From Arabidopsis thaliana (Eukaryota; Streptophyta; Magnoliopsida; Brassicales; Brassicaceae), in the NCBI RefSeq assembly GCF_000001735.4, contig NC_003070.9:29187971-29251970 (forward strand): 64,000 nucleotides of DNA. The letters run 5' to 3'. Numbering within the stretch: position 1 is the stretch's first letter; each line of letters opens with the position of its first letter. This document shows, one piece after another, positions 1-64,000 of this stretch. The notes under the pieces were generated by a model that did no database searches, had not been told where the DNA came from, and was given only the letters and a program-made list of their open reading frames with translations. Made by a program: the position numbers and the translations under genes.

Positions 1-1072
1 TCACGGTCTTGACGGGGAATATTAGGAGCCGGACGCTTTTTAGCTTTACTGTTGCAGGCCGGCACGTGCCGCTACACACACATCTATTGGTCACAATTTT
101 TTAATATTAAACAAATAAACATAACTTTTTCGTTTTACAAAATTTAAAATTTTGCTGAAAAAATCTCTGCTTTTTGGGGGAATTTTCTATATTAATATAA
201 CAGTTGAACTGGACTTTCAATAGAGTATTTTAAAATTTTAATCCATATTCATAGTAAGTATACTTTATATTTATTAATAGAAAAAGTGTGACTATAGACT
301 AAAATAAAATCAACGATTCATATTGGGAAGAAGATAGTTGGTGAAAACTGTAAAGATAGGTAATCTACTAATCGACGGTAGAGATTAATTACTTGATTCG
401 GAAACAAAAATATCAATAAAGATAAGAAACACAAAAAATGGGTTTTGATCCAATTTGTGAATAAAAACATATTTACCAAACATCCTCGCATGGTGCACTC
501 CGCATTACTAGGCCTCATATATATACTTTAAAAAAATGCTCACATGGGACAATATTTTATCAAATTTCCAATATAATGTATAATAAATGTATATTTATTC
601 ATATATAATTATATACTGGAAAACGTTAAATCGGAGCCGGAGGCTAATGACATTGTATAATGTTATTTTCAAAAGATAGAAAACGACAATCTTAAGCTAA
701 TGACATTAGATTAAAAATGGTTCTTCTAGTATTTGATTGATTAAGCTAACATCGCTTTCACTGAGATCTAAGTTCTTCTGATGCATTCAATTACTTTATT
801 TAACTTTCGGCTTTAGAAAAGATAATCCGACCACTAAAATATAATAATTTCATCAATTTCAGTCTTTCAGAGAATATTCAACCTTAATCTATTAATTTAC
901 TCATTAAGGACTTTTCAAGATTCAACAAAAGACTCTAAAGACTATTATTGCATTTGATAACGTAAACTTTACTTTATTGATTTGCTTTGCTAAATCAAAG
1001 TCTCTCCCGAAATGGAACCGAAGAAGAAGTTACACAACTAGATAAAAATAAGGTATCTTTCTAATTCAAACT
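1..1072. other. intergenic, left edge; G-box palindrome near the start
   Basis: No convincing gene is visible. The first 100 bases are GC-richer than the rest and hold the 10-base palindrome GGCACGTGCC at 61-70, a G-box core. This could be the promoter of a gene lying left of the window. The remainder is AT-rich and includes the 3' untranslated region of the aminotransferase that ends at 1073. Confidence 0.5.
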
Positions 1073-2931
1073 TCAGACTTTTCTCTTAAGCTTCTGCTTC
1101 ATCCTCTCAATTGCACCACGCAACGTCTCTTCGTCTTTACAGAACGCAAACCTAACCAAATTCTTCCCTTCTTCTGGATTCAGATAAAAGACGCTCGTTG
1201 GGATCGCAACGACCCCAACTTCTTCAATAAGATACTCACAGAAAGCAACATCGTTCTCCATTCCAAATGGAGTGTGATCAGCAACCACAAAGTAAGTCCC
1301 GCTCGATGGGAACACTGTAAATCCGACTTCCTTCAAACCCTTAACCAGAGTCTCCTTTTTCACATTGTAATCTCTTTTCAGCTCTTTGAAGTAAGACTCT
1401 GGTGCCTTGAGAGCTGCAACGGCTGCCCATTGTGCTGGTGTTGATGTGGCGAATGTGAGGTAAGAGTGTGCTTGTCGAACTCCCCAAGTCAGATGAGGCG
1501 GCGCAATCGCCCAGCCGATCTTCCATCCGGTTAAAGAGAAAGTCTTTCCCAGGGAATTCATGGTCACAGTTCTTTCATACATACCGGGAAGAGAAGCTAT
1601 AGAAATGTGATCCATTTCAAACGCAAGCTTATCGTATACTTCATCCGAGAACACAAGCACATCGTTTTCAATGCAGAGAGATGCAATGGTTTCAAGCTCC
1701 TCCCTAGTGAACATCTTCCCGGTCGGGTTGTGCGGAGTGTTCATAAGGATGGCTCGAGTCTTGTTAGTTACCGCAGCTTTAAGCTCTTCCAAAGGGATGG
1801 AGAAGTCCGGTGGACGTAAAGTGATTCCTTTTACTTTAGCACCAGCCATAGAGAGTGTTGCTTCATAGGAATCATAAAACGGTGCAAAGAGAATGACTTC
1901 ATCACCAGGGTTTATTAAACCCAACATAGCTGCAGCTATGGCTTCTGTGCAACCAGATGTAACAGTAACTTCTTTCTCAGGATCAACAACAAGACCCGTA
2001 TCTTCACGAAACCGCGCAGCTATAGCAGAGTTGAGCTGAGGAATGCCGTATCCACGAGCATACTGGTTTTTACCATCTTTAATAGCTTGGATCGCAGCTT
2101 CTTTAACAAAATCAGGACCGTCGAAATTGGGAAAGCCTTGGCCTAAATTGATCGCTCCATGTTTAACTGCCAATATGCTCATTTGAGTGAAAATAGTAGT
2201 CTTGAACTTCTCTAATCTCTTCGCCACCTAAGTAATCAAGTTTGGAAATATTTAGAAGAACAGAGAGAAAAAACTTTACTGCTAATATCTCAAATACCAA
2301 ATCCAAAATTTTCAAAGTACAAATCTTTTATGCATTGAGATCAGTACGTATGCCAATGATGACCCTAAAGTCACAAACGAGAAGAATCATTTATCGGGTT
2401 TAAACTCTGCGATGCTTAAGCAAAACCCATTAATTGGGTCATCGAGCTAACGAAGATGAAACTGGGATTGATTCGATAGTGTAAACTGTTAAAAGGTACA
2501 GTGGGACCAAACAGCAAGAACTTAAGTGGAATCCAAATCGGACAAAGTTGGAAATCATTACGAACAGAGGTAAAAAACAAAACATCAAATAGACAGAACA
2601 GCAGCTTCCAATGTTGGAAAAGCAGTGCCCAAACAAATAGGAGGACCCTTCAAGATTAGATCTTTCAAGAACAGTAACACGAGAATCGAAACAATGCCTT
2701 TGTTCATCATCATTTGACTATTTACCATCAAAGTAAAGATCACTAAGAAACAGAGAAGTTTACCTGGACGGGTTTTTGAGTAGACTCGTTCTGAGTCGAA
2801 ACTGTGGTCATGGTGGCTCCGATAGGACGATGGATTTTGGCGGAGCTTTGTCGGAAATTAGAAGAGAATGGGAGAAGAGAGGCTTTGAAGCTAAACTGTT
2901 TGATCATCACACCATTTATGTCCAGGTACAT
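1073..2931 (-). CDS. PLP-dependent class I/II aminotransferase (kynurenine/glutamine transaminase-like), two exons
   Basis: Exon 1 is 2931-2764 (56 codons) and exon 2 is 2227-1073. The 536-base intron is in phase 0 with GT..AG borders, and the protein is 440 residues. Exon 2 begins with GTG read as Val, so the true start is the exon 1 ATG. The first ~55 residues are Ser/Lys/Arg-rich and almost free of acidic residues, like a plastid or mitochondrial presequence; an internal Met at about residue 41 could give a shorter cytosolic form. Fold-type I aminotransferase marks are NPTG near residue 223, SDEVYDK near 250 (Asp binding the PLP nitrogen) and SLGKTFSLTGWKIGW near 281-295, with the Schiff-base Lys at about 284. 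The closest family by motif is kynurenine-oxoglutarate/cysteine-S-conjugate aminotransferase. The substrate in plants is not readable from the sequence. It matches At1g77670 by length. Confidence 0.93.
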
Positions 2932-4217
2932 TGACTCTGCATTACCACAAGAAAAATTCGGTAAGCTTTTTAGGGTTTTTGATTCGTTCGAAATTTAGGA
3001 ATTTTTGCCTTTTGTCGCAACAAGTTGCAACTTTTGACGTCAAGTGGGCTTTTACAACACAACTCATGATGCTTCATGGGCCATACCATGCCGCCCTGAA
3101 GTTGACGATGCCAAGTTTTAGTTTTGTTGTTAAACCTTTTCTTTATCAATTTTCTAATAATATAACAAAACATACGGCAAAAAGTAAAATAAAAAAATAC
3201 GAATTTCTAATTTATCAGCCAAGAAAATCTCATTTTTGTTTGATTAGTCTAAGTGTACCTAATTTTAGTTAAATTTAACATCAAGGATAAATTGTGGATT
3301 TATTTTTCTTTCCAAAATGTTTACTGGTAGAGGATAAGCATATGTTAGCCGAGGGTATTATAGGCTAGTGGCAAAGCCCACCAAAGTTGGCTTCTGACTA
3401 CACTTACTCTGTGTGGGTTAATGTAAGCCTTTTGTGTGGCCAAGTTTGAAAAGTATAGCTTTTTTTTTTTAATCATCGAAAAGTATAGCTTTTAAGTGAG
3501 TAGCTCGTGAAATTGGTAAGTGTTGGAAATTCGAATTTTGATAAATTATTAAAATTATGTACTACAGTACCACTTGTTACAGCTGAATTGATGTATTTTA
3601 TAACCAAATGTGTAAATGATGAGTTTGGACATTTTATATAATTGGGCTTCTTTATGCTATATATATTAATAGCCTATCAGGCCCAATCCAACTGCCTGAT
3701 CGTTTCAAATTCTCGAGTTGGATCAGATTCCGGTTTACAGATTTTGACGCGACCTCATCGATTCGACCATCAAAGCAAAGCTCTCCTTCTTCAAGCTCCA
3801 GTTACTCTCCTTCTTTAGAAGACTGATTTTCAATGTCTCAAGTTCGAGTGTAGACTTTGAAGATCTTGTTTTTAAAAAGATTATTAAAAATGTAACACAT
3901 TTAGCACGGTAAAGAGAGAAAACTCCCTAATCGATATATATACAGATTCTGGCCGAACCCAAATCTAAAACATCTTGGGCGAGCAAAATCATGAAAACAA
4001 AGGAAATAGAAACACATTTAGCACAACTTCGAATCAAACCAATGGGGTTTCTAGACCGAACCAAAAACAACGGCAAGTCCCCACATTATCTATATCATCC
4101 CAACTACGGAGCTGTTCTAGTCCGACATGATTTTCTTTTTTCAGCAACTGTAATCCAAAAAATATACAACAGTTGCTATAATCTACCTCTTCAGAGATCC
4201 CTCTTTTGCTCCAATAT
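2932..4217. other. intergenic; 5' flank of the aminotransferase and 3' flank of SOV
   Basis: The first part is the promoter and 5' leader of the aminotransferase. At 3640-3840 there is promoter-like sequence facing right: site II type GGGCTT and GGCCCA elements, a TATATATTA stretch near 3660-3668, then a pyrimidine-rich leader. It points into the 3' end of SOV. A 76-codon ORF at 3991-4221 on the plus strand overlaps the SOV terminus and shows no recognisable domain; I do not call it a gene. Confidence 0.5.
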
Positions 4218-7200
4218 CTAATAGTATGAACTCATGTAGAGCCTTGCTCCTATATCGAGCGGACCATCATCTCCACCAACAGCATGAAGAACCACAGGAA
4301 TGGTCGAGAAAAGTTGGATGGTCAAAGGAAAAACCGCAGGGGCAACCTCATCTATTGACACGGCCTCTGGTGACTCAGTGTCATGGACAGACAATGCACT
4401 GCATTTTGCAACGCACACTTCACAAGGACTCACCAAATAGACAGCTTCCTTCATGGGCTTGAAAAAGCCTCTTCCACCTCTCTTGGAATAGAGTTTATCG
4501 ACGATTAACGTTGATGTTGCCTCTAGCCAGTCTGCACACAAGCCTTCGATTTGGTCGTAGTATATTCTCCGTTCAATCTGTGACAGCATCAATAACAACA
4601 AGTGTTTAGCAGACTGTAAACAGGAATTTAGATAAATTTAATTGTGGTAAATGAATCAGTAGAGACTTACGCCAAGCTTGCTAATGTAAACAGTCATAAA
4701 TCTTGATCCCAAGTTCATTACTCTAGCTTCACACGGAAAAATCTGCAGAGAAAGAAATAAATGAGTTTCCTTAACCAACATAAACACAAGAAGCATCAGA
4801 ATGATGCAAGTTATCAATTCACTTACCTCCTTTTGCTTCAGCACAAACCAAGTGTAAAGCTTATCACATGCATCTCTGACTTTTCGAGCAGCCAGCTTCC
4901 TCTCATTGCAATAAGCAGCGACATCAGAGAGTATTTCAGTGGAGGGAACACCATGTTTCAAAGCAGCAACCGATAATGCTTCCTTGCCCTCGATAGATTC
5001 AGCAGCGTCTTTATTGAAATGGATGCCGGTGAAACAGCTTCTCCCTTCATCAATTGCTGTTTGCTTCTGCTTTGAGTATAACTCCTCAGCCTCAAGAGCA
5101 GCAGCTAACGCACGGTGAACGACTATGTCTGGGTACCGTCGAAGAGGAGATGTGAAGTGAGTATAGAGAGGAACAGCTAGTGCATAGTGTCCCCACTCAG
5201 CAACACTGTCCTTCAAATTCCCAGTGCAGAAGTAAGATGCTAGTTGCATAGGTTTTATAGCATAATTGTTGAGAATATCCACAAAAACTGAGTCATCCTT
5301 GAGGTTTCCAGTGATTTTCTCCAATGAATCCTGAAGTTGGCCAGAAGAAGAAATGTCCAAATCCATACCATGCTTAGAACAAAACCCTTCAAATTCTTTG
5401 AGCTTGCGAGTATTTGGTTCTGGATGCCTCCGGAGCAATGAGCTAGCACGGTAAGCTTGAGAAATAACCTCAGCTGCTGTCATATTTGCTAAGAGCATAA
5501 ACTCCTCAACAAGAAAATTCGAACCCTTTCTAGAACACGTCACAAAATCATATGGAACTCCATGTTCATCAAATAGAAAAACAGGCTTCGAATTCTCCAG
5601 CTGCAAAGCCCCATTTCTAAATCTTTTTTGCCTTAAAGTGGTGGAAATCTCACTAAGCTGTTTGACAGATCGAGTTACATCACACCATTTGAAAGATCCA
5701 TGCAACGCAGGCCAGCCATTTTCTGCAACATCACTTTTGCCATCTATAATGTCTTGAGCATGGTCATATGAAAGCTTGCAGCACGACCGTATGATAGTAC
5801 GGCCAATCCAGCGATCTATCACATCCCCTTCTCTATTTAAATCCCACAAGATAGAAAAAGCAAGTCTATCAGCTCCTGGACTAAGTGAACCTACGTTCTC
5901 TGACAGTAATGGAGGCAACATTGATATTTTTCTCTGCATCAAGTAAACACTGGTTGACCTAAACCGAGCTTCTGTGTCGAGAGCAGTCTCTGGTAAAACA
6001 AAGTAGGAGACATCAGCAATGTGAACACCGACTCTAAAAAAACCGCCGGGTAAACTTTGCACTGATAGAGCATCATCGAGATCTGTAGCTGTCGAAGGGT
6101 CGATGGTTAATACACACAGGTCTCTCAGATCTTTTCTACGTTGAACCTCTTCTTCTGGTACTTCCCAAGGCACACGTGGAAGACTAGTAAGCGATCCTGG
6201 AGAAAAGTCAGAATCGCAAACCGAGTTCTGATATAATATCGCATTGATCTGAGGCTCCAATTCACTGCCTCGGCCAAATAGATGTGTAATTTGGGCTACA
6301 GGAAATGGACTCCCTTCGCCCCAGTCTACAATTTGGGCAGCTACCAGCTCTGCCTCGAGATTTGGATCCAAATTCTCAAGTCTTGCTCTAATGCTTCCAG
6401 GTAAGACATGGAAGGGGACAATCAATTTAGGAAACCTAGGGTCTGCAGGCATCAGCTGGACATATTCATCATCCGAAAGAGACAGAGGAGACTTGCACCT
6501 TTTTGGATCACTTTCCTTGTAATGAATCCATCCCTTGACATCAAGCAAGCCAACGATAGAATCCCTTACAAGTGACTTTTCAACAACAGCAACTACTTGT
6601 CCAGTTGGTCGTTTGTGGGGGAAGGAACTAAGGATGCCGCATAGCTTATCAACCGCACTGCAATTTCCTTTCTGCTCACAAAAAGAACCCAAACATGAAT
6701 CCAGTGATGGTGGAGAACTGGGAGTAACACCGTTCTTAGCTCCTTTTCCTATAACTGATGATTTGTTTTTCGAGAACCCATCTTCAAAACCTTCTACCAC
6801 ATCAATACCATTTTTTTGACGAGCTTTTTTGTCATCTTTCTCTGGGGGACTGTTCGTTCCTTCAGGCTTAGCAGCGCTTTCAGTAACAAATCCTTTCATC
6901 TTGGGCCACAGTGAGAGCGGATCCAATTTAATAACAACAGTATCACCTTCCACCTACGTAAAGAAACACAAGTCTGAACTTAGAAAACCAAACAATGAAT
7001 TAAGATAAAACACAAGCCAGGAAGCTTATTGTACAAAGATAAACCAAACTTACTGCTCTACTTTGGCAAACATTTCCATTGATTAGAATGTCTGTAGGGA
7101 CTCCATCGATCTTACAGTAAGCCTTCAAAGGAAAAATAAAACGGATTAAAAGTGAACAGAAGAAACCTCATTGGAAAAACAGATGTTGCCACTAACCTCA

Positions 7201-7993
7201 TTGCGATTATGAGCATTCACCCGAAATAGCGCTTTAAAAGCTTCACCTTTCTGATACAATGCATAAAAGTAAAGACAGCTATGAGGTCCAAAACATATAA
7301 CTTAAAAGGAAGAAAAAAAGAAAGATAAAGATAACATCTCAAACAAACCTCTAAAGCTTCGGTCACAGCATCAAGAGACCAGTGTGAAGAGAAAATCTTT
7401 CGTTGTGAGGAACCTTCAATTTGCTGAAACAATTCACCATTCATTCCAGGAGACTGCTCACAAGCCCTAGGATCAGGGCAAGACTTCGATAACAATTGCT
7501 TACTAACTTCAGGTGAAGAAAGTAACGGACTTGCAGATCTCCTGGGATAACCACTTTCTGCTCGCATAGGCGGCATAGAATTGAAAGCAACATTAGACGC
7601 TCTCATAGCTTCAAGTTCGTCGGTATTAGGTCTCTGCTGCTTCGATGAAGAAGTAGAATCTTTAGCTTTACTCCTACTACTATCTCTACCATCTAACGAC
7701 TCCTCCACATGTGCATCTTCTATCGGTACTGTTCCAACACATTAAAGTTGCAAACTTGTAAGGTAAAAGGCAACACACATTTAACTAACCTAGTCGGCAA
7801 AAGTCATACTTTAAACCCTAACTATCAACTTCAAGGTTTAAAAAACGAAATCAATTCGCAAAAGAAGAAAAGAAAAGATTTTTGAACCTGAGCTTTGCTT
7901 AGATCGACGATTTTGTTTCTGAGGCCTGTTCCTCTTCTTCTTGTGACCGTTTTCGATTCTTTCAACTGATTGTTCCGACGACGCACTCTTCAT
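4218..7993 (-). CDS. SOV: SOV, DIS3L2-type RNase II/R family 3'-5' exoribonuclease, seven exons
   Basis: Exons: 7993-7888, 7728-7349, 7250-7197, 7122-7054, 6953-4827, 4742-4671 and 4577-4218. All borders are GT..AG and the frame stays open for 1055 residues. The enzyme degrades RNA 3' to 5' in cytoplasmic mRNA decay. The N-terminus is a basic, Lys/Arg-rich tail with no PIN domain, which separates it from DIS3/RRP44. Cold-shock domains follow at about 160-460, then an RNB catalytic domain. The metal-binding IDPSTATDLDD motif lies at about 487-497 (Asp 488, 494, 496, 497). SPLRRYPDIVVHR marks the end of RNB, and an S1-like domain follows in the last ~150 residues. Residue 705 (codon 5450-5448, CGT) is Arg within AYRASSLLRRHPEP; family members usually have Pro there. 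I recall Arg705 as the natural Col-0 sov allele, reported to be defective compared with the Ler form. Confidence 0.95.
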
Positions 7994-8737
7994 GGCTTAT
8001 AACACTATAAAACTCTTAACGAGAGCTCCAATGGTTTTTCTGAGTAAGAAAAAAACTATCTAAAGAACAAAAAAAAGAAGAAAGCTAGAATCTTCCGATC
8101 AGATAAAAAACAGAAACGGAAGAAACTCAAAATCGAAGAAGAAAAACAAAAAAGAAATCGCGAGTTTCGCGACGATACGAAGAAGAAAACAAGATCTTGG
8201 ATCTTATTATCAGAGGAATAAGAAGAAGAAGATGAAAAAATTAATTAAAAAGCTAAAATTGGTTGGCGAAGAAAGAAAACGATGTTGATGATTATTGGTC
8301 GGCGCTATCCGCCGACTGATGTGTTTGCCTTTTCCTTTTTCCTTTTTCAATATTGAGTCGGTTGCTTCATCGTATTACACGTGTAACTGAAACCTTCATC
8401 GGACGGCCATTGAGCTACTCTTTCTTTTTTTAAGAGTTTATTTTCATTCACACCCTTTATATGTTTAGTCTTATCATATTTACCCCAACTATCCCCAAAT
8501 TACTTTTAGACCCCTTCTCACTGGGGATACGACCAATAACATAAATATATATTGGCATAAACTAAACAAAATCATCAATAATACGATGATGACAAAACAC
8601 ACTCAACATTAGGATATACAAGTCAGTATTTTGTCACATATTAAAACTCACCAAATCCAATTAAAGAAAATAATAGATGTTGAGCTCATTGATAAGAAGA
8701 GGTTTAATTAAATTTTAGCACCATTAAAAAGAAAGAA
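7994..8737. other. SOV 5' region and intergenic
   Basis: This is the purine-rich leader and promoter of SOV (minus strand), followed by AT-rich spacer and the 3' untranslated region of the small cysteine-rich gene. I see no further gene. Confidence 0.5.
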
Positions 8738-9055
8738 TTAGTTTTCTTCACACCATAGCTTGCAAAAAGCAGCTTTTATAAACCCAACATCATTTCCATC
8801 TACAGGAACGACATAGTTGGGCTTGAACGACATAGCAGGTCGGTTGCAATATTTGTGACATGCTTTCTCACACACGGTCAGATTATTAGCCTCGGGCATG
8901 CATTGTTCCGGAATACAAGTCTTGATGCAACTCTGTAGTTCTTCAGGACTAATTCCTAAGTTAACAAAGCCTTTGCTGTTGACACACCATGTCATGTTCA
9001 TTACCATAGCCACCATTAGCATTGCTATTATGATCACTCGTCCATTTGCTGCCAT
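8738..9055 (-). CDS. small secreted eight-cysteine peptide, thionin-like
   Basis: A single uninterrupted 105-codon ORF. Residues 1 to about 28 form a hydrophobic signal peptide (rich in Ile, Met, Val, Ala). The predicted mature part has eight cysteines spaced C-x3-C-x4-C-x9-C-x3-C-x3-C-x27-C-x3-C. The paired CxxxC spacings suggest two disulfide-linked helices, as in plant thionin-like or related cysteine-rich secreted families. A TATA-like TATTTAAA lies just upstream on the minus strand (9064-9071), which makes a very short leader. No intron is needed. The family name is a guess from the cysteine pattern; the target or role is unknown. It stands alone between two long spacers. Confidence 0.7.
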   Translation of the reverse strand: MAANGRVIIIAMLMVAMVMNMTWCVNSKGFVNLGISPEELQSCIKTCIPEQCMPEANNLTVCEKACHKYCNRPAMSFKPNYVVPVDGNDVGFIKAAFCKLWCEEN

Positions 9056-12000
9056 TTTCTCGTCTTTAAATATTCCACCTAAATGAATGTTCGATTCTTG
9101 TAATTCGTATTGTTCAAATTTTCAAGAGATTATATGTACAATTGTGGTATCTATTTTTAAGTTTTTGTTTTAACTACTTTTTGTTGTGAAATGTATATTT
9201 TTGTGCATGTGACAAATAATGAGTACGATTCTCCTTTTTGTTTTATCATTCCAGGATAAAATTGTCAATAACTTGTAGTTGTGATTTGTAAACAGAAAAT
9301 AGTTGCTGGTTTGCCTTCGATTTGTAATGTGTTGACGTGTTGTAATAATTAAGTTCCTAAATTAAGCTATGCAATTTTCTTTTCGAAGTTTGAGTTTGTC
9401 TTGAATCGGATTGTACTGTAATATTACGTGCAAGATTGTCGAATAACGTTGTATGTTCCACTGCCTTTTTTTTTTTGTTAACGTCCAAAAAACTGTGGAT
9501 ATTTGAATAATTAACGAGAAGATGACCAAAGGAAGCCATGGGTGTTGTTGTATTATGTTTTTAGGATTTGGGTTGTTACCTACTACAACAAACATATGTT
9601 TTTAGGATAGGCTGAACGAAGGCCCACTAACAATATTTGGAATTTCTAAACATATGCGATCATTGGTTTAAATATATTGGGCCAAGCCCAGATAAAAGAA
9701 TTTAAAACAAGTTGAGAAATAATAAACATACTCTCTTTGCTTCTTCTCTGGCCGTCTCAGAAATTATTAATGTGATTTCACTAAATCAAGATTCTCTGAT
9801 AATCTCTTGCTTACATTTTGAGGTCGCTCAGTGCCCTTAATGTGATTGCTTCTTCTCTGGCCGTCTCACTACCAGGTATTGTTTGCTTTTTTTTTTGGTG
9901 AATATAATCATGCATCAGTCATTTTTTTTTGGTGAAACATTAGTCATTTTTTTGTAAGACTAGACATATATTTTTTAGTTGGTAAGACATATATGTACAT
10001 GTAACTTAAATTAAGCCAATAATTAATGAACACTTACATATCTTTAATTTTGTTAAAACAATGTTTCGAGCTAAAGTATTCAAATCAGTTATATTAATAA
10101 TTTCATTGTTCGAAATTTTACTATATACTATACAAATTTTAATGATAATAATAATGTGAACGACATTAGGTCAGGATAGAGATTGGCAACTACAAGCAGA
10201 CGCAGCATGTGGATGATGAACAATATCGACATCGTAATGTCATTTCGAGACAAATGTGTATCGAAAAAGACTTACAATGGACAAGGGACATATATTTTTG
10301 TATACATATATTCAAGCATAGGCTTACAAATCTTCATGCACATTCATGAGAAACCCTCCAACGCATAAAATTACAAACCTGTCATGCATGTACCCATCAT
10401 TTGTTATTTTTCGATTTTTTAATAACCTACGTTTAAAATAAATTTCTAGTGTTCTAGTTCGAACAAATCAATTTTTACTACTCTAGAAACAGGATCTGTG
10501 GTAAATTTACATGTTTCTTTTGTTTTTCTTGGATGTTACGAATTTTGTTGTTGAAACATATGAATATTTAATCAACAAAAATTAAAAAAAAAAAAAATCA
10601 AAAATCAAAGCCGTCTGAAATATGTCATGTGAAGTGTAGCTTTTTCTCTGAAATTAAGGAGATGGAAGATTAAAAAGGTGGAAGATACCGAAGATGATTT
10701 TTCTTTCTTTTTTTCACCAAGACCCCACGCACGTGTGAGTCTTATCCACACGCTTTTTTGTCCATTTTATTTCTCACATTCTTTGCTTACTTGCAGAAAA
10801 TTGAGTTCACAAAAGGTTCTTCATTTTCACTTTCGCAATAGAACACGAAGGCTGAGCACAACGTGAGAACGTGTTCATCTTGATTTTTTGTGTCTTGTCG
10901 TTTTCTTGCAACTTTTTTATATACTGATCGAAGCCTCTTCCTCTCTTTTTTTGAACTTATTGTAAAATCTATTTTAGCATGATCTATGCTGATTTAAAGT
11001 TTGATCTTGTCGGATTTTTAATATCATGATTTGAATAAATAATACATGTTCGTACTAACTACTAAGTATACAACTCTTATATTAATCTTATTTAATTGTA
11101 TCCCAATATTGGTTTGGAATTTTATGTTCCAAAAAAAAGTCATAAACTATACGTGCTTAGTGCCTTTTTTTGTTAAGAACTAAGTACTTAATTAGGCTTA
11201 GCTATATGTATTTTTTATTTATTTATTTTTTTGTAAACTAGGCTTAGCTATATGTATGTCGATAGCAATTCACAAGCAAAATGTCAATAGGACCTTATCT
11301 ACATACAGTATATTCATATTTATAGAAATATATGCATGTAGGATACAGTATCCGCCAATAAAACAGTAGTCACGTATTTGTTTTTTTTATAATAATGATT
11401 AAATGTAAAGTAAATAGTATTTACATATTTATTTTTTCATAACGCTTTGAATCAAAGGAATATTAGACCATACGTTTAATTATTTTTTTCCAAAATTATC
11501 CCCAAATTCGTCCTTTTCCTACTTAACTTCTTCTTTTGTAATATCTCACAGAGCACAAGCAAATTAGGTTAAATATATATTCAAGGATAGATTATGATAA
11601 CGTTTTTGTATTAGTTCATTTTGGCCATATTGTTTTTGTATTATTTTGTCTATATCTTTAGTAGGTAAAGAAAATGGCAGAATAGTGATGACCCAACTTC
11701 CCATGAGATTGATTGGAGCATGGAAGTTAGAAAGCTAGTCAAAAAGCAGTTTACTAGATTGGCAAATCCATAAAAGCGCTTAAAAGGTTTGTTAGAATAT
11801 TAACTTTTGACACTCTGAATCATGAATTTCTATTTATATATCTATCACAACTTATGCCTATTGAATTATTTAGTGTCCCGTCGTCGGAATCAGTTTTTTT
11901 TGGTAATAAGTCTAGTTGTTCCGGCAATAAATGAAATATTTTTATGAGTTTAAATGCTTTTTTAAAAACTGATTTTCATTTTTTTTGGATTTTGACCCCC

Positions 12001-13261
12001 AAAAAGGTTTCATTTTCGATAGTACCTAATAATAATATGAAGTTGTTAGTCAAATGTAACCATCTCGCAAACTCAACCCAAATGTCAGTTTTCGGGTAGA
12101 CATGGTACTATGATAGTGAGTTTGTTCCAACTTAATTATTACGAGCTATATCGATATATCGCTTATGTTGTTGTTGTTGTCTACCTTGTTCCTTAATTAC
12201 GTCATATGAAAACTAGTTCAAATCATGAACTAACAAGAGCAGTGTATTAAGTACTAGTTTCATTTAAATGATCTTTTAGAGTTTTCTATGACTATTGCAT
12301 CTTTAAGTTTTTTTTCTAATATATGTTTACTTCTCTGATTGTTTTTATTCAATGATGATATCGCGATGAATTACTATTTCATCTTTATTTTTGTTTTGTT
12401 TGTGATACATCTATCAAAATTTGTAACCAATTTTGGTTTTATTTAAAAATGATCTAACTAAACGAATAATCATATGTGATTGATCAGTTATTTGACTTTA
12501 CCAAGCACCAACCATTGAATCAATTGGTGTAAAAAGTCTGCCTAATTATGTACTAACAACACTGACACAGAGCCTGCCATTGCCTTTTGCTTCTTTTATA
12601 AAGATACGCCTTTCATTTCCCTTTTTGTGATGTGATGCTAATTTGCCCATGATGGATTCAGATCGGGATCACTCACATTCAGAAGAAAAAAAGTTAATTT
12701 AGATCAATATTTGATTGCTTCAAAGATAATCTAATGTATTCTAAAATAAAACTCTCATAATCTTACCCACATAAATTTATTTTACTATAGAGTATAGATG
12801 CACGAGGTTGTATGATTTTAAATCATGTATTTCCATATCATTTCATTTGGACTGATCGCAGAATTTATAGTCAATTTTCATCAAAAACTCAGTGCACTTC
12901 AAATGACGATGAAATTAAATCTCAGTAAAAGAGAATAACGAGATCATTAAACACAAAACACACATGAAACTTTCTTGAGCTATAGAAGAACACTAAATAA
13001 TAATAGGGTTGGCCTAAGATAGCCATCACACCTTAACTAAGGAACAAAAAAAACCCAATTTACCAAAAATAACTCAACATAACAAATTAAACAAACCCGA
13101 GGTAAAAGATTATTGTCGTCAAACAATTACAAAGAGATGTGATTTTTAATAAATACTAAAAAAAAATTGGATGTAGTAACTTATATATATTAGATCTCGA
13201 AATCAAAACCCCCTTATATGAAACTCTCTTTCTAGAAGGTCTTGAATGGCAAATTTGTATA
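9056..13261. other. gene-poor spacer, 4.2 kb
   Basis: AT-rich spacer with no supported protein gene. At 9640-9870 there is promoter-like sequence (TGGGCC and GCCCA site II elements, then a pyrimidine-rich leader) holding two exact copies of a 23-base segment and ending in CAG|GTATTG, which resembles a splice donor. A 19-base segment with the core GGCTTAGCTATATG is repeated near 11193 and 11240. Poly-A/T runs are common. The last few hundred bases are the LAX3 3' flank. Confidence 0.5.
9737..9868 (+). repeat. two exact 23-base direct repeats in a promoter-like stretch
   Basis: The segment TTGCTTCTTCTCTGGCCGTC plus TCA occurs at 9737-9759 and again at 9846-9868. A second shared module, TTAATGTGATT, occurs at 9768-9778 and 9837-9847, on opposite sides of the main repeat, so the two copies look like permuted modules. 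The repeats sit downstream of site II elements and may be leader sequence of an unannotated plus-strand RNA. Confidence 0.7.
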
Positions 13262-15347
13262 TCATGGCTTGTGAGGAGGGCATTGGTAGCATTTGGTAAA
13301 GAGACCAAAAGTGTCGATCTGGCGAACAAAGTTGACCATACTTGCCCATCCTCCAAACCCGAACCCAACTACGAATACCCAAACCACCACAAATATGTTT
13401 ATGCAGTAAGTCCCCATCCATCCTCCTACCACTCTCGGTGGCCTCTCCACCGCATTCTATTTACGATATATCAAACTTAACAAAAATTAGATATACCAAA
13501 ATATTATTTTAGCTATTTTTACATAATCTATGATACTATATAATAATTTTAATATAAACTAATAATATACTATTTCCAATTATTCTTTGTAAACTTATAC
13601 TAAAATTGTAACAAGCTTTTTATGAAACAATTATAATTTTAAAATAGATATTTTGGAAGTTGGAAATCTAACCTCTCTTGAAGGAGCAGGAGCAAAGGTA
13701 AGCATATGAGCCAATGCGGGGATGATGTAGACAGTGAAGCTAACTAAGAGAGATCCGACCGCGGAATTGATTGGTCCGAAAAAGGGGAAGATAATGGCTA
13801 AGAACCATATGGGTACAACCACGGGTAATCTAGCCATGGCTCTTTTGAACATGCTCTTCGTCTCATGCACACCTATCAATTTCTCCCACACAAAATATAA
13901 CGGTGTAGACGCGAATCCGAACGTTATAAATTGATGAATGAGCATGAGGATCACTGCGGTATCTCTAAAACCAGTCTTAGGGAGAAGAGAGAGCGCATTG
14001 GAATGAGTTAGTAGCTTATCGCCAAACGCCCAATAAACCGCAGACGCGGATGGTAGCGTTAGCGTTAGTACATATATGGTCGCTAGTAGATATATCGCCT
14101 TGAACTTTTGCGGTTTCCACATAGCGTGCATTATCTCCCTATTATATTTTTTCAAATTTCCAATACATAATTAGTTAAGCCATTAATTAAGCCATTTTAT
14201 TTTTCCAAACAAAAAAAAAATACTTACACTGTGACGGCGTGGCCACCAAAGGTGTAGAGAATGTTGGTGGCTCCGGTGAAGTAAAGCACCATTGTGGTTG
14301 GACCAGAGTGTTTCACATCCTCAGCCTTTTTTATATGAAAAATAAATATATTAAACAACAATAACCAGGACTATATGTCTATATCTTATAATAATCAAAA
14401 CAAGATTTGTGTTAATTATAATGACCTGGCCATGAAGGAGTGAAGCAATGGTGAGATACCAAGAAGTGTAAGTGGTCATAGCGAGTCCGAGGAATGACCA
14501 AATTCTATAATTGTGGAAGGAAGGAATAAAAACAGTTGTTGCACAGCACGCCCCAAATATGTATGTCCATGTCCTCTTGTCCAATTTGTCATTAATATAA
14601 TATATATTGCTGCAAATCATTTTTTATATTAATTAATTTTCAATATGAAAAAACCATATAATAAAGAAAATGAACATTGATTATTAATTTACCTAGCACA
14701 AGCAATGAGCTGAATAACAGATCCAAAGAGAAGAAAAGTGCAGTTAAAGATCAATCCAAGGTTCCTCCAATGTTTCCCCAACAATCCATCTAACACCTCA
14801 AACCACTTTTTTACACAAACAAAAAAAAACAAAAAGTTAAAATTCAATAATACCACCAAAAAAATAAAAAATTATAACGAGTCACAAGAATTAGAGGTGG
14901 AATAAAACCTGAATAACGTGGTTACGGAAATCGAATTTTTCTCGTTCTTTACGAGTTCGATATTCAACGTAAAGAACACTAATGAGATAAGCAGTCCAAC
15001 TTCCCATTAATCCATAAAAGAGTTGAAACAAAATTCCCGACATCATCCCAAGTTGTGAGAACGAGTATGGTAATGTCAACAGAACTTGTGCCACCTGCCA
15101 TTTTTATAACAATTTAGCTATAGAAGACGATACATACACATCTATATATAAGACTAAATCTGTGGGAAGTACATACCTGATTTGAAGCACAACTAAACCA
15201 AGCATCGTAGACAGAACCACCATGCCAGAAGAAATTAGAGAGTTTTGTTTTAGTTGAAGATTTCTTGTTACCACTTATGTTTTCTTCTTCCCTCTCCATT
15301 TCTAAGTAATTCCCTGCGACCACTGTCTCTATTTTCTCTGCCGCCAT
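13262..15347 (-). CDS. LAX3: LAX3, AUX1/LAX family auxin influx carrier, seven exons
   Basis: Exons: 15347-15177, 15094-14909, 14805-14693, 14609-14426, 14325-14228, 14138-13673 and 13456-13262. They join to a 470-residue protein, the normal length for this family. It is a plasma-membrane proton/auxin symporter of the amino acid/auxin permease superfamily with about ten to eleven membrane segments. Family hallmarks are WHGGSVYDAWFSCASNQVAQ at the start of the membrane core, GKHWRNLGL, the FGGHAVTVEIMHAMWKPQKF stretch (split by intron 5), and a glycine-rich hydrophobic C-terminal segment (FVVGFGFGGWASM) followed by a cytosolic tail ending KCYQCPPHKP. The acidic, charged N-terminus is cytosolic. 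I distinguish LAX3 from its paralogues by the N-terminal sequence and locus context. Known roles of LAX3 are lateral root emergence and apical hook formation. Confidence 0.96.
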
Positions 15348-17240
15348 TTTTCTCTTCTTCTCTCAGTTTCTTTAGCTTCTTTACTTCCACTCTTTAAATA
15401 GACTAGTGAAAAGCTTTTTCATTTATTTATTTGTTTTATGGGTTTTGTTTCCTTTCTTTTGCTCTGTGTGCAATTATTGAGTAACGAGTGTCGGGGGACG
15501 AAGTCTTTAGTCACAGCTCACGAGTTGTCATGGGGATATCGGTTTATGATTGGTTGGTGACTGAGTTATGTCACCTACTTGTGACTGTTACTGTTTTCGG
15601 CGAGCGTGGCGTTGTTTTTTTAATGGGCTTGATTTGATTGTTGGGCTTATGGGCCATATTTCTGGAGCATTACACGAACGGGTAGGCCCGGTTTGAGATT
15701 GTTAATTATATATTGACCCCGATAATATGCAAAAAAAGAGGGTTAGCTAATTATAGATTTTAAAGTTTAAAGTAGTGAGAGTAGACTAATTGTAAATTGA
15801 AAATAGAAGTGATGACAATGATGTTTTTTTTTTTTGAAAGAAAGGCTAAACTATTATTATCATTAACAATTATTTGAATCATGATGATTGTAACAACTAG
15901 AAACAATGAATAAAACATATTGGTCCTTTCCTCCTTCTTGTGATGAGGATGATAACGATCTTTATGTAGAATAATCAATTATATTTCTAAGTTTTTATGT
16001 TTTGTCCGATTATATTACATAGCTGTTACCTGGAACTCGAAATTACATAAATTTATGCCTTTGTCTACCATATGGCATCGCACATCCAAACGCTTGATTT
16101 AGAAGTAGAAAAACTTGGTTAAAAGAGAGGAAGAAATAGTGATTTGTGAGGTAATCGAGGATTGGAGATGGATCCAATGGAAAGAATGATTGCTAATCAG
16201 GTGGGATTAGTGGTAAACATAATTACCACACGTGTCTAGCTGTCTAAGCTTTATTTAACTCACTAATTTCTTAGAAATGTCTCCTTTTTAGCCCCATACT
16301 TTTACAATGGATCGAATTATTAATGAGAAGGTATCATCATTTTAGATCTTTATAGCTTTTTAACCCGGCCAAAATGGATGGCAGCGGAAAGAAGACTCAT
16401 CGCCAATTGACATTAAAATATGCATTTTCAAATGTTTTTTTTTTTTTTTTTTTTTTTGTGATTCAACCTTATTTAGGCTATTGAGATATCTCCAAAAGAT
16501 ATAATATTGTCGTCCCTAAATAGAGCAGATATTCAGATATCATTGGTAATAATACTGAAAAAATGGCGAGTCATTGTAGTTAAATAATTTGACATCTTGA
16601 AACCAGGAACTCGATTCTACTGGATGGTTACAGATGGTTCCCATAACGACAAAGATTGTGAGATTTGTTTTGATTTTCATCAATTTATCTTCGTCAGAAA
16701 ATCTGTTTAACCAAAAAAAGGATCATGACTATACAAATTTATTAATGGTGTAATATTCAAAAAGCAGAATATAAGAATGGACCGAACAATTGAGATTGAG
16801 TTCGACATAAATGGGCCATATGATTCATTAATTAGGCCTAATATATCAGTAGGTAGATGAATTGACCCATGACATGAAGGCTAAAATAATCAATATCAAC
16901 AAGATTATCCAAATTCAATAATAGAAGATACAAATAGACAGATAAAAAGCCACATACAGTATAGATCCTTGGCCATTTGGACTTTGATTACCTTAACAGC
17001 ATCCCAAAGAATACTTGCATGAAACATCAGGAAACGAATAACACTAACTAACTCTTTCCCATATTCCAAAACAAGGAACCTTAATTATTTGAAAACACAT
17101 ATAGTACTACAACCGATTATTATAATTGTACCGATAGACTCTCCATGCAAGTTATTCTTTCTTCCTCCCTTAAAAAGCCAGTCTCACTTCAAGATCAGAA
17201 AATAACATTACATTTGATCCTAAAATATTTTCTAGTAAAG
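15348..17240. other. divergent promoter region between LAX3 and the thaumatin-like gene
   Basis: No gene is supported. The left end is the LAX3 promoter and leader, and the right end is the promoter of the plus-strand thaumatin-like gene. A run of about 23 T lies at 16435-16457. Confidence 0.55.
15393..15400 (-). promoter_or_regulatory. probable TATA box of LAX3
   Basis: TATTTAAA on the minus strand, 46 bases upstream of the LAX3 ATG. The position would imply a very short leader, so transcription may also start elsewhere. Confidence 0.4.
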
Positions 17241-18413
17241 ATGCCAATTCGTTTCGGTTTGTCACCAAGGATCTTGTTACTCTTTCTCACCATATTATCA
17301 GGTAAAATAATTCAAACATTATAGTATTTTCGATCGTAATTAAACGTCTTTCCTTGTCTAGGTATTAATTAATTAGGGTTTGGATAACGATTAGAACTCC
17401 TGTGAATTACTCCACAGGAACAAAATGGTCAGAATCAGCTCGAGTATTCACGATCATAAACTCATGTGACCAAACGATCTGGCCGGCGATAACTCCAGGA
17501 GAAAACTTCAACGGAGGAGGATTCGAGCTCAAACCGGGCCAATCCATCGTATTCCACGCACCAGTAGGCTGGTCAGGCAGAATTTGGGGACGAACCGGTT
17601 GTAAATTCGACTCAACCGGAACCGGAACATGCGAAACCGGTTCATGCGGATCAACTCTAAAATGTTCAGCCTCCGGAAAACCACCAGCTTCACTAGCTGA
17701 ATTCACATTAGCCGCATTGGATTTCTACGACGTGAGCCTCGTCGACGGATTCAATCTCCCGATGTCGGTGACTCCGATGAACGGAAAAGGAAACTGCAGC
17801 GTCGCCGGTTGCGTAGCTGATTTGAGGCCACATTGTCCGCAGGAGCTCGCAGTGAAATCAAACGGGAAAGTCATATCGTGTAGGAGTGCTTGTGATGTGT
17901 TTGATAGAGATGAGTATTGTTGTAGAGGAGTTTATGGGAACCCAGTTGTGTGTCAACCAACTTATTACTCAAAGATCTTTAAACAAGCTTGTCCTACTGC
18001 TTATAGTTATGCTTATGATGATCCGACCAGTATTATGACTTGCACTGCCTCTGATTACGTCATTTCTTTCTGTTCCTCCAGGTTTGTCCTTTTTACGTTT
18101 TTAACAACATCTCATGATTACTTTAATTATGATTCTAATCAAGTTTCATTCATACTAGACCATGACTTTTACATTTACATGATATACTTTATTCATCCTT
18201 TGTTAATTTCATATGCAAAAGTAAAAGTAATTCAAATGCAGAAATAAAGTTATATTTTTTGGTCTTTGTTTTTGAATTGTGTGTAGGAAGAAGCCGGTGT
18301 GCACGTACCATGACAACAAGTTAGTATGCAGCGATGGTTCTGGTGGGTTTAAGAAGATGATTGGGAGATTATTGTGGCTTGTGTTGATGTTGTCTCTTGT
18401 TGTGTTTAGCTAA
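17241..18413 (+). CDS. thaumatin-like protein (PR-5 family) with a GPI-type C-terminus, three exons
   Basis: Exons: 17241-17301, 17418-18081 and 18287-18413, giving 283 residues. Exon 1 encodes the signal peptide (MPIRFGLSPRILLLFLTILS), and intron 1 follows in phase 1. The mature part opens with ARVFTIINSCDQTIWPAITP and carries the usual thaumatin pattern: GRIWGRTGC, then an acidic-cleft segment (AALDFYDVSLVDGFNLPMSV), then CCRGVYGNP and a Cys-rich end. The last exon adds a basic spacer and the hydrophobic tail MIGRLLWLVLMLSLVVFS behind SDGSGG, a plausible GPI attachment site, so the protein probably sits on the outer plasma membrane or wall. Members of this family bind or hydrolyse beta-1,3-glucans or act in defence; activity here is inferred only. 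It matches At1g77700 by position. Confidence 0.9.
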
Positions 18414-18779
18414 TTTCATGACTATTTATTAGATAAATAAGTTTGTTTGTTTTTTATTGTCGAGGAAAATTTCTCATTGACTGTAAATATTTTTCTAAGT
18501 TTTCATGTGTAAATAATTTTAAATTTCAGAGCAAATGTAAGGTTGATTTGAGAGTAAAAAGAAAGATGAAGATACATTTTAAGAAAAAGATCATTTCCGT
18601 GGCTGAATTGTAAGAAAGCGTAATATATTAAAAATGGGCCTAAAATGGGCCTGAAGTGAAATTTAACTTTACGTTGGTATTATCTCTGGTTTCACATTCT
18701 CTTAACCCTCTTGGTGAATGCGTCATTGAAACGCCATTATCCGCCGTGCTAATCTGAATCTCCTCCCCCGTCGGAAAAA
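18414..18779. other. intergenic between the thaumatin-like gene and UFM1
   Basis: This holds the 3' flank of the thaumatin-like gene and a short UFM1 promoter. Repeated ATGGGCC/TGGGCCT elements (site II type, common in housekeeping genes) lie at about 18630-18655. Confidence 0.55.
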
Positions 18780-19925
<1,146 letters not shown>

Positions 19926-21599
19926 ATGATGTGTAAGCAATGATTAAAAACTCAGTTCCAAAAAAAACATAATAATATACTGAAATGCTTATGTACAACT
20001 TCGTTGAATAAATATGTAATCGTCACAATTGAAGTGAGTTGAATTTGGTCAAGTTATATGTCTGTTATAATTCATATTTAGATAACGTATGTGCACTAAA
20101 AAAGAGTATGGATCTCTCTGTATATGCTAACTCTTGTCAATATAAATATTTATCTTGTAATATAGTTTTTTTATTAAAATATATTTTTAACTTTTATTTT
20201 ATTTTAAAGTTAAAACTGTAAGGTTTTTTATATTTTTTAAATAATATTTTGGATAAACTATTTTTTTGAAGTGTTTTAAGTTTTATATTTTGTGTAGACT
20301 TTGGATACAACATCCAAAACTAAGCGGTGTTTTAGATTTAATATGCTTTACATATAAAGTTTTTAAAATTCGAACCAAAAACTTGAATATTAAATTTACA
20401 TAATAATAGGAAAAACAAATTGAATGTTTGGGAATCGCTAACGACTGACTAAATGATGGATTCAAATCCGGTTAGATTTCATACCATTATGTAAATTTAG
20501 TATACACAGAAACAAAAAAAATTTAAAAAACATACACAACGAAAAAAGCTTTTAAAAATTCGAAACGAAACATAATCAAAGTTTTAAAAACTATTTTTAA
20601 AAATCCGAATTAAAAACTTGAACATTAAATCTACATAATAATAGGAAAAACAAGTTGAATATTTGGAATCGCTAACGACTAATGCCGGATCCAAAAACCG
20701 ATTAGATTTCATATCATTATGTAAAATTGACATTCAAATAAATAAAAATTGAAATTAATAATATATATAAAAATTTAGTATATGATTAGGGTTTAAGTTT
20801 TAGGGTTTATATATATTAAAAGCTATTAAAAAATTATGAAGGGATAGAAATTGACCTGTTTCTTAATGGGTAGGTGAATGGGCTTTTTGTTGGGCTGAAT
20901 ATGAGAATCCAATCCAATCTCCTCCACCATCGTGTCTGTCACCATACCTCCTAAACCAGAGCATTGAAGATTCGACGTCTTTTGATGTCAAACAAAACCT
21001 CCTACGACGAGGAAGAGTGAGAGAAGATATCAAGAGACGAAGGGAGAATAAGAATTAGAAGCATATCTTCTTCCACCACGCCACGAAGTTTGAAGATGAA
21101 ATAGAAGCACGAATCGAGAAAGAAAATTTTAAAATCATCGTTTGACGTTTTTGGTTGGATACTTAAGAATTTTAAGAAGTCATATTTACTAAAAGTCAAA
21201 CGCCGAATGTAGGAAGTAAAATATACGATGTATAAATCATACGATAGTGGTTAAAATATACGATATACGATAATGATTGTTATTAACCCAGAGAAAAATG
21301 CGCTCCTCTACGGAACCTAAACGCTTTAAAACTCCACGATTGCAAAGGATAGGATGATAGTGATGAGTATTTAACAACCTAATTTTATAATCGATTTTTA
21401 AAAATTTTAAAATTCCGTAATTTTGTAAAACGCAGACACAATTATGAGTATGTCACAAAACAAAGCTGAAACAGTGAAACGAAAACAGAGAGCTTTGATT
21501 TTCTTTATAAAAAAATTCACCTAAATGAAATCTACTTGCTGCCAGAAACAGTATTTACATAAGAAAACGAAACAGTCATGAACAAATAAAATTAAAATT
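19926..21599. other. intergenic with a decayed direct repeat and promoter-like sequence
   Basis: No gene is supported. It contains a ~135-base direct repeat at 20358-20497 and 20595-20727. At 20780-20960 there is promoter-like sequence (two AGGGTTT telobox-like motifs, then two GGGCTTT/GGGCTGA site II elements) without a recognisable coding region after it. Confidence 0.55.
20358..20727. repeat. pair of diverged ~135-base direct repeats
   Basis: Copy A is 20358-20497 and copy B is 20595-20727. Shared blocks include ACATAATAATAGGAAAAACA, AATCGCTAACGACT and GATTTCATA followed by ATTATGTAAA. The copies differ by scattered substitutions and short indels, so the duplication is old. It may be the remnant of a non-autonomous transposon or a local duplication. 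Confidence 0.75.
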
Positions 21600-22235
21600 T
21601 TATACACACAGTCTCGGCTATAAAACAGAACAGGGGCAAAACAGAGAGATCATTTGTGGAAACAAAGCGTAGCTTATCTAGACAAAAGCATCAATACGTG
21701 AAAGTAGCTAATCTAGATACGGAGCGTGTGTCAAGTATTAACAATATTCTATATAGCAAGCAAGATAAGTAACTAAACTCTAAAATGTACGAATTCGTCT
21801 ATTCGAAAGAAACTAATATAATTAGGAAGAGATCAATCACTAACGAAAACATGAAGATTATAACGGAACAAAAAGAGATGGGAACGGATCTTACGGAGTT
21901 CGGTTTTAAAATCAGAGTTGGATCGTCGTGTTTCTGAAACAGTATCTTCAGTCCTCCGGGGAAAATAACTGCAAAAGAGACAAAAGCGATTCATCACTAG
22001 CTCGAACTAAGAAACCTTAAAGATCAAGAGAAAGGATCTGCTATTTCAGTGGAGTTTACCTGAATGATTGTTCGAGCAGAGCATGATCCTGACTGACTCA
22101 TGAGTAGGAGTGAAGGAAGAAAGAGAGAAACTTGACCGAGAGATGGTGACGACGGTGATGTCTCTCTCTCATTATCTTTTCTATGAGCAGAAGAATAGTT
22201 GAAATTTGTAAAGAGAAGGAAGAAATGTGTTGTTG
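21600..22235 (-). other. unrecognised spliced transcription unit with short ORFs only (short peptide gene or non-coding RNA)
   Basis: A clear minus-strand TATA box (22271-22264) is followed by a pyrimidine-rich leader, then two good introns. Exon 1 ends at 22060 (CAG|GTAAAC). Exon 2 is 21968-21895 (TTTTGCAG| to TCC|GTAAGA). A strong acceptor after a pyrimidine tract (TTTTATAG|CC) opens exon 3 at 21617. Three short ORFs start in the leader: 24 codons at 22172-22098, 20 codons starting at 22101, and 38 codons starting at 22084 and crossing both introns in frame to a stop at 21602-21600. The 38-residue product begins MLCSNNHSVIFPGGLKILF and ends NSPRLCV. I do not recognise it. Being the third AUG weakens the coding case; in-frame splicing over two introns strengthens it slightly. 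No signal peptide is seen. The TSS at about 22235 is estimated from the TATA box. Confidence 0.45.
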
Positions 22236-22263
22236 GTAATGAGATTGATAGCGTTTAAGGGAG

Positions 22264-22271
22264 TATTTATA
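22264..22271 (-). promoter_or_regulatory. TATA box of the short-ORF unit
   Basis: TATAAATA on the minus strand within CCTATAAATACTCCC, placed about 30 bases before a pyrimidine-rich leader. It is a near-perfect plant TATA consensus and the main reason to believe transcription starts here. Confidence 0.6.
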
Positions 22272-22759
22272 GGAATCTTCACCAACGGCTATCTTCTTAC
22301 GAAAAGCTTCACCAACGGCTATAATAAGTTACAACGTTCGACTGTCTTCTCATTGATTTGACAAAATTAGCCGTTGCATTAGTATTACTGATTTGTAATT
22401 TTGTAAACCAAGCCAAGAAAAGAGCAGTACTATGTGATGGGCCAATTAGCCCAAAAACGCACATAGCGAAGGCCCAATGGACCTTAAATCTGGTATCGGA
22501 TTGAATTCTAAGAAAGAAGGAGAAGCGGCAATAAGGAGTTCGAATCTCAAACAAATTTCTGGGTTTTTTCTTTCCTCCAAAATTTTTAAACAATTTCTGT
22601 GTCTGTGGATTTCTACTTGGACGGCGATGGCGAGAATTGGGGCTAAACCCAGAAATTGAGGATTTGAATTCTGCTGCTGCGGCGTCTCTGTGGTGGTTTG
22701 GTTTCTCGTTTCTGAAAATCTACGGTGTAGTAAGTCGGAGATGCAGTTGAGATTTAGCA
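22272..22759. other. divergent intergenic region before the Mps1-like kinase
   Basis: Shared upstream region of the minus-strand short-ORF unit and the plus-strand kinase. The segment TTCACCAACGGCTAT occurs near 22278 and again near 22308. ATGGGCC/TTAGCCC/GGCCCA elements at 22437-22480 look like the kinase promoter. The kinase leader fills the last ~200 bases. Confidence 0.5.
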
Positions 22760-25700
22760 ATGGACAGGGAGGATAACCTTCCGGTTCAACCGGATAAACC
22801 TCCGAAGAGTCTGGTTCGTCCCATTTTAAACCTGGAAACAACTTCGTCTTCTTCATCCTCTTCCTCCTCCTCACCGGAACTTCTACGGCATTTGCAAGCC
22901 GCTTTCAAACGCCATCGCCCACTCAGTCAGTACTCTCTCTTTCTGGGTCGAAATCTCTTATTTCTGGAAGTTTAATTTCACTAATTTAGGTTTCTTTGGG
23001 GTTTATCTCTTTTGACGATTTAGGGCTTTTTTTGGGAAAGTTAAGTTCTTCTTAGAATGGTTTACAATCGCTAGGTTTCTCTGATGGTTTGTGGTGTGGG
23101 TGATATGATAAGCTAGTTAAACCTTTTGATTATGGAGGCGAACTCACCATTTTAGAGAATGTCCACTGTTTCTTATTTTAGTTGTTTTTTTGGTATATTG
23201 AACTCTTTGCAATGGATGATCTCTCATAGAGTTCTTTTTTTTGTTTTCAGGTAAAATGCAGACGACCAGTATCGGGCCTCGACGAAGTGTTGCTCCACAA
23301 AGACAAGCTTCAAGAAATACACGATTGGTTACAGCTGAAGGGCAGAGATCTCAGGATGTTGTTACGCTGAGTCAGAGTCTTGCTGCCAATACTTTGACAC
23401 AGGATACTACTAACAACTTAGCCATCACTTCTGTTGCTGGAGAATCTGCGTCCATTACGCAACCTACAGTTTCAGAGCATTTCAATCCATCAGATAGACA
23501 GATGGATTTTGGAAAATCTGCTGTTACTAGTCTAGAAAGCAATCTGGATGTCCAGAGAAAGTCCCAATCTCTCATTGGCACATCTCAAGGTAATATACTC
23601 AAATTACTTTGCTTTGAGTTTGACCACTGTCATATATTTTCTCCGTGGCTCAATTTTAGTGTACACAGGCATAGTTACGGTTGGTTTGTTGAGCTAATAA
23701 TCTTACTTGAACTCACTTGTCCTTGCAGATATGGAATGGGATGCAACAAATCAGGCTGAAGCATCACATCTTGATGCTTGTATTGGATCAAAACATCAGA
23801 ATCTCCCATCTGTTGATTCTGAGGTCAGTTTAAAATCTGAATACAAGGATTCATCTTCACTGGCAAAGATCCAGGGTCAGCTGGGAGAATTTCCCAACTT
23901 CTTGAACCAACCAAGAACTCGGTGTTCGGCTGTGGGGTCATCATGGGCCACAACTACGCTAATCCATTCATCTTCAGCTCCTATGTTAAATGCTACTACC
24001 CATGTCTCTCGTTCTTATGTTGAAGCTGATTCGAATGCAAATCCTCATGCTGTTCAAAGTCAAGGGAACTTGCCTTCTTGTTGTCCGTCTTCCAAGGTCA
24101 GCAACATACTACATCCCAATAAGGATGCCACTGCGTCTGAGATGCCAGCTTCAACTAATGATCCAGAAGTAAGAGTCAAAGAGACAGATACGTCCAAGCA
24201 GCAACAGATCACCACAGGACTTGAAGCTCCAGTGGGATCTTCCATTTATGGGAGCGACGGACAAGCGAATGCTCGTCTGCCCGAGGAGTTGCATACCAGT
24301 GTTAGCTCACAGCCACAAAAATCAGATAAGCATGAAAAGGTTGCAAGTAGCAAAGGGCCATCAGCGCCTCGTAAAAGAAATTATGATCCAGACTTGTTCT
24401 TTAAAGTCAATGGGAAGCTGTATCAGAGGCTTGGCAAGATAGGAAGTGGAGGAAGCAGTGAAGTCCACAAGGTTATTTCTTCAGATTGTACCATATATGC
24501 GCTAAAAAAGATCAAGCTCAAGGGTCGTGACTATGCTACAGCATATGGATTTTGCCAGGAAATTGGATATCTAAAAAAACTGAAAGGGAAAACCAACATC
24601 ATTCAGCTTATAGACTATGAGGTACTTCCTTAAAGTTTGTTTTTCTGATCCATGGGACAGTTATGTTCTTTCTTAGTTTCTGAAGTGCATGGTTGACTAT
24701 TTTCATCTCAACCAGAACACTAATTTTCTGTTGTAATTAGGTCACGGATAAGACTTTACTCCAGGAGGTTTTGAATGGCACAATGAGTAACAAAGATGGA
24801 AGAGTTAAGGAAGATGGATTTATATATATGGTACTAGAATATGGAGAAATCGATCTGGCTCACATGTTATCCCAAAAATGGAGGGAAATCGAAGGATCTG
24901 ACCGGACAATTGATGAAAATTGGCTTCGGTTCTACTGGCAGGTTCTTACACAATACTAAACTATATCTTTTCTTTTGCATAGGAGTTCTTTCTGCTTCTA
25001 TTTTTCTGTGCTCAAAAATCACTGATTCTCATATAAATTGAAAAACAATTGCAGCAAATACTTCAAGCTGTGAACACCATACATGAGGAGCGTATTGTGC
25101 ACTCTGATTTGAAACCTGCAAATTTCCTTCTTGTTCGAGGCTTTCTAAAACTTATTGATTTTGGTATCGCTAAGGCCATCAATAGCGACACTACAAATAT
25201 TCAACGAGATTCACAGGTAATAATACCCTACCATGTTTCTGTTTTTGTCATCATCCTCTTAATTAAAAAAGAGTTGTTTTGTATTTAGTTTACAAGCTGC
25301 TGATATTAATGGGGGTAAGTATGTATCGTGACAGGTGGGGACTTTGAGTTACATGTCACCAGAAGCATTCATGTGTAACGAAAGCGACGAGAATGGGAAC
25401 ACTATAAAATGTGGAAGACCATCAGATATTTGGTCACTTGGTTGCATACTATACCAAATGGTATATGGAAGAACACCTTTTGCAGATTATAAGACCTTCT
25501 GGGCAAAGTTCAAAGTCATAACTGATCCAAACCACGAGATTACTTACAATCAACTCTCAAACCCATGGCTTATCGACCTAATGAAGAAATGTCTAGCTTG
25601 GGACCGTAACCAAAGATGGAGAATCCCTGAGCTTCTCCAACATCCTTTCCTTGCGCCACCCATCCCACACGAGCCTCAAGTGAAAACCATTAAATTGTTC

Positions 25701-25907
25701 AGTCTCATAGCTGAATCTTGTGGTAGTGATGACGATAAAGCAAATTCCATGATTTCTCAGCTTGAGCAACTGCTTTCAAATCCTGCTCCTCTTCCAAGAA
25801 ATGATGTGTTAGATTCAAGAGATCAAAATCAGCAACTTCTCTCTCGAGTTTCAGAACTTTGTATTCAACTCCAGGATCGGTTACAAGGTCTTGAAGGAGA
25901 AAATTAG
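22760..25907 (+). CDS. PPK1: Mps1/TTK-like dual-specificity protein kinase, six exons
   Basis: Exons: 22760-22925, 23251-23589, 23729-24621, 24741-24941, 25055-25216 and 25335-25907. They give 777 residues. The N-terminal ~390 residues are low-complexity, Ser/Thr/Gln-rich and probably disordered, with a poly-Ser run near residue 30; no TPR domain is visible, unlike animal Mps1. The kinase domain runs from about 400 to 685: glycine loop GSGGSSEV (407-414), ATP-binding Lys 428 in ALKK, catalytic HSDLKPAN (Asp 551), DFG Asp 568, and [11 protein letters not shown] (588-598) closing the activation segment. His-Ser-Asp in place of His-Arg-Asp makes it non-RD, as in TTK, which supports a spindle-checkpoint kinase. 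A short C-terminal coiled region follows. It matches At1g77720; the symbol PPK1/MPS1 is from memory. Confidence 0.92.
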
Positions 25908-26474
25908 TAAGCAGTGCTGATATGATTCTACGGCTTTTGGATCTTGTAAATTGGTATGTTAATTGTTAGATTTGGAAAAACGACGTTTGCTTATAATGTC
26001 TTGTTTGATTTCTTGTATTGGAATGTATCATTTTGGGTGCTCGTCTTAAATAGTTCCTCCATTCTGTAAAATTAGTAAATTACTCTCTTCAGCAATAATA
26101 TAAATCACGATAAACGATGTCGTTTCTTCGATGCTCCACTGATAAAAACGCAATCGTTTAATCAATGTGCTTTGAAACGACGTCGTTGCCAAGTTCACAT
26201 ATCAATTCAAAGTCACAATTTCACACCAAACAAATTTTTAAGCCTACAAAGCCAATTCATTCTCACCATGAGCCAATTTTCTTCCATTTTCTAATCGTGT
26301 TTTTTTTTTCTAAAAACAGAGCACCTCAAGCAGTCTTGCGTCTCACGTAACCCTCGCACTTTACAAATATTGATTTCTCCTTAATTCTCTCCAATCTCTC
26401 TGTATCTTTTTTCTCACCCTTCTTTCAACTACCGTCAAATTCGTAACCCTAATTTCTTCGAACGTTTTCAAACA
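25908..26474. other. intergenic; kinase 3' end and PH-gene promoter
   Basis: The right part is the promoter and leader of the PH gene. It contains the palindrome AACGACGTCGTT near 26176-26187 and the diverged copy AAACGATGTCGTTT near 26112-26125. Confidence 0.55.
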
Positions 26475-27594
26475 ATGTCTTCTCCACTCGCCGCAAAATC
26501 AAACCTAACCACGACTCGATCGGCTTCGTTAAACATTCCACATTCGACACGTACCAATCACAACCACGATCTCCGGTATAGTCTTTCCGCTGGTCCTCGT
26601 ACGAACGAAGATCGACCAGCTTCTGGGAACGGCGTCGCCGGAATCCTCTATAAATGGGTAAACTACGGCCAAGGATGGAAACGACGGTGGTTCGTACTCC
26701 AGGACGGTGTTTTGTCGTATTATAGAATCCATGGTCCCGATAAAATATCTCTCTCCGTTGAGATGGATCGGAGATCTAAACTGATCGGCGGCGAATCTTT
26801 ACGGTTTATTTGCCGACATAGCAAACGCGGTGATGTTCATAGCCCCGGGAAACCTCTCGGCCAAATTCACCTCAAGGTTTTGATTTATTTCAGAACGCCC
26901 CTGTATTTTACATACGTTTCAAATACAACGCATACATTTTAAAAATATTAGTACAACCTTAATTTGGGTAAATTAATCTAAAAGTATACCCTCTGTAGTT
27001 TACAATGTTTTCAAATGTACCCCAAAACACTTAAAATGATCTAAAACGCACAATTGCATATATGATTTGAGACTTCATCCATATTTATAAGTGCTCCATT
27101 TGTTTCCAAGATTATTCAAATGTACTCCAACCTTTTCGATTTACAAAATACATACCCAAATTACATATGTAATTTTCGGATTTTTTGATGTTTTTCAGGT
27201 TTCATCGATTGGACAAAGCATATCAGATGGCAAGAGATTCACTGTATTCACGGGCACGAAGAGTCTGCATTTACGAGCAGCAACGAGCGAGGATCGTGCC
27301 TCTTGGATCGAAGCATTGAAAGCTGTTAAAGAAACGTTTCCAAGAATGTCAAACGAAGAACTAATGGCATCGACGACTAATGTCTCAGTCTCGACCGATA
27401 AGCTAAGGCAGAGATTAATGGAAGAAGAGGTAGATGAGACAATCATCAAAGATTGCGAAGACATAATGAAGAACAATTTCTTAGCATTGCATGATGAGGT
27501 TATGTCTCTAAAACGGTACCAATATCATCTTATAGATTCTCTCAAGAACGTCAGTAACTCACCTATAAGACCCAGTAACCAAAGTTTTTCATGA
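26475..27594 (+). CDS. PH-domain protein resembling the N-terminus of an ORP1-type oxysterol-binding protein, two exons
   Basis: Exons: 26475-26876 and 27199-27594, phase 0, 265 residues. After a Ser/Thr-rich N-terminus, a pleckstrin homology domain spans about 53-180. It starts [20 protein letters not shown], with the basic lipid-headgroup loop, continues [20 protein letters not shown], and closes with the conserved Trp helix [16 protein letters not shown]. The rest ([20 protein letters not shown] onward) is a predicted coiled coil of the kind found between the PH and sterol-binding domains of plant ORP1 proteins. The protein stops there and has no oxysterol-binding domain with its EQVSHHPP signature. 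It should therefore still bind phosphoinositides but not transfer sterol. It matches At1g77730. Confidence 0.9.
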
Positions 27595-30500
27595 AATAAT
27601 TACATTTGATTTAATATCAGTTTAAATTAAAGTATACTATGCAATAATAATGAAATATCCACGATTTGATATGGGCATATGGCTCTTCTATACTATTGTT
27701 TTGGTGTGAGTGGAGTATTTAGAATCCCATGTGTTTTATGGGCCATTTAGTGAAAGCCTATGTGTAATTTATTTGAAAGATATCGGCCCATTTAGATTTT
27801 CAAATGCAGTGACATGACCTTGTATGAGTATTTTGCAATTTTTTATCTTTGGTTTAGTATAAATATATAATGATTGAAGTCAATGTTATGCTAATTCAGT
27901 TTGTGGACATTCAAAGTAATCTTACGAAGTTTCTAAAACGTTTTCAATAGATAATAATATAAGCAATAATATAACGTAGTGGTTAACTATATAGGCACCG
28001 CCAACAAATAATCTAATGCATGAAAACGCTACGTAATGAACATGAAGTCACTATGAATACAAAATATATTAAAATCCTCGAATCATCTAGTGTACTTCAG
28101 TACTTAACACACAATTGGTATTTAATAAAAACGATAAACAAAAATGATAAGCTTTAAGCCAAAGATAAATAATAATAATATAAGCTAAAATAAAAACCAA
28201 TTGTGTTCATTTCTGCCAACGATGAAGACGCATGACTGCTCAATCTGATAATAAAGCATTCCTTTTCAGTTTTAGATTCTTGATTTCGATATAAAAATAA
28301 ACATTTTTTGTATATCGAAAAATTTAATGAAGCAGAAAAGTACGAAAGAAAAGACTAAAACTAAGAGCATGGGCTTTCCCTTTCAAGCTTACACGACAAA
28401 GAGACGTATTCGTAGTTTTGAAACCCATTAATACGTAAGTCTAATAAATTGTATAATCATTTCTTGGTTTTAGAAATACATACGTATTGGAAACTTCAAC
28501 TTGATCTCTCCATTTTATAATAACTCGGATAAATACGGCTAACGTTATAATACTATTCGTTATTAAATTCAGAATTTAACGACCTAGAACAAAATAGTCA
28601 AATAGATACAACAAGAAAACATACAATTACTTTATAATTTTAAACTACTCCTCGCACGTAATTAACCACAAGATTTTGCCGCGGTACGCTGACATCGAAT
28701 CAAAAGAAATATCCCGCACGTTGGAGCTAGTATAACCTATAGATCATAATCTAATTTGTTTTTTTTCTTTAAGTAATTAATGGTAAGAAGGATGAGTTTG
28801 GTAAAACCTGGAGTGATAAGACGTTGGTGTAAGGCTTATTGAGGAATGGGCTTTTGATTCTTCACCAGAACAAAGGAAATATTGTTACATCAATATCTGA
28901 GCTTCTTTCTCCTCTATGACCATGCTTTAGTTAGCTAGATGCATACGTCACCAAACCCCTCATAAATATTTGTACTTCACTATTCATATTGTGGTGTTGT
29001 GACCAAAAGTTAATAGTTTCATCTGGATTTTCAGTGGACAATAACCAAAAGTACACAAAAATATTTCCAGTTTTAACCATAGTCGTACACTTTTGTTTAT
29101 ATTTTTTATCCCGAGACAAGTTTGAATATATTTGGTTTTAAATATTTGTTTTAATTCGTTCCAATTTTTAGGGTGATACATTTTTTAAAAAAAAAATTTT
29201 AAATTTTTTTGGACAGAATTTTTAGGGTGATACATAAGAATGCTTCTTTTCACAGACTTGTTAAAACTTAAAATGAAGTGATTAGTTTTTATATTTAAAG
29301 TTGTATACAACTACTATTAAACTTCGTTGAACTTGATAACGTATGAAGACTAGCTTATCTCTGTTTTTGTAATCTCAAAACATAATTCTATCATCAAATC
29401 ATAATCTTTTGAAAAATATTTGTTCTTTTGTATGATTTGGATTTGGGAAGATAGGACTTATGAGTCTTCTGCTTTGATGCGTACGTAATAGGTCGGCGGA
29501 CGGTACCTGACTTATCGGTCATCCATCTTCTTTGTCTTATCTTTTCTAATTGCTTTCACATAATTTTATCATTAATATTCGGTTAACAACAAAGAATTAT
29601 CATTTAAAGATTGTCATGTCAAATTTTTAGTGTAACAATATAACATTATCTTCTGATTGTAACATAACAATATAACATATCATTCTAGAATGTCTTATGA
29701 TTCATATTTTTACTTGTAAATCAGGATATTTGTAAGTTGTCTTAAAACCCATGTTTTTCTGTCGGAGAAATATAAACAGTCAGTAAATTTCAGCAAAATT
29801 TAACAAGTTCAAATTATGTTTTTGACCGTCGCACGTGTGCAACAAGGCCATTGCACGTGACTAGTCAGAGAAAACATAATCTTCGTTAGGATCTTGACGC
29901 CAGGCCGCCCCGAAACAGGTGGTTCGCTTTAGATTTTGATGACGTGGTTTCAATCTTGACCGCTCAAGTTTTCACCACGTGGCACCGTCTATGTCGTTGG
30001 ATTCTTCGTAGACGACGGTATTAGGTGGGCCGTGACAGCCCAATGTTCAAAAGTGGGTCCACATATGTGCCAGATCAGCTTGATCATTCCAACTGTAGAA
30101 AGATGTTTATAAAAATATAATGACGCGTAATTAGATTTAATTATCCGTAATTAAAGAGTCATTTGCCTCTCTTGTCATATATGTCTTTAATTTCTTGTTC
30201 CCAAATCATGGCGAATCAAAATCTACGCGATAAATTATTTTTAAATGACAACGTCGCTTGGTCATGCGATGATATTGATATAATATAAGTATATAGTTTC
30301 CTGAATTATTAAGATGTGTATTATTATTTACTCGAATTAAAAAACACAATCATTTGAATCTAATAACCAATAACAGGCTATTGATATATTAAATTAAATA
30401 GATCTATCTGACAAAGTGATATCCCAATCTTATTTGATTATTTGGTGAGAGAGACCAATGCATTGTATATAGTATAAGGATTAGGCTCTAATAAGGATCT

Positions 30501-32661
30501 TCAACGATCTCTTTGTTATGCTTTTTTACGTTGAATAACCTTCGTACTTTATAAAACATGAATTCAATAGTAAAAAATTTGACCACAGTAAGCAAAAAAA
30601 GATAAAACGGATACAAGACTACAGTAATCCTAGAAGAAGCCTCATTTTCAAAACACTGTTTTTTTTGTATAATCATTACCTCGTGCTCTTCAATTTAATG
30701 ACAGCTTCTTATATGATTAGATCGAGGCAAAATAATGTATACTCTACAAAAGAAGTCAATAACTTTCCATTAGATTAATTGGGATTCAACCATACGACTG
30801 TACGTGTTATGTATGTTACACTTCTATATTCGTATAGTATATTAATCACATATTCACACGATATCAAAATGAATAACTAGCGAGTTAATCTAAGATAGAT
30901 TCAACGAATTAAATTGAATATCAACTGTAGAAGAACTGAAACTTTGAATACCGACCGACGAACGTGACATAATAAAAGCCACACAGTAGAACAATTTCTT
31001 AAAAAAATATCATCATGTGGTTACAAAACATTATCACCTGGTTCATTACTTAATTTCATTCGCGATGACGATTATAGTTGATGGTCGATCACAGTTAATA
31101 TACAGATACAATTAATTTGGATTAGTACTAGTATAGTTTTTTTTTAAAGAAGGAGATAAACATAACTAATCATTTGGTCTTTTACGTGGGTATCACATTA
31201 AATCCATACAACGTAGTGCACGCCGGTACACCTTTTCTAAAATATTATAAATATATTTAAGAATTACTATAGTCTATATAGGCTCAATCAAATGTGTCGA
31301 TCGCTTGAGTCCTTTTGTTTTTTAACGTTACTAAATAGTACTAGTAGTAAATTCACTCTTACAAAACCGTTAGGTGAATTTACCTTTATTCTAACAATAA
31401 CTATAGTTTAAACAAATTTCAATGATGAAAAGCGGTCGACGAAGTTTCTAACTGCAATTTGCTTCTGAAAAAATCAGAGTAACCAAAACAGAATTCGTTA
31501 ATTTTTACACGCACGCTTAAATGCGTGTCGACGAGTAAACGAGCACGTATACATCAAACTTGCCGGATTTTTTTTGTTTTGTGATGAGTTCACATGTAAA
31601 CGATAGTGACCTTTTTGTTATACCGAAATAGATCATAGACCAATTCTCAAACCAATCTCTAAAATGGTTAATGGTAGCCAATATGTCACATTCCTAGATT
31701 TCATATGTTCAACTTTTAAACGCTGTTAACATATAACGTATTCATATTTTCAAGTTATCAACAACGCAATATACATGTTTGATTATTTATATGTGGCTAA
31801 TCGTGTTACTTCTTTTTTTTTGTTCTAAATTCAAATATGAAGATTTTTAGTGGAAAGAAGATATTGGCCCTTGACAAGTTGTTTATGATCTATTAAAGTT
31901 TTGTTTTTCCTTTTAATTGAATTTCCTCTATGTTTATCACAAAATAAAGAAAATGAGGAGTAAAAACAAATTCAGCAGAAAATAGTGAAACAAATGATTC
32001 ATTTCCATATATAACCACAAGGAAAAAGAAAATTTCCCTATTCTAATAGTTTTGTTCCTCCTAATTACTCTGATTACATATATTTAAACTAAAACTGAAA
32101 AGTACACATATAGTAATCCGGTCAGGTGATTACTGTCTTTTTTTCAAGATTTTGGAAGTTTTACCCATTTTAAAGAAAATTTTGAATGCTGTTCTATTAT
32201 AGTATTAACATCTGTTTAGTGAAGTCAAAACATTGGTCATAACAATGTGATTAAAGTTAACATCTGTTTAGTATTAACATTTTTAGGGCTGGTGGGCTTT
32301 TTGTGTCCACTTCCCGATGGTTACTGCAACTTTAATTGAATTTTACTATTTTACCCTACCCAATATTAAAGCTTTTTATTTATTTCTCTGCTTCTCTCTT
32401 TTGCTCTGTCTCTTTATCCTTTTTCTTTTGATGCTTCATTCTCTCTTTTCTTTTTTTTCCTCTGTAGCGTTTCTAGGAATCTCTCTCCAACGTTTAGGTT
32501 TCTTCTCAGATTTAGAAAGTTTCTTCTCTATCTGAAGAATTTTCATTTCGATTTCGCTTCTTCCTTCACCCTAATCCGTAATCGAATGCCATTTCGAAGA
32601 TTGTGTTGAAGAGTAGAGAGGAAGAAGAAGACTAAGAAGCTAGGGTTTCTCTGATGAGTAG
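27595..32661. other. gene-poor spacer, 5 kb, with an ACGT-rich island
   Basis: Very AT-rich, and no ORF resembles a known protein. One GC-richer island at 29820-30070 has four ACGT cores. A 26-codon ORF starting ATGGCGAATCAAAATC follows near 30208 but is too short to support. A segment containing TTTTTAGGGTGATACAT is repeated near 29165 and 29217. The last ~330 bases are the PIP5K2 leader, pyrimidine-rich. Confidence 0.5.
29831..29984. promoter_or_regulatory. cluster of four ACGT-core (G-box/ABRE-like) motifs
   Basis: GCACGTGTGC at 29831-29840, GCACGTGAC at 29853-29861, TGACGTGG at 29940-29947 and the palindromic CCACGTGG at 29976-29983. Such motifs bind bZIP and bHLH factors. The island stands out from the AT-rich surroundings, but no gene start is visible close by. 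It lies 2.7 kb upstream of PIP5K2. Confidence 0.4.
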
Positions 32662-35600
32662 ATGATGCGTGAACCGCTTGTTAGCGAAGAAGAAGAAGAA
32701 GAAGCTACTGAAGTTTTACTAGTGGAGAAGACGAAGTTGTGTAAGAGACGAGGAGACGAAGAAAAAACGGAAGAGAGAAGAGACGATTTGTTGTTACTAG
32801 CTTTAACGCCGATGGTACGATCGAAATCTCAAGGAACTACTCGGCGCGTCACTCCCACGCCACCTCCTGTTGACGTGGAGAAACCGTTACCAAACGGAGA
32901 TCTCTACATGGGAACGTTTTCCGGCGGGTTTCCCAACGGATCCGGTAAGTATTTGTGGAAGGATGGGTGTATGTACGAAGGCGAGTGGAAACGTGGTAAA
33001 GCGAGTGGTAAAGGCAAGTTTTCGTGGCCGAGTGGTGCGACTTATGAAGGAGAGTTCAAATCTGGGAGAATGGAAGGATCTGGGACTTTTGTTGGTGTTG
33101 ATGGTGATACTTATCGTGGCTCTTGGGTTGCTGATCGGAAACAAGGTCATGGTCAGAAGAGATATGCCAACGGAGATTACTATGAAGGTACATGGCGGCG
33201 GAATCTTCAGGATGGGAGAGGGAGATATGTTTGGATGAATGGGAATCAGTATACAGGAGAGTGGAGAAATGGTGTGATATGTGGTAAAGGTGTGCTTGCT
33301 TGGCCTAATGGGAATAGATATGAAGGTCAATGGGAAAATGGTGTTCCTAAAGGAAGTGGTGTGTTTACTTGGGCTGATGGAAGTTCGTGGATTGGTTCTT
33401 GGAATGAGAGTAGTAATCTCATGAGGAATTTCTTTGATGGGATTGAGAAGAATGAGTTGATTGTTGCGACTAGGAAGAGATCTTCGGTTGATAGTGGCGC
33501 TGGAAGTTTGACTGGGGAGAAGATTTTCCCTAGGATATGTATTTGGGAGTCTGATGGAGAAGCTGGGGATATTACTTGTGATATTGTTGATAATGTGGAA
33601 GCTTCTGTGATATACAGAGATAGGATTTCTATTGATAAAGATGGGTTTCGTCAGTTTAGGAAGAATCCTTGTTGTTTCAGCGGTGAGGCTAAGAAACCTG
33701 GAGAGACGATATCTAAAGGGCATAAGAAATATGATTTGATGCTCAACCTGCAGCATGGAATTAGGTAACTTCTTAGAAGCTTGAGGATCCCAATGTTTGG
33801 AGAGTTTCTGGATCTGTGTTTTTCTAACCAAGTTGTGAATTTTTAGGTACTCTGTCGGCAAACACGCTTCCGTTGTTCGAGATCTCAAACAGAGTGATTT
33901 TGACCCAAGTGAAAAGTTCTGGACAAGGTTCCCACCGGAGGGTTCTAAGACCACACCACCGCATCTATCTGTGGATTTCCGCTGGAAGGACTATTGCCCT
34001 TTGGTGTTTAGGTATTCAATCTTTTCATTTATATGCTGTTTATTTGATTCTGCATAGTTTGGTGATGTCTGCACACTATCTGGGTTTGGGATTAATATGT
34101 CTCCTTTGGTTTATTCTTTTGTTAGACGGCTTAGGGAGCTATTCACGGTGGATCCTGCCGATTACATGCTAGCTATCTGTGGAAACGATGCCCTTAGGGA
34201 ATTGTCTTCGCCTGGAAAGAGTGGAAGCTTTTTTTACTTAACTCAAGATGACAGATTTATGATCAAGACGGTGAAGAAATCTGAAGTCAAGGTTAGTCGT
34301 TGGCTTTTGTCTTGACTTCTTCTGTCCTATTTGATTTCCTTTGTATTATTGTTTCTTAGCTTTCACTTTACATTCTTAATCATTTTGTCCACTAAGTGTG
34401 GTTACCTAAATAATTTTGACCTGAAGTTTTTTGTTTTCTTTATCCAGGTGCTTCTACGAATGCTTCCAAGTTACTACAAACACGTCTGCCAGTATGAAAA
34501 TACACTTGTGACTAGGTTCTATGGTGTGCATTGTATCAAACCTGTTGGTGGCCAGAAGGTTTGTGTTGTTCATCTACATTTCATAAGACTCTTTGTTTCC
34601 AATGGACAATTTTTCTCATATTGTTTGCCATCTTACCAGACTCGGTTTATCGTTATGGGGAACTTGTTCTGCTCCGAATATAGAATCCAGAGAAGGTTTG
34701 ACCTTAAAGGGTCTTCCCATGGACGGTATACCTCCAAACCTGAAGGGGAAATTGATGAGACCACTACTCTTAAGGACCTTGATCTCAATTTTGCTTTCCG
34801 TCTTCAGAGAAATTGGTACCAAGAGCTTATGACGTAAGCTGCCAAATTCCATCTAGTCTTATTCTTTATTTAATTTGGCTGTTTGAGTGCAAACACTTTG
34901 CTCAGCTGACTGGATTTCATTTACCAGGCAAATTAAACGCGACTGTGAGTTCTTGGAAGCTGAAAGAATAATGGATTATAGTCTTTTGGTTGGCGTTCAC
35001 TTCCGTGATGACAACACAGGAGACAAAATGGGGTTATCTCCATTTGTATTGAGATCTGGTCAGTTAAACTTCTCGTTCTTCCTCAAGTATTATTCTGTGT
35101 AACTCGCCCATTTGGATGATATTCATTCATGTATTGTGCAGGTAAGATAGAGTCATACCAAAGCGAAAAATTTATGCGTGGTTGTCGGTTCTTGGAGGCG
35201 GAACTTCAAGACATGGACCGCATTTTAGCTGGCAGGTACGTGAATATTTATTCTCACCAATCATTACCTCAGGTTTAATCTCTAGCACAAGAAGTTGACC
35301 TAACAACTCATAGTCATTGGTAATTGCTGTGACAGAGAGTGGTTCAATCGTGTAGGTGTGATTTCATATGAGAACTACCTTACATCTCTAAGCATTATTG
35401 TATTAAAAAGTTGCTTGGCAATCTTGTGGGGGCTCTCAATTGAATAGAAAAACACAATGATATTGTGGGGGCAAGACAGATCATGTGGTCCTTTTTTGTT
35501 GTTAATTAAACTAGTTATTAGAGATCAATCAACTCTTTATCCATAGTTAAAACTCTCAACGTTTTGCTGAAAATTTGATTGCTTTTGCAGGAAACCATTG

Positions 35601-35891
35601 ATTCGATTAGGCGCAAACATGCCTGCAAGAGCAGAACGAATGGCGAGAAGAAGCGACTATGATCAGTATTCCTCAGGAGGGACCAACTACCAATCTCATG
35701 GAGAGGTCTACGAAGTGGTTCTATATTTTGGAATCATTGACATTTTACAAGATTACGACATAAGCAAGAAGATCGAGCATGCTTACAAGTCTCTACAAGC
35801 TGACCCGGCTTCAATCTCTGCCGTTGATCCCAAACTATACTCAAGAAGGTTTAGAGATTTCATCAGCAGAATCTTCATCGAAGACGGCTAA
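32662..35891 (+). CDS. PIP5K2: PIP5K2, phosphatidylinositol-4-phosphate 5-kinase with eight MORN repeats, eight exons
   Basis: Exons: 32662-33764, 33847-34011, 34126-34291, 34448-34558, 34640-34833, 34928-35058, 35142-35235 and 35591-35891. They give 754 residues. The enzyme phosphorylates PI4P to PI(4,5)P2 at the plasma membrane. A Glu-rich N-terminus comes first, then eight MORN repeats with exact 23-residue spacing (starts at 81, 104, 127, 150, 173, 196, 219, 242). The lipid kinase domain starts near 365. It contains DLKGS (536-540, catalytic Lys region), IMDYSLL (594-600), the metal-binding segment [11 protein letters not shown] (Asp at about 705) and a dibasic activation-loop motif SKKIEH near 713-718, typical of type I substrate choice. 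It belongs to plant type B PIP5Ks. PIP5K2 is known for roles in root development, including lateral roots; the assignment between close paralogues rests on locus context. Confidence 0.95.
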
Positions 35892-38800
35892 AATGAAGGT
35901 CTACTTATATTAGCCCCATCATTGAAAGGTCAAACCTAAGCTCCTCGCTTTATACCTCAGATAAAAAAGAGGCTTGAAGACCCTGCGGCATTAGGGGCAA
36001 AAGGGTAATTGAAGAAGGGCGGAAATTGATTTGGGATTTTTTCAATTATAATATTTGAGAATGAACTGATCAAACAAATTTTGGGTGGGGGATTACTTAT
36101 TTTTGTTTTGGAGGGTGAGAGGAAGATATATGTCATATGTGAATATAGATTTGTGAAGGAGAAGAAAAGTACATAGGCTTAGAGAAAAAAAAAATGGGTT
36201 TGGCAGATTTGGAAATGCATTGGGAATAAGATAAGTGTACAAGATTAATGAATAGGATGGGTGTTTTATTTTATTCCCATTTGCTATATAATTTCCCAAT
36301 GTCTTTTTATTTGTTTAGAGTTCATTTTGTGATGGATGAAGTATTTTTTAAAATTGAGACAAAAGAAAAAGCTAAAGATTTTATCAAAAGAGGTCCCATA
36401 TTCCCATGGGATCCCTCTTCTTCTTCACCATCCTTTTCACGTCTAAAGATACTTTGCCAAATTTTATTCAAACTCTATTTTTAGTCACATGTTTGTGTTT
36501 AACATATTTGGTATGTAGTAGTATAAAATTTCTCAAATTGTATATGGAAAATAATCAGGTATTTCTGATGATAGTTGTTCATATGTGGAAAATAAATCGA
36601 CCACTGATATGCCTATACATAAATATATAGGAAGAAAAAAGAATAGTAGTATGTTAGATATATTAAGGATTTGACATGATGTTACTATGATTTATTTACA
36701 AAAAAAAAAAGTACATAAACATATACTATGGTCAAAAAAGTAGAGAGAGAGAGGTTGGAATTGAGGTTGTGTTTCCCATGAAAAGGAGAGAAAGCAAAGA
36801 GAGAAGACCACATGTATTCTTTTATAAACATCTCACATTACCCTTACTTTTTCATATTTAATTAATCTTAATTTTATATAATTTTAGAGTATGGGTTTTG
36901 TTGATGAGCAAGTAAAATATTGATGTGTATGTTGACTTATTTATATCTTCTAATCAGTAAGTCTTTACCACAACATGTATCTTTCAACAAGGACTAAGTT
37001 GGGTCGTCTGGTCTTTTTGTAGTTTGATCTTTCTTTCTTTTTGTCGATTGAATTTATAACACGCATTTATATAACATTCAAAGCTATTTTCTCCTTGAAG
37101 GCTTGTCTTTATAGACAAGTACACGTTAATACTATTAGTCTATTACTAATACTCCTTACCAATTACTACATGCTTAGTTTTCTATGAACAATGTCTGCCA
37201 AAAACTCCTAGTCCGAATAGGTAATTTGTTTGTCACATTGGGGACATCATCCAAAATTTAAACTCAATTCTTTGTATGTATACGGATTTAAAATAGTATA
37301 ACCCACTAAAAGTAACTCGATAACAGTACAGATAAAAACACAATCTACTTCGGTGGGAGTTGAGATTGTAGTAAAAGAGGATGAAATCCGACAACCAATG
37401 GAGGGAGTGTAAACAAAGTCAAATTTCCAATATATAAAAAAAAAAAAACCATTATGTGCCCATTTCTTCAGATCCTAGAGTCCAAATTCCCAAGAGGAAC
37501 ATTCTATTTTAAAATATCATCTGAAAAACCGAGTAATTATGAATTGTTACATTTCTTGACTAATGATTAATCTAGTATATGAAGCACTGAATGTTTCTTG
37601 TGGAATTTGTTTTTACTCCATCTGCTTTGTTATTTTTCACATAAATAGACGAGGCTTTTTGAGTTTTTTCTGCTACATTATTATCTAATGAAGCCCCTTC
37701 CCACAGGCAGGTGACAAGTCACAAAATTCATAAATCTCTCTTTCAAAGCAAAGTATCATTTATTTTATTATTCCAAAAAGCTAGTAAACCCAAGTGTTCA
37801 TTATAAAGTACAAATCTTCAAATTCCCGATTAACAAAGCCAAAAAAATATTACTGATCTTCACTACAGTTTTCTCGAAACAGAGAGACAAAAAAAGAAAA
37901 ACATATCATAAGTGAATACCTCACTTACTGTCTGCATGAATGAATTAATTATAAATGTAAATAAAATGAGAGAAGAAATGGGTTATCTAAACGAGAAAAT
38001 AGGAAAAAGGCAGAGCTTTGAACAGTAGCTAGGTCTGCCAAACACTTGCATGCCTAAAAAGTCCTTTAATTAAATGTCACAAATATCAACTAAATTTTCT
38101 TACTCGTACTCGTAGGTTATTATCAAATATTGTTTTCTTTTTCCAGAATTTGTTTTCCTCATGTTACAATTTTTAAAAATAATAATACATCTGATTTACT
38201 GATTTGGGAAATAAGCTTGCGAAGATACGGTAAGATCTGATTTTATGAGTGGTCTGTCGATCTGTCTTGTTTTCTTTTGTCATATTATCTCTTCCTAAAA
38301 ATATTATATTTTTTATATTTCTTACATCTTTATTTTTGTGAACAATTTTTCTTAATTTTTTTGTTGTTTTTTGTATCTAAAAACTGAATTTAGAAATATG
38401 ATTCCCATTGGCTAAAAAAAATAAATATGACACACATTAGCTGGTTACTGTTTCAACGGATAACTGTAACTAGATTCTGAAATATCCCGTTCTTTGCTTT
38501 ATTTTTCTTAAAATCTGCTCCTTGAAATTTGACGATAAACGGTATGTGGACCACTAAGATGTATGTTAGAAACAATTAGTTCTCATTCTAGTTAACCTAA
38601 TAAGATGTGTAACCTCTTTTTTTTTTTTCGTCATAAGATGTGTAACCTAAGACAACAAAAATGAATGCATCTATTGGAAAATTAGTCTTTTCATACGTGT
38701 AATGCACATGAAAAAAAAAATCATTCACGGATTCTGTAATAATTACATTCATGTGTGTGTGTGTTAAGTACATATACACGTCGATATGCGCCAGACATGT

Positions 38801-41800
38801 AATCAGGTAGAAAAACGTTTTGTGTCTTCCAACTAAATATTTTATCACGGTAATACAAACAAAACCCGAATCCAGATAAATCTTCTTCACCACGCTTTTG
38901 CTACTTTTGTTATCCCGTTCCCAACTATTTATATTTTAAAAGGAGTATTAGTTTAATTAGTTGATCTTAGTCTAATTCATTTATTTCATTGGCTTATGAA
39001 CAGAGTAGTCGAAGTTCAAGTACCAGCCAAGTTGTTAACGAAGGTAGACCAATGAATTTAACTATAAAGCACACTCAATGAAAATAAGCTAATTGTTTAA
39101 AGCTTATGGTAATTGTTTATAACAATTAATTTTGACATTAATCATATAAAATTTTGTATACAGATAAAATAAAGGTCTCTTTACACGTACTCGACAACAT
39201 ATTTGAATTATGAAATTTGGAATGAGGAATGAGGAACGAGGAAACTTTTGGAGTCTATTATCGGAAAACGGATCAACGTGAAAGTCAAGCCTACTTACTG
39301 ACCTATTAACATACATAAAAAACACCAATTCTTAATTTATTAGCCACCTTTCTTGTTGAATAATTTGAGCTATAAATTATAGGCTTTATTCTCACTTATT
39401 AGTATCTCCAAAAGGCAATATATAACATTTTTTTTCTCTTTCAAATATCTTAAACTATAACAAAAATTAATCCTAACTAAATATTTATTGCTATATAAAT
39501 TCTACAACGGCAAAGCATGAGATCTCAAATTTGACACATTTGAGGCAAAAATAAAATATAGACAACAAATATGGGAATTTAAGTGGTCTCAATTTTGGGA
39601 CTAAGTTGGTCTGAAATTGAAAAGCCATAAAGTGTGGCCATTGGTATTTTTAAATAGGCACATTACTTCACATTCCAACATAAGGTTCCACTACAAGGGG
39701 ACACCTTCTCTTAATCATCCCTTTCTTATCATTCTTGTATACTTCTGGTATTTTTTATCAAAAAAAAACCCAGCTAAGTTTCATTTACCATACATTAGAC
39801 AAACAAATATGATTAATACTAGTAAGGATTAGATTACATATTTAAGACATTGTTACTCGAAATTTATACTAGTAAGGATTAGATTCTTATTTTAATATTA
39901 GTATATTTTCAATTTTCACATAATTAGAGAAAAAAAACCCATTAATGAAATCAGCAGCTAGACAGAAAATTAGACACATCAACCTAACGCTAATGATGGT
40001 GTCTTCTCCTACTGAAGAAAACATCGTGATACATGTTGGCGCGTATCGTTCTTTGTCTCCAACCACCAAAAATAGAAACTTAATGTTGTTTTGTGTGTGT
40101 GTTTTCTTTTCTAATTAGGATAGCTGCATTTAACTAAATGGACGGACCGGACCATGTTCAGACCGATCTTGTTATTAAGTGGAACAAAATATTGGATTGT
40201 AAATAGGCCGGTTTAGTCATTTGTATTTAGTCGGTTTAGTTGGTTAGTGTTTATACCATAGCTGTATATAAACAAAGCAATGTGTACATTGTAAGAGAAG
40301 AAATGAATAAGATCTTCTCTCTCTTTAACAAACTTTCCCTTTCATCATTTCTTCTTCGTGATACAAAACGAACTTTGGAAAACCGCTAAATGGACCAACA
40401 AAAAAAACGAAACTTAATGTTGTTTTATCTGTATTCTCTCTATTTAGGATTCCAGCAAACCTGTCAATATGGACGGACCAAACTTATTACTAAGTAAAAC
40501 AAATCAATATCTTCATAAGACCATATGCAAATTGACCACCAAAAGCAACAAGATCAACACAAAACTTGCCGGACTAGACAACTGTTTGGATGTAACGATG
40601 TAATGAAAATCGACATCAACATATATACGTACTCCATGTAACTCTTATCAACTTTGCAAGTTCCACGTATAATACCAAATTTGATCGTGACCGTTTTCAT
40701 GTGCTTTGCTTTTGGAAAATTTGTTTTGTAACTTTTAAGTATATATCTTGCACCAATATTTAAATTATTCTACAAAATTTGTTACGAGTGTTTGTCGCTT
40801 ACAACTTCTAATATCAAAATATAATATATAAGATTCGATCTCTAACATCGATCAATATGACGATTGACGAATTTTCATGCCTATAACGACAGCCATTTTG
40901 GTTATTAATTTATTATATAAAATATGTATGCAAAAATAATACACACGGTTGATTTATTTTTTGAAGGAAGATAATCTTGAGTGGATATATAAGGATGATA
41001 TTTATTTGAAGAGATTGAACATATTTGGGTTTGAGGCAACTTCTTAATTGGCGGTGGTTTGGTGGGGTATCTTCCATGTTACCCCAAAATGCTTTGATAT
41101 TTCACGCTTCTTTTATTTTATTTGTCTACACAAAAGCTCGTCATCATGGGACTCTATATACTTTTCATATTTACAATAGACAGAATAAAGAAAAATATGA
41201 GACTTCTTTTTATTTTGTTTCTGTTTCTCTCTTTTTGTTCCATTCTGTGGTAGTTATCCAAGTTTGGCTTTTTCTGTTTCTTAACCACTTTATACCTTAT
41301 ATTTTTCGTATATATACGTTCAAAACGATATCTAAAGCACTTGCCACATATTTCATCTATATTTGTCGACTATAGTTCATGGATTTTTCTAGGAAAGAAA
41401 GATAGTATCTTGTTTTTTCTTTTTCCTTTTTCTATGAAAGGTCTCGTAAGGGCATATATCTTGTCAAGTAGTGGAAAGTGGAGTGTATTATCACGAGTGC
41501 AATTACGATTTAGACAAAAAAAAAAATAGAAAAAAAAAAGATGAATCACATGGTTGTGGGTCACTCAAAATAGGCCCATATAATTTTCAAGGCCCACATA
41601 AGTTATTGTTCAAAAAGCTAGAAAATGAAAGATTACGTGGAGGATCATTTAGACAAACAAATGAGTGGAGAGGAAATGCGATCATTGGTAAATAAATGTG
41701 ATCGGGTCTAGTAGGGCTTCCGATTAGTCTATTTCCCAAATTTATCTCTCTGATATATCAATTTCAAGTCACTTGGTCTCATTTCTTGTGATTCCAATTC

Positions 41801-42375
41801 GATTTCGTTATTTTGTTCCCCATGATTCGTGTCCCAACCCGTATCATATCTTTGCTGTATATTTTATCAGAGCAAAAAAAAAAAAAAAAAAATAATGAAG
41901 TTGGGTATCTATTTTGTTGATGTAACTTATGTAATATGTTGACGTTATAGCATTGTTGAATCCAACACGAATTGTTAATGGGCTACAAAATAATTACATG
42001 GGCTTCTTACGATGGGCCACTAATATAAGGTCAAATGTGAATTACACAATAAGCTGAAGACAAATTTGGAATTAGTCTTGTTGACAAAACCAAAAAAAGA
42101 AATTGAAACTGGGCTCAATTTCAATCCATGTTTTTAGGATAACAAATCACACAAAGAGAGACTATAGAAGCTAGAGAGAGTATTGCAGAACAGTTTTGAA
42201 GCATTCTTCTTCCTCTGCAATGGCAATGGCAATGGCAATGACAAAAAAAGACTGGACAAATCATGTTTTACTTATTTGATCAGTTTCATCCCAAAAATAA
42301 CACAAAGCCATGTCTGTAAACAATAAGACATGGATTACAACTTATGAATCCCAGAGAATAGATAGAAAGACAGGT
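35892..42375. other. gene-poor spacer, 6.5 kb
   Basis: The first ~350 bases are the PIP5K2 3' flank. The rest is AT-rich and carries no ORF with recognisable domains. It holds an LTR-like relic and flanking direct repeats at 40061-40503. Near 42217-42240 there is a four-copy GCAATG microsatellite inside a 19-codon ORF with a leader-like upstream sequence, too short to call a gene. Confidence 0.5.
40061..40503 (+). mobile_element. short LTR-like relic flanked by ~105-base direct repeats
   Basis: The left copy (from about 40061) and the right copy (from about 40393) share blocks such as GAAACTTAATGTTGTTTT, TGGACGGACC and TTATTA followed by AAGT. Between them, at about 40198-40365, a segment starts TGTAAATAGG and ends GATACA. 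It contains TGTATATAAACAAAGCAATG, a run GAAGAAATGAATAAGATC and TTCTCTCT, a composition I associate with plant copia LTR ends. No clear target-site duplication was found, so it may be a rearranged solo LTR or a tandem duplication. Confidence 0.4.
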
Positions 42376-43520
42376 TTACTTGCGAGGGGCTTTCTTCTTT
42401 CCTGCAATCGCAACGGCTTTGCCCTTTTTGGTGCGAGCGTTAGTACTGGTTCTTTGTCCTCTGCAAGGCAATCCATGTCTATGTCTACTACCTCTGTAGC
42501 AATCTACTTCGACCAGTCTCTGTATTTCCGATCCAACACGCCTCCTCTTTAAAATCGAACAACAAAAACGGTTTGAGAGATGGAATAGATTTAAGACCAT
42601 GATAAGAAAGTCAAATGTGATTGGATAAAAGGATTATACCAGTTCATCACCATGCTGGTGCTGGCCAACTTCTTCACGGAGATCAATGAGTTCTTTTCCA
42701 GTTAAGTCTCTGGCAAGTTTGTTAGTGATTCCAAGGTGACAGAGAACCTGGTGAGATTTACGGCGGCCGATTCCATAAACTTCTTGAAGACCGGTTTTGA
42801 GTGGCTTATTGTTTGGAACCTCTGCGTTTCCCACACGAATTCCTTGGACTCGTAACCCATGAAACTGTAGACAAAGAAAATACATAAATTGATGTATAAT
42901 CTAAAGAGAGAAATCAAATAAGGTAATGGGTTTGATCAAACTTTGCTTCACAGAGACAGAGTTAGTCAAAAAGCTAAGCAAGTCAACAATTCTAACTAAA
43001 AGCAAATTGCAAAACATTGTTTTAACCTGAGACAAGAACTAGCCAACATTTGAGATGCTTCCTTAAGAATTATCATTCCTAGAACTTTATTTGCATAGAA
43101 CTAACAAAGAATGCTCCACAAAAGTAAACGCTTTAGGAGAATCGTTTGACTATAATATCATGGCAATCTCATAATGTAGACATTGAACTATACATTAGAC
43201 CTTTCGATTTCAAAGATTTGTTCTTTCTTCTACATAGCACTGTTGAAAATGGGTAAGAAGCCAAAATCACAGAGCAATAAGACGACTTTGAAACAACCCC
43301 GGAAATACTACATACCGAAAGAGAGATTTTTAGGTGACGATAGATTTGAATTTGATGAAATCTAATACCAAGAGAGATGAATCGATTCGATCTATTGAAA
43401 CCCTAATCGTAAAACCCAAATGTGGCGCTGAAGTGTTAGACAGATACTAACCGTAACATTACGAAGCAGAGACTGGCTGATGTCGAACAAGGTCGTCGCA
43501 GATCTTCGTAAACCCAACAT
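42376..43520 (-). CDS. organellar ribosomal protein S13 (bacterial uS13 type), probably mitochondrial, three exons
   Basis: Exons: 43520-43452, 42864-42640 and 42546-42376, 154 residues. The presequence [20 protein letters not shown] is basic with hydroxyl residues, which suits mitochondrial import. The S13 domain carries [31 protein letters not shown] (helix-turn-helix motif), then [20 protein letters not shown] and [18 protein letters not shown], the conserved C-terminal tail that contacts tRNA and 16S-type rRNA in the small subunit head. From memory, the Arabidopsis mitochondrial S13 is encoded by a nuclear gene derived from the plastid S13 gene, and this locus (At1g77750) is that copy. 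The sequence itself fits either organelle. Confidence 0.92.
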
Positions 43521-45013
43521 CGTCGAAGCTCAGTTTCAGAGATTTGACGGTGAAGATGAATGTGAGTGAAGGGTTTAAGATTCAGTTTCCAACCGCCCGC
43601 CACGTTTTCAATCCAAACGCAAACGCACTTCTTTCTCCTCTTGACGTGTTGGGCTTTGAAAAGAAAAATTATTATTGGGCTTTTTAATAGAGGCCTTGTG
43701 TCAAGTAAGGGCTTAAGATTATACACCGACTTCTTAAGAGAGAGGCCTCGAATATAGAGAATATTATCCCAATTCTTGGGATAGAACGAAAATAATATAA
43801 TCTGTGAGAAAAACATATAAAGTAATTCAAGACTTCAAGTTACTCAAACTTGAGCTATCTAACTATATATATCAAACTACAGGTTTATTATTTTTATTTA
43901 TATATTTTTTCACTTCAATTCAAACTTTTTAAAAAAAATCAATTTACTCTCTATTTTTCAAAATTTCCAAATTTTTGTTTATGTTAACTATTTTATATCC
44001 ATTACCACATTATTTGGTTAAGGGTAGAATTTGGCATTTTGCGAATATTATATGCATGCAACAATCATCTGTCAATTTATTTTAAAAAGTGTAGTCATTT
44101 TCACGAAAGAAACTTGAAAAAGTTGGCAAAAGGGTACGACAATGACTCAGACGTGTTAAGCACGGGACATCTTTTTGTATCTGTGGTCTATATTAATTAC
44201 ATTCCCTTTTCCATACTATTTTTATGAAGACATTTTCAAATTCACATCAAATAGAAAATAGCTCCTAATTAAGTTTTTACTTAACACGGTGAAATTATAA
44301 CAACAAATTTTTTATTGAAAGGTACTTCTCAAAAATTTGTGATCGGAACCAACTCTTAGGTTAGACCGACGTATTAGATATTACGTCTCACATTAAGACA
44401 AAATGACAACTTGGAAAAATTTAGTGGTTAATTAACCCTATTAGTTGTTAAGAGGGTCGTTCCAAACTTCATTTACAGCGATGTCAACAAGTGAAATGTT
44501 GTTTATATATTAGTGGCAACTGGCAATACAGTGACATATAAGTTCTTTCAAAGTATAGTAATTAAGAAGAGAGTGCATGAACAGTGCTGCTTATTTCCCT
44601 GGTAAAATATCTAACTAATTGCCCACAATAATTGTTTTAATTTTAAAGTCAAAGCTATATTGATATGTTTAGTATAATTCTATAGTAGATTTCCGTACAT
44701 TTCTAAACTAATTTTGCTTGGGTTTGTTTTCCAACAAGTAGGATTTAGAAATTCCGACAATTATAATTGATTCTTCCACTTGGAAAAAAAAAATAAACTC
44801 CAACGACTGTGGCAAATGGGAATGGAGATTTAAATAATATATTTCCCAATGTAGTTGGAGCCATTCCCTATGCTTTTGGAAGCCCACAAATCTTTGAATA
44901 ATCCAAAATTTATCCTTTGCCTGTTGGCTGAGAGCTACTTAATCAAAATACATTATCGTATTAAACAAATTAATCTGATTAATTAGCAATTAGTGGAGTA
45001 ATGGTTGAATATA

Positions 45014-45075
45014 AGACGTCTTAATGACCCCGGTCATCCTTGCGTCTGACTCTTAATAGCCATAAGAGACGTCTT
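45014..45075. promoter_or_regulatory. palindrome cluster in the NIA1 3' flank
   Basis: AGACGTCTT, itself a near-palindrome, occurs at 45014-45022 and 45067-45075. Between them lie the perfect inverted repeat ATGACC-CC-GGTCAT (45024-45037) and TGACTCTT-N9-AAGAGAC (45048-45070). The latter resembles the nitrate-responsive element architecture (CTT-N10-AAG) but with a nine-base spacer. About 3 kb past the NIA1 stop codon. Confidence 0.3.
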
Positions 45076-46294
45076 TGGTGAACTTAATCATCATGTTTGA
45101 TTCCTAATTATTAAAGTAATGAGGGATCAAATGTAGGTCGTTAATGATTTCACAAAACGACAAAACTAAAACTCAAAATCATCGAGCTTAACCGGTGGTT
45201 CCATAAAATGTTATTTATATCAAAAATGTTCTTCTTTGAAAAATTAAAAAATTCGTCAGTGAGTTAAACAGAATATTTACAATGAACAAATAACGCCATT
45301 GAATAAATAAAATTTGAAACGATGCATGTTTGTTGAATTTGTTTGTAAAATGTTGTTTTGTGGCCAAATTTAAATTATATTTGGACCATTTTGGTGCAAC
45401 TTCGACTCACGTAACGTATTATGGATTGTCTAAGGTGCAACAAAACATTAGCAAGGGGGTGGTCTCAAAAGACGCAGAGCCTACCAAAAACAAGACGTAT
45501 ATGTTAGAAATTATATGGATACACTCGTATACGAAGTTAGAAATCTTCATGACCCATCTAAAAAAGATTATAATCTTGGAAGCTCGAATCAAACAACTTA
45601 TTTGTGGATGACAGAACGCTAGATTTCGACAGGACAACAAATGACGACTTTAGTGCCCTACTAAATTTTACAAAAACGATCTTTTTTGTTGTTGCAAAGA
45701 GGAATATGATGACGATAGCTACATAGAACTGTGGTTACGAAAAAGACTATGAATTACACAAAAATTTCCTTAAACTATTTGGATTTTTCTTCATAGGAGG
45801 ATGAGGAGAAAGGACTACGCAACAAAAAAGAGTAACTACAAAAGGACAACATCTACATCAATATTTTCTGCTATATAAACTCTAATATATATAAACATCT
45901 TCAATATATAAATATCTTCAAAATTTAATCCATACAACAATCCACGTAATCCAAAGAGTTCAAATAACATTTCAAGTTTTAAACTAAATGTCTATCATGT
46001 TTTTTTATCTAGGTGCAACTGGCATATTTAATACGAGAGTGCCAACATTCAATATTTAACATAGCTCAATGAGTAAGATAAGAGTTAGTTGCAGGAAGAG
46101 GAACTCTTCAAATTTTGGGCGTCATTTTCACATATGTCCATATAGCTAACTAGGGACTGAGGTCAGTAGAAACATAGGTAGGACATATATATTTTAGAAC
46201 TAATTTAAGTTAGATTATATATCACGAATAAAGACAAAGCACAAGAGGGGATCTTTAGTTATATAATAATAGGCAGAACAATTGGATATGGTTT

Positions 46295-46318
46295 TGACCC
46301 TTGTAAGCACGAAACAAC
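46295..46318 (+). promoter_or_regulatory. half-match to a nitrate-responsive element (NLP site)
   Basis: TGACCCTT at 46295-46302 equals the left half of the nitrate-responsive element. After a ten-base gap comes AACAAC in place of AAGAG. It is 1.7 kb past the NIA1 stop. I recall reports that NIA1 needs 3' flanking sequence for nitrate response; whether this is the site is not known to me. Confidence 0.25.
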
Positions 46319-48034
46319 GTTCTTTAGGAAAAGAAAAAGAAAAAATCAGTCAGCGTCTCGCCGTCTCCGCAGTGGTCGGGACGTCCCTTGTTACGAGTCG
46401 CGGCCATACGTTTTCTTCTGCCTACCTTCTTATCTTTTTTTATCCACTTTATTAAATTGTTCTTTTAGGAAGTTTCCTTTTCTATTAATATATTTTTGAT
46501 GGTTTTAAAGGTAACTACGTGCCCTATGCATGTCCCTGTGGCTTCGACGAATTTTCTTTACGATTTATGATTAGAGAAATTTAGGCACATTCGAAATTTA
46601 AGCGAGACATCGAAGTGTTTAAAATATAGAGTATGTTATTAAGAATAAAATAAAACCAAAGAGACACGTCCATTTTCTCCTAGAAATTGTTGAGGCAATT
46701 CGAGACCGTGGTATTGTATATACCAGTATACCACTTTTTTTTTTTTTTTTCACAATATACCACTTCTTATGGATATTGTTATTCGACTTTGAGATACTGA
46801 TGTATAGAGTGGGAAGTTAATGACAAACAAATGGGTGCATATCAATATCAGTATATATCGTGAAGAAAAGGGAAATCATAAGATTAGGCTTTAAATTAGC
46901 ATTTGACACACAAGTTGTTTAACTCCTGTGCTTTGGTAGAACTTGTACTTTTTTTTTGATAAAAATGTAAATATCAATTCAAGAAATGAAAGATTCAGGA
47001 ATTACAAAGTAAATCCTAAAAACATGGTTCCATGCCAAAAAAAGGTAGAACTTGTACTTTCGCCGGTTGTTTATATATCCCACTTATTCTTTTCAGATTG
47101 CTTACAATATATCACAATTCGACTGCAGATATTTATTATAGAGTATATGTTTTTAGAGATTCGATCTTGATACAAAGCGATGAATCAGAGTATTCAATTT
47201 CATTATATAGTTGCAATATCACCGAATCCGTTCTTATTATTTATTCACTGTGGATCTTGAATTCTCTTTATAATTAATAATTAAATATGGAATCATGGAT
47301 ACCTTCATTTTTAACTTTCGTTACTCACTATGAAAGTCTTGTGTGACAAAAAAAAAGATCCAATGTTTTTTACATATCACCATTCTCCATAATATTATTA
47401 CTTGTAAAATGCGTATGAACCACGAATCTTGTGGGGCCGAAACGAAAATCCATTTTAGATCTTTTTCCATTTTTTGTATCGAACGCATACTGTAGCATCA
47501 TTCGTCTCCCTTTGACATAATGATATGCGTATCTTTGCATTAAACGTTTATTTTCATGCATGTTTGTCTTTTTTTGTTGTCACTGACGATTGAAAGCAAC
47601 ACGACCACAAGTGGTAACTAACTTAAAACTATTAGTCTTATACGACAAAACGTTTACCAGGCGTGATTAAATGAATAACACTTGATGTGAACTATAACTA
47701 ACTTATTAGACGACCAGTAATAGATGACACGACACATTATGGAAGCATAATAACTCAAATAGAAGATGTTGTGACATGAGTCCTGACATGCAATAACAAA
47801 AAAAAAACGATAATATCAAGACACAAGAAGTTTGAGTTACAATAAGTTCATCATTTATCATCATCATCATCAACAACATAGATCATAATTAAACACAATT
47901 TTATACAATATACAATTTGGAGCTCTGATAAACAACAACTATAACAAAAGTGCCCAAATAACCATGTATATACACACATAAGCGATACTTGTTATCAACT
48001 TTCGAATTTCCAATAGCACAGAACTTGAGCAAAT

Positions 48035-51000
48035 CTAGAAGATTAAGAGATCCTCCTTCACGTTGTAACCCATCTTCTCTAGATTTGGCTGCAACGCAAA
48101 CTGAATCATAGGCGGTGGTCCGCATGCGAGTGCTAGCGATTCGCCTTCCAAACCTTCAGGGATATGTTCCCTAAGCACAGCTTCAGTTATAAACCCGGTA
48201 CTGTAACTCCAACCTTCCTTTGCGATTTCAACGACGTACCAAATCTTTAGCCTCTCCTTATGCTTACTAGCCCATCCTTCTAGCTCTTCCCTCACAAGAA
48301 TGTCATCCTCGGTTCTGTTTGCGTAAACCACATACATCTCGGTTTCGTCCTCTGGATCACTCAATATAGATTGAATGATCTGGTAGATAGGAGTGATGCC
48401 TGTTCCTCCGGCGAGCATTGCTAGTTTCTTGGCAAACTTAGGTTTGCCGCTGACCAGGAAGTTGCCTTTGCCTTTGTACTCGATGTGCCCTAGTGGACCT
48501 TTGATATCTATCATTGACCCGATTGGTAACGAGTCTAAGTGTTGAGACATGAGTCCACCATTGGGAAACCTTGGATGAACGTCTTTGAAGTAAACTTTGA
48601 CGACGAGGTCGATATGACCAACCGCGTCGATGGCGCTGGTGGGAGTATAAGCTCTGAGACAGAGTTTGTCGTTTATGTTGGCGCAAACGAAAACGTGCTT
48701 CCCCACGGGTAAACCAAGCTGTTGATCTTCTGATGGTAATGCGAATCGGAACTTACGAACGTCGTGCGAGATCGAAGTCTTCTCAATGAGCCTAACCGGG
48801 ATTTTCTCACGTGGGTTGACCAAAGCAATGTTCTTTTGAGGAGTTAGCTCTTTGATTGGAGCTAACAAAGGACCAAAGTTTGAGGCACCATGAACTGAGA
48901 CGTTAGGGGAAGAGTCGTAGCCAGTGGTGATGAGTTCACCGATACGGTAATCTTCCAAAAGCTTCTTGGCTTTGTCAGAGTGAATGGCTTCAAACTCTTC
49001 GGTGCAATCTGTACCTGCGTTTATCAGGATAGAATCTGTGCCTCCTGGATGATCTTTCAAGAAACGTGTACAGTCATAGATGTGACCGTGGACGATGATC
49101 CATGCAGAGTCAGCAGTGTTGTGTTTTCTAACTTCAGAGATTGAATACATCTTCGAGGCAGTGTTCATGAAAGGAGATGAGACAGATTTCTTCAAGGTAT
49201 TGTTGGATTCTGAGGAAATCTCAAGCTGACGCTCCTTTGCCATCCACCCACCCGACTGGTTTCCGGGTCTGGTCGGGTGTTCGAAAACTATCCCTATCTC
49301 TCCTCTATGAGGCTTGCACACGTTGGTCCTAATCCTGAACCAGCAATTGTTCATCATCCCCTGTTTAACACAAGTCAACGTCGTTATTGCTTTAGTCAAC
49401 ATCGTTAAAAAAATAACAATTAGCTGGAGACCCTAGACTTAGACTTATGTAAATTTTATATAATTTCGATTTTAATCTACATAATTGCCCCGCATGAAGG
49501 GAGATTATAATACTTAAACGCACTACTAAAATGAACTGTACAACAGAGACACTTAAAGAATTGGTCTTTAGTTCCATGTTGATTAGTGCTCTATTAAAAG
49601 ATTCCGTAAGATTAGTATTGGTAGGTATCACGTTCAAAAGAAAATATCATCAGTAGTTCCAACTTTGTAGGACGAATACAAATATCAAAATCGAATAGTT
49701 TACTCAAAAACAAGATTAAACTATTTAAATCATATAGTAAAGAATAAAGTAAACTAATTAATTCTATAATTTAAAAATATCAAGAGAGAGGATTATTACC
49801 ATGAGGTTCCAGATGAGTTTATCAGGCTGAGTATTGAAAGACTCGTCCCAGGCTCGAACCGCGACGTCTTTAGCACTGAGCAGATCAAGAACCTCAACGT
49901 CAAGTGACCAGAAACACCAGCACCAGAATTTACCGTACTTGTTCGGTTTCTCCTGGTGGTCAAGCTCACAAACACTCCACGTGTCTCCTCCGTCTAGAGT
50001 CACCTCAACCCTCGTTACCTTCTTACCTCCTCCTGTTTATTTCATCAATACACCGATCAGGATTTTAATTACATAGTAAAGAATCCTTTTAACTTTTAAC
50101 TAAAGCAAAGTTAAAATAAATTACCAGAATAAGCGTAGCCTTTTAATGTGTACGGCTTCTGAGTAGTGAATGCATTAATCGGTAAAATCTCTGCGTGACC
50201 AGGTGTTGTAATCACCGAGTTTATATTAAGCTCGTTGATTATGTATTCAGGCTTATACCACCAAGCTGTAACAAAAACAAGTAAATAATATTAGCATCGG
50301 TAACTAAAATGTAAAAGAAGACAAGGGTAAGTTAATAGTTTACCTTCGGAATTTGCCAGCTCAGCATCAACGAGAGAAGGAAGGACTCGATTGTCTTTAT
50401 AGTGATAGTAACTGTCAGATTCTTGAGGCGTGACGATGATTCTCTTTAACCATTTAACCATCCGACCACCGATGAAACCCGGTACAATGACCCGAACCGG
50501 AAACCCATGATCCGGCGTTAAAAGCTCGCCGTTTTGCATATAAGCTAAGATAATATCTCTAGCCGGATCCATCGCCATCTCCTTCTTAATACTTGTTCCG
50601 TATTTAGATCCGCCGCCGCCGGGAAGATCCTCCGCTCCTTCGAAGCAAACGTTTAACGCGCCTCCTCTCCGGCTATAGATCCCGCATCGACGGAGGATTT
50701 CGCTTAACGGAATACCTTTCCATAGAGAAGTAGATACTCCGGCGGATCCCCAATTGAATCCGATCGTTTGTTTCACCATGTTCTGTTCCTTGCGGCGATT
50801 ACCGGCGCAGACGAGTGTCACCGGGAATTCGCGGCTGGGGAACTCGGAGATTAGCTCTTCCATGGTGAATTTAGCCGGACGTTTAACGAGTCCGGTAATT
50901 TCGATTGACCAGTCTGACCAATTCGCTTTGGGAACTGCACCGTGGTTGCGGACGTAATGGAGTGGAACTGGAGTGATGAATCCATGGTGCATAAGACGAG

Positions 51001-51397
51001 GAAGAGGTGCTTCGGCGTTGAATGGATGTTTTCCGGTGAGACGGAGCATGGATGAGTTACGTTGAATCCAACTATCAGCCGTTGATTCATCTCTCGGATC
51101 TAAAATCGACGGTTCTAAATCGCTGTTTGATTTTTTAACCAGCTCTTTGTAGTAAGGGACGTTACGGTTATGGCTCTCGTCTTCGTCGTCGCTTGAGGAG
51201 TCGTCGTAACTGTCTACGACGGTGGTGATGACTTCGGTTTCTTTGACGATTTTAGTTTCGGTGAGGATGACGTCGAGAGTTTGGTTTTGGTGACGGTGGC
51301 GGTCGAATGAGCGAGGAGAAGGAACGAGAGGAGGTTTGAAGGCGTGAGCGACGCCGTTCATGGTGGGATAATGGCGGTTATCGACGGAGGTCGCCAT
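48035..51397 (-). CDS. NIA1: NIA1, NADH-dependent nitrate reductase, four exons
   Basis: Exons: 51397-50344, 50265-50125, 50032-49800 and 49360-48035, 917 residues. The cytosolic enzyme reduces nitrate to nitrite with NADH, the first step of nitrate assimilation. In order it has: an acidic N-terminal tail ([13 protein letters not shown], near 63-75); the molybdenum-cofactor domain with [10 protein letters not shown], the Mo-binding Cys being residue 197; a dimerisation domain (~320-480); hinge 1 with KKSVSSP, the likely 14-3-3 phosphosite Ser 537; a cytochrome b5 domain with haem-binding His 580 (HPGG) and His 603; an FAD domain (RAYTPTS); and an NADH domain with GGTGITP and CGPPPM (Cys 889). 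All redox motifs are intact. I separate NIA1 from NIA2 by its N-terminal sequence and locus context. A TATA box lies 104 bases upstream of the ATG. Confidence 0.98.
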
Positions 51398-51500
51398 GGT
51401 TTAGTGATTGAACCGGTGATAAGAGAGAGATAAGCTATTTTTTTGGTTTTGGTTTGGTTTGTGAAATTTTTTGGTTTCTGAATGAGTAAATGAGAGGTTG

Positions 51501-51508
51501 TATTTATA
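51501..51508 (-). promoter_or_regulatory. TATA box of NIA1
   Basis: TATAAATA on the minus strand within CCCTATAAATACAACC, 104 bases upstream of the NIA1 ATG. The spacing fits a leader of about 70 bases. Confidence 0.65.
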
Positions 51509-54500
51509 GGGGGCGTTACAGAGATGAGTAAATAAAATAATTAATAAATTAAGAGAGAGGAGAAATTGACAAATGTGAGTTTGTGTGGTCGCTGAGTAGA
51601 GGGACCCACCTACCTAGATCCTAAGGTTTGGCCTTTAAGGCGGGAGATTTTTATTTCATAGGATATATATATTTGCTTTTAAATACTAATGCGATATGAA
51701 GTTAAAAATAAAATGCGGGTCTAAGGATTCGATCCGTGGGCAATATCGTGGGAGGGTACTATGATTATGATACCTCTCTCACTCAACACTTAACTTTAAT
51801 ACAAAGAAAGAAAAAAATTGTGACAAACATATGCATAGTTTTCTATGGAAAAAAATTATATCGTCAATAGCCAATTCATTTCTTTACGTTAAGTGTTGAA
51901 ATGTTTACTGGTCTTGATCATAATTTAGCTAGTTATTGATAATATAGTTTTGTTAAAAGTTTCACATTTATGGTGTCGGAATTGTTTGTGGCCATTTAAC
52001 AAGAACATATTATTTATTTTAGCGTAAACCACAGTGGAAAAACCAATTATAGACTGCAAAATATATGTAGAATATGAAAAAGCATGTTCATGCATGTTTA
52101 TTTCTTTAGAGTTAATGTACTCCGACACTGAAATTGGAAAAGTCAGAGAAACCCTATTGGAGTCTATACGAAACTTCCAGGAAGTACTTTATGTAATAAA
52201 CAAAAATATTGCACTTAAAAAAGAAGAAACACATGCCTTCCCTTGAAGCTATAAAATTTAATAAATTGAATACGAACAACAATCGAGTAACCACGGGCAA
52301 GATACACCTTTCTCTTGAGGAAAAAAAGCTGAGATAAACCTTCCCTTGGATCCACAAACATGGACTCTTGTATAAGCAATGCTGAGTTCTTTTTTCTCTT
52401 CCTCACTCACTACTAGTTCTTGCTAGGGAATGTTCTAGCTAGCTAACGTAACGTACTTACGACATAGATATAAAAAATACCCATCAAAAAAAAAAAAAAT
52501 AGATTTGTCTATGCAAAATACTGGGTATTCTCTTTTACAATTGTAAAGTGCGGATGCAGCGGAGAGTAAATTTTGGAGAAACTTGAATTTTCAATCGAAG
52601 CACTAGAATGTTTTTTTTATCAATGTGTCACGGCGACAAAATAGTTTATTTATTTGGAATATGCATAAGTTAATGTGTGCCCCCCAAAAAAAAATGCATT
52701 AGTTAATGTAAAACAAGAACAATATTACCTAGTTTTATTCCACAAATATATGATATGGCAACGAACTTTTCGATAATATTGAATGATGATTAAAGACAAA
52801 AGTAACACGTAAACTTGCTCATAGTTTTGGGAAATTGTATGTTAATGAATGCAAAATATCATAGATGTATGACTCAAGATTAAAAGTACATCACGTGTAC
52901 ATACATATTACATAAAAGGGTATTAATCAGCATATTCACAGATAGATTTTGTCTATATTGACTTCAATTTCTTAAAATCAACGTCAAATTAGACGTCAGT
53001 GTAATAATAAGAAAATGGAGAGTGAGAATCCTGTGGGCTAAAACATATATGTATGATATGATATTGAGCATATTGTTGACTAGTTTAATATAGAGAAATT
53101 GTATTAATTAATTAAGTCGAGAAAGTAAATATCTCGAAGATTTTTATGGATTACATGACGATTAAGAAGATAAAGCGCAATTAAGTATAAACTAAACAGA
53201 GATTATGGTATAAAAAAGGAGTTTAGAGAGAAGACTTTGGAGGCTAAGTGGCGCATGGGAACACCAACGGCCAAGCAAATACACGAACGGGGCAACCAAA
53301 CAAAGGGACGGGTCGTAATATTATTTTTGTCACTTGTTTGAATTTTCGATTTTCTGTTTTGTTTTGTTTTCTACTAAAATGGATTTTCGATTATTAGATT
53401 ATTAATTATAAATGATACATGTGTAAGAACGTATGGACCCGCTAACTTTTATCTTTTGCATCCGGTGTAATGAAATAAATTCAAGAGTCAATTTTGGTTT
53501 TAAGCCTTTATGCTAGTAAGTAATAATCAACTTTGCACAGAATTTATAATTATCATGTCATAACGACATTTTCAGTAGCGCATTATCTTGCAAGTCATGT
53601 TAAAGTGAACTATATACCCGAACTACCAAAATGAACCCACAAAAAAATCCAAGAAAAATGGATAAAACGCCGAAGTTAACACCAAAATCGTGACCTCAAA
53701 ATTTATGAAGTCGACGGCCATGTGTCGCTAAATGAAAGCGTGAGCTCACTGAAAAGCCGGAAACTTAGAAGTAAGCTGCATGTGCTTATGGAAAGGGCGG
53801 AGCTTATTCAAAACCGTTTGGCTTCTAATAAGCAAATGGGAGGTGAAATGAATTTCAAGCTCTCGAAATTTAGTCCAAAGACTACGCATTCATTTGTGAT
53901 GCGTCCACTTGTTCATCAAATACAAGAATTTTCTCACATATTAATTTACTTTTTTTGATTAAATGCTTGTCTACAAAGATCTAGGAGTATTTGACCCTTT
54001 TTGATATATAAGATCCGAAAAACTCTTTTTATGAATCAGAGAATGCACAATATATATCTGTTTTCTGATTTTCTGCCCCATAATTCACAACTAAATTGAC
54101 AAGATAGCTTAATTCTTTTTGACGTCGGCAACATATAGCTTAACTCCAACATATGCGTATATAAGCTTCAAGCTTGTCCTCATTTAGCTAGAGTAATGGC
54201 GACCACTAAATTTGATATGGAGATTTGGCAATTGTTACACGTGATCACGAATCATGAACGGTAAACCACTGAATCCCCAAGAATAATTTAATTCCAAAAA
54301 AAAAAAAAAATTATTCTAAACTAAACGAAATTCATATGTTTTACCATTTTAGATTTGTTTTTGAAATTAATTTTACTACAGACAAATAAGAAAAATGAAA
54401 TCTAAATAATTTAATGGGAATATAAAATGGAGGCAACTGGGGGAGCTTGATGCGGTTAGGGAAACAACGACGACCCTTTCGTGACCCTTTGAGCCACTTT

Positions 54501-56168
54501 CACTACATTTACATTTATTCATTTCTCCTTACAATATACATATTCTCCTTTTTAACATGTACTATGCATTCACAAACCATGTCGTACTATATAAAAATAT
54601 ACATTGACGACACAAATCAAATAAGTATATAGATTTTAGTATGTATTTATCTTGAAATATATGGAAAACAACCATGTCGTACTGCACAAAATAATTTGAT
54701 GGAAACAAAGTAAGTATGTAAATTTTGTACGTGTACTGTATCTTGAGATTAATTAGTCTCTCTACTAATTTGTTTTTGTTTTTATCGTATCCAATAGTTA
54801 TCATACATACAAAGCAATGGCCAGAATATCCCAAACATTAGCTCACCGTCAATTTAAACACAATTATCCTGGAGATAATCATAATTCTAATCCCTATTGT
54901 GGTGTTTTAAAATTCTCATGTTGATTTTGTCTAAAAGCAGCACTTTTGCTATCATATAAACATATTTAAGCAGCACTTTTCATTTCATATAACGAAATAA
55001 TGAACCACTTGACACATGCGGCTATATTTTTTTAACCATATGATATTTGCCATATTGGTATATAGTTGGACACTTTTACTGTTTATAGTCAAAGTCAGTG
55101 TGGTACTCAAAATATGGCACTTACAAAAGTTGTACGCATGAAATTGAATCTTATTAGTAGTATCTTCCCTATTTTTCAACTGAAACTAGGTGAAAAAAAA
55201 ACTCACTTTAAAAAAATAGATGTTATGGAATATGATAGAGTAGTAATATCATTTCATTATATATAGGAAACAAAATATTAATGTTACGAAACCATTCTTA
55301 TGTTTAGTGGAAGATCTAAGATTCATTAAGTTCAATCTCGACAAACATTTTAAAAGAAGTAACCACATATTTTCCTATATTAATATTTTAAAATAGTCTT
55401 AAAAAAAATGATTGTGGCGATACAATGTGAATAATGTGTAGCTATATTCACTACATCAAAATGTCCACTGAAAAAACGTTCAACTATTTCGAGTCAATAT
55501 ACCGCCCTGAATGACTTGACGACGCAAATGGTAATACACCTGCATTCTGGTATTTTCGTAAAGGTACACTAGAAGATGCATCAAAAGAACATTTTAAAAT
55601 ATTAGTATATAATATCGTCGAAAAAAAACAATAAATTCTGCATGAAAATCAGAGCAGAGATCCGAGATAGGTAGCTATATAACATTCGCAATAGCAAAGG
55701 TCATATAAACGCATATAGCCTTCCCTAGGTGTTCCCTTTCGTGTCTGTTCACTGTTTTTATTCATATTTTAATACTACTCCATTGCAACAAATCTTTTTA
55801 TTCCTTTTTCCTTCGTTATTGTGAATCCTGAAGACAGTGAAGTGAAGAAGTGGAAAGATGCCACACAAACACTAATTATGTTTTTTCTTTAATTAATCAA
55901 TTAAAGCACTATTAGTTTAGTGTTTAAATTTGATGGACTATAATTGGAGTTAACCCTTGCTGGTTTAAAAACATATCATAGAGACAAAGCGGCGGTGGTC
56001 CAGTGGGTTACATTTTGAATTCTTATTTATTTAACCACAAAGATGCAAATTCTTTAATAATCACACAGTTTTGGAACATTGTTGTTGTTAAGTCAAATTA
56101 GTTTAATGTTTTTCTTCTTTATAATGGATAATTGTGAGATTCTTGTCAGCATTTTACTATCATTCGAA

Positions 56169-56714
56169 TCTATATATATATACATTTTTGCAGCCACTTT
56201 GTGAAATAAATCCTCAAGTTGAGACTTATTTACAGTGGCTGCCACTGACATTTAATAATTATTTTTGATAATTAGAAAGTAAATCTTCGAATTAAATATT
56301 TGACATTTAACTATCTTCCCGAAATCTCTCCACATTAACTACACAATTAGTTACTAAAATAAAACTTCCAAAATATTTAATATCATTTAAACACTACAAA
56401 ATTATCATTTTTGATATTGCTTTTTTCATGACTATAACAATTCGATTATAAGCATCAAACCGCAGAAATATTTGATAGCAGTTAATTACTACAAAATTAT
56501 AAAATATTTATACAATAATTTATAAACATATCATAAATAAGATCAACATTAATAAATAAATAGTTTTTTTTACGGGACGGGTTTGGCAGGACGTTACTTA
56601 ATAACAATTGTAAACTTTAAAATAAAAATATTTTATATATAGATACAATTTGCAAACTTTTATATATATTAAAAAATTAATTGTCCCCGCGGTGTACCAC
56701 GGGTTAAAATCTAG
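56169..56714 (+). mobile_element. non-autonomous Helitron (ATREP-like)
   Basis: The 3' end is diagnostic. A GC-rich hairpin CCCGCGGT-GT-ACCACGGG (56686-56703, one mismatch) sits a few bases before CTAG at 56711-56714, followed by host T. The proposed 5' end is TC at 56169-56170 (TCTATATATATATACA), preceded by host A, giving insertion between A and T as Helitrons do and a length of 546 bases. It has no coding capacity. The 3' end is more certain than the 5' end. It lies about 400 bases upstream of the basic-protein gene. Confidence 0.65.
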
Positions 56715-57110
56715 TAGTACATATATCTTAAACTATAGAAAATCAAACAAAGTGCAAAATTTAGTCATTAGTAATTGATTATGTTTCATAAGTGTATTAT
56801 TGGTTGGCAACAAACAAAAATAGTATGTATCTATTTTAGGCCCAAAATAGTTCAAGAGAAGATTTGTTATCATAAGCCCACAGGCCCATTAGACACATTT
56901 TTGATTTACATGTAAATGGGGAAGTCAGCATTTTGATCGTTGACTGTGGAGTAGTTAGATTTACAAATGAAAGAGCCGAATGAGATGATGACACGTTTCA
57001 TTCCGATTAAGTAAGAAATCTTCTCTTGCTTGTTTCCTCTTAATTAACATCAAAATCTTGAGTCGAGTTTGAAGAAGCCAAACTCCAAAAAAAAAAAAAT
57101 TATCAAAGAA

Positions 57111-58061
57111 ATGCAAATGGGATATGAAAATCCAAGGACTATGTACGGTGTGATCATCACCGTGTACGTTGATCGTCAAACGACGACCGTCCGATCATTT
57201 CAAGGGAGACAGAAGAATGATGAAGGGGAGAGATTCATTGAACGGACGTGGAAGCGTGGGATCGGAAAGATACGCGGTTATGATCGGAGAGCGAATCTGT
57301 TAGCTTATATTCGTCAGAAGAGGGCCGAGAGTCTCACCGGAGATTCGAAATGCGACGTCGTAGAGAGTGACAACAAGCCTGAACGGCTGAGTCCGAGTCC
57401 GAAGGTAACGTTTCTCTGGTTTTCTTAATGAGATATTACAATTTAATTGGGCCAGATATGGGCCATGACTTATCGTTCATCTTGACTTGCGTTTTTAGTT
57501 TACGCAAAGATTAAAGAGCAAGTAAGCAGTTGCGTCTGAATAATCTGATTAGTGATGTTGAGTCGTTGACTATGATATCGGCTAAGAGTAGCTTTACGAC
57601 TAAACCTTATCTTTTCTAATAAACAGAGTATTTTTCTTTGTAATAATAAGTATATTATTGTTATAAAAAAAAAAAAAGTATATTATTCTTTTAAACCAGC
57701 AAAATTCGAATGTCTTAATTAATTTGAACTTTGTCTGTGTTGATAAAAATGGCAGAAGAAGAAAAGAAGGTGGATAAGAAGAATGATGAGTAAGTTCCGG
57801 TTACCGTTTCTTCGGCCATTTCGCCGGAAAAATAGAACGTGGAGATACAGACATTTTGATCCAGATGAAGAAGAAGGAGATGCAAGGAGCAAAGCTAAAC
57901 ACAACTCAGATATTTGGGTACTTCATCTTTTTCTTTCTGTTTTTCTAATTTATACTTTTCTTACTAAAGATTGTTCTATGTTTTTCTGAATGAAGAATAA
58001 GCTAAAACATATGGTTGGAGGATTATCACGCGGCTGCGGACGAAGTAGAAGAGATTCGTGA
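57111..58061 (+). CDS. unrecognised basic protein, three exons
   Basis: Exons: 57111-57404, 57756-57917 and 57996-58061. All are phase 0 with GT..AG borders, giving 173 residues. The start is one of two close ATGs (57111, 57117); the second has the better context. I do not recognise the family. Exon 1 opens MQMGYENPRTMYGVIITVYV (a possible short beta segment) and continues into a strongly basic part (ERTWKRGIGKIRGYDRRANL). Exon 2 is very basic at first (KKKKRRWIRRMMSKFRLPF, then RRKNRTWRYR) and acidic near its end (DPDEEEGD). There is no signal peptide. The basic clusters suggest a nuclear or nucleic-acid-binding role, which is inference only. Exon 2 has a CAGAAG tandem acceptor, so one Lys may be optional. 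An alternative exon 3 acceptor after 58020 gives an acidic C-terminus ending at 58116 (183 residues). Possibly At1g77765. Confidence 0.6.
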
Positions 58062-58510
58062 TGAACTAAACAAGAATCAAGAAATCGAATGTTGTCTGAA
58101 TTTCGTTAAGAAGTGAGAAAAGCTTTTTTTCTTTTCTTTTCTTTTCACATAACCTTTTTATTGTTCTTCCAGAACTTGAGGAAGATGAAGATCATATCAA
58201 TACAGAGGAAAAAAAGTGGAAATAAAAGAGAAATTATGAAATGAGGCATAAGAGATCATTCCTCATTAAAGTACAACAATGCAGAAACAATAATACAATT
58301 ACACAGAATACAATAATTTACATGAAAATAAATAAAAGAAAGGGACGACTGCGAGTTTTTTTTTTCCAATTCCCTGTGTATGGCTAATTGGCTAGTCATG
58401 TTAGCCTTTTTATACTGCTCCTGCAATTTTTAAGTCAACTATAATCGTGGAAAGAGGTTGAGAAATATGCAGAGGACATTGATCATGAATTTGCTTCGGT
58501 TAAATTAAAG
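58062..58510. other. convergent 3' flanks
   Basis: This separates the plus-strand basic-protein gene from the minus-strand DUF1644 gene. It holds both 3' untranslated regions, with CTTTT repeats near 58128-58145. It includes the alternative exon 3 end of the basic-protein gene at 58116. Confidence 0.55.
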
Positions 58511-59305
58511 TTACCGACCTCTATTGCCGCCTCTCTGGTTCCTTGGAAAGAGCAAACGGTGAAGCGAACGGCTTGGAGAAGCAGGGGAGCTGGAAGAGGA
58601 TGCGAAGTCACTTGATTCCATATCAAGAAACCGAATATGATGGCTTTGTCCTTGCCATGATGATTCTAGATCCAGTATCCCGTTGCTTAGAGAGTCATCT
58701 GAGCTGTAATCTTCTTCTTCGTCTTCTTCATCATAAACACCTCGGTTATGCGGCTCTATCACATAATCTCCCAACACAACAGCACCTGGTGTCGATGACA
58801 TTATCGTGCTTATCACGTCTCTTCTGTCTCTTTCCCTCTCAAGCCTCTTCCATTTAGTTTCTAAAGCTGGATCAATGGCTCTTGGGCAAGCATGTGGGTG
58901 TTTTTCCTTCATGTGTTTCTTGAGCTTTCGGAAATTTCCTAAAAAGGAACAGTTATCCTGCATACAAGTCCTTCTCTTGGAGTTAAAATGCATCCGAGCA
59001 TCTTTCACAACAGTCCAGCCTTTCACTTGACCTCTACACAGTGGACACAAAAGCTCGGGTTGTCCTGAGTTTTCGTTACCGTAGGATTTCCTGTATTGAT
59101 CAAGGCAGTTGGCAAAACGGCTGCTTGTAGCACACATGTAAGGACGGCATCCTTTGTGATAAGACGAACACAGGAGAAGAACCGCATTGTGTGGAGACTC
59201 CAAGCATACTGGACAGGTTGAGCCAGCCCATTCTTTCTTACAACATGGTGATGGATACGGTGTAGCAATATGACCCCTTTGATTCACTTTCTTGATTTTC
59301 CCCAT
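58511..59305 (-). CDS. DUF1644 zinc-finger protein, coding region in one exon
   Basis: 264 residues, uninterrupted. The N-terminal half is the plant DUF1644 domain: CPVCLESPHNAVLLLCSSYH, GCRPYMCATSSRFANCLDQY, then LCPLCRGQVKGW, a RING-like set of Cys/His residues. A C2H2-like segment follows (CMQDNCSFLGNFRKLKKHMK, with EKHPHACP after it). The C-terminal part has an acidic stretch (DEEDEEEDYSSDD) and a Ser-rich, Arg-ending tail. Family members in plants have been linked to stress responses; the molecular activity is not established. A leader intron is likely: donor after 59957 (TCCG|GTACTG) and acceptor before 59321 (GAATAG|ATTTT), which puts the promoter near 60060. It matches At1g77770. Confidence 0.88.
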   Translation of the reverse strand: MGKIKKVNQRGHIATPYPSPCCKKEWAGSTCPVCLESPHNAVLLLCSSYHKGCRPYMCATSSRFANCLDQYRKSYGNENSGQPELLCPLCRGQVKGWTVVKDARMHFNSKRRTCMQDNCSFLGNFRKLKKHMKEKHPHACPRAIDPALETKWKRLERERDRRDVISTIMSSTPGAVVLGDYVIEPHNRGVYDEEDEEEDYSSDDSLSNGILDLESSWQGQSHHIRFLDMESSDFASSSSSPASPSRSLHRLLFPRNQRGGNRGR

Positions 59306-60466
59306 TCGATCGACTTAAAATCTATTCACAAAAAAAAACTCAATTGTAAGATTCATGCAAAGTAGTAACCACCAAGCAAAATCACCACTCTCAATGACCA
59401 GTTTGACCACAGATTGGAAAAATGTCAATTCATAAAAACAAACAAAAGCAAAGCTCTTTGATGTCCATTGACCATGGATCCAAATCTCCGACTACAGATA
59501 AGCTACCAAATCTCTGATCCAAATCTCTGATTCAGGAAACTATCCATAAGCTACCAGATAAACTACACTATACAGTTCTAATTTTAACCAATAGAGTGAG
59601 TATTAACCGGATCCGCAAATGGCAATCGCAAGCAAATTCACAATTACAGATCCAAAGACGATGCAAAATTCCAGATCTGTGAAGAAATTCTGGCAAATTA
59701 AATCCAAAATTCATGCAAAAGTAAGCAACGATTTTATCGATCCACGAATCATACAATTCAATGTTTGATAACACAAAAAACAATGACCTGAGATCTCGCT
59801 TAAACGGAAACCTAATCGAGAATCTAAGATAGATCTCTATACGGAAACTTAAGAATCGGAGACCTTTAGCGAATCTCAAATTTGGAGAGAAGGAGATGAC
59901 GAATTTCAACAGGATAAGAGATTAAACGATGCGGAAGAAGGCGCGGAAAACAGTACCGGAGAGAAGCGGAGGAGATCGCCGGCGGGAAGAGAGAGCTCCG
60001 AGCTTGAAGGATGATGATGTACAGAGAAAGGGAAAAAGTGAGATTGCTTCTACAAATTGACGTACGCAAAGAAAGCCAAAGAAGAAGACTCTTTTCTTTT
60101 TGATTTTAAACTTGCGGTTGGATTCCTATATGTCGTCATTTTGACGCAACCGTTTTTCTCATCCAAATTCTCCTATCGATGGTGATATCTCGCGCATACG
60201 ATATGACTGCTGTTTATTATAATGGGCCGTAAGCCCATTTAGTTTGTTAGAATAAATTCAGATTTTGTAGAGACTAGAGAGAGACGAAATTACACATTCG
60301 TTTTATATGTAAAAATAAATAAAATAAAAAATGGAACGACAGAATGATATAATATAACAATATATGTTCTGTATATTTGAATTGAAACACATTTATATTT
60401 TTTACTGGATAATCACCAATTAAAAAAACTAATTGCACATTAATTAATATATTAAATAAAACAAAA
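59306..60466. other. DUF1644 leader intron and promoter; 3' flank of the first GH17 gene
   Basis: 59322-59956 is the probable 5' leader intron of the DUF1644 gene. 59957-60120 holds its first leader exon and promoter, with a site II type ATGGGCC near 60222. The remaining AT-rich part is the 3' flank of the first GH17 gene. Confidence 0.55.
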
Positions 60467-61588
60467 TTAATAAAACAATCTAGTTATGAGCATAGTCCAA
60501 ATAACCCAATTAGTCCAAATAACCCAACTAGGACTAGCGTTACTTGTCCTAGCTATATTCCACATATCGTAGACAGGAGCCATATTAGGATCGAAGAATC
60601 CGAAGCTTTGTTCAACCGCTCCTTGTTTCAAATCTTCATTGAACATTTCGAAGAAAAAAGTTATCACTGGAACATTGGGCCGCCTTGGCGTACCCTTACC
60701 TGTGGTTAGTTTCTTAAGCAACCCCTGGTTATAAGCACGAGCGTTCTCCACGCTTGTGTATGGATCATTCCCTCTAGTAGGCCAACCGGTCTCCGCTACG
60801 TAGACCTTCACGCTTCCGTGGTTGATCTTCTCTAATGCCACGTTGAAAGCATCCAACGTTGCATCGAATATATTTGTGTATTGGTATTTTCCGTCGGTCA
60901 CTACCGGTGAAGTCGAACGGAACGTTGCGTATTCCAGTGACACGTGGCTAGGGTCTGATGCGTAAGCGAAATAAGGGTAAACGTTGACCATGAGCGGTGA
61001 ATCGGTAGAGCTAAGAATCGATACGATTTCGGTTATAAGTTCGGTTATTGCCGGTTTAAATACTCCGGCTGATGGTGGGTAAGAGTTAGCGAGTGCGGCT
61101 GTGGATATGACAGTGGTGACGTGGATCTTTGAGTTTCCGATTTCGGTCAACGCAGCTTTTATATTTTTCATGGCTTGTGGCACGTAACGTCCGATCTCTC
61201 CTTCTATCACTTCGTTTCCCACGGTTATCCAATTGAAAGCTACGTTTTTGTATGGTGCTATAAATGTTTTATCCCAATTTAAGGCAAATTGGTATTCTTC
61301 GGCTAATGTTTTGATTGCTTCGTTTCTTGGTCCGATGGCTACAAGAAGACCAGTTCCTTGTAATGAGACGATGAGGTCAGGGAAAGGCTCGTAGAGTCTT
61401 ATCCCACCGACGTTTATTTTCTTGTATAGAGACACAGTTTTGGCTGGAGATGGGAGATTGTCTCCATTTCTTCCATAACATACTCCGGCGAAGGAATTCA
61501 TATTTCCGGCGGTGGTTAATCTGGCTGAAAGAAAAAGAAGCGTAGCTATGAGGAACATTGTCGAGTTGCTCATGTTTTGAGTCCGCAT
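60467..61588 (-). CDS. GH17 glucan endo-1,3-beta-glucosidase, single exon
   Basis: 373 residues from the first ATG; Met 6 is an equally good start. A signal peptide (MFLIATLLFLSARLTTAG) sends it to the secretory pathway. The GH17 (beta/alpha)8 barrel starts GVCYGRNGDNLPSPAKTVSL. The acid/base Glu is residue 126 in TVGNEV and the nucleophile is Glu 266 in VAETGWP; NVYPYFAYASDPSHVSLEYA and FFDPNMAPVYDM are also typical. No X8/CBM43 domain follows. The C-terminus is a Trp/Ile/Leu-rich tail (WVIWTNWVIWTMLITRLFY) created partly by an 18-base tandem duplication; it could act as a vacuolar or membrane signal, but this is a guess. It cleaves beta-1,3-glucans such as callose or fungal walls. Paralogous to the next gene; probably At1g77780. 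Confidence 0.93.
   Translation of the reverse strand: MRTQNMSNSTMFLIATLLFLSARLTTAGNMNSFAGVCYGRNGDNLPSPAKTVSLYKKINVGGIRLYEPFPDLIVSLQGTGLLVAIGPRNEAIKTLAEEYQFALNWDKTFIAPYKNVAFNWITVGNEVIEGEIGRYVPQAMKNIKAALTEIGNSKIHVTTVISTAALANSYPPSAGVFKPAITELITEIVSILSSTDSPLMVNVYPYFAYASDPSHVSLEYATFRSTSPVVTDGKYQYTNIFDATLDAFNVALEKINHGSVKVYVAETGWPTRGNDPYTSVENARAYNQGLLKKLTTGKGTPRRPNVPVITFFFEMFNEDLKQGAVEQSFGFFDPNMAPVYDMWNIARTSNASPSWVIWTNWVIWTMLITRLFY
60493..60528. repeat. 18-base tandem duplication in the coding region
   Basis: TAGTCCAAATAACCCAAT at 60493-60510 is followed directly by TAGTCCAAATAACCCAAC. It is in frame and adds six residues to the C-terminus of the glucanase. Only the last base differs, so it is recent. 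Confidence 0.9.
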
Positions 61589-61655
61589 GCATATGTTAGA
61601 GTTAATTTGTCTCTCTCTTTTGTTTTTTTCTGGTCAAAGTGTTTGTCTCTCCATG

Positions 61656-61661
61656 TATATA
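61656..61661 (-). promoter_or_regulatory. probable TATA box of the first GH17 gene
   Basis: TATATA on the minus strand within ACCTATATACATGG, 68 bases upstream of the first ATG. Confidence 0.5.
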
Positions 61662-62172
61662 GGTTTTGTGTTTTATGTAGACATATTTTTTACTTATATT
61701 TGTAAGTAATATTAGAAAGTGTGTATTGCTCAATCTTATGTCAATTAATGGTAAATGTAAGTGGGTTAATGCATGTGTGATGTGTCTAAACCTGTTAATA
61801 CTTTGGAAAATCTTTAGCACATTTTCTCTTATATGAACAAATTTTGAAATGTTATCATCAGTAAGAAGCTTAGTTGCAATACCCTGATGAAATCTTGCAA
61901 AAGTTTGTTTTAATTTTCATACTTTTCTTTTTTTTATTTGTTTGTTCTAAAAGATAAAAAATAATTATTTTTAAAATATCTTTAAAATCTGCACAATGTT
62001 AAGATTATCTCTGAATATTTTTTCTTTTTGAAATATACATTAGGGAGACTCAAACACACGTCATACACTCAAACTAGATCCTTCAAAAAAATCGAATCCA
62101 TGATATGCAATTATTGTCATGCTTTGCTGTTAAGTTAAAACTTTTAACCCCACGTCATGTTATAAAGACATT

Positions 62173-62447
62173 AGAGCAGCAGCAATGGTGATCTCAGCAA
62201 TGGTGATCTCTCTTATGAGTCTCTTATAATAAAAATAAAGAAAAATAATTAAAATGAAAGGGACAGAGGAGAGAGGAGCTCTAAAAACCCTTATTTAAGG
62301 GACAATCTCAACCCCAAATATACACGTGTAATTCTTTTAGTAGTCAAATTCTATTAAAAAACTAAAATATAATAACAACATTAAAATATTATTATTATTT
62401 TGGTTTTTACGGACTCTCATAAGAGAGACCACCATTATTGCTACTTT
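62173..62447. mobile_element. MITE with ~30-base imperfect terminal inverted repeats
   Basis: The left end AGAGCAGCAGCAATGG and inner GTGATCTCTCTTATGAG are mirrored at the right end by CTCATAAGAGAGACCACC and CCATTATTGCTACTTT. The element is ~275 bases, AT-rich inside and non-coding. TTA on the left and TTTTAG on the right leave a TTA/TNA-type target site possible but unproven. The left arm carries a 15-base internal duplication (AGCAATGGTGATCTC at 62181-62195 and 62196-62210). Confidence 0.72.
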
Positions 62448-62721
62448 TAGTATCTTTGTCCAGAGCTACTGACAGTTAACCCCACGTTGAACTTTATGCT
62501 TTGAATTAGGTTTTAAGTTGAACTTTGTGCTTTGAATTAGACGATTCGATCCTCTGTTTCTCTCTTGCTATGCGCTCAATTGATTAACTTTAATTATTTT
62601 CACTTTAGTTTTACTTACAGAAAGTAAATAATAAATAAATTTAATTATTGCATGCTCAGACCTAAAAAAAAATAAGTAAAATGGACAAACGTATTTTTAA
62701 AAATTTAAGCGGGAAAATTAA

Positions 62722-64000
62722 TTAACGCCATTTACAAAAAAGATCGTAGACTGGAGTCATATCAGGTGCAAAGATTCCGAAACTCTGTTCCACCGGACCA
62801 TCCTTCTGATTTTCTTTGAACATTGCGAATAGAAACACGTCAACCGGCGTGTTTTGCCGGCGGGGCGTCCGCTTCCGTTCTGCAGATCTCCCACATGTTC
62901 GAATCCCCATATTATAGGCCTTCGCGTTATCAACACTCGTGTGCGGTGGATTTCCCTCCGTCGGCCATCCCGTCTCCGCCACCATCACCACCACGTTTGC
63001 GGCGTTGATCTTCTCCAACGCCGCATTGAATCCGTCAACCATCGCCTCAAACATATTGTTGTAATACAAATCACCGTCTATCACTACCGGTGTATTGGAT
63101 TTGAAACTAGCGTAATCGAGTGAGATGTGATATGGATCTGACGCGTATGCGAAGTACGGGTAGATATTCGTCATGAGAGGCGAATTCGTCTCTGAGAGTA
63201 TCGATGTAATCTCCGTCATGATCTCGGTTAGATCTGGGAGGAATGTTGCAGCGGAAGGTGGATATGTATTGGTCAACGCGGTCATAGCTAAAACCGTCGT
63301 GACAGAGATTCCTGTGACGCCGGAATTCGTTAGCGCGACGTTGACGTTTTTTATCGCGGCGGCAACAAATTGAGCGATTTCTCCGGGGAAGACTTCGTTA
63401 CCAATTGTGATCCATTTAATTGCAACGTCGTTTTGGTAAGGTGTAATCCAGGTGGAGACGAAATTTGTTGCGGCGGCTGGATCGTGAGCTAGGGATTGGA
63501 TATCTTCGTTTCGTGGACCAAACGCGACTAAGAGACCTGAGCCACGAAGCGCTTCGAGCATGTCTGCGAAGGGCTCGTACATACGGATTGCGTCGATGTT
63601 GTTGCTTTTGTATAGAGCAACTGTATCTGCCGGCGTTGGGAGATTGTTGCCGTTCCGGCCGTAACAATCTCCGGTGATGTCCCCTGCAACACCTAGAAGG
63701 ACACAAAATATAGTAATCAAACCGTACTCGGTTATTGTTTGGTTTAAAATATTTAATCGTTTCCAAAAAACGGAGTTAGACTGAACCAGATTACATCCAA
63801 AGAAAATCAAACCATGAGATAATGCTTTTTATTAATTTAAACATAGATTGATTAAATAAAGTTGAGTTTTTGTTGTTGTTATTATTGTGAGGTTAATTGT
63901 GATGAAAACAAAATAAATCAATAAATCAGTTTTTACCCGCTGTGCAAAAGATTTGGATGGACAGGAGCATAATCACAACAGCGAAACGGATTAGTTTGGA
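62722..64000 (-). CDS. GH17 glucan endo-1,3-beta-glucosidase, partial (5' end outside the window)
   Basis: Exon 2 is 63683-62722. Exon 1 ends at 63937 and runs past 64000. The visible exon 1 reads SKLIRFAVVIMLLSIQIFCT, a signal peptide core without its start codon. The barrel opens GDCYGRNGNNLPTPADTVAL. The acid/base Glu lies in TIGNEVFPGE and the nucleophile Glu in MVAETGWPTEGNPPH; both are intact. Near the C-terminus the segment between KAYNMG and TPRRQN (62869-62907) reads IRTCGRSAERKR, unlike the family; one frame over it reads FEHVGDLQNGSG, a normal GH17 stretch. This suggests two compensating single-base indels. It ends DLFCKWR with no tail, unlike its neighbour. Paralogous to the first glucanase; probably At1g77790. 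Confidence 0.9.

Follow-up and report, generated by a model that had tools for sequence, protein, structure and literature searches.

The window (the whole 64,000-nucleotide stretch of Arabidopsis thaliana DNA analysed here) contains on its minus strand the SOV gene, also named DIS3L2 or RRP44B, for which we take AT1G77680 to be the locus number. Its coding span, from 7993 to 4218, was rebuilt as a spliced model of seven coding exons: exon 1 (7888..7993), exon 2 (7349..7728), exon 3 (7197..7250), exon 4 (7054..7122), exon 5 (4827..6953), exon 6 (4671..4742) and exon 7 with the stop codon (4218..4577). Exon 5 supplies residues 204-912, including cold-shock domain 2 and the RNB catalytic domain. 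The coding sequence of 3168 nt specifies 1055 amino acids plus the stop, in agreement with the 1055-residue exonuclease proposed when the DNA was read without database searches (hereafter the sequence-only reading). All six introns have GT...AG borders and the frame is unbroken over the 1055 residues, which rules out a pseudogene. An additional copy of the gene was likewise ruled out, as a DNA search of the genome with the whole gene returned a single match, its own locus.

Two domains of the protein were recognized in Pfam, the RNB catalytic domain (PF00773, 330.5 bits, residues 476-824) and a Dis3-type cold-shock domain (PF17849, residues 367-446). A third match, to the DIS3L2 C-terminal domain (PF17877), scored 25.8 bits and so lies below the cut-off of 31.6, and these three matches, taken to an E value of 0.05, did not include the PIN domain that is a feature of DIS3. 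Among 28 PDB sequences matching SOV, the top five (8e27-8e2a and 4pmw; E values 3.1e-120 to 3.1e-119) are all DIS3-like exonuclease 2. Based on these sequence comparisons, the window protein is identified as SOV/RRP44B, a DIS3L2-type exonuclease. The genome holds six RNB-domain matches, and the five outside the window are pieces on two other contigs. We took the two pieces on contig C2 as RRP44A, a paralogous RNB exonuclease whose best solved match is the exosome subunit RRP44/DIS3 and which, unlike SOV, is essential for viability. The three pieces on contig C5 presumably belong to an organellar RNase R-like gene, in which we found no clear motif by which the counterpart of SOV codon 705 could be placed. 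The activity of SOV/DIS3L2 is described as cytoplasmic, exosome-independent and 3'-5' in passages of a review (PMC6305221).

Farther along the window, a minus-strand open reading frame (8738-9055) encodes a 105-residue Cys-rich peptide with a signal-like start and the motif SCIKTCIPEQC..VCEKACHKYC. The product resembles small secreted Cys-rich plant peptides, and a Pfam search with it gave no family at E values up to 1. Upstream of this frame lies a repeat pair (9737-9868), a 23-base stretch present in two exact minus-strand copies (9868-9846 and 9759-9737) that are 109 bases apart.

Codon 705 of SOV (5448..5450, minus strand) is CGT, read from 5450 to 5448, and specifies Arg within AYRASSLLRRHPEP. 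Its middle base is the minus-strand G at 5449, and C at this position would give CCT (Pro). The spliced model thus confirms the coordinates, residue number, codon and peptide given in the sequence-only reading, along with its remark that one base separates Arg from Pro.

The catalytic center of the enzyme is intact. Four Asp residues (D488, D494, D496 and D497 in SOV) are catalytic in this enzyme family; they lie within DPSTATDLDD (residues 488-497; 6072..6101, minus strand). All four are invariant in an 18-row alignment, in which they correspond to D285, D291, D293 and D294 of P0001, and loss of catalytic residues was therefore ruled out. Three further motifs, all on the minus strand, were placed by alignment: VEEFM (residues 685-689; 5496..5510), LLRRH (residues 709-713; 5424..5438) and SPLRR (residues 805-809; 5136..5150). 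R711 and H713 of LLRRH, together with P716, are invariant columns of the 18-row alignment, and Arg705 precedes R711 by six residues and H713 by eight.

In the alignment with human DIS3, SOV E687 corresponds to E665, R711 to R689, residue 705 to S683, and R808 to R780, a residue that contacts the phosphate backbone of the RNA; for the human protein, chain positions were shifted by two to match the published numbers, a shift that puts E665, R780 and D488 of DIS3 on conserved residues. These three DIS3 residues are myeloma hotspots according to passages of a review, which also state that most such mutations do away with the exonuclease activity (PMC4598762). The segment around residue 705 thus matters. 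An AlphaFold2 prediction from exon 5 of the window and 17 bacterial rows gave a weak model (mean pLDDT 57), in which a predicted helix over SOV 680-704 (pLDDT averaging 85 and 74 in the blocks that make up most of it) stops just before residue 705, and in which pLDDT falls below 50 over residues 706-716 (P0001 503-513). In model and alignment combined, the site follows the predicted helix that bears the counterpart of E665 and sits ahead of the invariant Arg.

We then compared the residue at this site across homologues. In a small eukaryotic sample (n = 6, leaving the PDB matches DIS3L1, SSD1 and 7tuv out of the count), the position aligned to SOV 705 is Pro in four homologues and Ser in two, and Arg occurs in none. 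Pro is found in human and mouse DIS3L2, in S. cerevisiae Dis3 and in Arabidopsis RRP44A, whereas Ser is found in S. pombe Dis3L2 (4ro1) and human DIS3 (6d6q); the species behind the PDB chains are our assumption (8e27-8e2a and 4pmw human or mouse, 4ro1 S. pombe, 6d6q human). The closest comparison is with human and mouse DIS3L2, which share the VEEFM and LLRRHP motifs with SOV but have Pro where Col-0 SOV has Arg; in people, loss of DIS3L2 leads to Perlman syndrome, in contrast to the normal appearance of Arabidopsis accessions that lack functional SOV. S. pombe Dis3L2 and human DIS3 have the same catalytic domain as SOV, and their Ser shows that Pro is not strictly required at the site. The pattern P-x3-LLRRHP expected by the sequence-only reading thus stands insofar as Pro is the commonest residue among the eukaryotic enzymes, but it is not invariant, and Ser in two of the six weakens the idea of a near-universal Pro. 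The same reading had named Arg being common at the site in other species as evidence against it; Arg is absent from the six eukaryotic homologues, and occurs once in the bacterial loop described below.

Bacterial RNase R relatives show a different picture. In 18 of 18, the site falls in a loop of variable length ahead of a YRIH-like motif, where the residues are Pro (5), Asn (5), Lys (5), Ile (1), Arg (1) and Ala (1). This is a biased sample, since the relatives come from one scan and were picked by patterns including NFLVEEFM; their record titles read Bacteroidales, Bacteroidetes, Tannerella, Flavobacteriales or Candidatus Cacconaster. A scan of viral contigs for relatives gave two pattern matches, neither of them a relative. 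Lys or Arg in six of the 18 bacterial relatives means that the fold as such can accommodate a basic residue here, and the bacterial variety tells against a simple rule by which Pro would be needed at the site. From these alignments, any constraint on the site looks to be restricted to the eukaryotic branch.

The claim that Col-0 carries a defective sov allele while Ler carries a functional one is backed by the literature. Passages in several papers describe Col-0 as a natural sov mutant through a point mutation, and PMC10310928, PMC10540740 and PMC11915504 likewise treat Col-0 as a mutant for SOV. Fully functional SOV is described as absent from Col-0 by natural variation and present in Landsberg and C24 (PMC6711988), and the active form is placed in Ler in a passage of PMC8795450. 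In the relevant passages of the review cited above, suppression of vcs is accession-specific, and accessions without functional SOV look normal (PMC6305221). These published passages on the status of Col-0 SOV name no residue, and a literature search for a change at 705 gave only papers that are unrelated, judged by title and opening of the abstract. The Col-0 change is reportedly the one described by Zhang, Murphy and Sieburth in 2010, a replacement of Pro by Arg at 705, with Ler said to have Pro (CCT). Compared with that allele, the window has the same gene, genome and Arg705, and we saw no difference. The sighting is correct, and the allele was already known. What is added here is that the six eukaryotic relatives have Pro or Ser, not Pro alone, at the site. 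The site itself lies between an invariant Arg and the helix with the hotspot counterpart, and some published data misfit a null allele.

We scored four interpretations as mutually exclusive. We consider it probable (roughly 0.58) that the window is the Col-0 reference carrying the known natural SOV allele, Arg705, as a hypomorph. This reading is supported by the codon, by a frame and catalytic residues that are intact, by the occurrence of Arg in none of the six eukaryotic homologues, and by the position of the site. Against it stand the basic residues of bacterial relatives and the weakness of the structure model. In addition, several papers describe Col-0 without qualification as a sov mutant or as lacking functional SOV, and these same descriptions favor a second interpretation, in which Arg705 is the same known allele but abolishes activity, so that Col-0 is in effect a knockout. 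The insertion lines rrp44b-1 and rrp44b-2 (the latter being SALK_017934), in which SOV mRNA is undetectable, bear directly on this choice; SALK lines have the Col-0 background. As expected of a null in Col-0, the rrp44b plants are normal and indistinguishable from Col-0 in morphology, and most of the RNAs tested are the same in both: their rRNA intermediates are unchanged, MRP RNA, snoRNA31 and NCED3 are unchanged as well, and AT5G27720 shows slight increases only (PMC3820695). SOV also did not rescue yeast rrp44, in an experiment for which the section describing it leaves the allele unstated. On the other hand, AT5G11090 mRNA is up relative to wild type only in the rrp44b lines (PMC3820695), and in SALK_017934 reporter RNAs, whether infiltrated or transgenic, decay more slowly than in Col-0 (PMC10885604). 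Removing the mRNA of a dead SOV should alter nothing, yet these RNAs differ, which argues for residual SOV activity in Col-0. The two papers have the line SALK_017934 in common, so a second-site lesion in it could explain both results. The intact frame and catalytic residues also speak against a null. We therefore regard complete loss of activity as a serious but doubtful interpretation, and the balance favors the hypomorph over it by a little under two to one. Of the two expressions used in the sequence-only reading, "weakened" fits the RNA differences between insertion mutants and Col-0 better than the "loss-of-function" of its title.

The other two interpretations are much less probable. 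Arg705 could be a neutral marker, the Col-0 defect then being due to another difference between Col and Ler, either coding or regulatory. The tolerance of Ser in eukaryotes and of basic residues in bacterial RNase R is in keeping with this, and a causal role of residue 705 is putative; however, no other obvious lesion is present, since the reading frame is unbroken and neither the splice sites nor the catalytic residues are damaged, and Arg was found in none of the six eukaryotic relatives, which makes a neutral marker improbable. A sequencing or assembly error at 5449 is scarcely credible, because the Col-0 defect is known from genetics, as the published passages report it, independently of the window sequence.

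Under the hypomorph, the preferred reading, a bulky charged Arg would replace the Pro that ends the helix (or the Ser of some relatives) at 705, and may thereby shift the turn by which LLRRH is positioned within the RNA channel. Turnover by SOV would be lowered rather than abolished, and the exosome, together with decapping and XRN4, would then take on a larger share of the deadenylated mRNAs. A more specific version, which we put forward tentatively and consider less likely than not, is that Arg705 makes a substrate-selective hypomorph, one that still degrades some mRNAs, such as AT5G11090 and LUC reporter RNAs, and fails on the set of RNAs whose decay lets Ler tolerate the loss of decapping.

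Col-0 is the reference strain of most work on plant RNA decay, and its SOV allele is altered. The meaning of "wild type" and "sov" in decay data already published depends on whether this allele is weak or null. In PMC10885604, the published half-life data GSE86361 are presented as Col-0 versus sov, whereas in the review PMC6305221, which comes from a laboratory that produced data of this kind, the wild type is Col-0 into which a Ler SOV transgene was brought. These may be one data set, reportedly that of Sorenson et al. from 2018, under two descriptions (Col-0 versus sov, or Col-0 with Ler SOV versus sov), which bears on the meaning of sov. If the substrate-selective reading is true, Col-0 would be neither wild type nor null for SOV, and studies built on either view would need re-examination.
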